DNA of 64,000 bases from Sphingobacteriales bacterium (GTDB lineage: Bacteria > Bacteroidota > Bacteroidia > Sphingobacteriales > Sphingobacteriaceae). The DNA is taken from positions 186,001-250,000 of the forward strand of contig JANXOD010000016.1 in NCBI GenBank assembly GCA_025353765.1. The letters run 5' to 3'. Of the stretch, positions 1 through 64,000 are shown piece by piece; position 1 is the stretch's first letter; each line of letters opens with the position of its first letter. Made by a program: the position numbers and the translations under genes. Below the pieces are notes generated by a model. It was not told where the DNA came from, searched no databases, and saw nothing but the letters and a program-made list of their open reading frames with translations.

Positions 1-75
1 ATGCGCCGACAAACAAATACAATCAATTATTCGGATAAATTACCCTTAGCTCAGGGGATTAAATTTGATTTGTAA
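1..75 (+). CDS. C-terminal fragment of a gene cut by the window edge
   Basis: The first 75 bases read as one open frame ending in TAA at 73-75, with a C-terminus of LPLAQGIKFDL. Position 1 happens to be an ATG, but a 24-residue protein starting exactly at the window edge is less likely than the tail of a gene that begins to the left. It is followed by a strong hairpin that would suit the end of a transcript. I do not recognise the protein. Confidence 0.35.
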   Translation: MRRQTNTINYSDKLPLAQGIKFDL

Positions 76-84
76 TTACAGTTA

Positions 85-113
85 AATTTGCAGGGATAAG
101 TTCCCTGCAAATT
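85..113. terminator. Perfect 12-bp hairpin between convergent genes
   Basis: The arms AATTTGCAGGGA (85-96) and TCCCTGCAAATT (102-113) are perfectly complementary around a 5-base loop. The hairpin lies between the frame ending at 75 and the minus-strand gene ending at 113, so it could stop transcription from both sides. The U-run is poor on both strands, which lowers confidence in termination but not in the hairpin. Confidence 0.55.
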
Positions 114-1966
114 CATTTTATAAGAATTATCCCGGTAAAATCAGAGGGATACATATTTTTTGTGCCATTAATTTTATTGAATCTGCATGTAACAAGAGTT
201 CCATTTAATGTTTTGTTAAATACCATTAAACTACCCGGAACGTCTAAACGATAACCACTACTATTCTGTTTAAATTGCGTCTTTTTTGAAAGAAGTGTGT
301 TCAATACTACTTTGGTATCAAAACTAATAGTTTTACTTTCATTAGTAATTGAAACCCGATGGAGGGAATCAATAAAAATTTCATAGGTCTTATTACCTAT
401 TTGACATTCTATAGATTTTATATCATTGTCATTATATCCTTTAATGCGAGCAGTCATTTCATTAGCTTCAAATTGTACAGCTCTTTTGTATCCGCTTACA
501 TCTATAATTGCATCTTGAGATAATTCAAAGAATCCCTCTACTTCCGGAGTATAAACGCCGTCTGTTGCTGAACGATCTACTTTTAAGCTTCTTAAAATGC
601 TATCCTTTGTATTATTTATTACATCATAGTTTTCATAATATGCAGATCTATTTAAAGTGTCTTTCTTAATTTTTATGAGATAATAGGATTTTATTTTATT
701 GATATCTTCCTTAACAACGGGTTGTAAACTTTCCAATCCATGTTGGTTTACTAAATAATCTATAGTAGACGCTATTTGGCTTTCCTTCTCTTTGCTTTTA
801 TGTGCAAGCATAAATCGCAATCGGGAAATTTGTGAATATTCAGATACAGCTCCTGCACTTTGCGGACCATATACCGCCATAACAGATAAGAAAAAGAGGG
901 ATATCGGAATTACTTTAATATTATCTTTTTTGCTGACCAGAAAGTACAAGGTGATTCCTATAAGCCATATGCTCAATAAAATTAGCACATATCGGCTTTC
1001 TGTAATACCATATTCTGAAGCTCGTTTCCAAACTGCAAAAAGCAATAAGACAAGCAGAGGAATCATCAGCAAATAAAAACTTTTTGAAAATACTTTAATC
1101 CATCTATTGTCTTCGTTATTTCGGATGGGATACACTAGTAACAAGGATAATATGCCAAATACAGCATATCCCATAATAAGCATAGAAACGTATCCTTTAG
1201 GCAGTTCCCAGTTAATAAGAATCTTTATTTCGTACGCTAATAAAATCGCCAGATAAACAGTGGCTAATGGGATGAGTACATATTGAGTAAAAATCTTTAA
1301 GCCTTTTGGATAGTTATCTGCATTTTCAGGAATTTTTAAATCGGAAGGAATTCCTGCCAAAAAAAATATAGTATTAAATAGGCCTGCTATAAGTATCCAA
1401 AGTTGAAAATAACGTTCGGATGGAATATGGGCATTAAACAAACCATTTATACTTGCTAAAGCAATAGCTAAACCTGCAAATAATGCTGCTGAATATAATG
1501 CAGAGGTTAAAAACCGCAGGAACAGTGCTTTATTAAACTCCCAAAACCCGTCCAGCGATCCGCGACCAATAAACGGCGCAAAAGAAACCAATAGATGAAA
1601 TGAAAATGTCAGGAAGATATAACGAAGTAAATCTTGTTTATTATCATTAGGATTTAACATAAAACCTATAAAAACCACTAAGCCTAAAGCTATAATGCGC
1701 ACAGCGTATTTTTGCTTCTGTAAAATGCTCCGGCTTTCAGAAAAAAGTGTAAAAGACAGAAAAACAAGCAGCCCCAAATGGCTTGCTATTAATATCCTGA
1801 TTAAAACTTTATTTGATGAGAAATATTGGGGAGTTTGACTATTAACGAGCTTTATTGCACATATAACAGCAATTACAGTAACTAATATTTCTAATGGAAA
1901 ACGTTGTGAAACATTTTTTAAACCACTCCAAAGTGATTGTAGGGAAGGAAATTTCATACGCTGCAA
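113..1966 (-). CDS. DUF4153 domain-containing polytopic membrane protein
   Basis: This 617-residue protein has about a dozen hydrophobic segments in roughly its first 375 residues, followed by a soluble tail of about 240 residues. The arrangement (N-terminal membrane block, extracytoplasmic or cytoplasmic C-terminal domain) and the overall look match the DUF4153 family common in Bacteroidetes. No catalytic motif is evident. ATG codons at 1966 and 1957 are both possible starts; the first is kept. It stands alone, with a 75-base gap to the phosphate transporter gene, which lies upstream on the same strand. The function of the family is not established and I infer none. Confidence 0.7.
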   Translation of the reverse strand: MQRMKFPSLQSLWSGLKNVSQRFPLEILVTVIAVICAIKLVNSQTPQYFSSNKVLIRILIASHLGLLVFLSFTLFSESRSILQKQKYAVRIIALGLVVFIGFMLNPNDNKQDLLRYIFLTFSFHLLVSFAPFIGRGSLDGFWEFNKALFLRFLTSALYSAALFAGLAIALASINGLFNAHIPSERYFQLWILIAGLFNTIFFLAGIPSDLKIPENADNYPKGLKIFTQYVLIPLATVYLAILLAYEIKILINWELPKGYVSMLIMGYAVFGILSLLLVYPIRNNEDNRWIKVFSKSFYLLMIPLLVLLLFAVWKRASEYGITESRYVLILLSIWLIGITLYFLVSKKDNIKVIPISLFFLSVMAVYGPQSAGAVSEYSQISRLRFMLAHKSKEKESQIASTIDYLVNQHGLESLQPVVKEDINKIKSYYLIKIKKDTLNRSAYYENYDVINNTKDSILRSLKVDRSATDGVYTPEVEGFFELSQDAIIDVSGYKRAVQFEANEMTARIKGYNDNDIKSIECQIGNKTYEIFIDSLHRVSITNESKTISFDTKVVLNTLLSKKTQFKQNSSGYRLDVPGSLMVFNKTLNGTLVTCRFNKINGTKNMYPSDFTGIILIK

Positions 1967-2047
1967 TTATCTACTAAACATAGGAAAAATATTACATACC
2001 TTTTCGGTAAGAGTAATTAATGAGTTATCCTAAGTAATGAGGAATTG

Positions 2048-3052
2048 TTATATAAACAATTTAATAATAGCGTAAATAAGTGCAGCCAAAACAGCCGAGA
2101 CCGGAATGGTTAATACCCATGCCCATAACAAACTAATGGTTATACCCCATCTTACGGCAGAAACCCGTTTACTCAAACCCACACCTATAATAGCGCCTGT
2201 GATGGTATGTGTAGTGGACACCGGGATTTTAAAATGCTCGGTCATAAATAAGGTAAGTGCTCCGGCAGTTTCTGCTGCAACACCTTCTAAAGGGGTAACT
2301 TTCGTGATTTTTGTTCCCATGGTTTTAACAATTCTCCAACCTCCGCTCATCGTTCCGGCGGCAATGGCTGTGTAGCAGGCGATAGGAACCCAGGTAGGCA
2401 TATCGTTAATAGAGGGTATAATTTTCTGGGAAATTAAAGCTACCGAAATGATTCCCATTACTTTTTGCGAATCATTGCTTCCATGCCCGATGCTGAATAA
2501 TGCAGATGAAACCAATTGTAATTTCCTGAACCACCATTCTGCTTTAGATGGATTAGCGTTTCTGCAAATATTGATGATAATAACATTAATGACATAGGCA
2601 ATCACCATCCCTATAAATGGAGCTAAAAATATGTAAAGAACGATAAGGCCAATAACATCCATCCGCGGAGCACTAAAACCTCCATGAGCAATTGCTGCTC
2701 CTGCAAAGGCTCCTATTAAGGTATGCGAAGAACTTGATGGAATACCAAACCACCAGGTCAATAAATTCCATGATATGGCGGCTAGCAATCCGGCAAGAAT
2801 AACATACAGCGTTATAAATTCTTCATGAACAGATTTGGCAACAGTATTTGCTACTCCAAATTCACCGAAATAATATTTTGCGATGAAGTAAGCTATGAAA
2901 TTGAAAAAAGCTGCCCAAATAACTGCCTGAAAAGGTGTTAATACTTTTGTTGAAACGATAGTAGCAATTGAATTCGCTGCATCATGAAAGCCATTACTAT
3001 AATCAAATATTAATGCCAGTATGATTACAACAATTAATAAAGTAGAAACCAT
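2048..3052 (-). CDS. Inorganic phosphate transporter, Pit family
   Basis: This is a low-affinity phosphate/cation symporter of the inner membrane (PiT family, PF01384), 334 residues long. The duplicated family signature is visible: GFHDAANSIATIVSTKVL near residue 21 and GHGSNDSQKVMGI near residue 190. Further marks are the conserved SSSHTLIGAFAGAA and STTHTITGAIIG segments of the two halves, and about ten membrane spans. It lies 23 bases downstream of the DUF47/PhoU-like gene, an arrangement typical of Pit operons in which the DUF47 protein modulates the transporter. A Pho-box-like promoter ahead of the DUF47 gene probably drives both, suggesting phosphate-responsive expression (inference). 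Confidence 0.93.
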   Translation of the reverse strand: MVSTLLIVVIILALIFDYSNGFHDAANSIATIVSTKVLTPFQAVIWAAFFNFIAYFIAKYYFGEFGVANTVAKSVHEEFITLYVILAGLLAAISWNLLTWWFGIPSSSSHTLIGAFAGAAIAHGGFSAPRMDVIGLIVLYIFLAPFIGMVIAYVINVIIINICRNANPSKAEWWFRKLQLVSSALFSIGHGSNDSQKVMGIISVALISQKIIPSINDMPTWVPIACYTAIAAGTMSGGWRIVKTMGTKITKVTPLEGVAAETAGALTLFMTEHFKIPVSTTHTITGAIIGVGLSKRVSAVRWGITISLLWAWVLTIPVSAVLAALIYAIIKLFI

Positions 3053-3075
3053 AATATTAAGTTAAAATCTAAAGT

Positions 3076-3723
3076 TTAGGCGTGTTTAACTAAGATTGAC
3101 TCCAATACATTGGCTGCATCTTCACACATATCTGTTGCGGTTTCTAATGCAGAAAGTACTTCTTTATATTTGATGAGATTCACAGCATCTTTTTCATATT
3201 CAAAAAGTTCGCCTACAGCTTTATCAAATACATAATCAGCTTGGTTTTCGATACTGTTAATGCGAACACATGAATCAGCAATGTTATGAATATTTTTAAG
3301 ATTACGCAGTTCACGGATGGCTTTATCCAGATCCTGACAAGCCTGTAATATGAGTTCTGATAACTCTTTAATAGGCTGGGTAATTATAGTCACCTTATAC
3401 AGAAACATTCTGCTGGCAGAGCCATGAATATAATCTGCAATATCATCAATGGCGCTTGCAAGTTGATGAATATCTTCTCTATCAAATGGTGTTATAAAGT
3501 TCTTGCTTAATTCCAGGTGGATCTGGTGTGTAATTTCATCACCCACATGTTCTAAATTTTCAATTTCCTTAAATAACTCATTACGACGGGTTATATCTTC
3601 TGTATGAACAGCTTCAGTAAGGCGTTGTGCCATTACAATTAAGTTAGCACTATCTTGTTCAAAAAGAGGGAAAAATTTTTTGTCTTTAGGGACGAAGTAT
3701 TGAAAGATACTGTTTAATGACAT
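3076..3723 (-). CDS. DUF47 / PhoU-like Pit accessory protein
   Basis: This 215-residue, all-helical protein belongs to the DUF47 (PF01865, PhoU-like) family. The N-terminus MSLNSIFQYFVPKDKKFFPLF, the E-x3-D helices (for example ENLEHVGDEITHQIH) and DREDIHQLASAIDDIADYIH are characteristic. Such proteins are usually co-encoded with Pit transporters and are thought to regulate them at the cytoplasmic face. It starts the two-gene operon with pit (23-base gap). Just upstream is a promoter with a good Bacteroidetes -7 box and two TTAACA direct repeats (3744-3777). The start codon at 3723 fits that promoter. Confidence 0.9.
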   Translation of the reverse strand: MSLNSIFQYFVPKDKKFFPLFEQDSANLIVMAQRLTEAVHTEDITRRNELFKEIENLEHVGDEITHQIHLELSKNFITPFDREDIHQLASAIDDIADYIHGSASRMFLYKVTIITQPIKELSELILQACQDLDKAIRELRNLKNIHNIADSCVRINSIENQADYVFDKAVGELFEYEKDAVNLIKYKEVLSALETATDMCEDAANVLESILVKHA

Positions 3724-3743
3724 AATGCTATTAAAAATGTAAA

Positions 3744-3777
3744 CAAAACTACTATCCCAATGTTAAGTTAATGTTAA
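3744..3777 (-). promoter_or_regulatory. Pho-box-like promoter of the DUF47-pit operon
   Basis: Read on the minus strand, TTAACA occurs twice (3777-3772 and 3766-3761), exactly 11 bp apart, with the repeat TTAACATTAAC/TTAACATTGGG. It is followed nine bases later by TAGTTTTG (3751-3744), a perfect match to the Bacteroidetes -7 consensus TAnnTTTG. The repeats cover the place where a -33 element would sit, as Pho boxes do in activated promoters. The 11-bp-spaced TTAACA pattern resembles the Bacillus PhoP box. That it binds a PhoB-type regulator here is inference from the downstream phosphate genes. Confidence 0.6.
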
Positions 3778-3796
3778 CATTGAGCTTATTAATACT

Positions 3797-4822
3797 TTAC
3801 TTTATTTTTTCCAGGGTAAATCCGAATGTAGAGCCTATTCCGTCTGTACTTCTAACCGTTATCGTTTGCTGATGAGCTTCTATAATATGTTTTACAATAG
3901 CTAAACCCAAACCCGACCCGCCAATTTTTCGGGACCGGCTTTTATCTGTACGATAAAAACGTTCAAATATTCTGGGAAGATATTTTTCTTCAATTCCAAT
4001 TCCATCATCTGTCACTTCTGCTAAAATTTGATCGTGCAGTTCAAAAGTTTTAATGGCTATGGTGCCGTTTTCTTTACCATATTTAAGGGAATTATCAATT
4101 AAATTAACCACAACCTGTCGTATTTTTTCTTTGTCTGCTTTTACCCAAGTGGGATAATTATATTTTTCTTTAAAAATGAGATCGATCTTATGTTCTTTTG
4201 CCTTTAATTCCATAGATTCTAAGACTTCGTCTATCAATTCGGCCAAATCAAATTTTTCATAGTTTATAGGAATTTCTCCGCTTTCTAATTTTGATATTTC
4301 ATCCAGATCTTTAATTAAAAAACTAAGCCGGTCTACATTTTTAGCTGCTTTCTCTAGAAAGCGTTTCCCCATCTCTGGATCATTAATTTCTCCATCCTGT
4401 AAAGCTTCAATATAACCCTGTATCGCAAAAAGAGGCGTTTTAAACTCATGTGAGATATTGGATAAAAACTCCCTTCTAAATTTTTCCTGTTGTTTTAAAA
4501 GATCAATTTCAGATTTTTTATCCCGGGCCCATTCCTTTACTTCCTGCTCTACATCATTAATCGGATCTGAACTTACATATTCACCTAAAGCATCTTTTAA
4601 ATCTTTACCCAATTTTAAATTATGAATGAGTTTATAGATCAGTTTTATCTTGCTGTATACATATTTTTCTATCATGTAATAGAAAACAGTAAAACTTACA
4701 ATTAATGCAATGAAAAACGTTAAAAAAAGATCATACCAATTATGCTGAAAATAAAAATTAATTGAGCCCAAGCATACTGCTACAGCCAGGGCATTTAAAA
4801 ATACAAGCACACTTAGTTTCAT
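3797..4822 (-). CDS. Sensor histidine kinase, PhoR-like
   Basis: This 341-residue membrane kinase has two N-terminal transmembrane segments (about residues 4-24 and 31-51) with almost no periplasmic loop, then a HAMP-like linker. The HisKA domain carries the phosphorylated His125 in SNISHEFKTPLFAIQGY. The HATPase domain shows the N box (VVNLIDNSLKYG), DDGIGI and GGSGLGLAIV. The short loop and architecture suit PhoR, and the next operon downstream encodes phosphate transport, so a phosphate-sensing role is plausible. No response regulator is adjacent. It starts 15 bases after the FAD oxidoreductase, so it is probably transcribed with the polyketide operon as well. The PhoR assignment is inference; the kinase call is firm. 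Confidence 0.85.
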   Translation of the reverse strand: MKLSVLVFLNALAVAVCLGSINFYFQHNWYDLFLTFFIALIVSFTVFYYMIEKYVYSKIKLIYKLIHNLKLGKDLKDALGEYVSSDPINDVEQEVKEWARDKKSEIDLLKQQEKFRREFLSNISHEFKTPLFAIQGYIEALQDGEINDPEMGKRFLEKAAKNVDRLSFLIKDLDEISKLESGEIPINYEKFDLAELIDEVLESMELKAKEHKIDLIFKEKYNYPTWVKADKEKIRQVVVNLIDNSLKYGKENGTIAIKTFELHDQILAEVTDDGIGIEEKYLPRIFERFYRTDKSRSRKIGGSGLGLAIVKHIIEAHQQTITVRSTDGIGSTFGFTLEKIK

Positions 4823-4837
4823 AGGGGCAATTTACTA

Positions 4838-5956
4838 TTAAAATGGTTTGCCATGAGTTTTTTTCACCATCCTTTGTGTTAAAGACGGGAAGGTTTTCAA
4901 CAGAGAAACAGCCATATCGGAAACTGTATTATTTCCAAATAGTTTCTGAATAAACCTGCCTGTTTTTAAACGGCTGGCAAATTGCTTTTCCCATTGATGA
5001 TGATAGGTTTTTTCTAAAATTTCTCTATTCAATAATTCTGAATCAGTTTTTAAATGATCTGTAATAGTTTCTGCAATTAGTTTACCAGAATGGATAGCCA
5101 TGGCCATTCCGTTGCCGCACAAGGGGGTGATCATTCCCGCAGCATCGCCACAAAAAAGGATATGATTATCCACCAGCGATTTTCGTTCAAATGTAATTTC
5201 ATTTATGGTTTCCGGCTTGTTAAACAGGAATTCTGAATTTTTAAACATATGTTTTAAATGGACATTTTTTAAAAGTATTTGCTCTTCCATTTCAGGAATG
5301 TTACCATGCTTTTTAAGATTTTTTGTTTCTGTAAGATAACATAAACTGTACTTATCATCTTCAATTTTACAGACACCGCAATAACCACCTTCAAAATTAT
5401 TCAACTGAATTAGATCATTGGGGAAATCTGTTTTGATATGATATTTTACACCCATATACGGACTTCGGTTATAAAAAAAAGAGCGGTTTAATTTTTGATC
5501 CAGATTAGCTCGTTTACCATAAGCACCTATTAAAATGGATGTATTTATTGAGGAATGATTAGCTAATTTTATTTCAAATTCATTCTCATCAAAAAGTACA
5601 TCAGTTGCTTTATCAAAAATAAAAACAACACCCGACTGCACTGCTTTTTGATATAGGTAATGATCGAATGTATACCGGCTTATTCCGAAGCCCCCTAAAT
5701 CAAGAGGTGCATATACTATTTTTCCGGCAACCGAACTCACTGCCAGACGGGATAATTTTGATGGCTCAAGTTCCTGGATATTCAGGTCTAATGACTTAAG
5801 AAAAGGTAAAACTTCATTAGAAATATATTCTCCACAAACGCGATGAAAGGGATATTGCTTTTTCTCAATAATAACCACCTCAAACTCCTGACGATTTAGA
5901 GCTAGAGCACTGGTTAATCCGGCTAAGCCACCACCTATTATGACTACTTTGCTCAT
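4838..5956 (-). CDS. FAD-dependent oxidoreductase of the geranylgeranyl reductase-like family
   Basis: The N-terminus VVIIGGGLAGLTSALAL is a Rossmann FAD-binding fold (GxGxxG form), followed by the glutamate of VVIIEKK. CGDAAGMITPLCGNGMAMA near residue 275 is the second FAD-contact motif of this flavoprotein group. CGEYIS near residue 41 also fits geranylgeranyl-reductase-like and hydroxylase enzymes. At 372 residues the length is normal. It is the third gene of a tight operon with a type III PKS and a methyltransferase (gap 6 bases), so it probably oxidises or hydroxylates the polyketide-derived ring, as SrsC does in the Streptomyces phenolic-lipid pathway, or reduces a prenyl chain. Which of these it does cannot be read from the sequence. 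Confidence 0.82.
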   Translation of the reverse strand: MSKVVIIGGGLAGLTSALALNRQEFEVVIIEKKQYPFHRVCGEYISNEVLPFLKSLDLNIQELEPSKLSRLAVSSVAGKIVYAPLDLGGFGISRYTFDHYLYQKAVQSGVVFIFDKATDVLFDENEFEIKLANHSSINTSILIGAYGKRANLDQKLNRSFFYNRSPYMGVKYHIKTDFPNDLIQLNNFEGGYCGVCKIEDDKYSLCYLTETKNLKKHGNIPEMEEQILLKNVHLKHMFKNSEFLFNKPETINEITFERKSLVDNHILFCGDAAGMITPLCGNGMAMAIHSGKLIAETITDHLKTDSELLNREILEKTYHHQWEKQFASRLKTGRFIQKLFGNNTVSDMAVSLLKTFPSLTQRMVKKTHGKPF

Positions 5957-5962
5957 AAATTT

Positions 5963-6673
5963 TCAAGCTTTTTCTGAAAAGGGTAGAATGATAACCTGCC
6001 ATCTAAATGCCCACATCCATTTGAGTGTGTAATTTCTTATCCCACCTTTTTCTAACATGATCTTTAGTTCCTTCTTTTTGAAACTTCGCAGTACCGAAAC
6101 TTTAGAATCATGCTTAACCATTTCTGATTTGGAAAAGAACCGTGTTAATATCCCAATAGAGTAATAGGCAAACCAATGGCGATGCAGGTCGTTTATGATG
6201 ACTGAATACCTGGCACAATCATTCATTTTTTGAATTAGTTTTATCCAGCTTTCATCCTGAAAATGATGTGTAAAAAGACTTGAAATAACAATATCAAATT
6301 GATTCGTTTTTAAACTATCATTCATTACATCTTCTAAAATATAAGATATTTCTGGATAGTCTTTAGACTTTTTTCGGGCATATTCTATAGCAGAAGTGGT
6401 AGCATCTACACCAATAAGGGTGATTTTGAGATTTCTTTTCCGAGCCCATTTTGCAATTACTCTCAGCGAATCCCCACCTCCACAACCCCAATCGCTAATG
6501 GTCATTCCATTCTGAATTTTTAATCGCCGGAAGGCATCAAAAAACACGCTGTAGCCGCCTAATAATTTATTTACCACTTCCAGTTCATCCATTATGGGAT
6601 CAATAATGGTATGATCTAATGAAAAATCATCCATCATCTCATTTTCAACGCTTCTATGACTAAAATCGGGCAT
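5963..6673 (-). CDS. Class I SAM-dependent methyltransferase of the polyketide operon
   Basis: This is a 236-residue protein with a class I methyltransferase fold. Motif I is ISDWGCGGGDSLRVIA (near residue 59), motif II IGVDATTSAIEYA, and a post-motif IVISSLFTHHF. It begins one base after the PKS stop, so the two are translationally close. By analogy with SrsB of Streptomyces it may methylate the phenolic product of the PKS. Substrate and O- or C-methylation are unknown. An alternative start lies at MMDDFSLD, but the first ATG abuts the PKS gene and is preferred. Confidence 0.83.
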   Translation of the reverse strand: MPDFSHRSVENEMMDDFSLDHTIIDPIMDELEVVNKLLGGYSVFFDAFRRLKIQNGMTISDWGCGGGDSLRVIAKWARKRNLKITLIGVDATTSAIEYARKKSKDYPEISYILEDVMNDSLKTNQFDIVISSLFTHHFQDESWIKLIQKMNDCARYSVIINDLHRHWFAYYSIGILTRFFSKSEMVKHDSKVSVLRSFKKKELKIMLEKGGIRNYTLKWMWAFRWQVIILPFSEKA

Positions 6674-6674
6674 A

Positions 6675-7787
6675 TTAATTACGTTGAAGGATCATAGATT
6701 CTACTGTTAAGCCCGGTCCAAATGCAAAACTTAAAATATTCTCTTTTTTCTTTACCTCGGGATCTTCCAAAAGTTTCTTTAAAACAAATAGTATCGTTGC
6801 TGATGACATGTTACCATAATCACGCAAAACAGCATAACTAAATTTATTTTTTTCTTTCGTAAATCCCAATGCTTCTTCGGCGGCTTCCAATATTTTCCGT
6901 CCTCCGGGATGAACTGCAAAACGACTGATTTGATCAAAGTTTAATCCGGCTTTAGCTAAAAGCTGATCTGTTATCGGTTTAATATGGCGTTTAATTTGTT
7001 TGGATACTTTAGCGGTGAGCTTCATTTCAAAACCGGTATCACCTACATACCAGCCCATTTCATCCTTTGCTTCGTGTACAAATTCGGTGTAAAATGTATC
7101 TAATGTGAGGTAGCTATTTATGCCTGTTTTGTGTGCGATATTTTCAACCAGCACTGCGGCAGCTCCGTCAGAAAAAAGAGAATTAGCAACCCAGTTATCT
7201 AATGTACTTTCTTTCTGAAAATGTAAGGTACAAAGTTCAATAGACACAATTAATACTTTTGCATGAACATTTGCACGGCAAATATAATCTGCCACTTTTA
7301 AGGCATTTAATGAACCATAACATCCCATAAAATTAATACAAGTACGTTCGGTATGTTTATTAAGGCCTAATTTCGCCACCAATTCAATATCAATTCCGGG
7401 AGCATGCATGCCTGTGCAACTTACTGTAATTAGATGAGTGATATCTTTTGTAAGATCCTTTTTAAAGGAGCCTAAGCAGTTTTTTGCAGCAGTTGCGGCA
7501 ATATTGATAGCTTCGTTCTGGTATATTTTAAGCCTTTGACTGGTACCTGGAAAGGGCTCCATGTTGGGGGTATTGGCAAAAAAAGTGTGATTGTCTTTTT
7601 TATTTTTGCCAAAATCCGGGATTACCGAATAGCGATAATCAATACCGGAGTGATCATAGATCTGCTTTAATCGCGAAGTATGAGTTTCATTCAACCCAAA
7701 GGCGCCAACCATAAAATGATATATCGTTTTTTGCGGAATTTTATATGGGGGATTGGCGGTGCCAATCGCAGTAATGCAGCTGCTCAT
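6675..7787 (-). CDS. Type III polyketide synthase
   Basis: This 370-residue enzyme belongs to the chalcone/stilbene synthase family. The catalytic triad is complete: Cys156 in INFMGCYGSLNALK, His293 in RFAVHPGGRKILEA and Asn326 in YGNMSSATILFVL. The C-terminal FGPGLTVESMIL is the family's usual GPG loop. Type III synthases condense malonyl-CoA onto a CoA starter (in bacteria often a long acyl chain) to give pyrones, resorcinols or phloroglucinols. It opens an operon with a methyltransferase and flavoprotein and is divergent from a UbiA prenyltransferase, suggesting a prenylated, methylated phenolic or quinone lipid (inference). The starter unit and product cannot be told from the sequence. 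Confidence 0.92.
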   Translation of the reverse strand: MSSCITAIGTANPPYKIPQKTIYHFMVGAFGLNETHTSRLKQIYDHSGIDYRYSVIPDFGKNKKDNHTFFANTPNMEPFPGTSQRLKIYQNEAINIAATAAKNCLGSFKKDLTKDITHLITVSCTGMHAPGIDIELVAKLGLNKHTERTCINFMGCYGSLNALKVADYICRANVHAKVLIVSIELCTLHFQKESTLDNWVANSLFSDGAAAVLVENIAHKTGINSYLTLDTFYTEFVHEAKDEMGWYVGDTGFEMKLTAKVSKQIKRHIKPITDQLLAKAGLNFDQISRFAVHPGGRKILEAAEEALGFTKEKNKFSYAVLRDYGNMSSATILFVLKKLLEDPEVKKKENILSFAFGPGLTVESMILQRN

Positions 7788-7870
7788 TCTATAAATAAAG
7801 TATTAAATATTGGAATTTGCTAATAGATAAATCAAGAAAAAAAAGAGATTGCATTATTGTACTTTAGGGC

Positions 7871-8758
7871 ATGAAAATAGTTTGGGCAATTATTCCAACA
7901 CGTTCGGCATTCATCCATTTGAGATTTCTTTTTTCTTTTTTTCTAATGCCTGTGTATTTTTTTGCGTTAAGCCAGGTCCCGATAATTAATATAAGTCATG
8001 CTGTATTAGTTTTTATTTGCTGGCATTTTTTTGCGTATCCGGCAAGTAATGGTTACAATAGTTATTTTGATAAAGATGAAGGCAGCATCGCTTTAATTGA
8101 AAAACCGCCAACGGTTGATAAAAGCCTGTATTACCTTTCATTATTTATGGAGTTTATGGCTATTCTGCTGGGCTTAATGGTTAGTTTTCCATTTGGTTTT
8201 GCAGTGTTAATTTATGGCGTACTGTCTAAATTATATAGTCACCCGGCAACCCGATTAAAAAAGTATCCCATCTTTAGTTTTTTGATTGTATTCTTTTTTC
8301 AGGGAGCTTTTATTTACTGGACAAGTTATGCAGCTATTTCGGGACTACGTATTTTTTCATTAGGGGATGCGCTCTTTCTGTATGCCGGTTTAATTTGTTC
8401 ATGTTTGATTGGTGCATCTTATCCGCTTACGCAGATCTATCAACATGAAGAGGACAGCAAACGAGGCGACAAAACACTAAGTATTGTACTGGGCATAAAA
8501 GGATCTTTTTGGTTTGCCGGCCTTTTTTTTGGTTTAGCTACTATCCTGCTATTCGTTTACTGGTCTAACTTGGAGCAACTAAAAAACTTCTGGCTATTTC
8601 TGATATGTGCTCTTCCTGTTTTCGGCGTTTTTATAAATTGGTTTATACAAACCTGGGAAGATGAAAAAAAGGCAAATTTTAAAAACATGACCCGAATGAC
8701 CATGATAAGCGGGGGTATGATGCTTATTTATTTTATGCTGCTCAATCTGCTGAAATAA
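7871..8758 (+). CDS. UbiA-family prenyltransferase
   Basis: This 295-residue membrane protein has about eight hydrophobic spans and the two aspartate-rich regions of UbiA enzymes: ASNGYNSYFDKDEGS (about residues 56-70) and QIYQHEEDSKRGDKTLS (about residues 188-204). UbiA enzymes attach prenyl chains to aromatic rings within the membrane. It is divergent from the type III PKS with an 83-base gap, the spacing of a shared regulatory region, so the acceptor may be the PKS-derived aromatic (inference). It does not look like the menaquinone (MenA) or haem O (CyoE) enzymes, though this was judged by eye only. A hairpin at 8841-8875 lies downstream. Confidence 0.82.
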   Translation: MKIVWAIIPTRSAFIHLRFLFSFFLMPVYFFALSQVPIINISHAVLVFICWHFFAYPASNGYNSYFDKDEGSIALIEKPPTVDKSLYYLSLFMEFMAILLGLMVSFPFGFAVLIYGVLSKLYSHPATRLKKYPIFSFLIVFFFQGAFIYWTSYAAISGLRIFSLGDALFLYAGLICSCLIGASYPLTQIYQHEEDSKRGDKTLSIVLGIKGSFWFAGLFFGLATILLFVYWSNLEQLKNFWLFLICALPVFGVFINWFIQTWEDEKKANFKNMTRMTMISGGMMLIYFMLLNLLK

Positions 8759-8840
8759 TAAAACGTATTATCGTATTCCATTCTGCGTAAAATTCGATTA
8801 AATAAGGCGACTTATTATATATCTGTTTTGCTATTTATCG

Positions 8841-8875
8841 AAAAAGGCCGCAGCTTTCAATTGCTACAGCCTTTT
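8841..8875 (-). terminator. Intrinsic terminator for the GloVer-repeat gene
   Basis: On the minus strand the arms GGCTGTAGC and GCTGCGGCC form nine pairs including two G-U wobbles, with an 8-base loop and a following run of U. On the plus strand the wobbles become mismatches, so the hairpin favours termination of the minus-strand gene ending at 8905. It separates the convergent UbiA gene and the secreted repeat protein. Confidence 0.65.
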
Positions 8876-8904
8876 ATTCTTCAATACGTTATGGTTTTAC
8901 TCTT

Positions 8905-10632
8905 TTATTGGACAAGAACCACATTAGAAAGATTTAAGCCGCCTTCTCCGTTTATGCGTAATAAATATGAACCTGAAACCGGTTTGAAGTTTAAGGTATT
9001 TTCGATACCCTCTCTTACTTCCAGTGTTTGCTTATGCAGGATTTTCCCGGACATTGTAGTAAGTACCGCTTTTACTTCTTTCCCGGTATAGTTACCTAGT
9101 TTAAATTTAATGACATTGGTTACCGGGTTTGGAGAAACCTGTAATGACGCAACAAACGCGTGGCCTAAGTTAAATTTAACTGCTTTAGTTCCTTTGTCAG
9201 CAGCCTGACCATTTAAATCTACCTGTATTAAGCGGTAATAATTAACCCCATTTTCTGGATTATGGTCATAAGTAGAATAACGTTGCGGTGCTGATGTAGT
9301 ACCATGGCCTTCTATATTAGTACCCATTTTATCGAATTTAGTGCCATCTATAGAGCGTTCTATTATAAAGTGGCTGTTGTTTTGTTCTGATGCGGTAGCC
9401 CATTCTATTTCAACTTCGTTATTTTCTACTTTTGCAGTAAAACTGGTTAAGCTAACCGGTAAAACAGCATCGTCAACAACAGTAAGATCGCCATCCGGAA
9501 ACCTTCCCTGGGTGTTGTTGCTCGAATCAAACTCATGTAATATAGAATACGGAGTTCCGGCAGCAGGATCATATGAAAAAATTACCCCACCATTCTTAGA
9601 TCCGCCTTGCTGGGTCATACCATAAAATATATTATTGAATTCAATTACACTACCTAAAGGACTAGCGCCGTTACTATCTTTAAAATTTTCGAGGTTCGTT
9701 ATACTACCAGGATTGGCCAGATCGTAAGAAAAAAGTGTTCCGGATGTTCCTCCGGCAGAAGTCATACCATAGAGCTGGCTACCGTCTATTGTTAAACTAC
9801 CTGAGGGAAAATTTTCAGAAGGGTCAAAATCAATCAAATGGGTATAACCAACCTTAGGGTTAAATGAAAAGATTACCCCAAAATTATTATTCGAACCTCC
9901 GGTAGAGGTCATACCATACAATGTTCCATTAGACAGTGTTAAACTACCTTGAGGAGTGGACCCATCTGCAATATTATTAACCTGCCCAAAATTAAATACC
10001 TGAGTTATTTGAGAGAAGCCAAAGTCGTATTCAAAAATTGTACCCTGTAACTGGCTTCCTCCGCCAGAGTTCATGCCATATAATTTATCGTTTAGCTCCG
10101 TTAAATTCCCTAATGGGGCATTACCGGTAGTATTTAATTCAAAACTATATTTTTTAAAGTAAGTATCGTCTGAAGGATTATAAGAAAAGATGGTCCCATC
10201 ATTGGTATCCCCACCTGCGGAAGTTGTACCATACAATTTACCGTCTGATGCTAGTGTTAAACTGCCCGAAGGGGAAATGCCATCATTATTCGATGCGCCG
10301 AACTCATACAATATAGCATAAGGCTTATTTATATTAAGAGTAAGGTCATACGAAAAAAGAACACCACCACCATTCGCTCCTCCAGAAGAAGTCATACCAT
10401 AAAGTTTATTGCCCAGCAGGGTTAGGTTACCTTTAGGATAAGCTCCCTCTACCGAGGAGTCAAAATCATGTAATATAGCATAATTGCTGCCATCAAGATC
10501 ACATTTAAAAATAACCCCATTATCGTGTTGGCCGCCTTGTAACGTCATACCATATAGGTGCTGCTGGGCGTGTGCAAAATTAAAAGTTAGAATATTTCAT
10601 ATAATTAAACAAGAGAGTAAAGAATGTTTCAT
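8905..10632 (-). pseudogene. GloVer-repeat T9SS cargo protein with an in-frame stop in its signal peptide
   Basis: The frame carries about seven GloVer-type repeats of roughly 50 residues (LYGMTSSGG...GVLFSYD), then an Ig-like segment and a C-terminal T9SS type A sorting domain (VSPNPVTNVIKFKL to the end). The only ATG inside the open stretch is at 10548, within the first repeat, and gives no signal peptide. Extending upstream in the same frame gives an ATG at 10632, MKHSLLSCLII, a TGA at 10599-10597, and then NILTFNFAHAQ running straight into the repeats. So a normal signal peptide is interrupted by one stop codon. Either the gene is dead, the stop is a sequencing error, or it is read through. 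Without the signal peptide the sorting domain would be useless. Confidence 0.8.
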
Positions 10633-10779
10633 AATTAAGTTTTTAAGTTTAATAAAAATAAGAATAATATTTAGATTTATATTCTACTAACTTCCTGCTT
10701 ATATTCTTAATGTATCTTTTATTAGTTCTTTCAATAAGATAGTTTCAAATTACTAGCGTAGCCAAAATAGAAAAGAGCA

Positions 10780-11457
10780 TTATTGTTTTCCATTCCATTC
10801 ATCATAAAATTGTTTCAAATAGGTTTCCATAAAATGATGACGCTCTTCGGCGATTTTTTTACCTGTTGCCGTATTCATTTTATCTTTAAGCAGTAGCAAT
10901 TTTTCATAAAAATGATTAATCGTAGGAGCAGAAGAATTTTTATATTCCTCTTTATTCATATTTAAATTAGGGGCTATTTCAGGATTGTATAGTTCCCTGT
11001 TTTTAAATCCTCCATAGGTAAAAGCACGGGCAATTCCAATGGCTCCGATAGCATCTAAACGATCTGCATCCTGAACAACTTCCAGTTCTTTTGAATGAAA
11101 TTTAACTTCTCCCAAACTGGCTTTGAAAGACACGTTAAGAATGATTTTTTGAACATGTTCTATGATCTCTTCTCCCACATCTATGCTTTTCAAATAATCT
11201 CCGGCTTTCTTGGGGCCGATTTCTTCATCTCCATCATGAAATTTACTGTCGGCAATATCATGAAGCAGAGCAGCTAACTCTATCACAAACAAATCAACAT
11301 CTTCGCTTTTTGCAATGAGTTTTGCATTATTCCAAACCCGTTCAATATGCCACCAATCGTGTCCTGATTCTGCACCTTCAAGGGATTGACGAACAAAATC
11401 TGCTGTAAGTAAAATTTTATCATTCACTTTCTTTGGGGTCTCTTTTACTGCCTTCAT
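10780..11457 (-). CDS. HD-domain phosphohydrolase, YedJ/YpgQ-like
   Basis: This is a metal-dependent HD-superfamily hydrolase. SGHDWWHIERVWNNA supplies the first His, ELAALLHDIADSKF the HD pair, and VVQDADRLDAIGAIGIARAF the distal Asp, the pattern of the YedJ/YpgQ group (nucleotide phosphohydrolases of uncertain substrate). The ATG at 11457 (MKAVKETPKK) is preferred over the one at 11523, because the upstream 22 residues would lie wholly inside the preceding gene and do not look like part of the family. Even so it overlaps the upstream methyltransferase by 38 bases, suggesting translational coupling. Confidence 0.8.
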   Translation of the reverse strand: MKAVKETPKKVNDKILLTADFVRQSLEGAESGHDWWHIERVWNNAKLIAKSEDVDLFVIELAALLHDIADSKFHDGDEEIGPKKAGDYLKSIDVGEEIIEHVQKIILNVSFKASLGEVKFHSKELEVVQDADRLDAIGAIGIARAFTYGGFKNRELYNPEIAPNLNMNKEEYKNSSAPTINHFYEKLLLLKDKMNTATGKKIAEERHHFMETYLKQFYDEWNGKQ

Positions 11458-12595
11458 ACAACTCATATTCCAGCAAACGACAGTCAAGCTTGCCATTATA
11501 GAATTCAATTCTTCGGGATGCACGTAAGCCTATTTTCTTTGCCAGATCCGGATTGCCTGTGAAAATGTAACCACGATAACCTTTACATTTCTGCTTCATA
11601 AAATCGCCGATGCGTTTATAAGTAGATTCCAGTTTGGTATGTACGCCTAAACGTTCACCATATTCCGGATTAAACATCACCACTCCATTACCTTCGGGCA
11701 CTTCGGTATCTGCAAAATCACAAACTGAAAAATCAATAAGATGATCTACACCCGCTGTTTTTGCATTTTTTTTGGCAATATCAACAGCATCTTCCGAAAT
11801 ATCTGTGGCAATAATTTTAAAATCAATTTCCTTTTTAGCCTGATCTTTCAGTTTACGGCGCTCTGCAAAGAATACTTCTTCTTCGTATCCCAAAATGTGC
11901 ATAAAACCATAATTCATACGAAAAAGGCCAGGAGTTTTATCTGTAGCTAAAAGAGCAGCTTCAATAGCCAATGTTCCGGAGCCACACATGGGGGCTACAA
12001 AATGACTTTTTTTATCCCACCCTGTAGCCATAATGGTTCCGGCAGCTAATGCCTCTAACATCGGGGCTTTGCCGGGTATTTTACGATAACCATGCTTGGC
12101 TAATGTTTCGCCTGATGTATCAATGAAAATCTCTGCAAATTCATCTTTCCAATACAAATGAATTACAGCTCTATTCCCATCAGGGCCTGTATTTGGCCTG
12201 ATTTCTTTTTTCTCTTTAATGCGATCAACAATGGCGTCTTTCACTTTTAAGTTTGCAAATAATGGGGTAGTAATCGTTTCATTATCTACAGTTGAAGTCA
12301 CAGAAAAATATCCTGAAAAGTCAATGAGTTTTTCCCATTCAATTTCTAATAGCTCTTTATACAGCCTTGCAGGATTTTCTGCCTCAAACGATTTAATAGA
12401 ATACAGAACCTGACTGGCACAGCGCAAATTAAGGTTAAGCGGAATACAATCATTTATGGATCCCTCCAGCTCAACGCCGGTGCTGAAACTTCTTATAATG
12501 GTGTAGCCTAAGGCTTCGACTTCCTGTTGCAAATACGTTGATAAACGATTATTACAGGTAATTATGATCTTACTTTTTGTGTGGAAAACTTGCAT
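11420..12595 (-). CDS. THUMP-domain RNA methyltransferase, RlmL/YcbY-like
   Basis: This 391-residue protein has a THUMP-type N-terminal RNA-binding region (about 1-160) and a Rossmann methyltransferase domain. FVAPMCGSGTLAIEAALLA is SAM motif I. VVMFNPEYGERLG is the catalytic motif IV, here NPEY rather than NPPY; I recall this variant from related Bacteroidetes proteins. The N-terminal half of E. coli RlmL modifies G2445 of 23S rRNA, so a 23S rRNA guanine-N2 methyltransferase is the best guess. The RlmK half of the E. coli fusion is absent, as is usual outside proteobacteria. Its 3' end overlaps the HD hydrolase gene. Confidence 0.82.
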   Translation of the reverse strand: MQVFHTKSKIIITCNNRLSTYLQQEVEALGYTIIRSFSTGVELEGSINDCIPLNLNLRCASQVLYSIKSFEAENPARLYKELLEIEWEKLIDFSGYFSVTSTVDNETITTPLFANLKVKDAIVDRIKEKKEIRPNTGPDGNRAVIHLYWKDEFAEIFIDTSGETLAKHGYRKIPGKAPMLEALAAGTIMATGWDKKSHFVAPMCGSGTLAIEAALLATDKTPGLFRMNYGFMHILGYEEEVFFAERRKLKDQAKKEIDFKIIATDISEDAVDIAKKNAKTAGVDHLIDFSVCDFADTEVPEGNGVVMFNPEYGERLGVHTKLESTYKRIGDFMKQKCKGYRGYIFTGNPDLAKKIGLRASRRIEFYNGKLDCRLLEYELYEGSKRDPKESE

Positions 12596-12753
12596 AATAA
12601 TTTGCGAAGTTACTCAATTAAAACCTCCATAAAATAGCTTATTTTTACAGAAAATTTATAAAACAAAGTTTTTAAACACAGCAACAAACTTACATCAGAG
12701 CCTTTTTAGGATGGTATGCAATTTAGGTTTGATTGTTTTAATGCGATTATAAA

Positions 12754-13122
12754 ATGGATATTAAAGGAAAAGTACATGAAGTTTCACCCGTAATTGAGGT
12801 GAGTGACAAGTTCAAAAAGCGTGAACTGATTATAGAATATGCGGAAAACCCAACTTACCCGGAATTCATTAAGTTTGAAGCCGTACAGGATAAAGTTTCG
12901 ATGTTTGATAATGTTAAAATTGGAGATCAGGTGGAGCTTTTTTTTAATCTTCGTGGTCGGCCTTGGACAGACAAAGCGGGGAAAACATCTTATTTTAACA
13001 CTCTGGTAGTTTGGAGAATCAACGTACTCGGAGGAGCTGAAGCTGCGGCTGTATCAACCCCGGCCTATGCTGCACCGGTTGATATTACTTCTACACCAGA
13101 TGATGATGATTTGCCATTCTAA
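12754..13122 (+). CDS. DUF3127 protein with an SSB-like acidic tail
   Basis: This 122-residue protein matches the DUF3127 family (MDIKGKVHEV, FKKRELIIEYAENPTYPEFIKFE, DNVKIGDQVELFFNLRGRPW). The beta-rich core looks like an OB fold. The C-terminus is low-complexity and ends in DDDDLPF, very close to the acidic tip (DDDIPF) with which single-stranded-DNA-binding proteins recruit partners. This suggests a nucleic-acid-binding role with SSB-like partner docking, an inference, since the family has no settled function. It is a single gene with a strong terminator at 13158-13193. Confidence 0.82.
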   Translation: MDIKGKVHEVSPVIEVSDKFKKRELIIEYAENPTYPEFIKFEAVQDKVSMFDNVKIGDQVELFFNLRGRPWTDKAGKTSYFNTLVVWRINVLGGAEAAAVSTPAYAAPVDITSTPDDDDLPF

Positions 13123-13157
13123 ATTTTAAAACCTCTATTTTCATAGGTTAATAACAT

Positions 13158-13193
13158 AAAAAATCCCGTCCGGAAACCGGAACGGGATTTTTT
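13158..13193. terminator. Strong bidirectional intrinsic terminator
   Basis: AAAAATCCCGT-CCGG and CCGG-A-ACGGGATTTTT form a GC-rich stem with one bulged A and an AAA loop, flanked by A-runs on the left and T-runs on the right. It lies between the convergent DUF3127 gene and the T9SS gene ending at 13214, and can serve both. Confidence 0.88.
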
Positions 13194-13213
13194 CTCACTC
13201 ACTTACTAAACAA

Positions 13214-14227
13214 TTATTCTTTAATCAATCTTCTTATAAACCAGTTACCGTTCTGGCTAACTGTAATGTAATAAACTCCATTTTTAGGTAACAGAATTTG
13301 TTTTGTGTAATTACTGCCAAGGTTTATCTGCTTATCTGTAAATACTGGTTTTAAGTCGCTGTCTAAAATCTTAATATCTGTTGTTCCATGTTCATCTAAA
13401 TTAAAAGATAAGGTTATTTTTCCATTGGAGAAATTAGGGAAAAGCGTTAAATCTGCTACTTCTAAAGATGTTGTGTGTTTTTCATTACCGGTGATTTTAT
13501 TCAGCATTTCATCATTTGCTTCGCTTATGCGGATATTCATTCTGGAAGTAATACCATCTTTATCTGTATTCATGTAATTAAAAGATTGGGAATTATTTCG
13601 CTCCTCCTCTCCAAATCCTGGGAACTCTGAACCATCTACAAATAAATGAGGATGTTGTCTTCCTTTCATCCCCTCAGGCATTTCAAATCTAAAATTCTTA
13701 TTCATGCTCATCATACGTTTATGCATATTGCTATCCGGTCCGGTCATTTTAAAGCTAAAACCATTCATCAATGTATCTAAATCGAAGGCCAGCGTACTAT
13801 CACCATTAAATTTAAAAGCATGCATTTTACCCGGATTCTTATCATCGGAATTAAATTCCATCATTTTATCATCATCCAAATCTTTCCAGTATAAAATTTT
13901 TGGTTCTTTTCCTTTCTGACTTATGGTTATATCAGCATTTTTACCCTTTTTGCGTTTAATCACAATATTCTCATTTTTATCTTTATTAAACATTACTCCC
14001 GAATTTTGCATGTTATTTTCCATTTCCTTAAATTCTTCCAGCAAGCGTTTATGTTCAGCTTTGCTAACTTCATTTAATTTTTTCCCATTAATAATTGTAT
14101 CACCATTGTTGATGATAATTGTTTGCTCTTTCCTTTCCTGTGCCTGAATCGAAGGCTTTAGGCTTAAAAGGAGTAAAACTACCAGGCTTAATGTGAAAGC
14201 TGGATTGATGGGTGAATACTTTTTCAT
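13214..14227 (-). CDS. Secreted T9SS type A sorting-domain protein
   Basis: This is a 337-residue secreted protein counted from the ATG at 14227. That start is chosen because it begins directly with a signal peptide (MKKYSPINPAFTLSLVVLLLLS, cleavage near IQAQ), whereas the upstream ATG adds 16 polar residues. The middle is a polar, Met/Asn/Lys/Asp-rich region with no recognised fold. The last ~80 residues are a T9SS type A sorting domain (LTLFPNFSNGKITLSFNL ... NGVYYITV ... RRLIKE). It is divergent from a two-component system, and its promoter shares the phased TGTTAA operator, so it is a likely target of that regulator (inference). Confidence 0.8.
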   Translation of the reverse strand: MKKYSPINPAFTLSLVVLLLLSLKPSIQAQERKEQTIIINNGDTIINGKKLNEVSKAEHKRLLEEFKEMENNMQNSGVMFNKDKNENIVIKRKKGKNADITISQKGKEPKILYWKDLDDDKMMEFNSDDKNPGKMHAFKFNGDSTLAFDLDTLMNGFSFKMTGPDSNMHKRMMSMNKNFRFEMPEGMKGRQHPHLFVDGSEFPGFGEEERNNSQSFNYMNTDKDGITSRMNIRISEANDEMLNKITGNEKHTTSLEVADLTLFPNFSNGKITLSFNLDEHGTTDIKILDSDLKPVFTDKQINLGSNYTKQILLPKNGVYYITVSQNGNWFIRRLIKE

Positions 14228-14251
14228 ATCATTATTATTTAAGGTTGCAAA

Positions 14252-14342
14252 CAAAATTAAATGACTATAAACCACTATTTTGTTAAAGGATTGTTAAAAA
14301 TTGTTAAAAGCAAGTTGGCTAAGAGCAGGTTGCGTATTTTTG
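14252..14342. promoter_or_regulatory. Divergent promoter with three phased TGTTAA repeats
   Basis: TGTTAA occurs at 14281, 14292 and 14302, one helical turn apart (11 and 10 bp). To the right is TATTTTTG (14335-14342), a -7 box for the kinase gene, with TTGG at 14315 as a candidate -33. To the left, on the minus strand, is TAATTTTG (14259-14252), a -7 box for the T9SS gene. Both boxes fit TAnnTTTG. Evenly spaced direct repeats just upstream of two promoters are the expected layout for an OmpR-family activator, most simply the regulator encoded at 16185. Confidence 0.65.
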
Positions 14343-14352
14343 TTTAGTTAGA

Positions 14353-16188
14353 ATGAAAAGAAATAGTATAAATCTTATTATTACATTAATGACTATTGCC
14401 CTGGTAGGCGTAATGGGAATGCAATTATATTTTTTAAGCCAGGCATATAAACTCAATTCAAAACAATTTGACCAATCTGTAAACCAGGCATTAACTAATG
14501 TTGTAGATAAATTGCAAAAACTGGATGCTAATAATTTTTTAGTTACCAAAGTAGAGATCCCTCATAAAAGAGATATAAAAGAGCCTGTAAAGAGAGCTCA
14601 TTTTCTTATAAGAAATAGTAATAAATACATCAAGAAAAGAAAGTCATCCCAAAGTTATGCCATTATGCTGGGTAAAGAACAACATAAAGCAGATAGTATT
14701 TTTAGTTTAAGAGATAGCCTGTTTAGGTTACGTAATCCCGGGGCTCTTTCATTTAATGATGCGATAACAGCAGCAGACTTGCAGGACGTAAATTATGATT
14801 TCCATGTAAATGTATATCAGTACGAAGATGCATTGGGACAGGTTCATCAACAAACAGAACAAACTATTTCCAGAGCTCTCTCTGATCCGCCATTAGGTTC
14901 TAATATAAATTCAAATCGGCTTAAGCCAGATTCTGTACGTCAGTATATTGTTTTTGATCCTCAATCTGGCCCGAGATTAATTACCTTTCCCAAACCCAAA
15001 ATAGTTTTCGTATCCCCATCAAACAACAACAATGAAGAGCATAAAACAGACCATATTAAACAGGTAAAGGAATATGTAGATGCAACCAGCCAGAATAAAG
15101 ATGTATTTAAAGATCTTTATACAGAATATCAGCAAGTTCATGTGCCTTTAAGTGAACGGATTCATCCCATAACATTAGATTCTATATTGCGTAATGAATT
15201 GCATACTCAATCTATTTTTAGTAATTATGAATTTAAGGTTACTTCTGTCAAACAGGATTCTGTCATTTTTACACGGGCATCTAACCGGTCTGAATTTTTA
15301 CCTTATAACAGCTATAAAACTCCACTATTTCCAAAAGATATGATAAGAGACAGCGGAATATTGCTGGTCACATTTCCTGATAAAAACAATATCATATTGG
15401 CAAATCTTACAGCTATGATGGGCCTGTCCGGTGGACTTTTATTGGTTCTTATTTTTTGTTTTGGCTATACCATTCATTCTATTTTAAAGCAGAAAAAATT
15501 ATCGGAAATGAAAACCGATTTTATTAATAACATGACGCATGAGTTTAAAACTCCGGTTGCCACCATTATGATAGCCAGCGAAGCTTTAAAAGATCCTGAA
15601 TTAGTGGCTGATAAGAACCGTGTAGATAAGTTAGCCGGAATAATTTACGATGAAAATGTTCGCCTTGGTAATCACATAGAGCGGGTTTTGAACATCGCTA
15701 AAATAGATAAGGGTGATCTTAAATTAGAGCGCAAAGAAGTTGAAATAAATGATCTGCTGGCTGCAATTATTGATAGTATGGCCTTACAGCTACAAAAAAG
15801 AAATGCAAGTGTTGATTTACAACTAAATGCCCAACGGGCAACTGTTTTGGGAGATGAGTTGCATTTATCTAACGTGATCTTTAACCTTCTGGATAATGCA
15901 AACAAATACAGTAAAGGAGATCCTGAGATTCAGATTAGTACCTTTAATTCCGGTAATAACTTAATTATAAAAGTTGCCGATAAGGGTATAGGAATGAACC
16001 GCGATCAGTTATCGAAAATATTTGAACAGTTTTACCGCATACCCACCGGAAACTTGCATGATGTAAAGGGTTTTGGACTTGGATTAAGTTATGTAAACAA
16101 TATTATTAAGCGCTTAAACGGGACCATCCGTGTAAAAAGTGAAAAAGATAAAGGATCAGAATTTGAGATTACAATCCCTATAGCATGA
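14353..16188 (+). CDS. Sensor histidine kinase with large periplasmic domain (RprX-like)
   Basis: This 611-residue kinase has a membrane segment at about residues 7-28, a periplasmic sensor of about 320 residues without a recognised domain, a second span at about 347-374, then the catalytic core. His396 in INNMTHEFKTPVATI is the phosphorylation site. The ATPase domain has NVIFNLLDNANKYS, ADKGIGM and KGFGLGLSYV. It overlaps the response regulator gene by four bases (ATGA), so the pair is coupled. It resembles the RprX-type kinases of Bacteroidetes. The signal is unknown; the divergent T9SS protein and the upstream operator hint at an envelope or secretion role (inference). Confidence 0.9.
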   Translation: MKRNSINLIITLMTIALVGVMGMQLYFLSQAYKLNSKQFDQSVNQALTNVVDKLQKLDANNFLVTKVEIPHKRDIKEPVKRAHFLIRNSNKYIKKRKSSQSYAIMLGKEQHKADSIFSLRDSLFRLRNPGALSFNDAITAADLQDVNYDFHVNVYQYEDALGQVHQQTEQTISRALSDPPLGSNINSNRLKPDSVRQYIVFDPQSGPRLITFPKPKIVFVSPSNNNNEEHKTDHIKQVKEYVDATSQNKDVFKDLYTEYQQVHVPLSERIHPITLDSILRNELHTQSIFSNYEFKVTSVKQDSVIFTRASNRSEFLPYNSYKTPLFPKDMIRDSGILLVTFPDKNNIILANLTAMMGLSGGLLLVLIFCFGYTIHSILKQKKLSEMKTDFINNMTHEFKTPVATIMIASEALKDPELVADKNRVDKLAGIIYDENVRLGNHIERVLNIAKIDKGDLKLERKEVEINDLLAAIIDSMALQLQKRNASVDLQLNAQRATVLGDELHLSNVIFNLLDNANKYSKGDPEIQISTFNSGNNLIIKVADKGIGMNRDQLSKIFEQFYRIPTGNLHDVKGFGLGLSYVNNIIKRLNGTIRVKSEKDKGSEFEITIPIA

Positions 16189-16880
16189 AAAAAATTTTAC
16201 TAGTTGAAGACGACCCTAACCTGGGTATGCTACTTCAGGATTACCTGCAATTAAAAGGGAAATTTGAAGTGGTTTTATGCAAAGATGGCGAAGAGGGATT
16301 AAAAGCATTCACAAAAGATCACTTTAATATGTGCATTTTAGATGTGATGATGCCCAAAAAAGACGGATTTACATTAGGGAAAGAGATCAGAAAAATTAAT
16401 GCTCATGTGCCCATTATCTTTGCTACTGCAAAAGCAATGATGGAAGATAAAGCACAAGCCTTTAATTTAGGGGGTGATGATTATATCACTAAACCATTTA
16501 GAATTGAGGAATTATTACTTCGCATAAACGCTTTATTAAAGCGTGTTGAAGATCCAAATAAAAAAGAAGAAGCAGAACAACCCACTAAATTTGATATAGG
16601 CAATTATCATTTTGATTATACCGCACAACTCATCACCGAAGGTGGGAAACAACAAAAAATATCTACAAAAGAAGCCCAATTACTGCGTTTACTTTGCCTG
16701 AAAAAAAATGAAGTGCTCACCCGCGAAGAAGCTCTAATAAGCATTTGGCATGATGATAATTACTTCAATGGCCGCAGTATGGATGTTTTTTTAAGTAAGC
16801 TTCGCAAGTATTTGAAAGAAGACCCAACGGTTGAAATTATTAATGTGCACGGTAAAGGATATAAGTTGCTGGTGAATTAG
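16185..16880 (+). CDS. OmpR/PhoB-family response regulator (RprY-like)
   Basis: This is a 231-residue regulator. The receiver domain spans residues 1-120 with acidic pocket EDD (8-10), phospho-acceptor Asp53 in CILDVMMPKKDG, switch Thr81 and Lys103. The C-terminal winged helix runs from about 132 to the end (ISTKEAQLLRLL ... GRSMDVFLSKLRKYL ... NVHGKGYKLLV). It is encoded with its kinase by a 4-base overlap. It is the natural candidate to bind the TGTTAA repeats at 14281-14307. Confidence 0.93.
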   Translation: MKKILLVEDDPNLGMLLQDYLQLKGKFEVVLCKDGEEGLKAFTKDHFNMCILDVMMPKKDGFTLGKEIRKINAHVPIIFATAKAMMEDKAQAFNLGGDDYITKPFRIEELLLRINALLKRVEDPNKKEEAEQPTKFDIGNYHFDYTAQLITEGGKQQKISTKEAQLLRLLCLKKNEVLTREEALISIWHDDNYFNGRSMDVFLSKLRKYLKEDPTVEIINVHGKGYKLLVN

Positions 16881-16912
16881 AAGAGGAGGTTCATGTTTAT
16901 GACAATGGGAAA

Positions 16913-17575
16913 TTATAAATCAAGCCCCGTTAATTTATTCAATTCTTTTATGCCGATTTTATAGAAAGTGTATGGATGGAGTTTTACAGTATCGGCATTA
17001 GGCATTAAATAGGCATCTGTTGCGCCTGATGTATGTTTAATCACCTTCCAGCAATGGGTTGGTATTTGTAGTTTATCTATTCCAATCGTTCCGGCATTAC
17101 CGATATTGCCGCAGGTTATATCCAAACTTCCCTCTTTCAATGCTTCCTTTCGGCATTTCTCTTCCAGGTTTTTCCAAACCACACGGTTAAGTCCGGGTAT
17201 TTGCGGACTCATATTGGTAAAATACCAGCATTCGGGATATGTTTGGGATGAGCAGGCATTATCGCCGGCATTCATTTGGTGCCCTTTATCGTATCCTGAT
17301 TTTAGATAATCCTTATTATAGTTAGAGTTTTTTACGAACGGATCGGCAGTGAATTTATTTGAGCGCTTTGTTTTTACCGTACAATTCAGCATGTCGGTTG
17401 TAAGGATCCAATGGACCTTAACGGGATATTTTGCGGCATAGCTCCAAGTAGTTTGGTAGCGTGTATGTTTAATGGTAAGGGTATCATTACCTAGCCAATG
17501 GTATGTTGGAAAATCTTGTGCCATCAGATACATCGGAAACAGGAAGATAAAAATCAGCAGGTTTTTCATTATCAT
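16913..17575 (-). CDS. Secreted DNA/RNA non-specific endonuclease
   Basis: This is a 220-residue nuclease of the DNA/RNA non-specific endonuclease family (PF01223, NucA/Serratia type). DKGHQMNAGDNA corresponds to the DRGH catalytic motif, with the general-base His in GH. WYFTNMSPQIPGLNRVVWKNLEE contains the Asn that holds the Mg ion. A signal peptide (MKNLLIFIFLFPMYLMAQ, from the second ATG at 17569) sends it across the inner membrane. No sorting domain is present, so it is probably periplasmic or released. The gene stands between the convergent response regulator gene and a GNAT gene on its own strand. Confidence 0.87.
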   Translation of the reverse strand: MIMKNLLIFIFLFPMYLMAQDFPTYHWLGNDTLTIKHTRYQTTWSYAAKYPVKVHWILTTDMLNCTVKTKRSNKFTADPFVKNSNYNKDYLKSGYDKGHQMNAGDNACSSQTYPECWYFTNMSPQIPGLNRVVWKNLEEKCRKEALKEGSLDITCGNIGNAGTIGIDKLQIPTHCWKVIKHTSGATDAYLMPNADTVKLHPYTFYKIGIKELNKLTGLDL

Positions 17576-17611
17576 CTAAACTCTATTATTCAAATAGGTT
17601 ATTTGTCAAAG

Positions 17612-18010
17612 TTATTTATCCCGTTTAATGATAAATGCATTATCTATACTTTGCAAGCCAATTTTTGGGTAATACTCCATAGCAGTTGGCGCTGAAAGAA
17701 GAAGCAATATGGCCTGATCACCAATTTTTTCTTTTGTCAGTTCGATGAGTTTTTTACCAATGCCCTTGTGTTGATATTCCTGTCTAACGGCAAGATCTGA
17801 GAGGTAGCAACAATATGAAAAATCTGTTAAGGAACGTGAAATCCCCACCAATTTATCATCATCCCAGGCTGATACAATAAGATTAGAATGATCATACATT
17901 TTCTTTATCCGGTCTTTATCCTTAGTGGGTCTGTTAATTCCAGAACTGTCATAAACTTCAATGATTTGTTCTGTTGTTGGAACCAGATCCAATTTATACG
18001 TTATTGCCAT
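17612..18010 (-). CDS. GNAT-family N-acetyltransferase
   Basis: This is a 132-residue acetyltransferase. Motif A, the acetyl-CoA pyrophosphate loop, is VRQEYQHKGIGKKLIELT (about residues 75-92). The preceding strand CCYLSDLAV and the following ILLLLSAPTAMEYYPKIGL complete the compact GNAT fold. The substrate is unknown. It lies 26 bases after the PHP/lamin-tail gene on the same strand and may be read with it. Confidence 0.85.
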   Translation of the reverse strand: MAITYKLDLVPTTEQIIEVYDSSGINRPTKDKDRIKKMYDHSNLIVSAWDDDKLVGISRSLTDFSYCCYLSDLAVRQEYQHKGIGKKLIELTKEKIGDQAILLLLSAPTAMEYYPKIGLQSIDNAFIIKRDK

Positions 18011-18036
18011 AGGTCTTCAATCACCTTTTAAAATAT

Positions 18037-20985
18037 CTAAAGTTTATTTACCCTCCTGGATACTACCTGCCCGTCGAAATTAATTTTAACTACATATACG
18101 GCAGTTTTAAGCTTATCCATGTTTAGGGAAACCGTTTGACTTCCAGCTTTTAATGATATAGCTTGTCTAATTACCATATTTCCGGCCATATCAAATACCT
18201 CTATTTGAGTGCTTTCCTCTTTGTTATCAAATAATGAGATATTCATTACCTGATCAACCGGGTTGGGATATAATGTAAAATCTGCTTTGGAAAGTTTATT
18301 GCGGTTCACTGCTACTACATTTGAATATGTTGTAGTGCCATCAAAATCCTTTTGCATCAGGCGGTAATAAGCCAATCCATTGGTGGGTTGAATATCCTGA
18401 ATAGAATAATTTAATGCGATGGAGGAATTTCCTTTGCCGGGTAAACTACCCACATCTACATAATCTTTATAGCCTTCCACATATTTTTGAACGGTGAATA
18501 ATTGGTTATTATGCTCTGATGCAGTTGTCCATTTTAACGTTACCTTATCTTTTTCATTGATAGCAAAAAAGGATGTGAGTGTAATAGGTAAAGTATTATT
18601 ATCATCCCGGGTGTACCATATTGGAGAAGTAATGGTTCTGCTTGCATCTGATTCGGTAATATCAGCATAGTAATAGCCCGTGGATAAATCAGAAATGGCA
18701 TTATCTGTATAAGTGAGCGTCCCGGCAGAACTGCTTGCTATTTGTACCGGACTGGTTCCACTTCCAGGTATCCCGTACATAATCTTGATACTAGTTACCG
18801 ATGCAGTTGTAGTGGTATTGACTGTAATAACAGGAGCATTATTTCCCACAAAAACACTTCCAACGGGTTGTGAATTAATGGTAAATGCAATTTTTGCTGC
18901 AGAATCTTGAGTAGCATAAAAATGCATTTTTTTCATTCCATCCAGCAAATCATTTTCTGTCAATGCAGGAGCCAGGATCACTAGCCTAGATTTAGTTGTG
19001 CGACCAAAAGTAAAGTAATGGTTATCATGATCAATAACAGCTCCCAAATGATAGCCCCTTGAGAGCATTTGATTATAGTAGCTTAAAAAACTCATTGAAT
19101 TTCCCGGGTCGGAATAAGTAGTATTGGTTGAAGACGCAGGCCCGCTTTCAACAGCTGTTCCTACAATAGCATTATCTGCACCAATATTGTACGAGAAAGC
19201 AATACCATTATAATCAGAGTTATTAGGGTGAGCCAGAGTGGCAATTGCATTGGATCCATGACGGTTTATGATTTGAAATAAACCTGTACTACCAGTGTAC
19301 GTATTTTTGGGCACATATATCTGGTTCTCTCCAGCCTCCCAACCAATTAATGAATCAATGCCATATACAACAACATGCCCGCCGCCACTTATTACTCCCC
19401 ATTCCATGCCGTATAAAGCAACAAATGTTGGAGTTGTGGCTGCTTTAGCTGCATCCATTCCAGGCTGCCAGTTAGCAAGATGCATTCCGGCCTGGGTATG
19501 ATTATGTTCGGCAATTCCTAAAAAATCCATTTTCTTTGAATTTTTAGCAAAAGTGTAGTCATCCGTAGGTTTTTTTGATGTATCATCTTTATTCCCATCC
19601 GAATAACTACTGTGACTATGGAGATTACCAAAATAATAATTTAAGGCTCCCGTATTTGGTGCACTGGTGGTTTGGCTGCCGGTTAATGGCGAAGCGCTTG
19701 AATAAAGCGGGCCTCCGGTACAATTACTATTTACTGAAAATATATAAAAATAATAGGTGGTATTTGCAGCCAGACTACTCTTAGCAAATGAAGCTCCACC
19801 ACCCCTCTTAATTACTGTACCTCCGCCTAAAATATCCCCTACGTTGTAAACTGTTTGATTTACCGGGTTAGAAGAAAGAGAACTGCTGGCACTCATCACC
19901 ACCAAGTATTCATCAGCAACAGTTGCTGTAAATGAACCTTGTATAAAACTGTAATTGAATGACGTAATGTTGAAATTTGTGGGTTGTGAAGGAGGATTAC
20001 TACACGCCGGGAGAGTTGTAGTTGTTTTATTCCCTATTAGCGGACTTGTTGTAAAATATTCAGGTCCATTTGCACAAGACGCATTATTTAAAGAGAAAAT
20101 ATAGAAGTAATACTTAGTTCCACTACTTAATCCGGTAGCAGTAAACGTGGTAGTTGAATTCCGGCTCACGACTGTACCTCCACCTAAAGCATCACCTGTA
20201 TTATAAACTGTTCCGTCAACCGGAGCAGAACTTAAGCTATTGCCTAAACTTCTCACCACTACATATTCAGCGGCATCTGAAGCAGCGGTGAACGAAGCTG
20301 TTATGCTGTTTGTATTTTGTGCTGTAAAACTCAGTGTAGTAGGCTGGCTGGTTGGTGCTATACAATCTGGTAAATTAAGTGGCAGATATGACCCCAAGCG
20401 GTTTGGATCATCTGTATCTAAAGCATTTTGAACAGTTGCCCGCGTGATGCTTGTCCATTCGTTTATATCAAATTGAGCCTTTGGCCCGCTAACACTTGAA
20501 TTTCTAACCCAGCTTATATCTGCAGCATTAATACCTTCGCCAAATGCATCAATTATATTATTACCAGCATCCAATAAGGCAACACCATCGTTCCCGTTAA
20601 ATGCAATTACTACATCGTTATTAAGCACCGCACTGGCAGCAGTTAAATAAGGGACTTCGGATGCATTACTTGGATTGCCAATTAATACCGATCCATTAGC
20701 TGGTATAGTTATCGTGAGATTAACCACATTAAATACTACACCTGACCCTGCAGCATTTGTCATCGCTCCGGATGATCCGGTTTTTTGCCAAGCACCTAAC
20801 TTTAATTGCGGTGAAGCGGTATTTACAGCGGTATTTCCGAGATTAGTTAATTCAATCCATTTATTTATGTTGGAACCTTCATAATATTGTGTAATAATGA
20901 TTTGGGCACCTGCACTCAGACTTAAAAAAATGCCAATACATGTTAAACTAATTAAGTAAATTACTTTTTTGTAAAACTTCCTCAT
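18037..20985 (-). CDS. Large T9SS cargo: lamin-tail, Fn3-like and PHP phosphoesterase domains
   Basis: This 982-residue secreted protein is modular. A signal peptide (1-28, ending LSAGAQ) leads into a lamin-tail-type domain (IIITQYYEGSNINKWIEL; about 28-200) and two similar Fn3-like repeats (each with YFYIFSLN/YFYIFSVN). A PHP metal-dependent phosphoesterase domain follows, starting NYYFGNLHSHSSYSDG (about 450-700) with later MDFLGIAEHNH and GAVIDHDNH metal ligands. The end is a T9SS type A sorting domain (FTLYPNPVDQVMNISL ... RRVNKL). PHP proteins hydrolyse phosphate esters; secreted, LTD-linked versions are found in Bacteroidetes. It is probably surface-attached through T9SS. The exact substrate is unknown. 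Confidence 0.88.
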   Translation of the reverse strand: MRKFYKKVIYLISLTCIGIFLSLSAGAQIIITQYYEGSNINKWIELTNLGNTAVNTASPQLKLGAWQKTGSSGAMTNAAGSGVVFNVVNLTITIPANGSVLIGNPSNASEVPYLTAASAVLNNDVVIAFNGNDGVALLDAGNNIIDAFGEGINAADISWVRNSSVSGPKAQFDINEWTSITRATVQNALDTDDPNRLGSYLPLNLPDCIAPTSQPTTLSFTAQNTNSITASFTAASDAAEYVVVRSLGNSLSSAPVDGTVYNTGDALGGGTVVSRNSTTTFTATGLSSGTKYYFYIFSLNNASCANGPEYFTTSPLIGNKTTTTLPACSNPPSQPTNFNITSFNYSFIQGSFTATVADEYLVVMSASSSLSSNPVNQTVYNVGDILGGGTVIKRGGGASFAKSSLAANTTYYFYIFSVNSNCTGGPLYSSASPLTGSQTTSAPNTGALNYYFGNLHSHSSYSDGNKDDTSKKPTDDYTFAKNSKKMDFLGIAEHNHTQAGMHLANWQPGMDAAKAATTPTFVALYGMEWGVISGGGHVVVYGIDSLIGWEAGENQIYVPKNTYTGSTGLFQIINRHGSNAIATLAHPNNSDYNGIAFSYNIGADNAIVGTAVESGPASSTNTTYSDPGNSMSFLSYYNQMLSRGYHLGAVIDHDNHYFTFGRTTKSRLVILAPALTENDLLDGMKKMHFYATQDSAAKIAFTINSQPVGSVFVGNNAPVITVNTTTTASVTSIKIMYGIPGSGTSPVQIASSSAGTLTYTDNAISDLSTGYYYADITESDASRTITSPIWYTRDDNNTLPITLTSFFAINEKDKVTLKWTTASEHNNQLFTVQKYVEGYKDYVDVGSLPGKGNSSIALNYSIQDIQPTNGLAYYRLMQKDFDGTTTYSNVVAVNRNKLSKADFTLYPNPVDQVMNISLFDNKEESTQIEVFDMAGNMVIRQAISLKAGSQTVSLNMDKLKTAVYVVKINFDGQVVSRRVNKL

Positions 20986-21172
20986 ACATCCAGTTTTATC
21001 TTATTTTAACTGGTAAATGTAACTTTTTGTTACAATATAAATAATGTTATAAGGAGGAGAGATGTAAGTTATTTTAATAGAAATTATTTAAAAAATAGAT
21101 ACATAAGATTTCTTTAAGAAAGATTATTTTGAAATTCTTTCCCCTAATTTATTACCTGAAAACCTTAGATTT

Positions 21173-22957
21173 CTAATTTGTTGTCCTAATCTTTAGCTCC
21201 TTCATTTGTTCTTCAGCAATGGTAGAAGGTGAATCAATCATGACATCGCGACCGGAATTATTTTTAGGAAAAGCAATCACATCGCGAATAGAATCCAATC
21301 CGGCGAAGATAGAAACTAACCTGTCGAAACCAAAAGCAATACCACCATGCGGAGGTGCGCCAAATTCAAAGGCATCCATTAAAAAGCCAAATTGTTTTTG
21401 AGCTTCTTCTGTGCTAAATCCAAGATGCTTAAACATTAAGGCCTGCAATGCTCTATCATGAATACGGATCGAACCACCACCGATCTCAGTTCCATTTATT
21501 ACCATATCGTAGGCATTCGCTCGTACATCGCCTGGGTTGGTATCCAACAAGGCAATATCTTCCGGTTTTGGTGAAGTGAACGGATGATGCATAGCATGGT
21601 AACGCTGACTTTCTTCATCCCATTCTAATAATGGAAAATCTAATACCCAAAGCGGTGAAAATTTATTTTTATCACGTAAGCCTAATCGATTACCCATTTC
21701 GAGGCGCAATTCACTTAATTGTTTGCGCACTTTATCTGCAGATCCGGCCATGATCAGCATTAAATCTCCGGGTTCTGAATTAAATGCTGCAGACCATTTT
21801 TTAAGGTCTTCTTCTGTATAAAATTTATCTACGGATGATTTTAACGTTCCATCTGTATTATGACGACAATAGATTAAACCCGTTGCACCAATTTGTGGAC
21901 GTTTTATAAAGTCGGTTAATTCATCTAATTGCTTGCGGGTATACTCTGCACAACCTTTTGCGTTAATGCCTATTACTAATTCGGCAGTATCAAAAACAGG
22001 AAAAATAGCCTCACCCCCGCCTCTCCAGAGGAGAGGAGCTTTGGTTTCTGGCAATGTGGTGTTTTTCAGTTCTACGAACTGCATCGCAAAGCGTGTGTCA
22101 GGTTTATCCGATCCGTATAAACGCATGGCATCAGAATACAACATTCTTGGTACGCCTGCCAGATCAATGCCTTTTACATTTTTAAATAACTGGCGGATCA
22201 ATCCTTCAAAAACGTTCAGAATATCTTCCTGTTCAATGAAAGACATTTCGCAATCTATTTGAGTAAATTCCGGTTGACGGTCAGCACGAAGATCTTCATC
22301 TCGGAAGCATTTTACAATTTGAAAATAACGGTCGAAACCGGAAACCATCAACAATTGCTTAAAGGTTTGCGGCGATTGCGGTAAGGCATAAAATTCTCCC
22401 GGATTCATGCGGCTTGGAACTACAAAATCACGGGCGCCTTCGGGAGTAGATTTGATTAAAACCGGAGTTTCAACTTCTATAAAATCCATCCCATCTAAAT
22501 ATTTACGAACTTCCTGAGCCATTTTATGACGTAGAACCAGGTTATTCCTTACAGGATTGCGGCGAAGATCCAGGTAACGATATTTCATACGAAGGTCGTC
22601 GCCACCATCTGTTTCATCTTCGATCATAAACGGAGGCAATTTTGCAGAGTTTAAAATTTCCAGTTTAGAAACCTTAATCTCCACTTCACCGGTTGGCATT
22701 TTTAAATTTTTACTAGAACGCTCAATTACCTTTCCCGTAACTTTAATCACGTACTCGCGACCCAATTCACGTGCCTGTGCTCTTAATTCTGCATTATCAT
22801 CAGAATTAAAAGTTAACTGGGTAATGCCGTACCGATCACGAACATCTATAAAAGTCATCCCGCCAAGGTCGCGTGATTTTTGTACCCAACCCGTTAGTGT
22901 TACTTCTTTATTTAAATCGCTTAGGGTTAGTTCGCCGCAAGTGTGTGTTCTGAGCAT
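21173..22957 (-). CDS. aspS: Aspartate-tRNA ligase
   Basis: This 594-residue class IIb synthetase is of the bacterial type. It has an N-terminal OB anticodon-binding domain (about 1-105), motif 1 around [11 protein letters not shown], motif 2 [18 protein letters not shown] and motif 3 [25 protein letters not shown]-type insertion domain lies between motifs 2 and 3. Within that region, residues encoded at 22009-22044 read [11 protein letters not shown], the translation of a 36-base palindromic repeat inserted in frame (see separate entry). It is otherwise intact and essential. It is expressed from a TACTTTTG -7 box just upstream. Confidence 0.97.
22009..22044 (-). repeat. In-frame palindromic repeat inside aspS ([11 protein letters not shown])
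   Basis: The 36 bases are an imperfect palindrome with the core CCTCTCCAGAGGAGAGG. Read on the gene strand they encode [11 protein letters not shown], a peptide recognised as the translation of a short dispersed repeat that turns up in unrelated Bacteroidetes proteins. The length is a multiple of three, so the frame is kept. A related element with the same ends (CCTCAC ... GGAGAGG-ACTTT) lies after fumC at 33983-34014. Confidence 0.7.
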
Positions 22958-22980
22958 TCTTTTTAAATTTTTATTCCCTG

Positions 22981-22988
22981 CAAAAGTA
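22981..22988 (-). promoter_or_regulatory. -7 promoter element of aspS
   Basis: On the minus strand this reads TACTTTTG, a perfect match to TAnnTTTG, placed 23 bases before the aspS ATG, which would give a leader of about 15-18 bases. No convincing -33 TTTG is seen. Confidence 0.55.
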
Positions 22989-23098
22989 TGCTTTTTGATT
23001 GTATTGAGTAATGAGTTATTGCATCCTGTTTAGGTATTGACAGAAATATAAAAATTGTAAATCGAACATTAAAATTTTAATTACTTTTGCATCATCAA

Positions 23099-23251
23099 TA
23101 AAGGGGTGCCTTGTTTGCGAAATCAAACACAAAAACAGGCTGAGAATATACCCATCGGTTGGAGTAATTAGTATCAAGTATTTAGTATAAAGACTTGTCT
23201 GCAAATGATTCAATTGAGCACCTGATCCGGATAATGCTGGCGTAGGGAAGG
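23099..23251 (+). promoter_or_regulatory. TPP (THI-box) riboswitch
   Basis: The conserved thiamine pyrophosphate aptamer is plainly visible. The 5' arm GGGGTGCC starts near 23103, GGCTGAGAATATACCC lies at about 23138-23153, and the 3' half CACCTGATCCGGATAATGCTGG followed by CGTAGGGAAG ends near 23250. The two halves are separated by a longer-than-usual AT-rich P3-type extension (about 23154-23215). The aptamer lies 64 bases upstream of the TonB-dependent receptor gene and should lower its expression when TPP is plentiful. Confidence 0.95.
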
Positions 23252-23284
23252 TAATTTAGCGGAACTGCACGTTCTCCTGTATGC

Positions 23285-23308
23285 AGATTTTTTAATTCTA
23301 AAAAATCT
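23285..23308 (+). promoter_or_regulatory. Hairpin between the TPP aptamer and the start codon
   Basis: AGATTTTTT (23285-23293) and AAAAAATCT (23300-23308) are a perfect inverted repeat with a 6-base loop, ending six bases before the ATG at 23315. It may be the expression platform of the riboswitch. In Bacteroidetes, initiation prefers unstructured A-rich leaders, so this stem could block translation. A weaker CTGCA/TGCAG stem followed by six T (about 23264-23293) could instead act as a terminator. Neither is proven. Confidence 0.45.
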
Positions 23309-23314
23309 ATAAAC

Positions 23315-25684
23315 ATGAAAAAGTATTTAATGATCGCTTTTGCGATGACGATGATGCCCTTACTGGTATCAGCTCAATTTTCTGTGAGCGGGGAAATCAC
23401 AGACCAAAGTTCGAATATGGTATTAGCCGGAGCATCACTTAGTTTGGGTAACACCTTTATTTCTACTCAAAGCAATACATCCGGTGATTACATTTTTAAC
23501 AACCTAAAAAAAGGCACTTATATTATCCGTGTAAGTTATGTAGGTTATAAAACCCTGGAAAAGAAGATCTCGGTGGATCAGGATTTGAAATTAGATATTG
23601 CTCTTGAAAAAAGCAATTTATTGGCTGATGAAGTGCTGGTAAGTGCTACACGGGCTGGCAAGAACTCTGCCACCACGTACAGGAATATGAATAAAGCTGA
23701 ACTTGAAAAAAACAATTTGGGTCAGGATCTGCCTTTTCTGTTAAATCAAACTCCATCCGTTGTAGTCACTTCAGATGCCGGTGCAGGTGTGGGTTATACA
23801 GGCATTCGCATCCGCGGAAGCGATGCAACACGAATAAATGTAACCATTAATGGAATTCCATATAATGATACGGAGAGCCAGGGAACGTATTTTGTAGATC
23901 TGCCTGATTTTGCTTCTTCTGTTGATAATATTCAGATACAACGTGGAGTGGGAACATCTACAAATGGTGCAGGAGCTTTCGGCGGAAGCTTAAATATTCA
24001 GACTACAACCCGACGGGATTCTGCTTATGTTGAATTAAATAATACATATGGATCATATCAGACCTTAAAAAATATAATTAATGCAGGCACAGGCTTAATA
24101 AATAATAAATTTAGTTTTGATAGCCGATTATCACGTATTCAATCTGATGGGTATATTGATCGTAGTTCTTCTAAGTTGAAGTCTTATTTTTTAAGTGGTG
24201 CTTACTATGGTAAAAATAGTCTGTTGCGGGCAAATGTGTTTTCCGGGGCTGAAAAAACCTACCAGGCCTGGAATGGTGTGCCGGAAGATTTATTAAAAAC
24301 AAACCGCACATTTAACAGCTTTACCTATGATGATCAGACGGATAATTATAATCAGGATCATTATCAATTACTTTATACCTATTCCGCATCTCCTAAAATT
24401 TCAGTGAATGGAGCCTTGCATTATACGCACGGCAAAGGTTATTATGAGGAATATAAAGATGATCAGACTTTAGCAAATTATGGTATAGACCCTGTTATTA
24501 TTGGAGGTCAAACCATTAGCAAAAGCAATTTAATTCGCAGGCGATGGCTGGATAATGATTTTTATGGGATGACTTATTCATTAAATTATGCCCCAAAATC
24601 AAATTTGAATTTCACGTTAGGTGGCGCTTATAATGAATATGACGGCAATCATTTTGGAGAAGTTATCTGGGCGCAATATGCTTCAACAAGTAATATTCGT
24701 CAAAAGTATTATGATGGGAATGGCTTTAAAACTGATTTCAATGTTTTTGGGAAAGCAAATTATCAATTAGGGAAATTGGATCTGTTTGCAGATTTGCAAT
24801 ATCGTCTTATTCATTATTCGATTAGCGGAACAGATAAAAACAGAAACCTTCTTGATCAGAAAACTCAGCTTAACTTCTTTAACCCGAAATTAGGTCTTAC
24901 TTATCTTATTAATGAGCATACTAATATTTATGCCTCTTTCGCGATAGCTAATAAGGAACCTAACCGGGATGATTATGTTAATTCTACTCCGGAAACTCGT
25001 CCTTTATCTGAAAATCTGAAAGATATTGAAGTTGGGTATCGTACAATTGCGCCGAAATATAGTATTGGACTAAATGGTTTTGCCATGATTTACAAGAATC
25101 AATTGATACTGACCGGGCGATTAAATGATGTGGGAGAACCTATCCGGCAGAACGTTGCAAACAGTTACCGTTATGGCATTGAGCTGGATGGAAAAATCCA
25201 AATCACAAATGAAATAAAGTGGGCAGGAGCTGCTTCTTTAAGTCAAAATAAGGTAAATAATTTCCGGGAATATCTATATGATTACGATAATAGCACACAG
25301 GTTGAGAATCAATACAAGAAAACAGATATTGCATTCTCTCCTTCTTTTGTGGGTTCAAGTGAACTGAGTTTTATACCTCTTAAAAATACCGAGATTGCTT
25401 TGTTAAGCAAATATGTAAGCAAACAGTATCTGGATAACACTTATGATAATGCTCGTAAGTTAAATTCATACTTAATAAATGATTTACGATTACACCATAA
25501 TTTCAATATTAAGACGGTAAAAAATGTGGGTATCACACTGCTGGTAAATAATGTATTTAATGAACTTTATGAGTCTAACGGTGCAGCCTATTCGGATATT
25601 GAAGGTGGCAACATTGTTAATTACAATTATTACTATCCACAGGCAACTCGTAATTTTCTGCTTTCACTAAGTCTGAAGTTTTAG
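23315..25684 (+). CDS. TonB-dependent outer-membrane receptor for thiamine (or a precursor)
   Basis: This is a 789-residue outer-membrane transporter. After a signal peptide (1-20) comes a carboxypeptidase-regulatory-like domain (FSVSGEITDQSSNMVLAGAS; about 22-105), then the plug (LLNQTPSVVVTSDAGAG ... GIRIRGSDATRINVTINGIPYND ... GAGAFGGSLNIQT; about 110-230) and a 22-strand-type barrel ending in an aromatic residue (LSLSLKF). The TPP riboswitch directly upstream shows that it serves thiamine uptake. Riboswitch-linked TonB receptors for thiamine are established in Bacteroidetes. It may be co-transcribed with the phosphatase gene downstream (98-base gap, no clear terminator). Confidence 0.93.
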   Translation: MKKYLMIAFAMTMMPLLVSAQFSVSGEITDQSSNMVLAGASLSLGNTFISTQSNTSGDYIFNNLKKGTYIIRVSYVGYKTLEKKISVDQDLKLDIALEKSNLLADEVLVSATRAGKNSATTYRNMNKAELEKNNLGQDLPFLLNQTPSVVVTSDAGAGVGYTGIRIRGSDATRINVTINGIPYNDTESQGTYFVDLPDFASSVDNIQIQRGVGTSTNGAGAFGGSLNIQTTTRRDSAYVELNNTYGSYQTLKNIINAGTGLINNKFSFDSRLSRIQSDGYIDRSSSKLKSYFLSGAYYGKNSLLRANVFSGAEKTYQAWNGVPEDLLKTNRTFNSFTYDDQTDNYNQDHYQLLYTYSASPKISVNGALHYTHGKGYYEEYKDDQTLANYGIDPVIIGGQTISKSNLIRRRWLDNDFYGMTYSLNYAPKSNLNFTLGGAYNEYDGNHFGEVIWAQYASTSNIRQKYYDGNGFKTDFNVFGKANYQLGKLDLFADLQYRLIHYSISGTDKNRNLLDQKTQLNFFNPKLGLTYLINEHTNIYASFAIANKEPNRDDYVNSTPETRPLSENLKDIEVGYRTIAPKYSIGLNGFAMIYKNQLILTGRLNDVGEPIRQNVANSYRYGIELDGKIQITNEIKWAGAASLSQNKVNNFREYLYDYDNSTQVENQYKKTDIAFSPSFVGSSELSFIPLKNTEIALLSKYVSKQYLDNTYDNARKLNSYLINDLRLHHNFNIKTVKNVGITLLVNNVFNELYESNGAAYSDIEGGNIVNYNYYYPQATRNFLLSLSLKF

Positions 25685-25782
25685 AATATATTAATTCATA
25701 AAAAACAAAAATTTATACAATATGTTTCTGTATAAGTTATTTTACATTGCTGATATTTGCTTCTGATTTTAAATCTATTCAA

Positions 25783-27435
25783 ATGAACTATAAACGCCTG
25801 CTCTTAGCTGTTTTTTTTATACTTACACTTTCGGCTTCTGCCCAAAAGAACATTCCTGCCAATCTAAGCGCCACATTACCCAGACCTAAGTTGGTTGTAG
25901 GAATTGTAGTTGACCAAATGCGCTGGGATTTTCTTTATCGTTATTATGATCGTTATAAAAGCGGCGGTTTTAAACGTTTATTAAGTGAGGGATTCACCTG
26001 CGATAATACCAATGTTGATTATATCCCAACATTTACGGCGATTGGCCACAGTACCATTTATACAGGTTCTGTTCCAGCTATTCATGGGATGGCAGGGAAT
26101 GATTTTATTATTCAGGCTACGGGTAAATCCATGTATTGTACCGAAGATACAACCGTGCGAACGGTGGGAAGCTCATCAAATGCTGGCTTAATGTCACCGC
26201 GTAATTTATTAACTACGACTGTTACAGATGAGTTAAAACTAGCTACTAATTTCAGATCTAAAGTAATTGGAATCGCATTGAAAGATCGTGGTGGGATTTT
26301 ACCTGCAGGCCATACTGCGAATGCAGCCTATTGGTTTGATGATTTGACCGGAAACTGGATTACCAGTACCTATTACATGAAAAGCTTGCCAGACTGGGTT
26401 CAAAAATTTAATGCCGAAAAAAATGCTGAAAAGTATCTGAAACAGGATTGGAATACACTATATCCAATTAATACGTATGTGCAAAGTTTCCCGGATAACA
26501 ATCCCTATGAAGGTAAATTTGCAGGAGCAACCACACCTACTTTTCCGATAAAAACTTCAACCATGTTTAGTAATGGTTATGCCGTAATACGCAATACACC
26601 TTACGGAAATAGTATTACGTTGGATATGGCAAAAGCAATTATTAGCAATGAGCAATTAGGTAAAAATACAGTGCCAGATTTTTTGACCGTTAGCCTTTCA
26701 TCCACAGATTATGTAGGGCATTTGGCCGGACCAAATTCTGTTGAAATTGAAGATACTTATTTACGGTTAGACCAGGATCTGGCTACTTTCTTTACCTATC
26801 TGGATGCTAAAGTTGGTAAAGGAAATTATACTGTTTTTCTGACGGCAGATCATGGAGCGGCACATAACCCAACATTGCTTACCGATAAAAATATTCCTGC
26901 CGGATTATGGAGCGGCCCTGAGATTTTAAAGAATCTGAATGCAATTTTAGAATCTAAATATAATGCTGCCGGATTAGTGCTCGGTTTTGGTAATTACCAG
27001 GTTAATTTAAATAACCTCCTTATCGCAAAAAACAAACTGAATGAAGAAGAAATCATTGCCAATTGTATTCAATTTTTGAAAACTCAAACTGGTGTAGCTT
27101 ATGTGGTAGATATGAAAAATATTCAAAGTGCTACCATTCCTGATGCTTTACGAAGCCGCATTCAAAACGGTTATAATGCAGAAAGAAGCGGAGTTATCCA
27201 GATCATTTTAAAACCCGGATGGTACCAGGGATATGGTCCTACAGGAACAACACATGGAACATGGAATCCTTACGATGCACATATTCCTTTAGCTTGGATG
27301 GGATGGGGAATCAAACAGGGAAAATCAAACATTTCTTATCATATGACGGATATCGCACCAACGATTGCTGCCCTGCTTCATATCCAGGCACCAAACGGAT
27401 CTATCGGGCAGCCTATAATTGAGGTTTTGAAATAG
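25783..27435 (+). CDS. PafA-like alkaline phosphatase-superfamily enzyme
   Basis: This is a 550-residue secreted phosphatase counted from the ATG at 25783, which gives a clean signal peptide (MNYKRLLLAVFFILTLSASAQ); the upstream start at 25747 would bury it. It belongs to the type I phosphodiesterase/alkaline phosphatase superfamily, PafA group. VVGIVVDQMRWDF holds the first metal Asp, YIPTFTAIGHSTIYTGS the nucleophilic threonine segment, FLTADHGAAHNP the DH metal pair, and GTHGTWNPYDAHIPL the last His ligand. PafA enzymes are periplasmic phosphomonoesterases. Placed after a riboswitch-controlled thiamine receptor, it might dephosphorylate thiamine phosphates before uptake (inference). Confidence 0.88.
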   Translation: MNYKRLLLAVFFILTLSASAQKNIPANLSATLPRPKLVVGIVVDQMRWDFLYRYYDRYKSGGFKRLLSEGFTCDNTNVDYIPTFTAIGHSTIYTGSVPAIHGMAGNDFIIQATGKSMYCTEDTTVRTVGSSSNAGLMSPRNLLTTTVTDELKLATNFRSKVIGIALKDRGGILPAGHTANAAYWFDDLTGNWITSTYYMKSLPDWVQKFNAEKNAEKYLKQDWNTLYPINTYVQSFPDNNPYEGKFAGATTPTFPIKTSTMFSNGYAVIRNTPYGNSITLDMAKAIISNEQLGKNTVPDFLTVSLSSTDYVGHLAGPNSVEIEDTYLRLDQDLATFFTYLDAKVGKGNYTVFLTADHGAAHNPTLLTDKNIPAGLWSGPEILKNLNAILESKYNAAGLVLGFGNYQVNLNNLLIAKNKLNEEEIIANCIQFLKTQTGVAYVVDMKNIQSATIPDALRSRIQNGYNAERSGVIQIILKPGWYQGYGPTGTTHGTWNPYDAHIPLAWMGWGIKQGKSNISYHMTDIAPTIAALLHIQAPNGSIGQPIIEVLK

Positions 27436-27565
27436 TAAAAGTCTAATCTCAAAAGTGCTTAAGATATATTGCCTTAGCAAATAATATCAGATATAATCTT
27501 TCAAATTTTTCAAACCACATCTTCTTTTTGGAGTTAAAGATATATACCTGTTAAAACAAATTACT

Positions 27566-28300
27566 ATGGCAACTATAAATTTGCAGACTGAAAAATCTGG
27601 TTTCAATTCAAGTTCTCAAACAAACAATCTTCCGGTTAACGTGAACTGGCCGGAACGTATGGCGTCTATTACTGTTGGAGTAAGACTATTATCCGGAGGG
27701 ATTAGGAAATTGACTTCCCATCCAATAAGAAATTTAATCTTAACGCTTGCAGGAGGCTATTTACTCTATCGTGGATTAACAGGAAACTGTCCGCTTTATA
27801 GTCGATTAAATAGAAGGGGAATAAAGAACACACCATCTAATATTAATATAAGAAAGATGTTAATTGTTGATAAACCGCGAAGATCGGTTTATGCTTTCTG
27901 GCGCCAACTAAAAAATCTGCCTCTTTTTATGACACATCTTTCTAAGATTAAAGAAATTGATGAAAAACGATCTCATTGGGAAATAAAGATTCCTGGAAAT
28001 GTTGCAAAAATAGGATGGGATGTAGACATAATTACCGATGAACCGGGGCATGAGGTTGCCTGGAGATCTGTACCAGACTCTCTGGTAGATACTACAGGTA
28101 AAGTAGAATTCTCTGATACTCCCGGAAATGACGGAACAATTATAGAGGTAACAATCAGCTATAAACCACCTAAAAACAATGTTGTTTCCATGGCTGCTAA
28201 ACTTTTGAGTCCGGTTTTTGAAAAATTAGTTAAGGATGATGTGGCAAGATTTAAAGAATATGCGGAAAGTAATATGTTAACCCATACAACAAGTAAATAA
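27566..28300 (+). CDS. SRPBCC-domain protein with N-terminal DUF2892-like membrane hairpin
   Basis: This is a 244-residue protein in two parts. Residues 25-80 (NWPERMASITVGVRLLSGGI ... LAGGYLLYRGLTGNCPLYSRL) match the DUF2892/YgaP-like membrane segment. Residues 95-240 (KMLIVDKPRRSVYAFWRQLKNLPLFMTHL ... GHEVAWRSV ... EVTISYKPP) are an SRPBCC (START/polyketide cyclase-like) ligand-binding domain. Such fusions are often annotated cyclase/dehydrase, and no enzymatic role is shown. It is a monocistronic gene, convergent with gltX. I find no link to the neighbouring genes. Confidence 0.78.
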   Translation: MATINLQTEKSGFNSSSQTNNLPVNVNWPERMASITVGVRLLSGGIRKLTSHPIRNLILTLAGGYLLYRGLTGNCPLYSRLNRRGIKNTPSNINIRKMLIVDKPRRSVYAFWRQLKNLPLFMTHLSKIKEIDEKRSHWEIKIPGNVAKIGWDVDIITDEPGHEVAWRSVPDSLVDTTGKVEFSDTPGNDGTIIEVTISYKPPKNNVVSMAAKLLSPVFEKLVKDDVARFKEYAESNMLTHTTSK

Positions 28301-28320
28301 ACTAATAATCATCAGAAAAA

Positions 28321-29844
28321 CTAAGAATTAAATTCAACAAGCGCTTTTTCAATGCGTTTAATTGTTTCTCCTTGCCCCAATAATGCAGCAATATCAAATA
28401 CTGCCGGGCCAAATTTTCCGCCAACTAACATAATCCTAAATGGTAACATCAATTCACCAATCTTGATGCTTTTTTCCTCGGCTAGTTGTTTGAATAATGT
28501 TTCGAGTTCAATAGCTGTCCATGTTTTCATATTGGCATATTGAGAGATTAGCACATTAAAGTATTCTGTTTTATCTTCTGTCCATTTTGGTTTTACGGCA
28601 TTAAGATCATATTCCTTAGGTTGTTCGAAAAAGAAAGAACTTTGATCCCAAAAATCCTGGAGAAAAGTTAAACGATCCTGAACCAATGCAAGAACCTTAT
28701 CAAAATAATCGTCATCAGGAACTGATAAACCTCTGCCATTTAAAATAGTTAAAATAGCAGGCTTAAGATTAGAAAGCGATGACTTTTTAATATATTCATG
28801 GTTAAACCATTTAGCTTTTTCAAAATCAAATTTTGCTCCTGCTTTACTTACCCGTTCAATAGAGAATTTTTCAATTAATTCATCCATTGTAAAAATCTCC
28901 TGTTCAGTACCATCGTTCCAGCCTAATAATGCCAGCATATTCACAAAAGCCTCGGGTAAATAACCCATCTCACGAAAACCCTTAGTTAAATCGCCTGTTT
29001 TTGGATCTTTCCAGTTCATGGCATAAACCGGAAATCCAAGACGATCTCCATCACGTTTGCTTAATTTACCATTGCCATCCGGCTTAAGAATTAAAGGTAA
29101 ATGAACCCATTCCGGCATATCCTTTTTCCAGCCCAAATACGCCCATAATAAAATATGGACCGGTGCAGAAGGCAACCATTCTTCTCCACGAAAAGCATGG
29201 GTTATCTTCATCAGGTAATCATCTACAACCACTGCCAGATGATAGGTTGGCATTCCGTCGGCCTTTAACAGCACTTTATCATCTACCAGATTGGTATCAA
29301 AACTTACACTTCCGCGAATTAGATCCTGAAAAGATAGCGTTTCATCCGCAGGCATTTTAATTCGAATGACATGCGGGGTTTTCTGTCCTAATAAGCTATT
29401 AACTTCAGTTTCAGAAAGGTTTATGGAGTTGCGTAAAAAATTACGGTTACCATGCCCATAGCGGAAGTTAGGCGTTTGCTGGCGTTGTGCTTCTAATTCT
29501 TCCGGAGTATCAAATGCATAATAAGCATAGCCATCTCTAACCAGTTGTTCGGCATATTGGCGATAGTTTTCTTTTCTTTCGCTTTGACGATAAGGTGCAA
29601 ATGGCCCGCCTGCATGAGGTCCTTCATCGGGGGTTAATCCGCACCAAGTTAAACAGTCTATGATATATTGTTCTGCACCTTCTACATAACGGTTCTGATC
29701 TGTATCTTCTATACGCAATACAAAATCGCCCTTATGCTTACGGGCAAATAGATAGTTAAATAACGCGGTTCTTACTCCACCTAGGTGCAAACCACCAGTT
29801 GGACTTGGTGCAAAACGTACTCTTACTTTTTTAGTATCTGACAT
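28321..29844 (-). CDS. gltX: Glutamate-tRNA ligase
   Basis: This is a 507-residue class I synthetase counted from the ATG at 29844 (MSDTKKVRVRFAPSPTG). The HIGH-type motif is PSPTGGLHLGGVRTALFNYL and the KMSKS-type loop is GNGKLSKRDG. The Zn-ribbon cysteines are absent, as in many bacterial GltX. The C-terminal anticodon-binding domain is helical and complete. The next upstream ATG (29853) overlaps the -7 promoter box at 29851-29858, so 29844 is the better start and the message may be nearly leaderless. Confidence 0.96.
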   Translation of the reverse strand: MSDTKKVRVRFAPSPTGGLHLGGVRTALFNYLFARKHKGDFVLRIEDTDQNRYVEGAEQYIIDCLTWCGLTPDEGPHAGGPFAPYRQSERKENYRQYAEQLVRDGYAYYAFDTPEELEAQRQQTPNFRYGHGNRNFLRNSINLSETEVNSLLGQKTPHVIRIKMPADETLSFQDLIRGSVSFDTNLVDDKVLLKADGMPTYHLAVVVDDYLMKITHAFRGEEWLPSAPVHILLWAYLGWKKDMPEWVHLPLILKPDGNGKLSKRDGDRLGFPVYAMNWKDPKTGDLTKGFREMGYLPEAFVNMLALLGWNDGTEQEIFTMDELIEKFSIERVSKAGAKFDFEKAKWFNHEYIKKSSLSNLKPAILTILNGRGLSVPDDDYFDKVLALVQDRLTFLQDFWDQSSFFFEQPKEYDLNAVKPKWTEDKTEYFNVLISQYANMKTWTAIELETLFKQLAEEKSIKIGELMLPFRIMLVGGKFGPAVFDIAALLGQGETIKRIEKALVEFNS

Positions 29845-29850
29845 AAGCAG

Positions 29851-29858
29851 CAAAGATA
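29851..29858 (-). promoter_or_regulatory. -7 promoter element of gltX, leaderless layout
   Basis: On the minus strand this is TATCTTTG, a strong match to TAnnTTTG, ending only six bases before the gltX ATG at 29844. With transcription normally starting about 5-8 bases after the box, the mRNA would begin at or next to the A of the start codon. No clear -33 box was found. Confidence 0.5.
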
Positions 29859-29941
29859 GTTTTTATTGCGCTTTTTAATTTAGTAAGGTAACCGGAGAAT
29901 TTGCTTATGCTCTAAGCTATATTTTGAGGATTGGATAATAA

Positions 29942-30619
29942 TTATAATTCGAGTATTCCCTCAATGGGTATAAGCTGAAAATTAAGTTTAGCATCTTTAA
30001 ATTTATCTCTTGCCTGCTTTTCATCGATACAGATATGGGGAAATGTATTATAATGTATGCCGGCTATATTTTTGCAATTTAAAAATTCGGCTGCTTTAAT
30101 GGCATCATCTACACCCATCGTAAAATTATCGCCAATAGGTAAAAATGCCCAGTCCAAGTTTTCATTTGCTAATAATTTCATATCCATAGTCAATGCGGTA
30201 TCGCCTGCAAAATATATTTTTTTACCGGCTGCATAAATAACAAACCCTGCCGGATTACCGCCATAAGAGCCATCGGGCATAGAACTCGAATGAAGTGCAT
30301 AAACCATCTTAACGCGGCCAAAATCAAACGGATAACTTCCCCCGATATTCATGGTGTGTACTTTGCTTATTCCCCGGGGTTTTAACCAGGCTTGCATATC
30401 TGCTATACAAATTACGGTAGCATCTTTATTTTTTTGAATACTCACCAGATCTGCAACATGATCAAAATGACCATGAGAAAGTAAGATATAATCTGGTTTT
30501 ATTTGGCCAATATCAATATGTTTTGCCAGAGGGTTTAAGGTAATAAAAGGATCGAAAAGCAGCTTTGTATTGTCAAATTCAAGAGCAATGCAAGAATGGC
30601 CATAGTTAATCGCTATCAT
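29942..30619 (-). CDS. Metal-dependent hydrolase, metallo-beta-lactamase fold (UPF0173-like)
   Basis: This is a 225-residue metallo-beta-lactamase-fold protein. The metal motif is LLSHGHFDHVADLVSI (HxHxDH), with the further ligands in YFAGDTALTMDM and GIHYNTFPHI. The compact form and the start MIAINYGHSCIALEFDNTKLLFDPF match UPF0173 (YtkL-like) hydrolases of unknown substrate. It starts 11 bases after ybaB, so the two are probably one operon. Confidence 0.87.
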   Translation of the reverse strand: MIAINYGHSCIALEFDNTKLLFDPFITLNPLAKHIDIGQIKPDYILLSHGHFDHVADLVSIQKNKDATVICIADMQAWLKPRGISKVHTMNIGGSYPFDFGRVKMVYALHSSSMPDGSYGGNPAGFVIYAAGKKIYFAGDTALTMDMKLLANENLDWAFLPIGDNFTMGVDDAIKAAEFLNCKNIAGIHYNTFPHICIDEKQARDKFKDAKLNFQLIPIEGILEL

Positions 30620-30630
30620 CAGCTTTGTAA

Positions 30631-30936
30631 TTATTTGCCGAAGACGTTCCCTAAATCACCCATCATATTTCTTGTTGCCGCCTGCATTTCTGCTTCGGCC
30701 GCTAGATCTGCTTGTTGTAAAACCTTATTAATGGCTGTTACAATCAACTCTTCCAGTTCATCCTTATCGGCTGATTTTAGAAAATCAGCATCAAGAGCAA
30801 TAGCTGTAATATGTTTATTTGCAGTAGCAGAAACTCTGATTTTTCCGCCTTCTACTTTGGCCTGTACCAAAATAATATCCAGTTTTTTCTTAATCTCTTC
30901 CGCTCGTTGCCGGACTTCAAGTAATTTATCGAACAT
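30631..30936 (-). CDS. YbaB/EbfC-family nucleoid-associated protein
   Basis: This 101-residue protein has the YbaB/EbfC fold. The N-terminal helix MFDKLLEVRQRAEEIKKKLD is followed by a beta-strand segment VEGGKIRVSATANKHITAIALD and a C-terminal helix rich in Ala/Glu, ending in NMMGDLGNVFGK. Family members form DNA-binding dimers. It is the first gene of a likely operon with the hydrolase. The usual dnaX-recR neighbours are not nearby. Confidence 0.88.
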   Translation of the reverse strand: MFDKLLEVRQRAEEIKKKLDIILVQAKVEGGKIRVSATANKHITAIALDADFLKSADKDELEELIVTAINKVLQQADLAAEAEMQAATRNMMGDLGNVFGK

Positions 30937-31171
30937 GATTCTTTTTTATTTTAACAGGTATAGATACAAAAAAGTTTGGTTATCCTGATTTATAATTTTT
31001 TTCTGCGGGATAGCTTAGTCTGTGTAAATGGCCCAGGTGCTCCAGATTCAAATTTTTAGCCCCTTCTCTAAGTTTTGACTTAAATACATAAACATTTAGC
31101 TTATTAACCTAAAACGTTAATTTTTAAGGAAGTATCATGGAAATCGTTCCGTGCTTAATCTCCAAATTATT

Positions 31172-32413
31172 TTACTCTTCCGCACTTTCTGTTTCAGAGG
31201 CTACCTGACTGCCGTTGCCGGAATAAGCACTTCGTCTAACTACTGGCATTCCGACTATTTTATATAGATCATCTAACTTAAGTAAACTGGCATTGGTCAA
31301 ATTACAGAGCAACACAATGGTTATATCTTTAGTCATACCCCTGAGGTAAATATGTCTGAAACCATGCCACCAGCCGGTGTGATAAACAACCTTTTGGCCA
31401 TCGCCTTCAAACGTATGCCAGCCGTAACCGTAATTAAAATGGCCGTTTTTCATTTCGTTATGCGGAGCATAAGCAGAATCCATACTGGCTTGTTTCAGTA
31501 ATTTACCTTTGCGCATGGCTCTGTCAAAAAGATAGAGATCCTGTACTGTACTATAAATGCCCTTATCGCCTACGGGGCCGTCTAAAAAATTTTGAGCTAC
31601 AGATCGTCTCCAAATCCGGTCGTAACCAACCACATCTACCGGAATTTTATCATAAACCGCTTTTGAATATACGCCTGTATGCTTCATCCCACAAGGGTTA
31701 AAAATCCGTTCTTTCATAAATTCAGCATAGGGTTTGCCGGTAACTTTTTCGATTATAGAGCCCAAAACCATAAAATTAGAATTATTGTAATGAAAACTTT
31801 TATTGGGTTTGCTATATGGAGTGGGTTTATATTCTGCTAGTAAGTTCATTACATCAGTATTGGTCATACCTTTTCGCTGATCTTTATGTTGGGCTCTCCA
31901 AATATCATCTGCAAAATATACATAGTTTATCATTCCTGACCGATGCGTAAGAAGAAGTTTTATGGTTATCCCCTCGTATGGGAAATTGGGAAAAAACTCT
32001 TTTACATTTTGATCTAAACTAAGCTTTCCTTCTTCAGCCAGCATGAGTATTGCTGTAGATGTAAAAGGTTTGGATACCGATGCCAGTTCAAATTGAGAAT
32101 TGATATTTAAGCTATCGCGATGAAGATAATCTGCCCAGCCAATTGCATTCGCATAAATAATTTTACCATTTTTAGCAACTAGTACATTCCCATTAAAGCC
32201 TTTTTTAAGATGTAATTCCTGCATGAATGCGTCAATTTTCTTATCGGCATTTTTAGGATTATAGGCTAATAAAAGCTGGTCCTTTTTATCGTCATCAGCA
32301 GTACGTGTTTTTGAAGGGCTGGTGTTTGTAGAATTTGTAGAAGAGAAATTGCAGGCTTGAAAAGTAAAAGCCACAAAAATTAGAATTGACAGGTTACGAA
32401 AACGATATACCAT
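31172..32413 (-). CDS. Serine hydrolase of the class C beta-lactamase family, lipoprotein
   Basis: This is a 413-residue protein counted from the ATG at 32413, chosen because it starts a lipoprotein signal (MVYRFRNLSILIFVAFTFQAC); the ATG at 32476 adds 21 residues in front of it. The beta-lactamase/transpeptidase catalytic motifs are present: SVSK in FELASVSKPFTSTAILML, the Tyr in FHYNNSNFMVLGSI (YxN) and HTG in VVYHTGWWHGFRH. Such enzymes are D-Ala-D-Ala peptidase- or esterase-like, and the substrate is unknown. The lipidated Cys would anchor it in the envelope. It is alone between ybaB and the divergent fumC. Confidence 0.85.
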   Translation of the reverse strand: MVYRFRNLSILIFVAFTFQACNFSSTNSTNTSPSKTRTADDDKKDQLLLAYNPKNADKKIDAFMQELHLKKGFNGNVLVAKNGKIIYANAIGWADYLHRDSLNINSQFELASVSKPFTSTAILMLAEEGKLSLDQNVKEFFPNFPYEGITIKLLLTHRSGMINYVYFADDIWRAQHKDQRKGMTNTDVMNLLAEYKPTPYSKPNKSFHYNNSNFMVLGSIIEKVTGKPYAEFMKERIFNPCGMKHTGVYSKAVYDKIPVDVVGYDRIWRRSVAQNFLDGPVGDKGIYSTVQDLYLFDRAMRKGKLLKQASMDSAYAPHNEMKNGHFNYGYGWHTFEGDGQKVVYHTGWWHGFRHIYLRGMTKDITIVLLCNLTNASLLKLDDLYKIVGMPVVRRSAYSGNGSQVASETESAEE

Positions 32414-32548
32414 TATGTGTAGATGTAATTTATAATAAGAATGTGGGAAATTAGAAATTATTGCCATCAACAGCATTAAAGAGTTATAAACAATTTTAAT
32501 ATATCAGTCTATTCTAACATCATGATGATTTAATTCTTTTAAAAAATC

Positions 32549-32556
32549 TAAATTTG
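32549..32556 (+). promoter_or_regulatory. Possible -7 element of fumC
   Basis: TAAATTTG matches TAnnTTTG and lies 24 bases before the preferred fumC ATG at 32581. A -33 element is not obvious. Confidence 0.45.
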
Positions 32557-32580
32557 ACCTTTAATAATAATACCATTCAA

Positions 32581-33978
32581 ATGACTTACAGAGTAGAACA
32601 CGATACCATGGGAGAAGTGCAGGTGCCGGCAGAGAAATACTGGGGTGCCCAAACTGAGCGTTCACGCAATAACTTTAAAATTGGCGCGGAGGCTTCTATG
32701 CCAACCGAAATTATCGAAGCATTTGCCTATCTGAAAAAAGCTGCGGCATATACCAATACAGATTGCGGCATTTTACCAGCCGAAAAACGGGATCTAATTG
32801 CCCGGGTTTGCGATGAGATATTGGAAAGTAAATTGGCAACAGAATTCCCACTCGTTATCTGGCAAACCGGATCAGGAACACAATCTAATATGAATGTGAA
32901 TGAAGTTGTAGCCAATCGTGCTCATGTTTTACAGGGGAATAAGTTAGGTGAAGGTAAAATGTTCATTCATCCAAATGATGATGTAAACAAGTCACAGTCA
33001 TCCAATGATACGTATCCAACAGCCATGCATATTGCAGCTTATAGAATGGTGGCCGATGTAACTATTCCGGGAGTGGAAAAATTACGGGATGCTTTACAGG
33101 CAAAAGTTGAGGCTTTTAAAAATGTGGTGAAAATTGGCCGGACACATTTAATGGATGCCACTCCCTTAACATTGGGACAGGAATTCTCGGGCTATGTTTC
33201 CCAGTTAAACCATGGATTAAAAGCATTAAGAAATACATTGGACCATTTATCAGAACTGGCTTTAGGCGGTACCGCAGTTGGTACAGGTATTAATACACCA
33301 AAGGGATATGATGTAAAAGTTGCTGAATATATTGCCCGATTTACAGGTTTGCCTTTTCGCACCGCAGCAAACAAATTTGAAGCTTTAGCTGCCCATGATG
33401 CCATTGTGGAAACACATGGAGCTTTAAAACAGCTAGCCGTTTCTTTAATGAAAATTGCAAACGATATCCGCATGCTGGCTTCTGGTCCGCGGTCTGGCAT
33501 TGGCGAAATTCATATTCCGGATAATGAGCCCGGCTCATCTATTATGCCCGGCAAGGTGAATCCCACACAAAACGAAGCTGTAACGATGGTTGCCGCACAG
33601 GTGATGGGTAATGATGTGACTATTTCCATTAGCGGTTCTAACGGCCATTATGAACTGAATGTATTTAAGCCGGTTATGGCAGCTAACTTCCTGCAATCTG
33701 CCCGTTTAATTGGTGATGCCTGTGTTTCTTTTACCGATCATTGTGTGGCCGGGATTCAGCCGAATTATGAGGGGATTAAAAAACATCTGGAAAATTCGCT
33801 AATGCTGGTAACAGCCCTTAACCCGCATATTGGTTATGAAAATGCGGCTAAAATTGCTAAAAAAGCACTCAAGGAAAATACATCGCTTCGCGAAGCAGCG
33901 GTTGAGCTTGGCTTGCTTACTAATGAACAGTTTGATGAATGGGTACGCCCTGAAGATATGATTGGAGGATTAAAATAA
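32581..33978 (+). CDS. fumC: Class II fumarate hydratase
   Basis: This is a 465-residue fumarase. The start at 32581 ([22 protein letters not shown]) matches the family's normal beginning; the in-frame start at 32554 adds nine residues and would overlap the -7 box. Conserved regions include [15 protein letters not shown], the [11 protein letters not shown] segment, [17 protein letters not shown] and the fumarase signature [11 protein letters not shown]. It interconverts fumarate and malate in the TCA cycle. A palindromic repeat follows the stop codon. Confidence 0.96.
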
Positions 33979-33982
33979 AAAT

Positions 33983-34014
33983 CCTCACTCTAAATCCCTA
34001 TGGAGAGGGACTTT
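33983..34014 (+). repeat. Short palindromic repeat after fumC, related to the one in aspS
   Basis: The element begins CCTCACTCTAAATCCCT and ends GGAGAGGGACTTT, sharing its two ends with the element inside aspS. TCCCT/AGGGA form a short stem followed by a T-rich stretch, so it may also end the fumC transcript. Confidence 0.5.
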
Positions 34015-34024
34015 ATTTATTATT

Positions 34025-34522
34025 ATGACGAAACTTCACTTCTTATTTGCTCTTTGCTTTTTGCTCTTTTCGGCTTGTAAATTTAATCCCAACTTGCAGG
34101 ATAAAGGTGTTGATTTTATGCAGGGAGTTTGGCAAGAAGAGCATGTCCTTTACCAGGATAAACTACTTCAATATACACAACACCAATTTACATTTACATG
34201 CGATTCATTTTATGTAGTAATGAATACGGTGGCGAAAGTAAACACGTATGCCGACAGTTGTTTCGACAACGGTAAATGGGCAGAATATGCAAAAGGAACT
34301 TATATTATTAAAGCCGATACATTGTTTATTGATGGTACATATACCAAAGCAAATTATAAACAAAAAATTTCCGGTTGTCATAAAATTGGGCAGTATCTTC
34401 CTATTTTTATCATCAAAAAATATACTGCTGATAGTTTATATCTGGAGAATTTCCAGCAACATTCGCCTATAACATTAGCACTTAAGGAAAAAATAACTTG
34501 TGTTCCCAAACCCATTCAATAA
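34025..34522 (+). CDS. Small lipoprotein of unknown function
   Basis: This 165-residue protein has a lipoprotein signal (MTKLHFLFALCFLLFSAC, lipobox FSAC), then a small predicted beta-rich domain (MQGVWQEEHVLYQDKLLQYTQHQFTF, FDNGKWAEYAKGTYII). The 'GxW ... GTY' pattern resembles small lipocalin-like or copper-resistance-type lipoproteins. It is 47 bases after fumC and 8 bases before the S1/P1 nuclease gene. I do not recognise a named family and infer no function. Confidence 0.7.
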   Translation: MTKLHFLFALCFLLFSACKFNPNLQDKGVDFMQGVWQEEHVLYQDKLLQYTQHQFTFTCDSFYVVMNTVAKVNTYADSCFDNGKWAEYAKGTYIIKADTLFIDGTYTKANYKQKISGCHKIGQYLPIFIIKKYTADSLYLENFQQHSPITLALKEKITCVPKPIQ

Positions 34523-34529
34523 TTAATGT

Positions 34530-35327
34530 ATGAAAGCCAACTTTAAAAAAGCAGCACTAATCTCCCTATTTTTCTACCTCCCATTTCAATCGATGGCTTG
34601 GGGTTTAACTGGTCACCGCATTGTTGGTGAAATTGCAGACAGTTACATCACTAAAAAAACACGTAAAGAAATTGAGAAGATTTTAGGCACGGAGTCTTTA
34701 GCAATGGCCAGTAACTGGGCAGATTTTATTAAGTCGGATCCGGCTTATAATTATTTAAACAATTGGCATTACGCTAATTTCCCGGATAACATGGATTATC
34801 AATCTATTAAAAATATGTTATTGCAGGATACTTCTACCAATGCATGTACCAAAATCAATTTTTTAACTGCCGAATTAAAGAATAGGAATTTGGTAGCTGA
34901 TAAAAAAACCATGTATCTGCGTTTACTCATTCATTTAGTTGGAGATATTCATCAGCCTATGCATTTAGGCCGGAAAGAGGATAGTGGAGGTAATGGTATA
35001 AAATTATTATGGTTCAACCAACCCACTAATTTGCATCGTATTTGGGACGAACAATTAATAGAGGATCAGAAATTAAGTTATACCGAATATACAAAAGCGA
35101 TAAATCATGCAAATAAAACCCTGGTAATGAATTGGCAGGCAGATGATTTGAGTAAGTGGGCTTTTGAATCATACCAGATTAGCCAAAATTTATATAAACA
35201 GGTTAAACCAGATGACAAACTGAGTTATCGTTATAGTTTTGAAAATATAGCCACCTTAAATCAACAGTTATTGAAAGGCGGAATACGTTTGGCGGGATTG
35301 TTAAATCGTATATTTTCTGCTCAATAA
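34530..35327 (+). CDS. S1/P1-type nuclease
   Basis: This is a 265-residue zinc-dependent nuclease. After a signal peptide (1-23, ending SMAWG), Trp and His of WGLTGHRIVGEIADSY are the N-terminal zinc ligands. HLVGDIHQPMHLG and GGNGIKLLW ... NLHRIWDE supply the remaining His/Asp ligands of the trinuclear site. The mature protein begins at the Trp, as in fungal P1 nuclease. It degrades single-stranded nucleic acids in the periplasm or outside. It probably forms an operon with the small lipoprotein gene upstream (8-base gap). Confidence 0.92.
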   Translation: MKANFKKAALISLFFYLPFQSMAWGLTGHRIVGEIADSYITKKTRKEIEKILGTESLAMASNWADFIKSDPAYNYLNNWHYANFPDNMDYQSIKNMLLQDTSTNACTKINFLTAELKNRNLVADKKTMYLRLLIHLVGDIHQPMHLGRKEDSGGNGIKLLWFNQPTNLHRIWDEQLIEDQKLSYTEYTKAINHANKTLVMNWQADDLSKWAFESYQISQNLYKQVKPDDKLSYRYSFENIATLNQQLLKGGIRLAGLLNRIFSAQ

Positions 35328-35418
35328 TATGAAACCATCATGAGTAGCAATTCACAAACAAGAATAAATAAATTTTGCTCATGATAGCTTCATCTCCACA
35401 TAAAAACAATTTATTCTG

Positions 35419-35955
35419 ATGAAAAAGATAGGTATAGGACTTCTGGTGATATTAACAACACTGGCTTTTAAAAGTATACTAGCAAATCCAAAGGAAACCG
35501 TAATTTATATTGTGCGTCATGCAGAAAAAGATACATCAGATCCTAAAAATGCAGACCCTGATTTGAATGCAACAGGTAAAGAGAGAGCTTTGGATCTTGC
35601 TCAGGTTTTAAGAAAAGAAAAACTTGCGGCCGTGTTCAGTACTAAATTTAAGCGTACTCAACAAACGGCCGTACCAATTGCACAACATGAAGAAATACCC
35701 GTTCAAACATACGAAGCGCAGGATTTTAAAACATTGGTTGAAACCGTAAAATCCCAATATGAAAACCAAAAGGTTTTAGTAGTTGGCCACTCGAATACCA
35801 TTTTAGAAATTGCAGAAGCCTTTGGTGCTAAACGCCCTGTTGAAAAGCTCTCTGATGATGATTATGATTTGCTTTTGAAGGTTATTATTAAAAAAGATGG
35901 AACCATGGATATTAAAACTATGCACTATGGTAAGATGCATCATAGTATAAATTAA
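35419..35955 (+). CDS. Secreted histidine phosphatase-family protein
   Basis: This 178-residue protein of the phosphoglycerate-mutase-like histidine phosphatase superfamily has the catalytic RHA motif in IYIVRHAEKD (about residues 31-40) and the second His in LVVGHSNTILEIAEAFG. A signal peptide precedes it (MKKIGIGLLVILTTLAFKSILA), so it acts in the periplasm. RHAE instead of RHGE is frequent among small SixA-like members. The substrate is unknown. Confidence 0.87.
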   Translation: MKKIGIGLLVILTTLAFKSILANPKETVIYIVRHAEKDTSDPKNADPDLNATGKERALDLAQVLRKEKLAAVFSTKFKRTQQTAVPIAQHEEIPVQTYEAQDFKTLVETVKSQYENQKVLVVGHSNTILEIAEAFGAKRPVEKLSDDDYDLLLKVIIKKDGTMDIKTMHYGKMHHSIN

Positions 35956-36055
35956 GTAGTATTATTTCTAATAAATGCATTGTTATTAAATACAATTAAG
36001 GGAGATAAACATTTTGATTTTTATATTGTTAACATTTAACCAATGCGAAAAACTG

Positions 36056-36301
36056 ATGACAATTCCCGGAGTTGGAAAATCAATAGCTAATGATCTGCTT
36101 AACATTGGTATAGAACAGCATTGACGACTTAAAAGGAAAAGACCTTGAAAGACTATTTGACCAGTCAAACAAGTTTGCAGGTTGCATTCAGATAGATGTT
36201 TACTCTATGTTTTTAAGCGTGCTGTTTATTTTGCAGAAACGCCGAAAGACGGACTAGAAAAAGAAAAATTAAAGTGGTGGAATTGGAAAGATAAAAAATA
36301 A
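36056..36301 (+). pseudogene. Frameshifted helix-hairpin-helix protein, Cdd1-like
   Basis: Three frames together encode a recognisable pathogenicity-locus Cdd1-type protein. From 36056 the frame reads MTIPGVGKSIANDLLNIGIE. With one base dropped near 36116 it continues SIDDLKGKDLERLFDQSNKF. With one base added between 36191 and 36192 it ends DRCLLYVFKRAVYFAETPKD ... LKWWNWKDKK and TAA at 36299. The two shifts (one insertion, one deletion) cancel. The 5' end is uncertain because the natural start is not clear. Two frame changes in about 85 codons mean it is a relict, or sequencing errors. Confidence 0.75.
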
Positions 36302-36436
36302 CCGCCATCAACAGCGGCTTTACGAATTGCCAATTGACGACGCGTTTATTAAACATTTGAGCTGCTATCAAACTATTCTGCTAAACCGAACTAATTGTGC
36401 CTCTAAATATTGCACTTCGCAAAGCCTCAAAATGCC

Positions 36437-37651
36437 CTACCTATTAGAAACAATTAACAAATCTAAATCTTTTGGTGGGATGTTAAACCGATCTGCCAGA
36501 TCTTGATTAGTCAATTGTCCTTGGTAAAGATAAATTGCATTGCGGACCCCCGGGCGTTCCCAAATTACGTTCATAATGCCCCCCATTTCACCAATATCTA
36601 ATAGAATAGGTGTAAAAATATTGGTTAAGGCATAGGTTGCTGTACGTGATACACGCGATGCAATATTTGGTACACAATAATGAATCACATCATGTTTACG
36701 GAAAGTTGGAACCGTATGATTGGTAACCTGCGAGGTTTCGAAACAACCTCCTTGATCAATACTTACGTCAATGATTATGGAATGAGCCTTCATCTTACTA
36801 ACCGTTTCTTCAGAAACTAAGCAAGGGCTGCGGCCATGATTGGCACGAATAGCTCCAATAGCTACATCGCAACTGCACAGAGCTTTTTCTAATACATTAG
36901 GCTGTATAACTGAAGTAAAAACGCGACTGCCAATATTATTTTGTAATCTGCGAAGGCGGAAGATAGAACTGTCAAAAACTTTTACTTCTGCACCAAGGGC
37001 AATTGCCGTCCGGGCTGCATATTCACCCACGGTTCCGGCTCCTAAAATAACAATTTCTGTAGGTGGAACACCTGTAATACCACCTAACATTAATCCTTTA
37101 CCTTCAAAAACATTACTTAAATATTCAGCTGCAATAAGTACAGAGGTTGCTCCAACAATCTCACTCATCGCTCTAACCACACTTAGTATATTTCCTTCAT
37201 CACGTAAGTATTCGAAAGAAAGAGCAGTAATTTTTTTCTTCATTAAAGAATGAATAAACTCTACCTTCATCGTTGCCATTTGCAGGGTTGAGAAAAGAAC
37301 CTGGCCCATTTTCATCATCTCAATTTCATCTTCTGTAGGTGGAGCTATCTTGATGATCAGATCAGCCTGATACACCACTTTCTTGTCGTAAACAATTTTA
37401 GCACCCTGCTCACTATAATCTGTATCAGTAAAATTTGCAGCAACTCCGGCACCGGCTTCAATAATTACCTCATGTCCATTATTAACCAATAAGGCTACAG
37501 AAAACGGAGTTAAAGCAATACGATTCTCCTGAAAAGAGGTTTCTTTTGGGATGCCAATATAAAGACTATTTTTCTTGCTTTTTATTTCCTGCATTGCTTC
37601 TTGCGGCTGCATAAGCGCCTGTTTAGCAATATCAGCTATTCTACTCATCAT
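36437..37651 (-). CDS. ald: Alanine dehydrogenase family protein
   Basis: This is a 404-residue NAD-dependent enzyme of the alanine dehydrogenase/PNT family. The N-terminal domain begins YIGIPKETSFQENRIALTP. The Rossmann domain is GITGVPPTEIVILGAGTVGE ... VKVFDSSIFRLRRLQ. The C-terminal part VDVSIDQGGCFETS ... YCVPNIASRVSRTATYALTN is typical. It reversibly converts alanine to pyruvate and ammonia. The N-terminal ~30 residues are a family-like extension. It is followed by nothing on this strand; tsaE lies 62 bases upstream. Confidence 0.85.
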   Translation of the reverse strand: MMSRIADIAKQALMQPQEAMQEIKSKKNSLYIGIPKETSFQENRIALTPFSVALLVNNGHEVIIEAGAGVAANFTDTDYSEQGAKIVYDKKVVYQADLIIKIAPPTEDEIEMMKMGQVLFSTLQMATMKVEFIHSLMKKKITALSFEYLRDEGNILSVVRAMSEIVGATSVLIAAEYLSNVFEGKGLMLGGITGVPPTEIVILGAGTVGEYAARTAIALGAEVKVFDSSIFRLRRLQNNIGSRVFTSVIQPNVLEKALCSCDVAIGAIRANHGRSPCLVSEETVSKMKAHSIIIDVSIDQGGCFETSQVTNHTVPTFRKHDVIHYCVPNIASRVSRTATYALTNIFTPILLDIGEMGGIMNVIWERPGVRNAIYLYQGQLTNQDLADRFNIPPKDLDLLIVSNR

Positions 37652-37713
37652 ATATTTTGCGGTAAGTCTTTGAAGTTACGAATTTTAAAAACTGATTTAA
37701 GCTAAAAATAGAA

Positions 37714-38139
37714 TTATTGATTTTTAATTATCTGGGCAGTTATTAGTCTTTTTGTATCCCCAATAGCTCTTAGTTTTATTTTTACATATTTTTCCGGCCA
37801 TAAATTTTCAATTTTTTCCGGCCATTCTATAAAACAATAACTATCTGAATATAGATATTCTTCAAAACCCAGATCGAGAGCTTCGGTTTCGTTTTTTATT
37901 CGATAAAAATCAAAATGAAAAATTTTCCCATTTGGGCAAATATATTCATTTACAATAGAATAAGTTGGACTTGAAATAGAATCAACAATACCTAATTGCT
38001 GACAGATCGATTTAATAAAAGTGGTTTTCCCTGCACCCATATCACCAAAAAATAAGAATACTTTTTCAGGAGATGCCAACCTTAAAAGATCTGCCGCAAC
38101 TGCATGTAACTCATTCAGACTATTAACCTCGTAATCCAT
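37714..38139 (-). CDS. tsaE: tRNA threonylcarbamoyladenosine biosynthesis ATPase
   Basis: This 141-residue ATPase is the third component of the TsaB-TsaD-TsaE complex that makes t6A on tRNA. The P-loop FFGDMGAGKTTFIKSIC, the ISSPTYSIVNEY segment, HFDFYRI and the CFIEWPEKIE motif are the family set. Length and layout are normal. It may share a transcript with ald. Confidence 0.93.
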   Translation of the reverse strand: MDYEVNSLNELHAVAADLLRLASPEKVFLFFGDMGAGKTTFIKSICQQLGIVDSISSPTYSIVNEYICPNGKIFHFDFYRIKNETEALDLGFEEYLYSDSYCFIEWPEKIENLWPEKYVKIKLRAIGDTKRLITAQIIKNQ

Positions 38140-38211
38140 TATACAAAAATAGTTTTTTTGTTGTTATGGAGATTAGGGTAAAAAATCGGACTGAGGTTGT
38201 AAATTCTGTTA

Positions 38212-38850
38212 TTAATTTTGCTGCGCACGCCAGACTAAAGCACCCAGAAATACTCCAATTACCGGTGCTAATAAATAAATCCACAGCGTATGGATATTGC
38301 CCGAAACTATTGCAGGTGCTAAACTTCTTGCCGGATTCATGGATGCGCCGCTAATTGGCCCGGCAAACATCGCCTCTAACAAAACGGTTGAACCGATAGC
38401 AATTCCTGCCATTACTCCAACTTCTTTGGAGCCTTGTGAGGTAGATAAAATAACGAGCATTAAAAGAAAGGTCAAAATAATTTCTAAAACGAAAGATTGT
38501 AAAACGGAGCCAGCAGGGATAGTTGCACCTAAATTTATATTGTCCGGAAACAAAAACTTCAGTATTCCTGTGGCTAAAAATGCTCCAATAATTTGTGATA
38601 AGATGTAAGGAAATATATCTTTTTTGTTAAAAAGCTTAGCCGCCCAAAAACCAATAGTTACCGCAGGGTTAAAGTGTGCACCTGATGAACTGCCAAAACT
38701 GTAGATCATGGCTGTAACGATAAGGCCGAATGTAATTGCAATGCCTGCATTACCAATTTCTCCATGGCTTTGCTGATTGATAATAATAGAACCCGTCCCG
38801 CAAAAAACCAACGCAAAAGTTCCTATCAATTCTGCAGCATATCGTTTCAT
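38212..38850 (-). CDS. Aquaporin (MIP family) in an arsenic operon, AqpS-like
   Basis: This 212-residue MIP channel has six spans and both NPA boxes: HFNPAVTIGFW (about residues 60-70) and ASMNPARSLAPAI (about 167-179). Together with arsC (overlap of four bases) it forms an arsenic operon in which no arsB or acr3 pump is present. This arrangement is known from Sinorhizobium meliloti aqpS-arsC, where the channel lets arsenite flow out after arsenate reduction. The same job is inferred here. It could alternatively be a glycerol or water channel, but the gene order speaks against that. Confidence 0.88.
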   Translation of the reverse strand: MKRYAAELIGTFALVFCGTGSIIINQQSHGEIGNAGIAITFGLIVTAMIYSFGSSSGAHFNPAVTIGFWAAKLFNKKDIFPYILSQIIGAFLATGILKFLFPDNINLGATIPAGSVLQSFVLEIILTFLLMLVILSTSQGSKEVGVMAGIAIGSTVLLEAMFAGPISGASMNPARSLAPAIVSGNIHTLWIYLLAPVIGVFLGALVWRAQQN

Positions 38851-39260
38851 AAATTGTCGGCAATAAATTTCTTTGAATAGATTTTTATCTCTTTTCTAAC
38901 TTCACGAAACAGCTTCATAATTTCCTCTTCTGTTCCCTTTGCTTTTGCAGGGTCTGTGAAATTATGATGCAATTTTTTCGCCCAAGTTGGAAAATATGGG
39001 CAGTTTTCTTGAGCATTATCACAAACTGTAATTACAAAGTCAAAATCAATGGTTGAATATTCATCAACATTATTAGAAGTATAATTTAAAATATCAATTC
39101 CATCTTCTTTCATAGTGAGAATTGCTCTTGGATTTACTCCATGAGCTTCAATTCCTGCACTATAAATTTCTGCTTTCTCTCTGGCAAAATATCGCAAATA
39201 CCCCTCTGCTATCTGGCTTCTACAACTATTGCCGGTGCATAACACAAGTATCTTCTTCAT
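38847..39260 (-). CDS. arsC: Arsenate reductase, low-molecular-weight phosphatase type
   Basis: This 137-residue reductase is of the thioredoxin-coupled LMW-PTPase family. The P-loop LVLCTGNSCRSQIAEG carries the first catalytic Cys (CTGNSCR). VITVCDNAQENCPYFP carries the two downstream cysteines of the relay. It converts arsenate to arsenite, which the aquaporin can then release. It overlaps the aquaporin start by four bases and starts one base after the DUF6428 gene, so the operon is tight. Confidence 0.93.
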   Translation of the reverse strand: MKKILVLCTGNSCRSQIAEGYLRYFAREKAEIYSAGIEAHGVNPRAILTMKEDGIDILNYTSNNVDEYSTIDFDFVITVCDNAQENCPYFPTWAKKLHHNFTDPAKAKGTEEEIMKLFREVRKEIKIYSKKFIADNL

Positions 39261-39261
39261 C

Positions 39262-39729
39262 TTAACAAAAATTCCCTTCTGGTGTGCGGTTATTTTGTTT
39301 TGTAATATCTCCTGTTTTTACTTTCGATTTTTCGGGTGGAATGCCGCAACTGTCTTGTGCCAAGCAGGTCGTAGCTGTAGTAAGTAAAACGAAGTTTTTG
39401 CCATTGAAGTCCAAATTAAATTTACCGATAGTTTCACCTTGATATTCTACTTCAATTTCAGCATCTTCTATCCCTAATTTTTCTTCAGAAAGTTTAATGA
39501 TGCTGAGCAACCTTGCAGGTTTCAAACGATGTTTAAAATCGTTAGCATCCCAAAGTTGAAAGTTTACTTTTTTCTCTGTTCGGACAATGCCGCCGCAATC
39601 GATAAAGTGTTTTATTATCATTCCAATTTCAGTAACATGGAAATGTTCGGGTACAAACACTCCATTTTCTAGTGCAAAAGCTACATTTTCTAATGTAGGT
39701 AAGATATTTTTGATTTCGGATAGTTTCAT
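39262..39729 (-). CDS. DUF6428 family protein of the arsenic operon
   Basis: This 155-residue protein matches DUF6428 (MKLSEIKNILPTLENVAFAL, FVPEHFHVTEIGMIIKHFIDCGG, HRLKPARLLSIIKL), often found in Bacteroidetes arsenic operons next to arsR and arsC. TTCLAQDSCGIPPEK and a C-terminal FC provide thiols that could bind arsenite, an inference. It lies between arsR (18 bases) and arsC (1 base). Its biochemical function is not established. Confidence 0.82.
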   Translation of the reverse strand: MKLSEIKNILPTLENVAFALENGVFVPEHFHVTEIGMIIKHFIDCGGIVRTEKKVNFQLWDANDFKHRLKPARLLSIIKLSEEKLGIEDAEIEVEYQGETIGKFNLDFNGKNFVLLTTATTCLAQDSCGIPPEKSKVKTGDITKQNNRTPEGNFC

Positions 39730-39747
39730 TTTTAATTGACTTTATGA

Positions 39748-40080
39748 TTAACAACAATTATTTTTTTTCTGACTTAATCGGGTCGAAATGTGTGCAAAAT
39801 AGTTTTGCATTTGGTCCAGAGCTTTTTCGTCAATACAATAACAAATCGCATTACCTTCTATGTTCCCTTTTATCAGTCCGGCATTTTTAAGTTCCTTTAA
39901 ATGTTGAGAAACGGTAGGTTGTGCTAAAGGCAATTCATTGACAATATCACCACAAATGCAGGCATCTGCTTCAAGTAAATAATCCATAATAGCAACTCTT
40001 GCAGGATGTCCCAAGGCTTTTGCAAGGATTGCAATGGCATTTTGCTGATCTGTAAAATGTTCTGTTTTTGAAGCTCCCAT
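39748..40080 (-). CDS. arsR: ArsR-family arsenic-responsive repressor
   Basis: This is a 110-residue winged-helix repressor counted from the ATG at 40080 (MGASKTEHFTDQQN). The upstream ATG at 40098 would overlap a perfect palindrome that is probably the operator, so 40080 is preferred. ALGHPARVAIMDYLLEADACICGDIVNELP holds the CxC metal site (CIC), matching the ELCVCDL motif of E. coli ArsR. QPTVSQHLKELKNAGLI is the recognition helix. A CC pair at the end may add ligands. It should repress the arsR-DUF6428-arsC-aquaporin operon until arsenite binds. Confidence 0.9.
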   Translation of the reverse strand: MGASKTEHFTDQQNAIAILAKALGHPARVAIMDYLLEADACICGDIVNELPLAQPTVSQHLKELKNAGLIKGNIEGNAICYCIDEKALDQMQNYFAHISTRLSQKKNNCC

Positions 40081-40096
40081 TATTTTGATAATTATC

Positions 40097-40108
40097 ATAT
40101 TGCAATAT
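40097..40108. promoter_or_regulatory. Candidate ArsR operator
   Basis: ATATTGCAATAT is a perfect 12-base palindrome 17-28 bases upstream of the arsR ATG at 40080. Dyad, AT-rich operators at this place are usual for ArsR/SmtB repressors. Nothing else nearby needs it. Confidence 0.55.
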
Positions 40109-40155
40109 TACGATAAATAATTACATAAAAAACTATTACCACAGGAATATTAAAT

Positions 40156-41709
40156 TTATCGTGGACTATAAGTTACATACGGAACAATCATTTCTTCTAA
40201 TGAAATACCACCATGCTGAAAAGTTTCATTAAAATAATTTACAAACTGATTATAGTTGTTTGGATAAACAAAATAACCGTCCTCTTTAGCGAAGATGTAA
40301 CTGGAACTCATGTGTAATTTAGGGAGCATGGCATCCTGCGGATTTTTAATCTGAAATACATCTTTTGAAATAAAATTCAGGTTTTTACCTTGCTTATACC
40401 GCAAATTGCTGTTTGTATTTCTATCACCAATTACTTTGCTCGGACTTTTAACCCGTATAGTACCATGATCGGTAGTAATAATAAGTTTAATATTTTTCTG
40501 GGATAATTTTTTAAGGGCTTCTAATAAAGGGGAATGTTCAAACCAGGATAATGTGAGTGAGCGATAAGCTGCTTCATCATTTGCCAGTTCGCGTATCATG
40601 GCCATATCTGTACGGGCATGCGAGAGCATATCTACAAAATTGTAAACAATCACATTCAGATCATTTCCCATCAGGTTGTTTATATTTTCAGTAATATCTT
40701 TACCTTGTTCAAAGGTGAGTACTTTATGGTAAGAATATTTGCACTCTTTTCGGTATATCCGTTGAATCTGGTCTGCTAAAAATTTTTCCTCAAATAAATT
40801 TTTCCCGCCTTCATCTTCATCATTTTGCCACATATCCGGAAAGCGTTTTTCCATTTCGGACGGCATTAAGCCGGAGAAAATCGCATTGCGGGCATATTGT
40901 GTTGCTGTGGGTAAAATGCTGTAATAATTATCTTCCTCATCCACCCGATAGTAATCCGTTAAAATAGAATTGATCATTTTCCATTGATCATACCGTAAAT
41001 TATCAATCAGGATAAAGAATGTAGGTTTATTAGCTTCCATCGATGGGAAAACCTTCTTTTTAAATAATTGATTAGAGGTTATAGGCCCTGATTCAGGATT
41101 TTTAAACCAACTCACATAATTTTTTTCTATGAATTTGGAAAACTGAACATTAGCTTCAGATTTTTGCATGGTTAAAATCTCATGCATGCCGGCATCCTCC
41201 AGTTTCTCCAGCGAAAGCTCCCAAAACACTAATTTTTTATAAACATCAGCCCATTCGGAAAAACTCAAATTTTCATTAAGCGTCATTCCAAGTGTGCGGA
41301 AATCTTGCTGATAAGCCATGGATGTTTTTTCATTCACCAAACGCTTATTATCTATCAGTTTTTTGATGGTTAATAGAATTTGTTTGGGATTAACGGGCTT
41401 AATCAAATAGTCATCTATTTTAAAACCGATAGCATCTTCCATTAAATACTCTTCTTCATTTTTAGTGATGAGTACAATGGGCACATCCGGATTACCTGCT
41501 TTTATTTGCGCCAGAGTTTCCAACCCTGTTAAACCAGGCATATTTTCATCCAGAAAAACGATATCAAAATTTTCTTTTTTAAAACATTCTAAAGCATCAT
41601 TACCGTTAGTAACGGTTTTTACTTTATACCCTTTTTCATTTAGAAATAAAATATGTGGTTTTAACAGATCAATTTCATCATCTGCCCATAAAATGTTGGT
41701 TTCTTGCAT
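40156..41709 (-). CDS. porX: PorX-like response regulator/PglZ-domain protein
   Basis: This 517-residue protein pairs an N-terminal receiver domain (1-120; phospho-acceptor Asp54 in FDIVFLDENMPGL, Lys103 region IDDYLIKPVNPKQI) with a C-terminal PglZ/alkaline-phosphatase-superfamily domain (PTFFILIDNLRYDQW ... LPTATQYARNAIFSGLMP ... IVYNFVDMLSHARTD ... LIITTDHGTIRV). This fusion is PorX, which with the kinase PorY controls type IX secretion genes in Porphyromonas and relatives. PorX of P. gingivalis also hydrolyses oligonucleotides. The T9SS cargo genes in this window are plausible targets. porY is not seen nearby. Confidence 0.93.
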   Translation of the reverse strand: MQETNILWADDEIDLLKPHILFLNEKGYKVKTVTNGNDALECFKKENFDIVFLDENMPGLTGLETLAQIKAGNPDVPIVLITKNEEEYLMEDAIGFKIDDYLIKPVNPKQILLTIKKLIDNKRLVNEKTSMAYQQDFRTLGMTLNENLSFSEWADVYKKLVFWELSLEKLEDAGMHEILTMQKSEANVQFSKFIEKNYVSWFKNPESGPITSNQLFKKKVFPSMEANKPTFFILIDNLRYDQWKMINSILTDYYRVDEEDNYYSILPTATQYARNAIFSGLMPSEMEKRFPDMWQNDEDEGGKNLFEEKFLADQIQRIYRKECKYSYHKVLTFEQGKDITENINNLMGNDLNVIVYNFVDMLSHARTDMAMIRELANDEAAYRSLTLSWFEHSPLLEALKKLSQKNIKLIITTDHGTIRVKSPSKVIGDRNTNSNLRYKQGKNLNFISKDVFQIKNPQDAMLPKLHMSSSYIFAKEDGYFVYPNNYNQFVNYFNETFQHGGISLEEMIVPYVTYSPR

Positions 41710-41852
41710 TTTGTATTTAATTACTGATTTAACATAGTTAGATTAATAGGAACGGTTATTTTTACATAATAATGTACGCACTATACGTTTTATAACGCAA
41801 ATCTTTTTTGTATCATTTAAATTAACAACTTTTGTGCCTCAATAGTCGCATT

Positions 41853-43088
41853 TTGAATAAGAAAAAAATAATTAATGATCCTGTTTATGGATTTATAACC
41901 ATACCATCAGAACTGATCTTCGATTTAATCCAGCATCCTTATGTTCAGCGTATGCGATACATTAAACAATTGGGTATGACTCATTTGGTTTATCCGGGTG
42001 CATTACATACACGTTTCCATCATGCAATAGGTGCTATGCATTTGATGGGCATGGCTATAGAAACACTTCGAAGCAAGGGTCATACTATTTCTTATCAGGA
42101 AGAAGAGGCTGTAACCATTGCCATTTTACTACACGATATAGGACATGGGCCATTTTCTCATGCACTAGAGCATACCATTGTAGAAGGCATTTCACATGAG
42201 CAAATATCAAAATTGCTTATGGATAATTTAAACCGGCAGTTTGATGGTAAGCTAGAAATGGCTCTTGATATTTTTAACAAACGATACCCTAAAAAATTTC
42301 TTCATCAGCTCGTTTCAGGTCAGCTGGATATAGACCGGATGGATTACCTTAACCGAGATAGTTTTTTCACAGGAGTATCAGAAGGTGTGATCAGTTTTGA
42401 CCGCATTATAAAAATGATTGATGTAAATGATGATCAATTAGTGGTAGAAGAAAAGGGTATTTATTCTATTGAAAATTTTTTGATTTCCAGAAGGTTAATG
42501 TACTGGCAGGTTTATTTACATAAAACAGTAATTGCCGCAGAGCAAATGCTGGTTAAGATTTTGGAACGAGCAAAAGAACTTTCATCTACTGGTAAAGAAT
42601 TGTTTGCAACACCTTGTTTTGCTCATTTTTTAAATAATTCTATATCCTATGAAGATTTTCGCCGGAATCCCGATCATTTAGAAATGTTTTCAAAATTAGA
42701 TGATAATGATATATTTACATCCATTAAGGTTTGGGCAGGAGATGATGATCTGATTTTATCTACATTATGTCAACATTTAATTGATAGAAACCTGTATCAG
42801 GTAGAAATTACGAATGATCCGCCATCTTTAAATAAAATTAATGATCTTGCAGATAAAGCAACCGATGAATTTGAAATAAATGAAGACGATACTTCTTATT
42901 TTGTATTCACGGATACCATAAGAAACGACGCCTACCATATTGGCAGTGGTAGTATACAGATCCTCATGAAAGATGGTACAATCCAGGATATAACCGTGGC
43001 TTCAGACAATTCAAATTTAGAAGCTTTGGCACAAACAGTAAAAAAATATATACTCTGCTATTTAAAAGAGTTGAAGTTTTCTAATTAA
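41853..43088 (+). CDS. HD-domain phosphohydrolase, dNTPase-like; TTG start
   Basis: This is a 411-residue HD-superfamily protein similar to dGTPase-like and SAMHD1-like hydrolases. RFHHAIGAMHLMG gives the first His, IAILLHDIGHGPFSHALEH the HD pair and YLNRDSFF/ISGQLDIDRMDYL the distal Asp region. There is no ATG in frame before residue 36, yet the family sequence begins about LNKKKIINDPVYGFI, so a TTG start at 41853 is chosen. The earlier in-frame TTG at 41832 is less likely because it adds residues that do not look like the family. Nucleotide substrate is unproven. Confidence 0.85.
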   Translation: MNKKKIINDPVYGFITIPSELIFDLIQHPYVQRMRYIKQLGMTHLVYPGALHTRFHHAIGAMHLMGMAIETLRSKGHTISYQEEEAVTIAILLHDIGHGPFSHALEHTIVEGISHEQISKLLMDNLNRQFDGKLEMALDIFNKRYPKKFLHQLVSGQLDIDRMDYLNRDSFFTGVSEGVISFDRIIKMIDVNDDQLVVEEKGIYSIENFLISRRLMYWQVYLHKTVIAAEQMLVKILERAKELSSTGKELFATPCFAHFLNNSISYEDFRRNPDHLEMFSKLDDNDIFTSIKVWAGDDDLILSTLCQHLIDRNLYQVEITNDPPSLNKINDLADKATDEFEINEDDTSYFVFTDTIRNDAYHIGSGSIQILMKDGTIQDITVASDNSNLEALAQTVKKYILCYLKELKFSN

Positions 43089-43161
43089 AACGCGCTATAA
43101 AAACCAATATGCTAATATGTATAAAATTTGTTCGTTAACTATTAACACCTAAATTAGCCGA

Positions 43162-44214
43162 ATGCAATTAACTGCGCATCAGATTGGAATTTTATTGAAT
43201 GGAACCGTAGAAGGTAACCCGGATGTGTCGGTAAATAAGCTGGCTAAAATTGAGGAAGCTCAGACTGGCTCGCTTTCCTTTCTTGCAAATCCGCGATATG
43301 AGCAATACCTGTATGATACACAGGCTTCTATTATCGTAATTAATAACGATTTTATTTTAAGCGGGCCTGTAAGTGCGACGCTGATACGGGTAAAAGATGC
43401 ATATAGTGCCTTTTCAATATTACTGGAAAAATACAATACCGTCAAACTTGATAAAAGTGGAATAGAAGAGCCATCATTTATTCATCCCACAGCAAAAATT
43501 GGTAAAAATGTATATATAGGTGCTTTTGCATACATTGGATCCAATGTAACTATCGGAGATAATTCCAAAATTTATCCTCAGGCCTATTTGGGCGATAATG
43601 TAGTAATCGGGGATGATTGCACTATTTTTTCGGGTGTTAAAATATATTTTGACTGTATTTTGGGTAATCATGTAATTGTTCACTCCAGTACGGTTATTGG
43701 AAGTGATGGTTTTGGCTTTGCTCCTCAAAAAGATGGAAGTTATACCAAGGTAAGTCAGATAGGAAACGTACTTATTGAAGATTATGTAGAAATAGGATCA
43801 AATACATCTATTGACAGGGCTACAATGGGTTCGACCATTATCCGCAAGGGTGTTAAATTAGACAATCTTATTCAGCTTGCCCATAATGTAGAAATAGGAA
43901 AAAATACCGTTATTGCATCTCAAACCGGCATTTCCGGAAGTGCTAAAATAGGCGAAAATTCCATAATCGGTGGTCAGGTAGGTATAGTAGGCCATATATC
44001 TATAGCCAAAGGATCACAAATTCAGGCAAAATCCGGTATCGGCCGATCTATAGAAGAAGAAGGACAGAAATGGGCCGGAGCACCCGCTACCAGCTATAAT
44101 AATCACATGAGAGCACAGGTTGTTTTTCAACGTTTACCAGAATTAGAACGCAAAATCGAAGAACTTTCCCGCAAACTTGATGAAATGAATAATAAAGGAG
44201 ATATCAAAATCTGA
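43162..44214 (+). CDS. lpxD: UDP-3-O-acylglucosamine N-acyltransferase
   Basis: This 350-residue acyltransferase makes lipid A. The N-terminal uridine-binding domain (1-100) precedes a left-handed beta-helix of hexapeptide repeats ([14 protein letters not shown] ... IGDNSKI). [16 protein letters not shown] holds the catalytic His. It starts a run lpxD, lpxC-fabZ, lpxA with small gaps (24 bases to the next gene), the usual Bacteroidetes order. The extreme C-terminus is a charged helix. Confidence 0.96.
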
Positions 44215-44238
44215 TCAAAACTCCTACTCGGAAATAGT

Positions 44239-45654
44239 ATGAATATAAAACAAAGAACCATTAAATCTGCCGTATCTGTTTCTGGTGCCGGTCTTCATAC
44301 CGGGCAGCCGGTTACCATGACCTTTAAACCTGCACCGGAAAATCACGGCTATAAGTTTCAACGTGTAGATCTTCCAGGCAGACCCATAGTGGATGCAGAT
44401 GTAGATAATGTAACAGATACCTCACGCGGAACAACAATTTCTCAAAATGGAGCCAGTGTAAGTACCATAGAACACGTTTTGGCGGGATTGGTGGGATTAG
44501 AAGTTGATAATATAATGATAGAACTCGATGGACCTGAAACCCCTATAATGGATGGGAGTTCTATTATGTTTATAGAAGCATTGGAAAAAGCAGGTTTTGA
44601 AGATCAGGAAGCTTATCGTGAGTATTATAATATTCCTTATAATATTCACTATTCAGAACCCGATCGTAAGGTGGAAATGGTGGCTATGCCATTAGATGAT
44701 GACTATCGGTTTACCTGCATGATTGATTATAATTCGCCGGTATTAGGCAGTCAGCATGCGGCAATTACAAACCTGTCTGAATTCAAGAAAGAAATTGCTT
44801 CTTGTCGCACGTTTTGCTTTTTACATGAGCTGGAAATGCTTTTAGAAAATAATTTGATTAAAGGCGGTGATTTAAATAATGCCATTGTAGTTGTAGATAA
44901 ACAAGTAAGTAAAGAAGAGTTAAAACATTTGGCTGTACTCTTTAACCGGGATGATATTGATGTAGCTAAAGAAGGAATATTAAATAATATAGAACTTCGC
45001 TATCAGAATGAACCAGCCCGACATAAGTTATTAGATATGATTGGCGATTTAGCCTTAGTTGGAGTTCCACTACGCGGACATATCATGGCCGCCCGTCCGG
45101 GTCATGCTGCTAATATTGCTTTTGCAAAAAAAATCAAAGCACAGATCAAAAAAGAAAAAATCAAAAAGAAGATTAAAATATACGATCCTACTGTAAAGCC
45201 ACTCTATGATATAGTTCAAATCATGGATATTTTACCCCATAGGCAGCCATTTTTATTTATTGATAAAATATTAGAGCTGTCAAAAACGCATGTAGTTGGC
45301 GTAAAAAACGTAACTATGAACGAAGAATTTTTCCGGGGTCATTTTCCAGGAGCACCGGTATTGCCTGGCGTTATTCAAATTGAAGCTATGGCACAAACAG
45401 GTGGAATTTTAGTTTTAAGTACCGTTCCAGATCCGCGTAATTACCTCACTTATTTTTTAAAGATTGATAATGTGCGTTTCAGGGCGCAGGTTTCACCGGG
45501 CGATACGATTGTATTTAGATGTGATTTAATGGAACCAATAAGACGAGGAATTGCTCAAATGAAGGGCGTTGGTATGGTTGGAGAAAAGGTGGTAGTTGAA
45601 GCCGAAATGATGGCACAAATTTCAAGAATTAAAGAAAGCGAGCCAACAGCATGA
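44239..45654 (+). CDS. lpxC/fabZ: Bifunctional LpxC deacetylase / FabZ dehydratase fusion
   Basis: This 471-residue fusion carries two lipid enzymes. Residues 1-310 are LpxC, the zinc deacetylase that commits to lipid A: STIEHVLAGLVG and HKLLDMIGDLALVG hold zinc ligands, with GPETPIMDGSS. Residues 320-470 are FabZ, the 3-hydroxyacyl-ACP dehydratase of fatty acid synthesis: MDILPHRQPFLFIDKIL with catalytic His and FRGHFPGAPVLPGVIQIEAMAQ with catalytic Glu. This fusion is typical of Bacteroidetes. It overlaps lpxA by four bases. Confidence 0.97.
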   Translation: MNIKQRTIKSAVSVSGAGLHTGQPVTMTFKPAPENHGYKFQRVDLPGRPIVDADVDNVTDTSRGTTISQNGASVSTIEHVLAGLVGLEVDNIMIELDGPETPIMDGSSIMFIEALEKAGFEDQEAYREYYNIPYNIHYSEPDRKVEMVAMPLDDDYRFTCMIDYNSPVLGSQHAAITNLSEFKKEIASCRTFCFLHELEMLLENNLIKGGDLNNAIVVVDKQVSKEELKHLAVLFNRDDIDVAKEGILNNIELRYQNEPARHKLLDMIGDLALVGVPLRGHIMAARPGHAANIAFAKKIKAQIKKEKIKKKIKIYDPTVKPLYDIVQIMDILPHRQPFLFIDKILELSKTHVVGVKNVTMNEEFFRGHFPGAPVLPGVIQIEAMAQTGGILVLSTVPDPRNYLTYFLKIDNVRFRAQVSPGDTIVFRCDLMEPIRRGIAQMKGVGMVGEKVVVEAEMMAQISRIKESEPTA

Positions 45655-46436
45655 TCCAGCCCTTAGCGTATATACACCCGCAAGCTAAAATAGCTGATAA
45701 TGTTGTTATTGAGCCATTTGTTACCATTCATAAAGATGTTGTAATTGGCGAAGGAACTTGGATAGGATCAAGTGTGACCATTATGGATGGGGCTCGTATT
45801 GGTAAAAATTGCCGAATTTTTCCGGGCGCTGTTGTTTCTGCACCGCCACAGGATATGAAATATAAAGGCGAAGCTACTACCGTAACCGTTGGTGATAATA
45901 CGATCATCCGCGAATGCGTAACTTTAAATCGTGGTACTGCTTTAGATAAAAACACAACAACCATTGGTGCAAATTGCTTGTTAATGGCTTATGTGCATAT
46001 TGCACATGATTGTATAGTAGGCAATAATGTGATCATTGCTAATTCAGTACAGTTAGCAGGACATATTGAGGTTCAGGATTTTGCTTTTATTGGCGGCGCA
46101 TCGGCTGTTCATCAATTTGTTTCTATTGGAGCACATTCCATTATTTCTGGAGGATCATTAGTTCGTAAGGATGTACCACCATATACCAAAGCAGGGAGAG
46201 AGCCTTTATCTTATGTAGGTATAAACTCTGTTGGTTTACGAAGAAGGGGGTTTACTTCCGAACAGATTAATGAAATTCAGGATATATATCGAACCATATT
46301 CCTTAAAAAATTGAATATTAGTAAAGCTCTGGATATTATTGAAACAGAACGCCAGCCAACAGAAATCCGTGATGAAATTTTAGACTTTATCCGCAATTCA
46401 AACCGGGGTGTAATGAAAGGCTTTGGGAACGCCTGA
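45651..46436 (+). CDS. lpxA: Acyl-ACP--UDP-N-acetylglucosamine O-acyltransferase
   Basis: This 261-residue acyltransferase does the first step of lipid A synthesis. Hexapeptide repeats form a left-handed beta-helix. AYVHIAHDCIVGNN carries the catalytic His and the region RKDVPPYTKAGREPLSYVGIN is the family's conserved turn. A C-terminal helical domain follows (LRRRGFTSEQINEIQDIYR). Its ATG overlaps the stop of lpxC-fabZ (ATGA), showing translational coupling. Confidence 0.96.
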   Translation: MIQPLAYIHPQAKIADNVVIEPFVTIHKDVVIGEGTWIGSSVTIMDGARIGKNCRIFPGAVVSAPPQDMKYKGEATTVTVGDNTIIRECVTLNRGTALDKNTTTIGANCLLMAYVHIAHDCIVGNNVIIANSVQLAGHIEVQDFAFIGGASAVHQFVSIGAHSIISGGSLVRKDVPPYTKAGREPLSYVGINSVGLRRRGFTSEQINEIQDIYRTIFLKKLNISKALDIIETERQPTEIRDEILDFIRNSNRGVMKGFGNA

Positions 46437-46504
46437 TCTTTCCTTAAACTTTATGATTTCATAGAACTTATGAGGTTTAATTGGTTAGATCAAAAGACTG
46501 TATA

Positions 46505-47122
46505 ATGAAGATCATCCTTGAAAATATTGGTCGCCGCTTTAACCGCGAATGGATTTTTAAGGAGATTAATTACACATTTGAAACCGGCCAATCTTACGCT
46601 ATTCTGGGAGCAAATGGATCTGGCAAATCAACTTTGCTACAACTAATTTCTGGAAGTTTAACGCCATCAACAGGTGCAATATCTTATAATTTAAATGGTA
46701 AAACTATCGATATTGAAACGGTATTTCAACATTTAAGTATGGCAGCTCCTTATCTGGAACTTATCGAAGAGTTTACGTTACAGGAGATGATCGATTTTCA
46801 TTTTCAATTTAAAAGCTACCGCGAGGGATTAAATTCTCTATCTGTTATTGAGCTTTTAAACTTAGGCAATGCATCGCAAAAAGCATTAAAATATTTTTCT
46901 TCCGGAATGAAACAACGGGTAAAACTGGCTTTAGCTTTTTGTACAAATACGCCTGTACTTTTACTCGATGAACCTACCTCAAATCTCGATCAGCAGGGAA
47001 TAAACTGGTATTTCTCTCTCATTGAACAATTCTCAATTAGTAGACTCGTCCTTATATGTTCTAATCAGGAGCACGAGTATCAGTTTTGTAAGCACTATGT
47101 GGATGTAACATCTTATAAATAA
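46505..47122 (+). CDS. ABC transporter ATP-binding protein
   Basis: This is a 205-residue ATPase counted from the ATG at 46505 (MKIILENIGRRFNREWIF). The upstream frame start at 46481 adds eight residues not seen in such proteins. Walker A is AILGANGSGKSTLLQLISG, signature motif KYFSSGMKQRVKLALA and Walker B PVLLLDEPTSNLD. No membrane partner is encoded next to it, so the substrate is unknown. It sits between lpxA and efp. Confidence 0.88.
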   Translation: MKIILENIGRRFNREWIFKEINYTFETGQSYAILGANGSGKSTLLQLISGSLTPSTGAISYNLNGKTIDIETVFQHLSMAAPYLELIEEFTLQEMIDFHFQFKSYREGLNSLSVIELLNLGNASQKALKYFSSGMKQRVKLALAFCTNTPVLLLDEPTSNLDQQGINWYFSLIEQFSISRLVLICSNQEHEYQFCKHYVDVTSYK

Positions 47123-47172
47123 TCTATCTGTTTAAGTATTTATTTTAATGAAAATTAATAATAAACAATTTA

Positions 47173-47203
47173 TTGATTAATTGAAGTAAAGTCCCTATTT
47201 TTG
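47173..47203 (+). promoter_or_regulatory. Promoter of efp
   Basis: TATTTTTG (47196-47203) is a perfect TAnnTTTG -7 box, with TTG at 47173-47175 placed 20 bases upstream as a -33. The efp ATG follows 25 bases after the box. Confidence 0.65.
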
Positions 47204-47228
47204 CGGCTCGAAATACAAAGCGATTTTT

Positions 47229-47789
47229 ATGGCAAAAGCATCGGATATAAAGACTGGCAATATATTGCGTTTTAATGGTGAGCTTGTTACGGTAGAAGAA
47301 ATTATTCACCGCACACCAGGTAAAGGTGGTGCTTTTTATATTGGCAAAATGCGTAATATAAAAACCGGAAAGATTGTTGAAACTCGTTTCGGTACAGATG
47401 AACAAGTGGAAATATGCCGGGTAGAAACAAGTGATTATCAGTATTTGTACGAAGAAGGTGATTATTATATCGTAATGGATAATACTTCATTTGAACAATT
47501 TAGTATTGATAAATTGCTGTTTGGCACTGCTGCTAAATTCTTAAAAGAAGGAATGAATGTCATCGTATCTTTTGAAAGTGAAGAACCAATTATGGCTCAG
47601 GCTCCTTCTAATGTTGAATTAGTTATATCATACACAGAACCAGCGGTTAAAGGCGATACTTCAACCAATGCATTGAAAAGTGCCACGGTTGAAACTGGTG
47701 TAGAAATTAAAGTCCCGATGTTTGTAAACCAGGGTGATAAAGTGAGAGTGGATACACGCACCGGAGATTATATAGAACGAGTAAAATAA
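47229..47789 (+). CDS. efp: Elongation factor P
   Basis: This 186-residue EF-P relieves ribosome stalling at polyproline. The KOW-like N-domain (1-65) has the tip loop HRTPGKGGAFYIGKMRNI with Lys32 as the position normally modified. The two OB domains follow, ending FVNQGDKVRVDTRTGDYIERVK. It has its own promoter and a strong terminator downstream. The window also encodes a PPPPPPP tract in the surface protein at 53-58 kb. Confidence 0.96.
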   Translation: MAKASDIKTGNILRFNGELVTVEEIIHRTPGKGGAFYIGKMRNIKTGKIVETRFGTDEQVEICRVETSDYQYLYEEGDYYIVMDNTSFEQFSIDKLLFGTAAKFLKEGMNVIVSFESEEPIMAQAPSNVELVISYTEPAVKGDTSTNALKSATVETGVEIKVPMFVNQGDKVRVDTRTGDYIERVK

Positions 47790-47821
47790 GGTTTTAAAGA
47801 TTAGGTTTAGGTTGATTAAGG

Positions 47822-47852
47822 CGGTCTTTCCAATTAGGGAAGGCCGTTTTTT
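47822..47852 (+). terminator. Intrinsic terminator of efp
   Basis: CGGTCTTTCC and GGGAAGGCCG pair over ten positions, with two G-U wobbles, around an AATTA loop, and are followed by six T. It lies 33 bases after the efp stop. Confidence 0.85.
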
Positions 47853-47913
47853 GTTATCAAACTTCAATCTTTATAAACTACAATTTTACTACTTTAGCTA
47901 AAAATATATATTT

Positions 47914-48486
47914 GTGTATAAGGCAGATCTTCGAAAAACATATTTATTAAAGCGCAAGAACATATCCCGTTCTTTATACTGGAAATTGAACGAAAAACTT
48001 ATTGAGCAGATAAAGCAGATCAATTGGGATCAATATAAAATGGTACATGTTTTTATGCCTATTGCAAAGCATCATGAAATAGATACATTTTCCATTCTTG
48101 ATTATTTTAAAGAAGAGGAGCCCAATCTGCAGATTGTTATTCCGCGTACTAATCTCGAAGAAATGAGGATGATAAACATTCTTTTCGATCCTATTTATAC
48201 CATCTTAGGACGAAACAAATATGATATACCAGAACCCATTCATGGCCAGATTATTCCTTCATCACAAATTGATATTGTATTAGTGCCCTTATTAGCTTTT
48301 GATCAGAAAGGTAACAGGGTGGGTTATGGCAAAGGATTTTATGATCGTTTTTTATCACAGTGCCGACCAGATGTACATAAGATCGGCTTATCATTTTTTG
48401 ATCCTGTTGATGAAATTAGGGATGCAGATAAGTTTGATGTTCCTTTGGATGCCTGCGTAACTCCTGATAAGATTTGGGAATTTTGA
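47914..48486 (+). CDS. 5-formyltetrahydrofolate cyclo-ligase
   Basis: This 190-residue enzyme converts 5-formyl-THF to methenyl-THF using ATP. The family motifs VFMPIAKHHEIDTFSILDYF and the substrate/ATP segment VPLLAFDQKGNRVGYGKGFYDRFL are clear. The start is GTG at 47914. The gene is convergent with the formimidoylglutamase gene with no base between the two stop codons. Folate salvage next to histidine-degradation genes may be coincidental. Confidence 0.91.
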   Translation: MYKADLRKTYLLKRKNISRSLYWKLNEKLIEQIKQINWDQYKMVHVFMPIAKHHEIDTFSILDYFKEEEPNLQIVIPRTNLEEMRMINILFDPIYTILGRNKYDIPEPIHGQIIPSSQIDIVLVPLLAFDQKGNRVGYGKGFYDRFLSQCRPDVHKIGLSFFDPVDEIRDADKFDVPLDACVTPDKIWEF

Positions 48487-49497
48487 TTAGGCCTGTGCTT
48501 TTATAAAATCACTCACCAAGTATGCAATTAATTTCCCTATTGATGAGTCTTCCTTACCATTTTGCAAGTGAATTGCGCCTTCTGCTAAATGTAAATATTT
48601 TAAAGAATGTCCGGCAGTTTGCATAATCATCGCTCGTACCTGTTGAATAGAAAAACCAGTAGGTGATACAGCACTTGATAATACATTTGCCATACAATCC
48701 AGATCAACCTCTAAGCCACGGTTGCCTTTGGTAAATTGCAAAGCTTCCACCATATTATCTTCGGGCGATTGACTTAAGCGGATTAAATCATCATAAAACC
48801 GGAATAATATACGATCAGGAAATGCAGACATTTCATTAATCATAGCCTGTGAATTATAATTCTCATGTAAACCGATCACCGCATATTTTTCGAGCAGGTT
48901 TTCTGCAAAAGCATAGCTAAAACCATTGCCGCTATGTCTTCCGTCTTTTAACAACCGGAAATCAGCATGTGCATCCAAGTTGATGGTATTAATGGCTTGT
49001 TTATAAGCAGTTGAAAAAGCTTTTAAAATGGGATAAGAGTTATTATGGCCTCCACCGATAATAAGGGGAATTTTTCCTGCAGAAAAGATCGGAAATAAAA
49101 CATTAAAAACTTCCAAATCAATCGTTTCAACTATTGTTCGTAATGCTTTTAGTTCTTCAGGTTGTGCAGGATCGAGCTTATCAGCTTCGGCCATTTCTTC
49201 CAAAAAATCAAAACATCCCAATAAAATCAAATCGTTTGCTTTAAATTTAGAAGTATACTGGATATTTACCAGTTCTTTTAAGGCAGCTTCCCATGCAGTA
49301 TGAGTTCCGCCAGTACCAAAATTTGCCCGTACACCTATATCTTCGGGGACTCCGAGCAAAACAAATTTGCAGGGAGATTGAGCCAGTTCATCCAAAGAAT
49401 GAACAAACTTTAAGCATTCGCCCAGTTTAATTTCTCCTGTTCGTTTACGAATGATAGGGTCAATATCAGACTCAGTATAAAATTTAAATTTTGACAT
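48487..49497 (-). CDS. hutG: Formimidoylglutamase, arginase family
   Basis: This is a 336-residue Mn-dependent ureohydrolase-fold enzyme. GGGHNNSYPILKAF, NLDAHADFRLLKDGRHSGNGFSYA and VDLDCMANVLSSAVSP are the binuclear metal motifs of the arginase superfamily. With imidazolonepropionase immediately upstream (one-base overlap TAATG), it is best read as the enzyme that splits formiminoglutamate to glutamate and formamide in histidine degradation. Other arginase-family activities cannot be excluded from the sequence. Confidence 0.87.
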   Translation of the reverse strand: MSKFKFYTESDIDPIIRKRTGEIKLGECLKFVHSLDELAQSPCKFVLLGVPEDIGVRANFGTGGTHTAWEAALKELVNIQYTSKFKANDLILLGCFDFLEEMAEADKLDPAQPEELKALRTIVETIDLEVFNVLFPIFSAGKIPLIIGGGHNNSYPILKAFSTAYKQAINTINLDAHADFRLLKDGRHSGNGFSYAFAENLLEKYAVIGLHENYNSQAMINEMSAFPDRILFRFYDDLIRLSQSPEDNMVEALQFTKGNRGLEVDLDCMANVLSSAVSPTGFSIQQVRAMIMQTAGHSLKYLHLAEGAIHLQNGKEDSSIGKLIAYLVSDFIKAQA

Positions 49498-50747
49498 TAG
49501 TAAATTTTCCCGTTAATAATTACCTGATCAATTAAATCAGAACCAAAAGAGTATGGATAATACGCCAAAGAAGGAATGGGTTGGGTGATAAACAAGTTTG
49601 CTAGTTTTCCTTTGGTAATGCTTCCGCAAGTATCGGATAATTCCATAGCAGCAGCACCATTTATTGTTGCCGCATTTATGGCTTCTTCAGGTAACATTTT
49701 TTGGCGCATACAAGCCAAAGAAACTACCAGATTCATATTCCCCGAAGGTGTAGAACCGGGATTAAAATCAGATGCTAAAGCAATCGGAATGTCCGCATTA
49801 ATTAAGCTTCTTGCATCCGCAAAGGGAATTCCTAAAAAGAGAGAACATGATGGAAGCAATGTTGCAATAGTATTACTATTTTTTAATGTATCTGTTGCAG
49901 AACTGTTCATGATTTCTAGATGATCCACAGATAATGCTTGATATTTTACGCCAACCTCTACAGCACCCGTTGCCGAAAGTTGATTAGCGTGGATTTTGGG
50001 TTTTAAACCGTAATGAGCCCCGGCTTCAAGTATGCGTGAAGTTTCATCTACAGAGAAAAATCCCTGTTCGCAAAAAACATCTATATAATCTGCCAATCCT
50101 TCGTCTGCTATTTGCGGGATAAGCTTTTCAATAATTAGCTTAATGTATCCTTCATGATTGTTTTTAAATTCCGAAGGATAAGCATGAGCGCCTAAAAAAG
50201 TGGCTTTAACAGGAATAGGAAAATTTTCTTTTAGTTTTCGGATCACCCGAAGCATTTTTAATTCGCTTTCTAACGTTAATCCATAACCACTTTTTATCTC
50301 TATGGCTCCGGTTCCCAGGTGTATCACTTCATCCAGGCGTTTACTGGCACTTTCAAACAATTCCTCTTCTGTTTTTTTCTGAATTTTTTTGGCTGAGTTT
50401 AAAATTCCGCCGCCCGAAGCTGCAATTTCTTCATAGGTTTTACCCTTTATCTTCATCATAAATTCTTCCTCACGACTTGCGGCGAAAACCAGATGGGTAT
50501 GAGAATCGCACCAGCTTGGGAAAACAAACTTGCCTTGTGCCGAAAGTTGTGTGTTGTAAGTTGTAAGTTGAGATGGAATGGAGTTCATCTCGCCAAAATC
50601 CTTAATCTTTCCATCTTCCAGCAATAACCAGGCATCATTTAAAACAGGAAGATTAGACATGGCTTTACCACGCAAAACTTTTACTTCATTCGGATGAACG
50701 CCAACAAGCGATTTTATATGGGTAATCAGCAAAGAAGACATACTCAA
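49497..50747 (-). CDS. hutI: Imidazolonepropionase
   Basis: This 416-residue amidohydrolase opens imidazolonepropionate in histidine degradation. The metal motif is WCDSHTHLVFAASREEEF. Further family segments are AIEIKSGYGLTLESELKML, FLGAHAYPSEF, DVFCEQGFFS, KIHANQLSATGAVE and the Asp of ASDFNPGSTPSGN. It ends overlapping hutG by one base. A stretch read SQLTTYNTQLSAQ near residue 60 arises from a heptamer repeat at 50546-50573. HutH and HutU are not in the window. Confidence 0.93.
   Translation of the reverse strand: MSMSSLLITHIKSLVGVHPNEVKVLRGKAMSNLPVLNDAWLLLEDGKIKDFGEMNSIPSQLTTYNTQLSAQGKFVFPSWCDSHTHLVFAASREEEFMMKIKGKTYEEIAASGGGILNSAKKIQKKTEEELFESASKRLDEVIHLGTGAIEIKSGYGLTLESELKMLRVIRKLKENFPIPVKATFLGAHAYPSEFKNNHEGYIKLIIEKLIPQIADEGLADYIDVFCEQGFFSVDETSRILEAGAHYGLKPKIHANQLSATGAVEVGVKYQALSVDHLEIMNSSATDTLKNSNTIATLLPSCSLFLGIPFADARSLINADIPIALASDFNPGSTPSGNMNLVVSLACMRQKMLPEEAINAATINGAAAMELSDTCGSITKGKLANLFITQPIPSLAYYPYSFGSDLIDQVIINGKIY
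50546..50573 (-). repeat. Four-copy heptamer repeat within hutI
   Basis: On the plus strand the units are GTTGTGT, GTTGTAA, GTTGTAA and GTTGAGA. They encode a low-complexity loop (QLTTYNTQL) between the N-terminal strand and the start of the amidohydrolase barrel. Because seven is not a multiple of three, a change of one unit would shift the frame. Confidence 0.6.
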
Positions 50748-50794
50748 ATATACAGGATTGGATTTATTATGTTTTTATGCTGAGTGAATGGCAA

Positions 50795-51562
50795 TTAAAA
50801 AGCCAGTTCCAGCAATACCGGACAATGATCAGAATGTTTGGCTTCCGGTAAAATAGCAGCTCTTTTTAAATTATCGCGTAAGCCTTCAGTAACCATATTA
50901 TAATCAATTCGCCAGCCCAAATTTTTACCTCTTGCTCCCGACCGAAAACTCCACCAGGTATAATTGTGGGGTTCTTCGTTAAAATGGCGGAAGGAATCTA
51001 TAAAACCAGTATTTATAAAATTTTCCATCCACTCCCGCTCTGCAGGCAAAAAGCCAGATGAATTTGCATTTGATTTAGGATTATGAATATCAATCGGGCG
51101 ATGACAAATATTGTAATCACCAGAGATGATCAATTTTGGATGATCTAATTTAATCTTATCAGCGTATTCCTGGAAATGATCTAGAAACTTAAACTTAAAC
51201 CCCTGTCGTTCATCTCCACTTGATCCGGAAGGAAAATAAGTACTCATCACCGAAAAACCTTCAAAATCAGCACGTATTACACGCCCCTCACGATCATACT
51301 CTTCAATGCCACAACCATATTCAACATGTTTGGGAGTATGTTTTGTAAAAATGGCCGTGCCGCTATATCCTTTTTTCTCCGCCGGATTCCAGTAATGCTC
51401 ATAACCCATTTGTTCCAGCGACACCAGATCAACCAGCTGATCTGGTGTCGCTTTTATTTCCTGTAAACAAACCACATCAGCATCAACTGCCTGCAACCAT
51501 TCTAACCAATTTTTGCTTAAAGCAGAGCGGATGCCATTGACGTTATAAGTGATGATCTTCAT
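50795..51562 (-). CDS. xth: Exodeoxyribonuclease III
   Basis: This is a 255-residue AP endonuclease/exonuclease of the EEP superfamily. Active-site segments are TYNVNGIRSAL, VVCLQEIKATPDQL, LIISGDYNICHRPIDIHNP and the final KHSDHCPVLLEL. It repairs abasic sites. The gene overlaps the end of the cyclophilin gene by one base, so the two are probably one transcript, although their functions are unrelated. Confidence 0.94.
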   Translation of the reverse strand: MKIITYNVNGIRSALSKNWLEWLQAVDADVVCLQEIKATPDQLVDLVSLEQMGYEHYWNPAEKKGYSGTAIFTKHTPKHVEYGCGIEEYDREGRVIRADFEGFSVMSTYFPSGSSGDERQGFKFKFLDHFQEYADKIKLDHPKLIISGDYNICHRPIDIHNPKSNANSSGFLPAEREWMENFINTGFIDSFRHFNEEPHNYTWWSFRSGARGKNLGWRIDYNMVTEGLRDNLKRAAILPEAKHSDHCPVLLELAF

Positions 51563-52263
51563 TACAACATATTGTTTTTTAACCCTAACTCTTTTTCCAA
51601 TTTACGGGCTTCACTCTTTTTTAACACACTTATTTCCATTTTTACATCTTCAACCGGACGGTCTCCGGGAGCAGTTTGAACAGCGGTTATAGAATCAACC
51701 ATATCTAAGCCTTTCACAATTTCGCCGTAAACAGTATAATTTTGATCAAGAAAAGGGACTCCTCCAAGGGTTTTATAAACTTCCCGTTGATAGGCCGGGA
51801 TTTTACTTCCTTTTAAACGACCTGTTTCGATATTGTCAAGCTCTTCATCCGTATATTTTTTCCCCTGAACCAGATAGAATTGACTGGCGCTGGATGCTTT
51901 TTCCGGATTATTATCCCTGGCTGCGGCTAATGCTCCTTTTTTATGAAATAAGTTATCGCAAAACTCAGCATCCACCCGATAGCCTAAATCTCCTGCTCCT
52001 AATTGTTGTCCTGCTTTTGCAGTTTTAGAATCCGGATCACCACCCTGGATCATAAAATCTTTAATCACTCGGTGAAACAAAGTTCCATTATAAAAACCTT
52101 CATTAGCTAGTTTCAAAAAGTTATCACGATGCTTTGGGGTTTGGTTATAAAGCATGATAACGCATTCGCCTTTATCAGTTTTAACACGTACATAACTGTG
52201 TTTTGGCTTGGCAAATGCAGTAAAAGTTATTAGCAGTAATAAAAAACTTAAATATTGTTTCAT
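51562..52263 (-). CDS. Periplasmic cyclophilin-type peptidyl-prolyl isomerase
   Basis: This 233-residue cyclophilin has a signal peptide (MKQYLSFLLLLITFTAFA) and so acts in the periplasm. Core motifs are NFLKLANEGFYNGTLFHRVIKDFMIQGGDP, ASSASQFYLVQGKKYTDEEL and YTVYGEIVKGLDMVDSI. It accelerates prolyl isomerisation in exported proteins. The C-terminal helix LKKSEARKLEKEL is charged. Confidence 0.92.
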   Translation of the reverse strand: MKQYLSFLLLLITFTAFAKPKHSYVRVKTDKGECVIMLYNQTPKHRDNFLKLANEGFYNGTLFHRVIKDFMIQGGDPDSKTAKAGQQLGAGDLGYRVDAEFCDNLFHKKGALAAARDNNPEKASSASQFYLVQGKKYTDEELDNIETGRLKGSKIPAYQREVYKTLGGVPFLDQNYTVYGEIVKGLDMVDSITAVQTAPGDRPVEDVKMEISVLKKSEARKLEKELGLKNNML

Positions 52264-52343
52264 GTTTATTTTGTTTTAGGTAATCGAAAATACGGGAATT
52301 AATACGATTAGAAGAAATAAAAATATCTGGCAGAAAAGAGATT

Positions 52344-52682
52344 TTATAGTTTTTCGAAATAGGTTACCATTAAAGATTTCATTATCATTTCCTGCTCCAA
52401 CATGGTGTAAGGAGGAATGGGTTTCATTAACTTCCAATGCGGCCATCCATCCTGGTCGAGACCTTCTAATTCATAAAAGCCGAGTTCACTAAATAAACGA
52501 CAGTTGGCAATATGCATAAGTTCTTCTTTTTGACGTTTGCTAAATTTTTGTGGCCCCTTACCTAATTCCTGCACACCAATAAGGAAAAGCAACACTTTCA
52601 AATCCGGCTTTTCGTTATCAAAATCCAGTGCAATTCGTTCTTGCAAATCTTTCCATTTACTATTTATTTCAGCAGGTGTCAT
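52344..52682 (-). CDS. Conserved hypothetical protein
   Basis: This 112-residue, mostly helical cytoplasmic protein has no signal peptide or known motif. Notable parts are LKVLLFLIGVQELGKGPQKFSKRQKEELMHIANCR and a C-terminal EQEMIMKSLMVTYFEKL. The sequence looks natural (good codon use, ATG start) and reminds me of short conserved proteins in Sphingobacteriaceae. It precedes the cyclophilin gene on the same strand by 80 bases. I infer no function. Confidence 0.65.
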   Translation of the reverse strand: MTPAEINSKWKDLQERIALDFDNEKPDLKVLLFLIGVQELGKGPQKFSKRQKEELMHIANCRLFSELGFYELEGLDQDGWPHWKLMKPIPPYTMLEQEMIMKSLMVTYFEKL

Positions 52683-53252
52683 AAAGGCAAATATAAGGTT
52701 TGATTGTTTTAATTTGAAATACCCTCAATCAATTAAACACTCTTATAACAGTAAGTATGCTAATTGCGAACCCTCAACCAGCTACAGTAATTCATGGTAC
52801 TAAAGGATCCTTAAATCGTTTTGTGATAGCCAGGAAGAACAGTTGATTGCTGGTAACCTCCCAACTTGCAGCAATTTTGGAAAAGAGCCAAACGGCAAGA
52901 AGGTAAACTAACTTTAGTCAAAAGTGATAACAGCAAGACTGTAGAATTCCTCCCATCTCAAAAGGATAAATATATGGGATCTGTTTGAGGCCGTTTATCA
53001 AAACCCCGGAATCCAAGGATGCTTTAAGCACTTTTCACTACCTATTTTTGTAAAACTATTGTTACAGGAGAAATATTTTCTTCCTTTTAATACCCCCAAT
53101 GGAACTTTTTATTTAGCTAGTTAATTTTTATAATGTCCATTATGTATAAATACTTACTATTGAGGTATAAATACCTACTATCGAAGTATATTTTTCTAGT
53201 AGGCTAAATATTTTTATTTAAAGTTTTACTATTTATCACACAACATATTTTC
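52683..53252. other. 570-base gene-poor gap with possible decayed coding sequence
   Basis: No intact gene is seen. On the plus strand two frames read protein-like without a start. About 52870-52987 gives QFWKRAKRQEGKLTLVKSDN and on to YMGSV and TGA. About 52947-53122 gives IWDLFEAVYQNPGIQG and on to a TAG/TAA. These may be relics of a gene with a frameshift, but I cannot identify a family. The last 110 bases are very AT-rich and hold the tandem repeat at 53144-53185. Confidence 0.35.
53144..53185 (+). repeat. Tandem 21-bp repeat upstream of the surface-protein gene
   Basis: Two 21-base units, GTATAAATACTTACTATTGAG and GTATAAATACCTACTATCGAA, differ at four positions. A third, degenerate start GTATATTTTT follows at 53186. 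The repeat ends 67 bases before the ATG at 53253, so it could carry regulatory sites. Confidence 0.7.
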
Positions 53253-56200
53253 ATGAAAATACTTTTTACTTTCTTATCCTTAGCCAAAAAAAGAACACTT
53301 TTTATTTGGGTGACAATTATCTTCTTGTTTTCCAATCTCCAGGTGCAAGGGCAAATACAGATTTCTTTTGGAACTATGTACAACCCTGAACTTGTTACTG
53401 TTAAGGGTAAAAACTGCGATGGTGACGTTGTAAAATTTAAGGCATATCAATATCATATATCACCTTATGATGAATTTTTACCCCCTGTTTATGCAGTCAT
53501 ATTACATAGGGGGGACTCTTATGTGGATGATCCCGGATGGCCGTCAATAATAGTACAAGCTGAATATAAGTCTCCACTCCAGCCAAATGCTTTTGCAGAG
53601 CTAGGTAATGTAATTCCTGTTCCTACTTTTATTCCCCTATTGAATAGCACTTTTGTTCAAACGCAGTATATCAATCCACCGAAGGAAATTGCCGATAACC
53701 CCCCCTTTACCAGTCCCATGGCTATAAGTGTATATTGGGGCATACAATATTTAATGGACATGAATAATAAATTGTATCTCTGGGGGGATTAGATGAAGAA
53801 AGGCAAAACCCAATCGTTTGTAATCTTAGATCAACCATACCCAATGTAAATGCTTTTTTTAACAGAAAGGGAGAAAATTTTAACTTTTCAGTAAATGGTG
53901 GCATCCCCTATGTGAGTTTAGATATGATTGAACATGAAATGGCCCATGGCATGTTATACAACTCGGGTTTTAATAAAAATTATAGTAATCCTATTGATCC
54001 TACTGCAGTAGTTAAACATACCCGGGTGGCTGAAGTAGAGGAGGGAATAGCTTATACCATGGCTTTAGTTGCAAAAAATTATCGTAATCACGACGTTAAT
54101 CCCCTCGCCCCCATATCCTGGACACTTAATACGGAGATGGCACTCCCATCCGGAAATACCATTGATGTGGCTAATTTAAAAGGGTCTGGTTGGCCCAATA
54201 CGTATGGCGCCCTAATAAGTGCAGCAAATTATACCCTTTATGGGGAAGCTGCTTATGATAATGATAATGGATATGAAAAAAATGCAGGCGTAATATTAAA
54301 TTGGTTACGTCTGGTAACTTTAGGTGGAGACGGGCATATTGACGATGATGATGCAGCACCGGCATTCCATATTGAACCTATAGACCCAGATCCGCTTACT
54401 GCTATGGAGACAGCGTCCAGCTTTCTTTTTGGTCCAGCGTCAGATCTTAATACTGGAAACTATATATACGATATTCCTTCTTTAGCTCTAACTATATTAG
54501 ATAAAGTAGCAGCTAAAACCTCGGGGTACGAGGAGGGTACTCCAAAATATATTGCCATGTATGATGCCTGGTATGCGGTAGGAGTGATGGAAAAAAGGTA
54601 TTCAGGGACTATCAAGAATGAGAAACCAGTTATTGCATATGCACATAGCCTGTATAATAGCGTAGTTCCCATTGATGTGACCGAAGGAGATGTTATAATA
54701 GACAAAAGCGCAATTAATAAACCAAATAAACCCGGTCCTAATAAGATACGCATTTTAGAATCCCAAACTGGTTTACAAACAACTATAAAGACACTGATTC
54801 AGCATTCAGACGGGAACGCAGAAATTGCCTACGATGGGGATGAAGATGGGAATAACGATGCCTATAATAATAAAAAACGTGCCGAAGTGGTTACGGCGGT
54901 ACATTTTGCAAGCGAAAAAGCGGTAAAGTATATGGATAGTGTTTATGCCTATCACAGTATCGATATCAAATCATTTGTGGGGAAAGGGGTGAAAAATCCC
55001 GGTTTTAATACTGTTGATAAGAATTTCTATTATAGTTATCTAGGCCCAATTGACCTTCATCCAGCTGTAAGTATGGATTTGGTAGCTTCGGAAATCGGTT
55101 ACTCGGCAGCTATACTTAATACCACTTGGTCTTCCGGTGTCGAAATTGATGCAATATGCAGAGGATTGGGTGATGTTTTAGGCCTACAGGTTAAAAATGA
55201 TGAGCTTACTGCCCATGGAGACCCGACCCTGTGGACAATGGGTGAAAAACTTTATGGAGGTGTTGATTATTTGAGGAGTTTTTCTGATCCAAAATCTAGA
55301 AATCAACCCACTTACTATAAAGGTATCAATTATGATCAGTCTGGTACTGCTGATGCTGCCAAAACGAATAGCAGTCTAATAAATTATCTGCTTTATATTT
55401 TAGCAAATGGGAAAAATGGCAATTTGGATGACGACCCTGCTAAGCCCACGTATTCAGTACCGGCCATTGGAGTAGCTGCCGCCGAAAATATTGTATGGAA
55501 CGCAGTCATGAACTCTCAAACAGTAGATGTGCAGAGTTTCGCGGACTTAGCCAAGGCTGCTGAAGCTTCAGCACTAACCACCGCAGAATTAGATGCAGTA
55601 AAAGCAGCCTGTTATGCTATAGGTTTAGCCCCTACACCACTTCCGGAACTGGCCTCTACCCCTGTCAATGAGGCTGTTGATATTAACCCCTGGCCGGTTA
55701 AAATAAGCAAAGAGATTCTATATGCCGGCGCCTATGTAGGCTTACCGGATGGCCAAAGTTTAGAGAAGAAATGGGTGGTTGAAATTTCAAAGAACAAAGA
55801 TTTTAAAGGAGGCAAAACTTTCACCTTTCCAAGTAAAGAATTATTACTGGGAACCGATACGAAACTGGTAGGTGGTAAACTCTATGTGGAAACTACCATG
55901 AACCTCCGGCCCAATACTACCTATTACTGGAAAGTGCGAACCACCGAATTTGATGTAGCTAATTGCCATATGAGCTCCACGGCCTGTGTGGACATTCAAA
56001 AGCAACTTGCCGAGGGTTCAGACGACATCCGTTCGTTCACCACAGACTCCCGAGCAGTGACGGCTCTTCCATCAGAAGAGGACCCCTACCCATGGGGAGG
56101 TACCGAGTTTAAGTGTAACCGCCTGGATGCGGAAGATCCGGCCATTCCAATCAAGAACTACCATGTAAAGATCTATAAGCATGATTACTCTAATAATAAT

Positions 56201-57838
56201 TATCTGAGTAAAATCGCAGATGAATTCATTAACTCTGATCCGGCAAAGCTGATTCAGAGCCATACCGACGGCAAACTGATGCTGAATGCGGATGATTATT
56301 ATTTGTGGGAGGTATGTGCCACAGGCCAGCCGGATGTATTCAGTGATCCGAATGATCCCAACTATAAGGAGAACGAAGGGGAATATACTAAACAGATGTC
56401 TTTTCATACCCAAACACCCTTCACCTCTTCGCTGATGCAGGCTGATATTCATCCTTTCAATCCTCATGCGCTGGTGATTCCCTGGGAAGAAACAGATTCA
56501 AAAAATGCGGCCGGCTATGAAATCAGGATATATCGCGATAATGCCAAGCAAAAGTTAGTACATCCAGAAAGTGTACCACTCGGTGTCCCAGGCATTCCGG
56601 GCCAGGAGATCGATATGCTTGCCTTTAATAATGAACCAAAAAAAGATATATCGAATTATTATTATGAAGTGATCCCCGTTTCTCCTCCGCTTACCGGGGG
56701 TATTCCAGCAACACGTAACAATGGTAAAATGTCATCTTTATATCCTTTTGGAGTAAACCCATTGAATTTGCAGTGGTCAGAAACCAGGGCAGTACCAATA
56801 TCTCCCGATCTAAATACGGTTCTCTCTCCGGAGGGCGACCCGACCACTTTTACCTTTAAGTCGGTAACTTATGCCACTGAATATGTACTGGAAGTGGCCA
56901 GTCCGAATTTCATTAATCCTACCTACTCTCCTCCTCCAGTTCATGTGCCTGCAGCCAACTCACTAATCATGAGTGCCAATATGCAGGTAGCTCCAACAGG
57001 TTCTGGTTTCCAGTGGCGGGTAACGGCCATGAAGGGAAGTTTAAAAGGGCTAACGAGCGAGCCCATGTCGGCGATGTTTGCACCCGGCAAAATAAAGCTG
57101 CAATATCCTTTGGATGGGCAAAAAGGTATAACACTGGAAAACCCTGCCCCTTATATTTACTTTACTTCTGCTTATGGAATTCCGGATGGGGCTTACCTGA
57201 TATTTATTCGTGAGCAAAGTAATAACTCATTGGTCGACTCCTATACGGAGAAGATATTAGATCCCGGGCCCCAGTCCCTTGAATACATTGTGACTACGCC
57301 TTTACAGGAGGGCCATACGTATATATTAGATATTATGCCTGTAGATAAAAACGGGGGAGACATAAGTATACTGGAAAGTATCAGCACCTTTACAATGACT
57401 AAGGCGCCGCCACCGCCACCACCACCTTCTGCCAAGCATAAAATTATCATTACCTGGAATTGTGGTTGCGGTAACCCGAAAGATAATCAGGTTGGACAGT
57501 ATATTTTAGATGATCAAATCATGAGTGTTTCTACGGGTGACCCTATTGTCTTTGATTCCTATGTTACCGGTACCGATGAAAATGGCACTCCATTTCAAAC
57601 ACATCTGGAGTATGCCGACCTGTGGGATCCCAATCAGATTTTTGATCTGACGAGCTGGGTAGTAAATGCAGATATACCTTCTGGTGATTACAAGATTACG
57701 ATGGTCACCAAAAATATGTCTGCCTTTCCTAATACGGTATATTTTAATATTGAAGTGGATGGGAAGGTATTAGCTATTCAACCCCATCCCAATCCCAACT
57801 ATATGGATTCGGTCACCTTTACGATTACGATTCCATGA
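53253..57838 (+). pseudogene. Secreted tandem M4 (thermolysin-like) metalloprotein, frameshifted at a G6 run
   Basis: Two open frames form one gene. The first (53253-53792) has a signal peptide (1-36) and ends YWGIQYLMDMNNKLYLWGD at a TAG just after GGGGGG (53782-53787). Adding one G (or slipping back one) continues GLDEERQNPIVCNLR without a stop into the second frame, to 57838, about 1,528 residues in all. Domain one then has HEMAH (53933-53947) and the EVEEGIAYTMAL glutamate, but GYEKNAGVILNW replaces the GGVHTNSG His. Domain two (about 54895-55650) follows the same M4 layout but has SEIGY (55088-55102) for HExxH, so it is a pseudo-peptidase. Fn3-like modules and a polyproline linker follow. 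No T9SS domain is seen. Base composition rises in GC towards the 3' end. Confidence 0.8.
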
Positions 57839-57906
57839 GAAAATTAAAAGCATGTTTGAGGTTTATTTGAAGCCTGGTATGAAGTATTAAAATAAAAAAG
57901 ATAGAA

Positions 57907-58386
57907 ATGATGAAACATATAGCAAGACATATACTGTTAGGGGTCTTTGGGATGCTGATCCTGAATTCCGCCTCTGCCCAGCAGCGGGAAGAAAATCCGG
58001 CCGGCAGAAATGCCGCAAGCAGCAGGCCGGCCAGTCCGGATGTGATCTATGTGAAGGGGGTTCCGGCGGTGAAGGTGAAGAATATGGGTATGAGGAGCAA
58101 AACCTTGCAGAGAGAAGGGCTTCAGGTTTCTCCGGCTTATCCCAATCCGTTCGATAAGGAGATCAGTATCAATTATAGTATCCCCCGGGATGGACGGGTG
58201 AGTATAAAGATCCTGGATATTAATGGTCAGGTAGTTAAAGTTCTGGAGGGAAATAGCAGGCAGGGAACCCAGTCTGTGGTTTGGGATGGACGGGATGAGA
58301 AAGGGAATGAAGCAAAATCTGGGGTCTATCGCTGCTTGCTGGAATATAATGAAATGCAAAAGATATCTGTAGTAATGAAAAATTAG
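57907..58386 (+). CDS. Small secreted protein that is mainly a T9SS/FlgD-like sorting domain
   Basis: This 159-residue protein has a signal peptide (1-25, ending SASAQ), a short polar linker (residues 26-75) and a C-terminal domain of about 80 residues: SPAYPNPFDKEISINYSIPR, VSIKILDINGQVV, GTQSVVWDGRDEKGNEAKSGVYRC. This is the FlgD Ig-like/T9SS type A sorting fold. There is no other cargo, so it looks like a free-standing sorting domain. It lies 68 bases after the large M4 protein, which lacks such a domain, and has similar higher GC and codon use. They may have arrived together and act together (inference). Confidence 0.75.
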   Translation: MMKHIARHILLGVFGMLILNSASAQQREENPAGRNAASSRPASPDVIYVKGVPAVKVKNMGMRSKTLQREGLQVSPAYPNPFDKEISINYSIPRDGRVSIKILDINGQVVKVLEGNSRQGTQSVVWDGRDEKGNEAKSGVYRCLLEYNEMQKISVVMKN

Positions 58387-58416
58387 TGTAAGTAGGGTTC
58401 CATATTGGCGTTATTT

Positions 58417-58905
58417 TTACAAGACTTTTCTCATCACATAGTCATTTAGCACAAAGTGATGATAGGGGATGTCAATAGTTTGATATATCTCAAATCCGGT
58501 TGTTTTATAAAAACTAAATGCCGGGTTAGAACGATTAACATTTAATTCCAAAACTTCCCCTCCCTTTTGTTTAGATAGATTAGCAATATAATCAATTAGT
58601 TTTTTACCTGTTCCCTTACCTTGCTCTGAAGGTAAAATATATAGTTTATGTAATTTAAAGATATTATTTTCAGGCTCAATGGAGGAATAGGAGGCAAAAC
58701 CTACATATTCATTATCATTTTCTACCATTAAAAAATCAATCCCTTCCTTAAACTGTTGTTCTAGTGCCTTTAAGGAATACATTTCTGCCAGCATGAAAGT
58801 TATCTGATCTGAAGAAATGAAACCCCGGTAGGTTGGCCACCAGATTGCTTGTGCTAAACGATGAATAACGGGGATATCTATAATTGTTGCGGGTAGAATG
58901 GTCAT
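58417..58905 (-). CDS. GNAT-family N-acetyltransferase
   Basis: This is a 162-residue acetyltransferase. KLYILPSEQGKGTGKKLIDYI is the acetyl-CoA-binding motif A and ELNVNRSNPAFSFYKTTGFEIY the following strand-helix-strand. The N-terminal half (IHRLAQAIWWPTYRGFIS) is typical of GNAT enzymes acting on small molecules or peptides. It is convergent with the sorting-domain gene (30-base gap). The substrate is unknown. Confidence 0.87.
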   Translation of the reverse strand: MTILPATIIDIPVIHRLAQAIWWPTYRGFISSDQITFMLAEMYSLKALEQQFKEGIDFLMVENDNEYVGFASYSSIEPENNIFKLHKLYILPSEQGKGTGKKLIDYIANLSKQKGGEVLELNVNRSNPAFSFYKTTGFEIYQTIDIPYHHFVLNDYVMRKVL

Positions 58906-59080
58906 TATTTATTTCTGTTTCAGGTATGAATGATTAATAATACCAGTTTATTATTTAATTTACTCTTTTGTCACAATAACACTTTGAATATATGAGTTTC
59001 CTGTTCATTATAAGCCTATTTATTGTTGAATGATATATTTCGTTAAACCAAGGGTTATTTTATTATCATAAGATTTGTTG

Positions 59081-59088
59081 TATCTTCG
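59081..59088 (+). promoter_or_regulatory. Possible -7 element of the exporter operon
   Basis: TATCTTCG is close to the consensus TAnnTTTG and lies 92 bases before the 40-codon ORF and 218 bases before the exporter gene. The 275 bases between the GNAT gene (58905) and the small ORF hold no other convincing feature. Confidence 0.3.
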
Positions 59089-59180
59089 ATAGCAAAAATG
59101 ACGAATAAAGATGGCTGTAGATTATTTATTTCAATACGGTTGCAGTCGGACGGAAATTATTATATGACTGGTATAAATAC

Positions 59181-59303
59181 ATGGATCTTGAAAAATTAAA
59201 AATAATATATACTTATATAACTAAAATCCTGGCGGAATATATAGGATCATTAGAAGATATCTTTACTTCCATGCAAGCGCATGTTGGACTAACCGCAGTT
59301 TAA
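59181..59303 (+). CDS. 40-residue ORF just ahead of the peptide exporter
   Basis: The ORF starts ATG at 59181 (MDLEKLKIIYTYITKILAEY) and ends in TAA at 59301-59303, three bases before the exporter ATG at 59307. The first part is helical and has the loose shape of a leader (LxxEL..I-like) with a possible GS cleavage site (AEYIGS), leaving about 17 residues (LEDIFTSMQAHVGLTAV). C39 exporters normally cleave after GG/GA/GS. It could be the substrate precursor or simply a leader peptide for translational coupling. There is no known family. The call rests on position and length only. Confidence 0.4.
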   Translation: MDLEKLKIIYTYITKILAEYIGSLEDIFTSMQAHVGLTAV

Positions 59304-59306
59304 ACT

Positions 59307-61670
59307 ATGGCATATTATTTCCTAAAACAGCTCGACAGTATGGACTGTGGCCCGACCTGTCTGGCTATGATTTGTAAATATTACGGCAAGAATACTCCTG
59401 TGCAAATACTGCGGGAAAAAACCCAAATTGGAAAAGAAGGTGTAAACATGTTGGGAATAAGTGAAGCAGCAGAAAGCGTTGGTTTTCATACCATGGCTGC
59501 ACAGCTGAATTACCAACAATTAATAGAAGAGGCTACTCTTCCATGCATATTGCATTGGAATCAAAACCATTTTGTAATACTTCATAAAATAAAAAATAAA
59601 TTTAAATGGTTCAATGGAAGTAAAGAAAAGAAATTTATTATAGCCGATCCTGGTGAAGGAATTGTTACTATCAATGAAGATGATTTCAAAAAAGCCTGGT
59701 TTAGCAGTACATTAAAAGGGGAGCTAACAGGTATTGCTTTAATACTGCAACCAACACCAGTTTTTTATGAACAACGGGAAGATGAAGATGAAAAGTCTGA
59801 ATCAAAAAAGAAAGGGTTAAACTTTAAAAGTATATTCAGTTATGTATGGCCATACCAAAAGATGTTATTTCAGCTTTTGCTGGCTTTAGGTACTGCTTCC
59901 TTATTACAAATTTTTCTGCCTTTCCTTACACAAAGTGTAGTAGATACGGGTATTAATACTCAGAATCTACATTTTGTTTATATTGTATTATTGGCACAAA
60001 TGGCCTTAATCTCTGGGAAATTAATTGTTGAATTTATTCGAAGCTGGATTCTGCTTCACATAAGTACCCGAATAAATATTTCCATACTAACGGATTTCCT
60101 TATTAAACTGATGAAACTGCCGGCTAGTTTCTTTGACAGTAAAAAAACCGGTGACATCATACAACGGATTCATGATCATCAACGGATCCGGACTTTTTTG
60201 ACAGGATCTTCTGTAAATATTTTGTTTTCTCTGCTTAACCTGGTTTTACTATCCATGGTATTAGCTTTTTTTAACAGCACTGTTTTCCTCGTATTTTTGA
60301 TAGCTACCGTTCTTTATTCCTTGTGGATTGTGTTCTTTTTAAATAGAAGGAAACAGTTGGATTACAGGCAATTTGATGTTAGTTCCAAAGAGCAGAGTGT
60401 CACTATTCAAATGATTCAGGGAATGCAGGAGATAAAATTGCATGGCTGCGAAAAACCTGTGCGTTGGAACTGGGAACATATACAGGCAAAACTTTTTAAG
60501 TTAAGTGTCAAAAGTCTTGCTCTAGATCAATGGCAACAATCGGGAGCTTTTTTTATAAATGAGAGCAAAAATATTCTGATCACCTTCTTTAGTGCAAAAG
60601 CTGTAATTGATGGCAATATGACATTGGGTACAATGTTAGCCATACAATATATAATCGGACAGTTAAATAGTCCTATTGAGCAGATGATAGGATTTTTGCA
60701 TAGTTGGCAAGATGCTAAGATTAGCATGGACCGGTTAAATGAAATCCATCATATGGAAGATGAAGAGCCTGCAAGCAAATCGTTTATTTATGAATTGCCC
60801 TATTCTTTTACGCGTTCTTTAACCGGAGGCTATCAGTCACCCTCAACTTCTGATTTAAGCTTATCCGAAACTAATCAGGAAAATGATAGATATACCAATT
60901 TTACTGAAAAACTTACCGAAGACACTCCTTTGCCAGGCATTACTTTCAAAAATCTGACCTTTACATATACAGGTGCAGGAAATAGTCCTGTGTTGAAAGA
61001 CATAAATCTTTTTATCCCCAAAGGGAAAACAACAGCCATTGTGGGAGTAAGTGGCAGCGGGAAAACTACGTTGTTGAAATTATTGCTGAAGTTTTACGAA
61101 CCACAACGTGGGGAAATAAAGATAGGTGAATCTCCTTTAAGCATTATCAGTCATAAAGCATGGCGTAAACACTGTGGTGTGGTGATGCAGGATAGTTTTA
61201 TTTTTTCAGATACCATTGCACGCAATATTGCAATAGGTGCTGACAAAGTAGACATGCAGCTTTTGGGCCACGCAATTAACATAGCCAATATAAGTGATCT
61301 TATCGAAAGCCTTCCTCTGGGATACAATACCAAAATAGGAGCTGAAGGAAATGGTTTGAGTATGGGTCAGCGACAAAGGATATTAATTGCCCGGGCAGTA
61401 TATAAAAACCCGGAATTTGTATTTTTAGATGAAGCTACTAATAGTTTGGATGCCAATAATGAAAGCACTATTCTTGCAAATCTGGAAAGGTTTCTGCAAG
61501 GGAAAACCGTTTTAGTAGTAGCCCACCGCTTAAGCACCGTAAAAAATGCCGATCAAATTGTAGTGCTTCACCAAGGTGAGATATCAGAACGGGGAACCCA
61601 TCAGGAATTGATTAACCTGAAAGGAGAATATTACACATTGGTTAAAAATCAATTGGAGTTAGGAGACTAA
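59307..61670 (+). CDS. Peptidase-containing ABC exporter (C39 peptidase, PCAT)
   Basis: This is a 787-residue bacteriocin/microcin-type exporter. Its N-terminal C39 peptidase (1-150) has an intact site: Gln8, Cys14 in LDSMDCGPTCLAMI, His88 in NQNHFVILHK and Asp114 in IIADPGEG. A six-span membrane domain (about 175-470) follows, then the ATPase: Walker A VGVSGSGKTTLL (near residue 580), signature LSMGQRQRILIARA, Walker B FVFLDEATNSLD and H-loop VVAHRLST. Such proteins cut the leader from a peptide and export the rest. It is encoded right after a 40-codon ORF and 10 bases before an HlyD adaptor. Confidence 0.93.
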   Translation: MAYYFLKQLDSMDCGPTCLAMICKYYGKNTPVQILREKTQIGKEGVNMLGISEAAESVGFHTMAAQLNYQQLIEEATLPCILHWNQNHFVILHKIKNKFKWFNGSKEKKFIIADPGEGIVTINEDDFKKAWFSSTLKGELTGIALILQPTPVFYEQREDEDEKSESKKKGLNFKSIFSYVWPYQKMLFQLLLALGTASLLQIFLPFLTQSVVDTGINTQNLHFVYIVLLAQMALISGKLIVEFIRSWILLHISTRINISILTDFLIKLMKLPASFFDSKKTGDIIQRIHDHQRIRTFLTGSSVNILFSLLNLVLLSMVLAFFNSTVFLVFLIATVLYSLWIVFFLNRRKQLDYRQFDVSSKEQSVTIQMIQGMQEIKLHGCEKPVRWNWEHIQAKLFKLSVKSLALDQWQQSGAFFINESKNILITFFSAKAVIDGNMTLGTMLAIQYIIGQLNSPIEQMIGFLHSWQDAKISMDRLNEIHHMEDEEPASKSFIYELPYSFTRSLTGGYQSPSTSDLSLSETNQENDRYTNFTEKLTEDTPLPGITFKNLTFTYTGAGNSPVLKDINLFIPKGKTTAIVGVSGSGKTTLLKLLLKFYEPQRGEIKIGESPLSIISHKAWRKHCGVVMQDSFIFSDTIARNIAIGADKVDMQLLGHAINIANISDLIESLPLGYNTKIGAEGNGLSMGQRQRILIARAVYKNPEFVFLDEATNSLDANNESTILANLERFLQGKTVLVVAHRLSTVKNADQIVVLHQGEISERGTHQELINLKGEYYTLVKNQLELGD

Positions 61671-61679
61671 ATAATTTTT

Positions 61680-62996
61680 ATGCCACAAACCGATATCCCA
61701 GCTGAAGAGACTAAACTAGTATTGAATGATGAACTGGTAAGTGATGAAATGAATGATATCATCAGTTATCGGCCACATTGGATTATTCGATGGGGTATTA
61801 CGCTAATGGCTTTGGTTATTTCCAGTTTGCTATTAGTATCATGGTTTATTCAATATCCCGATGTGGTCACTTCACAATTATATTTGGTTGCAGTAAATGC
61901 CCCTAAAAAAGTAGTAGCCAGAACAGATGGAAAACTGGAAAAGTTATTTGTTAGTAATGGCACAGTAGTTAAAAAAAATCAAATCTTAGCTTTTTTGCAA
62001 AGTACCGGAAACCATCCGGAAGTACTTGATATCCGAGATTGGGTTACACAAACAGAGAGGGGTATTCAAAATGATCATCTGGAATACCTGGAACAGTCTC
62101 CTTTACCCGGTTGGAGTTCTTTAGGTGAATTACAGCCAGTGTATGTTGAATTTGAGCTTGTATATCAGGAAACATTACAAGTCCTTGAGCATGGTTTTTA
62201 TCCTCAAAAAATGCAAACTTTAAACCAGGACTTAACCTATTTGGCAGATCAGGATAAAATACTTGGAAAACAAAAAGAATTGCTTCAACAGGATTATGAG
62301 TTGCAAAAAACAGATTTTACGGCCCATGAAAAACTGGTAAATGGAAAGGCAATGGCACCTTTGGAATTAGGACAGGATCAAAGTAAACTCATTGCCAAGG
62401 CCAGTTCTATAGAACAGCTAGAGGCACAATTGCTGAATCAAAAAGTGAATCGCTTGAGCAAGCAAAAAGAAATTCTGGAATTAAATAAACAAATCGCAGA
62501 TCAGCGTAGCAAGTTTACTTCAGCCTTGTATCGTTTTAAAAGTCAAATTGATGAATGGATAAATCGCTATGTAGTATTAGCTCCTGATGAAGGCAGAATA
62601 CAATTTATTTCTTCTTTACAGCAAAACCAAAACATTCAGAACGGACAGGATTTATTTTTTGTAGCCCCGGATAACCGTTCTTTTTATGGGGAAATTGTTG
62701 CCCGTCAGGCAGGAATAGGAAAAATCAAAACAAATCAAAAAGTGATTATCAAATTGGAGAGTTATCCCAGTTCAGAATATGGATATTTGAATGGAAAAGT
62801 AGAATATATATCCCCTTTCCCGGTGAGAGACAGCAGTTTTGTAATACGTGTAGCTTTACCCGAAGGGATGAAAACCAACTATAATAAAGTGCTTCCTTAT
62901 AAAAACAACTTGAGAGCTGTGGCCGAAATCATTACTAAAGATAGGCGTTTATTAGAACGTTTTACATCTCAAATTAGTGATGCTATTAGAAGGTAA
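61680..62996 (+). CDS. HlyD-family membrane fusion protein
   Basis: This is a 438-residue adaptor with one membrane segment (WGITLMALVISSLLLVSWFI, about residues 38-58). A biotinyl-lipoyl-like half (KVVARTDGKLEKLFVSNGTVVKKNQILAFL) follows, then a long coiled coil (about 165-300) and the second half-domain with beta-barrel (YVVLAPDEGRIQFI ... GQDLFFVAPDNRSF). It spans the periplasm to link the exporter to an outer-membrane channel. It belongs to the same operon as the PCAT. No TolC-like gene is present nearby. Confidence 0.92.
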   Translation: MPQTDIPAEETKLVLNDELVSDEMNDIISYRPHWIIRWGITLMALVISSLLLVSWFIQYPDVVTSQLYLVAVNAPKKVVARTDGKLEKLFVSNGTVVKKNQILAFLQSTGNHPEVLDIRDWVTQTERGIQNDHLEYLEQSPLPGWSSLGELQPVYVEFELVYQETLQVLEHGFYPQKMQTLNQDLTYLADQDKILGKQKELLQQDYELQKTDFTAHEKLVNGKAMAPLELGQDQSKLIAKASSIEQLEAQLLNQKVNRLSKQKEILELNKQIADQRSKFTSALYRFKSQIDEWINRYVVLAPDEGRIQFISSLQQNQNIQNGQDLFFVAPDNRSFYGEIVARQAGIGKIKTNQKVIIKLESYPSSEYGYLNGKVEYISPFPVRDSSFVIRVALPEGMKTNYNKVLPYKNNLRAVAEIITKDRRLLERFTSQISDAIRR

Positions 62997-63008
62997 GCCA
63001 CTGGTATT

Positions 63009-63572
63009 TTAAATATTTTCTGCAATAAAAATGCATGGCTGATCAAATGTCAGGCTGTAAAAGCCATCTTTCTCGGTTTCTAATACATGTTCCGTTAAAT
63101 AGTATAATCCAGATATATGTAAGTTTTTAACTTCATGTAATAGCTCAAGCTGCTCACCGGCAGACTGCCACTTACTAAAGCCAGAACAAATGGGGTAGAT
63201 CTTTTTATGTTCCGTAAAAATTACCAGATTAATGAGATCTGCAAACAAAATATAATCTTTCAATACAAACTCATTAGTGATAATATTAACAGCCGGGTAA
63301 TTTTCGGCCACTAAAAATTTAAGGGCATCCTGTAAAACATCTCCTGTACTTGGTATGATCCTGGTATTTTCCTGGACCGGATAGTCTGCATTTGGTGTGA
63401 TTATACCATCGATTTTTATAGCCAGAGAATCAGCTTGCTCATACATATAATCAGCAACTAATACCGTAGGACTCCATTCCAGTAACTGGCCAAAATTTTC
63501 TGCAGAAAAATCTAAACTCATAATGAGTAAAGCAGGTTCCTGTTTTTCACGAACAATATGATGAGATGACAT
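63009..63572 (-). CDS. Thiamine pyrophosphokinase-like protein lacking catalytic motifs
   Basis: This 187-residue protein begins MSSHHIVREKQEPALLI and has EWSPTVLVADYMYEQADSLAIKIDG, the layout of Bacteroidetes thiamine pyrophosphokinases (about 210 residues). The usual GDFD/S metal motif, however, is replaced here by ITPNADYP, and the KTDxEKAL and RxDH segments are also not recognisable. If the homology is right it is a degenerate copy, perhaps regulatory or non-functional. The adjacent thiE (61 bases upstream on the same strand) supports the thiamine link. The assignment relies on recalled family features and should be checked. Confidence 0.55.
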   Translation of the reverse strand: MSSHHIVREKQEPALLIMSLDFSAENFGQLLEWSPTVLVADYMYEQADSLAIKIDGIITPNADYPVQENTRIIPSTGDVLQDALKFLVAENYPAVNIITNEFVLKDYILFADLINLVIFTEHKKIYPICSGFSKWQSAGEQLELLHEVKNLHISGLYYLTEHVLETEKDGFYSLTFDQPCIFIAENI

Positions 63573-63633
63573 TAATTGGTACTTAGTAGTTGCGGGCTAA
63601 AATTGCAATAAGATTTTTAAAGTACCAACTCTT

Positions 63634-64000
63634 TTAATAGATCTTTTTGTAAAAAGCTCTTAAAGCTTCGGCAGGATTTCCAGTCTGGTTTACTGCTGAA
63701 GATACCGCCAAACCGTGTACTCCTGTTTCCAGGATTTCTTCAACATCCGTAATTTTTATCCCACCAACGGCTAAGACAGGAATATCAATACCGGACTTGT
63801 TCATTTTTTGGATGATGTTTTCATATCCTTCAACACCTAATAATGGATGTGCATTAGGCTTGGTTTGAGTAATAGAAAATGGTCCGCAACCAATATAATC
63901 TACCAAATTTAATGCGACAATTCGCTTAATATCTTCAAACGAGTTAGCGGAAGCTCCAAGAGTTTTATCTTCCCCGATTTTATTACGAATGACAGTAAAA
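63634..64000 (-). CDS. thiE: Thiamine-phosphate synthase, C-terminal part (cut by the window edge)
   Basis: The frame runs from the right edge of the window to TAA at 63636-63634. Apparent starts near 63906 are internal; the reading frame stays open to position 64000 (IGEDKTLGASANSFEDIK, then VDYIGCGPFSITQTKPNAHP and IPVLAVGGIKITDVEEILETG). The phosphate-binding loop of the TIM barrel (AVGGI) and the GCGPFSITQTK segment are the ThiE signatures. It joins the thiazole and pyrimidine phosphates to thiamine phosphate. The N-terminal part is outside the window. Confidence 0.88.
   Translation of the reverse strand, partial: FTVIRNKIGEDKTLGASANSFEDIKRIVALNLVDYIGCGPFSITQTKPNAHPLLGVEGYENIIQKMNKSGIDIPVLAVGGIKITDVEEILETGVHGLAVSSAVNQTGNPAEALRAFYKKIY

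Follow-up and report, generated by a model that had tools for sequence, protein, structure and literature searches.

A type III polyketide synthase (PKS), a methyltransferase, a flavoprotein, and a UbiA-family membrane protein that are encoded side by side in a Sphingobacteriaceae genome probably form a four-gene pathway, widespread in Bacteroidota, for a methylated phenolic or quinone lipid to which an isoprenoid chain is added. The window we analyzed is a stretch of 64,000 nucleotides from a Bacteroidota genome of 2.83 Mb, and ORF calling in this window found four intact open reading frames that fill 4838-8758 exactly (Table 1). All four predicted proteins scored above curated Pfam cut-offs, in agreement with the original prediction of a PKS-methyltransferase-flavoprotein-UbiA cluster at this location, and the nearest named relatives of the four genes are in Sphingobacteriaceae (e.g., Daejeonella, Pedobacter, and Paradesertivirga). 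The minus-strand operon is tightly packed, with 1 bp between the PKS and methyltransferase genes and 6 bp between the methyltransferase and FAD genes, and, as predicted, it is divergent from the UbiA gene, which starts 83 bp away. The adjacency of PKS, methyltransferase, and FAD oxidoreductase genes is that of phenolic lipid operons of the srs, pkq, and hid type. The neighboring histidine kinase gene is kept beside the cassette only in Sphingobacteriaceae loci; we place it outside the pathway core, and it is possibly co-transcribed. A phosphate-regulon link was rejected as an explanation of the pathway, as the HK-DUF47-PiT synteny is confined to Sphingobacteriaceae loci; apparent PstB neighbors turned out to be mostly unrelated ABC proteins. 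A link to flexirubin or aryl-polyene synthesis, suspected from neighbors of 490-550 residues at some loci, was likewise dropped, these neighbors being Band_7, MarR, and other unrelated genes.

Table 1. Features of the four-gene locus and its flank (positions in the window)
Feature	Position	Strand	Match or remark
Histidine kinase (PnpS/PhoR/WalK-like)	3797-4822	-	15 bp after the FAD gene
FAD-dependent oxidoreductase, 372 aa	4838-5956	-	FAD_binding_3, 39.2 bits (cut-off 22)
Class I SAM-dependent methyltransferase, 236 aa	5963-6673	-	Methyltransf_25, 51.4 bits (cut-off 27)
Type III PKS, 370 aa	6675-7787	-	Chal_sti_synt_N/C, 105.7/89.9 bits (cut-off 27)
Divergent PKS/UbiA intergenic region, 83 bp	7788-7870		Presumed site of both promoters
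UbiA-superfamily membrane protein, 295 aa	7871-8758	+	UbiA PF01040, 71.4 bits (cut-off 34.2)

We lean, with modest confidence, toward a phenolic-lipid pathway of four putative steps, whose order may differ from the one given here. Judging from its residues and relatives, the PKS would extend a medium- or long-chain acyl starter with malonyl-CoA and close the chain to a 5-alkylresorcinol. The methyltransferase, by comparison with similar operons, would O- or C-methylate the ring, and the flavoprotein would hydroxylate or oxidize it toward a methoxy-hydroquinone or quinone, along the lines of the polyketide-quinone and hierridin operons. The UbiA-family protein would use a prenyl diphosphate to attach an isoprenyl chain to the ring within the membrane. 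The end product would be a prenylated alkylresorcinol or alkyl-quinone lipid, most likely ring-prenylated and methylated, with an alternative redox carrier, a membrane lipid, or a secreted compound as candidate roles.

The catalytic triad expected of the PKS, Cys156-His293-Asn326, is present at exactly these positions, and 93-94 of 94 relatives retain it. The predicted structure of the protein (pLDDT 94.3) is closest to the solved structures of Steely1, the M. marinum type III PKS, PKS11, and PKS18, with tied Z-scores of 48-49 and rmsd of 1.7-2.4. In the alignment, Trp246 matches the engineered Trp of ArsC structure 3vs9, a position held by Gly in its companion 3vs8; this is the position of ArsB Trp281, and the Trp is invariant in 94/94 clade members. 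Whether a resorcinol or a pyrone forms has been linked to this site (ArsB Trp281, ArsC Gly284; PMC6274091, PMC9927152). Trp246 thus predicts resorcinol chemistry, but it does not distinguish the UbiA-linked clade, as the Trp is likewise present in the other type III PKS groups sampled from Bacteroidota and planctomycetes. One set of other Bacteroidota PKSs (L086-L093) forms a separate clade (100/100 support) that carries the Trp (8/8) but has no UbiA partner; these genes adjoin a small membrane protein that, judged by eye, resembles an ICMT-type methyltransferase, an arrangement like that of B. subtilis BpsAB.

Further active-site residues (Cys124, Cys186, His189, Trp246, Ser328, and Phe356) are common to planctomycete relatives, which are mostly 32-40% identical to the window PKS over their best matches, and the methyltransferase-FAD-PKS gene order occurs in several of the planctomycetes sampled. 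Planctomycete PKSs expressed in C. glutamicum, including those of a methyltransferase-oxidoreductase-PKS operon, gave pentadecyl- and heptadecylresorcinol (C15/C17) (PMC10896814), and the genomes sampled here may or may not include the enzymes tested in that study. Because Trp246 and these active-site residues are shared with a planctomycete group that has tested synthases, we predict the window PKS to be an alkylresorcinol synthase. In favor of a long acyl starter, Cys186 equals Cys205 of PKS18; against one, Phe190 stands at the site of Ala209 in PKS18, which leaves the tunnel for a long acyl chain only partly conserved at the sequence level. Chalcone synthase, aligned as a position check only, also has Phe at this site.

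Such a chalcone synthase-like Phe190 would narrow the tunnel, and this would suit a different product, in which a short-chain, orcinol-like phenol replaces 4-hydroxybenzoate, the UbiA protein adds a long polyprenyl chain, and the methyltransferase and flavoprotein finish a ubiquinone-like lipid. The enzyme classes do parallel UbiA/UbiG/UbiH, and Steely1 is the top structural match of the PKS by VIA-align Z, tied with mycobacterial enzymes. We nevertheless consider this polyketide-headed isoprenoid quinone unlikely, given that the active-site residues match the planctomycete clade, whose tested PKSs take long starters, that Cys186 equals PKS18 Cys205, and that an abundant new quinone should show in routine profiles. 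Routine quinone profiling of Bacteroidota reports menaquinone, and an abundant second quinone, if it existed, would likely have been noticed already; the product of the four genes would therefore be scarce, conditional, or not a quinone.

Of the two tailoring enzymes of the favored alkylresorcinol pathway, the methyltransferase scored 152.8 bits (E-value 1e-44) against the unassigned model NF004851, under its cut-off of 243, and by sequence is an NF004851/PRK06202-like, distantly UbiE/UbiG-like class I SAM enzyme. The flavoprotein falls in the broad superfamily of geranylgeranyl reductases, UbiH-type hydroxylases, and halogenases, conserves an FHxVCGEYxSNE motif (CGEY), and scored below threshold for all NCBIfam models shown, so it is not assignable to any of the hydroxylases, reductases, or halogenases known to that library. 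Its score against the geranylgeranyl-reductase model was 94.7 bits (cut-off 158.8), and a PxxYxWxFP-type motif, as in geranylgeranyl reductases, was not seen in the protein. We predict a ring hydroxylase or oxidase, though the protein may instead be a reductase. In a comparison with their homologs in the planctomycete operon, both enzymes gave weak matches (about 25-84 bits). In the pkq operon, the counterpart enzymes O-methylate an alkylresorcinol and oxidize it to a quinone (PMC9927152).

The UbiA protein belongs to a separate subfamily with an unusual second metal motif. Its first motif, N63SYFD67KD69, retains the NxxxD pattern, with N63 and D67 present in 44/44 relatives; the second, Q188IYQ191HEED195 (QxYQHxxD), lacks the canonical DxxxD, and both Gln191 and D195 are found in 44/44. 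Counting back from D195 without gaps puts Gln191 in the place of the Asp, and a gapped alignment puts His192 there, neither being Asp. Without this first Asp, catalysis by the UbiA protein may differ from the canonical. The AlphaFold model (pLDDT 95.5, pTM 0.92) superimposed on the DMAPP/Mg-bound A. fulgidus UbiA 4tq4 with a Z-score of 22.6 and rmsd of 3.4 over 271 residues, while PDB searches with the protein sequence and with a profile matched no solved structure. The original prediction called this protein a membrane prenyltransferase; sequence and model establish its superfamily and predicted fold, and prenyl transfer itself, in a protein with a non-canonical second catalytic motif, is what we infer.

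The altered motif could instead mean that the UbiA homolog serves the pathway without canonical aromatic prenylation, e.g., through a terpene cyclase-like reaction, another acceptor, or a transport or scaffold role. In keeping with this, Gln191 stands in place of the first DxxxD Asp throughout the 44 relatives, and the protein is far below the cut-offs of NCBIfam models for known UbiA families. Gln is also found in a sister UbiA subfamily of a distant lineage (family code f24) that shares the YNSxxDKD and SQxxQ motifs; this sister UbiA occurs in 34/45 PKS genomes and is unlinked to the PKS-methyltransferase operon of that lineage. We rate such a role as quite improbable, since N63, D67, D69, K130, and D195 are invariant across the 44 relatives and the modeled protein folds like UbiA transferases.

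In Bacteroidota the UbiA is a near-obligate and dedicated partner of the PKS, constant in a large PKS clade. A PKS homolog was present in 179/395 Bacteroidota genomes and the UbiA profile was positive in 59/390, with every UbiA-positive genome also having the PKS (59/59; Fisher P 2e-23, kinship ignored); by genus, 28/168 were UbiA-positive and 87/170 PKS-positive. In a maximum-likelihood tree of 65 PKS rows, taken from the genome survey by way of the PKS and hence an independent sample, all rows of UbiA-bearing genomes group in a single clade (87/95 support), with one change of state. The UbiA-bearing clade of a 139-row tree holds 94 rows, 94/94 when counting L145, part of which were fetched through UbiA and so are not an independent sample; L145 had appeared to be a UbiA-less exception but has a UbiA at 10001-10855. 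A scan of named genomes for UbiA gave at least 565 relatives, of which the best 80 were kept and a UbiA ORF was called in 79 loci. Among these 79 loci from the best 80, the PKS-UbiA neighborhood survey that had been proposed for Bacteroidota found a PKS within about 10 kb of UbiA in 62/79, with all four genes together in 43. The PKS-methyltransferase-FAD adjacency recurs in Bacteroidota, and this recurrence of the same set argues that it is beyond chance. The orientation varies: in Sphingobacteriaceae the UbiA gene is divergent from the PKS, and in other families it lies upstream of PKS-methyltransferase-FAD and reads in the same direction. The original likening to SrsABC with an added membrane prenyltransferase thus holds for a SrsABC/PkQ/Hid-like module accompanied by UbiA, but the UbiA is a constant partner of the clade and not an oddity of this genome.

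In the remaining 17/79 loci no PKS was found in the flanking sequence retrieved (at most about 10 kb on either side), which might suggest that the UbiA is a chance neighbor from an unrelated pathway. We checked 18 genomes for a distant PKS, most of them lacking one near UbiA, and, as predicted, found it elsewhere (45-65% identity) in 17/18; in the eighteenth, which had no PKS match, a contig end cuts the flavoprotein gene. The linkage has been broken repeatedly within the clade with both genes retained, and this persistence of the pair through changes of gene order, together with the 59/59 co-occurrence and the single PKS clade, makes a chance association very unlikely.

Four UbiA-family genes were found in the genome. 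One is a heme O synthase CtaB (TIGR01473, 251.8 bits, cut-off 210.3) that adjoins CtaA-like and oxidase-subunit genes, another is MqnP-like (TIGR01475, 285.8 bits, cut-off 180.8), a third is the window UbiA, and the fourth is a weak, unassigned match; two genes of the MqnA/MqnD family suggest that the host makes menaquinone by the futalosine route. The window UbiA was rejected as CtaB, MqnP, or MenA, being below the family cut-offs in a genome with separate CtaB and MqnP-like genes. That it might be the menaquinone or heme O prenyltransferase of the host, which the original prediction had named as its own refutation, agrees with its superfamily but deserves almost no credence, since separate CtaB and MqnP-like UbiA genes and the two MqnA/MqnD-family genes account for both roles.

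Ten Mucilaginibacter loci carry a YceI-family gene (PF04264, 109 bits) between PKS and UbiA. YceI proteins are known as polyisoprenoid binders, and this insertion is suggestive of a product bearing an isoprenoid. The 'S. ferox' PKS operon is likewise reported to include a lipid/isoprenoid-binding gene (PMC10896814).

The PKS-methyltransferase-FAD module is already known from Actinobacteria, Cyanobacteria, and Planctomycetota. In open-access papers, a pathway that systematically pairs a PKS with a non-canonical UbiA in Bacteroidota appears to be undescribed: we found no PKS-UbiA pair for this phylum in that literature, and the word polyketide is absent from a 2026 survey of isoprenoid quinones in bacteria. 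In a taxonomy paper, the type III PKS regions listed for the Bacteroidota genus Reichenbachiella resemble known clusters little if at all (PMC10752948). The original suggestion that the product has not been described is unsupported as it was stated, since a sequence cannot show this. For one large group of Bacteroidota type III PKS regions, the analysis defines a core of four genes, predicts the chemistry, and names a partner enzyme that can be tested. More speculatively, and with considerable doubt, the obligate PKS-UbiA pair with its Gln metal site might make a new Bacteroidota lipid class of isoprenoid-chained polyketide (alkyl) quinones, possibly a second, conditional redox carrier beside menaquinone. 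A prenylated alkyl-quinone, if that is the product, would be a further lipid class for Sphingobacteriaceae, Cytophagales, and Chitinophagaceae, among which many are common in the environment, and it would give enzymology a UbiA subfamily whose metal site is altered.

Among known systems, the pkqABC operon (M. smegmatis; Streptomyces sp. MNU77) likewise joins a type III PKS with the resorcinol-type Trp to a methyltransferase and an oxidoreductase in one operon; it differs in phylum, in having no reported UbiA partner, and in having a demonstrated product, where that of the window genes is predicted. The cyanobacterial hierridin genes hidABC and the planctomycete methyltransferase-oxidoreductase-PKS operon have the same three enzyme classes but another gene order and no UbiA, and a hid-like cluster of Raphidiopsis mediterranea, called unique, is reported to have a prenyltransferase of unstated family (PMC8086630). 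SrsABC of Streptomyces griseus, likened here by enzyme class, has the same PKS, methyltransferase, and flavoprotein logic but no UbiA. At the loseolamycin locus of Micromonospora endolithica, a methyltransferase and a UbiA-family gene are two and three genes from the type III PKS; in the gene table of that report, an acyl-CoA dehydrogenase gene lies between and no flavoprotein hydroxylase is listed nearby, and the loseolamycins, the title compounds, are alkylresorcinols (PMC7587189). The archaeal AfUbiA (4tq4) and ApUbiA (4od5) share the fold of the window UbiA (Z-scores of about 22) at only 13-16% identity, and differ in the second motif, QHxxD in the window protein. In the archaeal homologs this motif is DxxxD. 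The plant cannabinoid and daurichromenic acid pathways pair a type III PKS that makes a resorcinol with a UbiA-superfamily membrane prenyltransferase that has canonical UbiA motifs and accepts resorcylic acids. An orcinol synthase is described in PMC5037138. The likeness of these plant pathways to the four-gene set is one of analogy only.

The three genes directly after the cassette (histidine kinase, DUF47, PiT phosphate transporter) occupy this place in about 18 related loci as well and were absent from cassette loci of other families; co-transcription with the cassette, or a link to phosphate, is possible. On the UbiA side, the GloVer-repeat protein is predicted to be secreted. Separately, a 180-residue lipoprotein-like gene directly following the methyltransferase gene was kept in about 13 Cytophagales/Cyclobacteriaceae-type loci (e.g., L160, L170, L142, L174, L162, and L171).

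Coordinates of cassette neighbours and of the L094 cluster
Feature	Sequence	Position	Remark
PhoR/PnpS-like histidine kinase, DUF47, PiT phosphate transporter	window	2048-4822	directly after cassette
Tandem GloVer-repeat protein with T9SS type A sorting domain	window	8905-10548	adjoins UbiA gene
FAD oxidoreductase, methyltransferase, type III PKS of different clade, with dehydratase-like, ketosynthase-like and acyl-carrier-like genes	L094 (genome G080, same family)	6146-11018

A second, distant lineage (family f24; loci L218-L223) carries a sister UbiA subfamily with the motifs YNSWWDKDEGPIGGLKxPPK ... SQIYQxEED, which is not linked to that lineage's PKS and yet was present in 34 of its 45 PKS genomes. 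Two Candidatus Anammoxibacter MAGs (loci L122 and L127), which share the isolate prefix OFTM, both carry UbiA-PKS-MT-FAD; these genes were placed within the Bacteroidota clade despite the planctomycete label, which may reflect either MAG contamination or lateral transfer.

In L094, from a relative without this UbiA, the same FAD oxidoreductase and methyltransferase genes adjoin the PKS of different clade, which is followed by dehydratase-like, ketosynthase-like, and then acyl-carrier-like genes. L094 is thus a different biosynthetic cluster in which the tailoring pair is used again.
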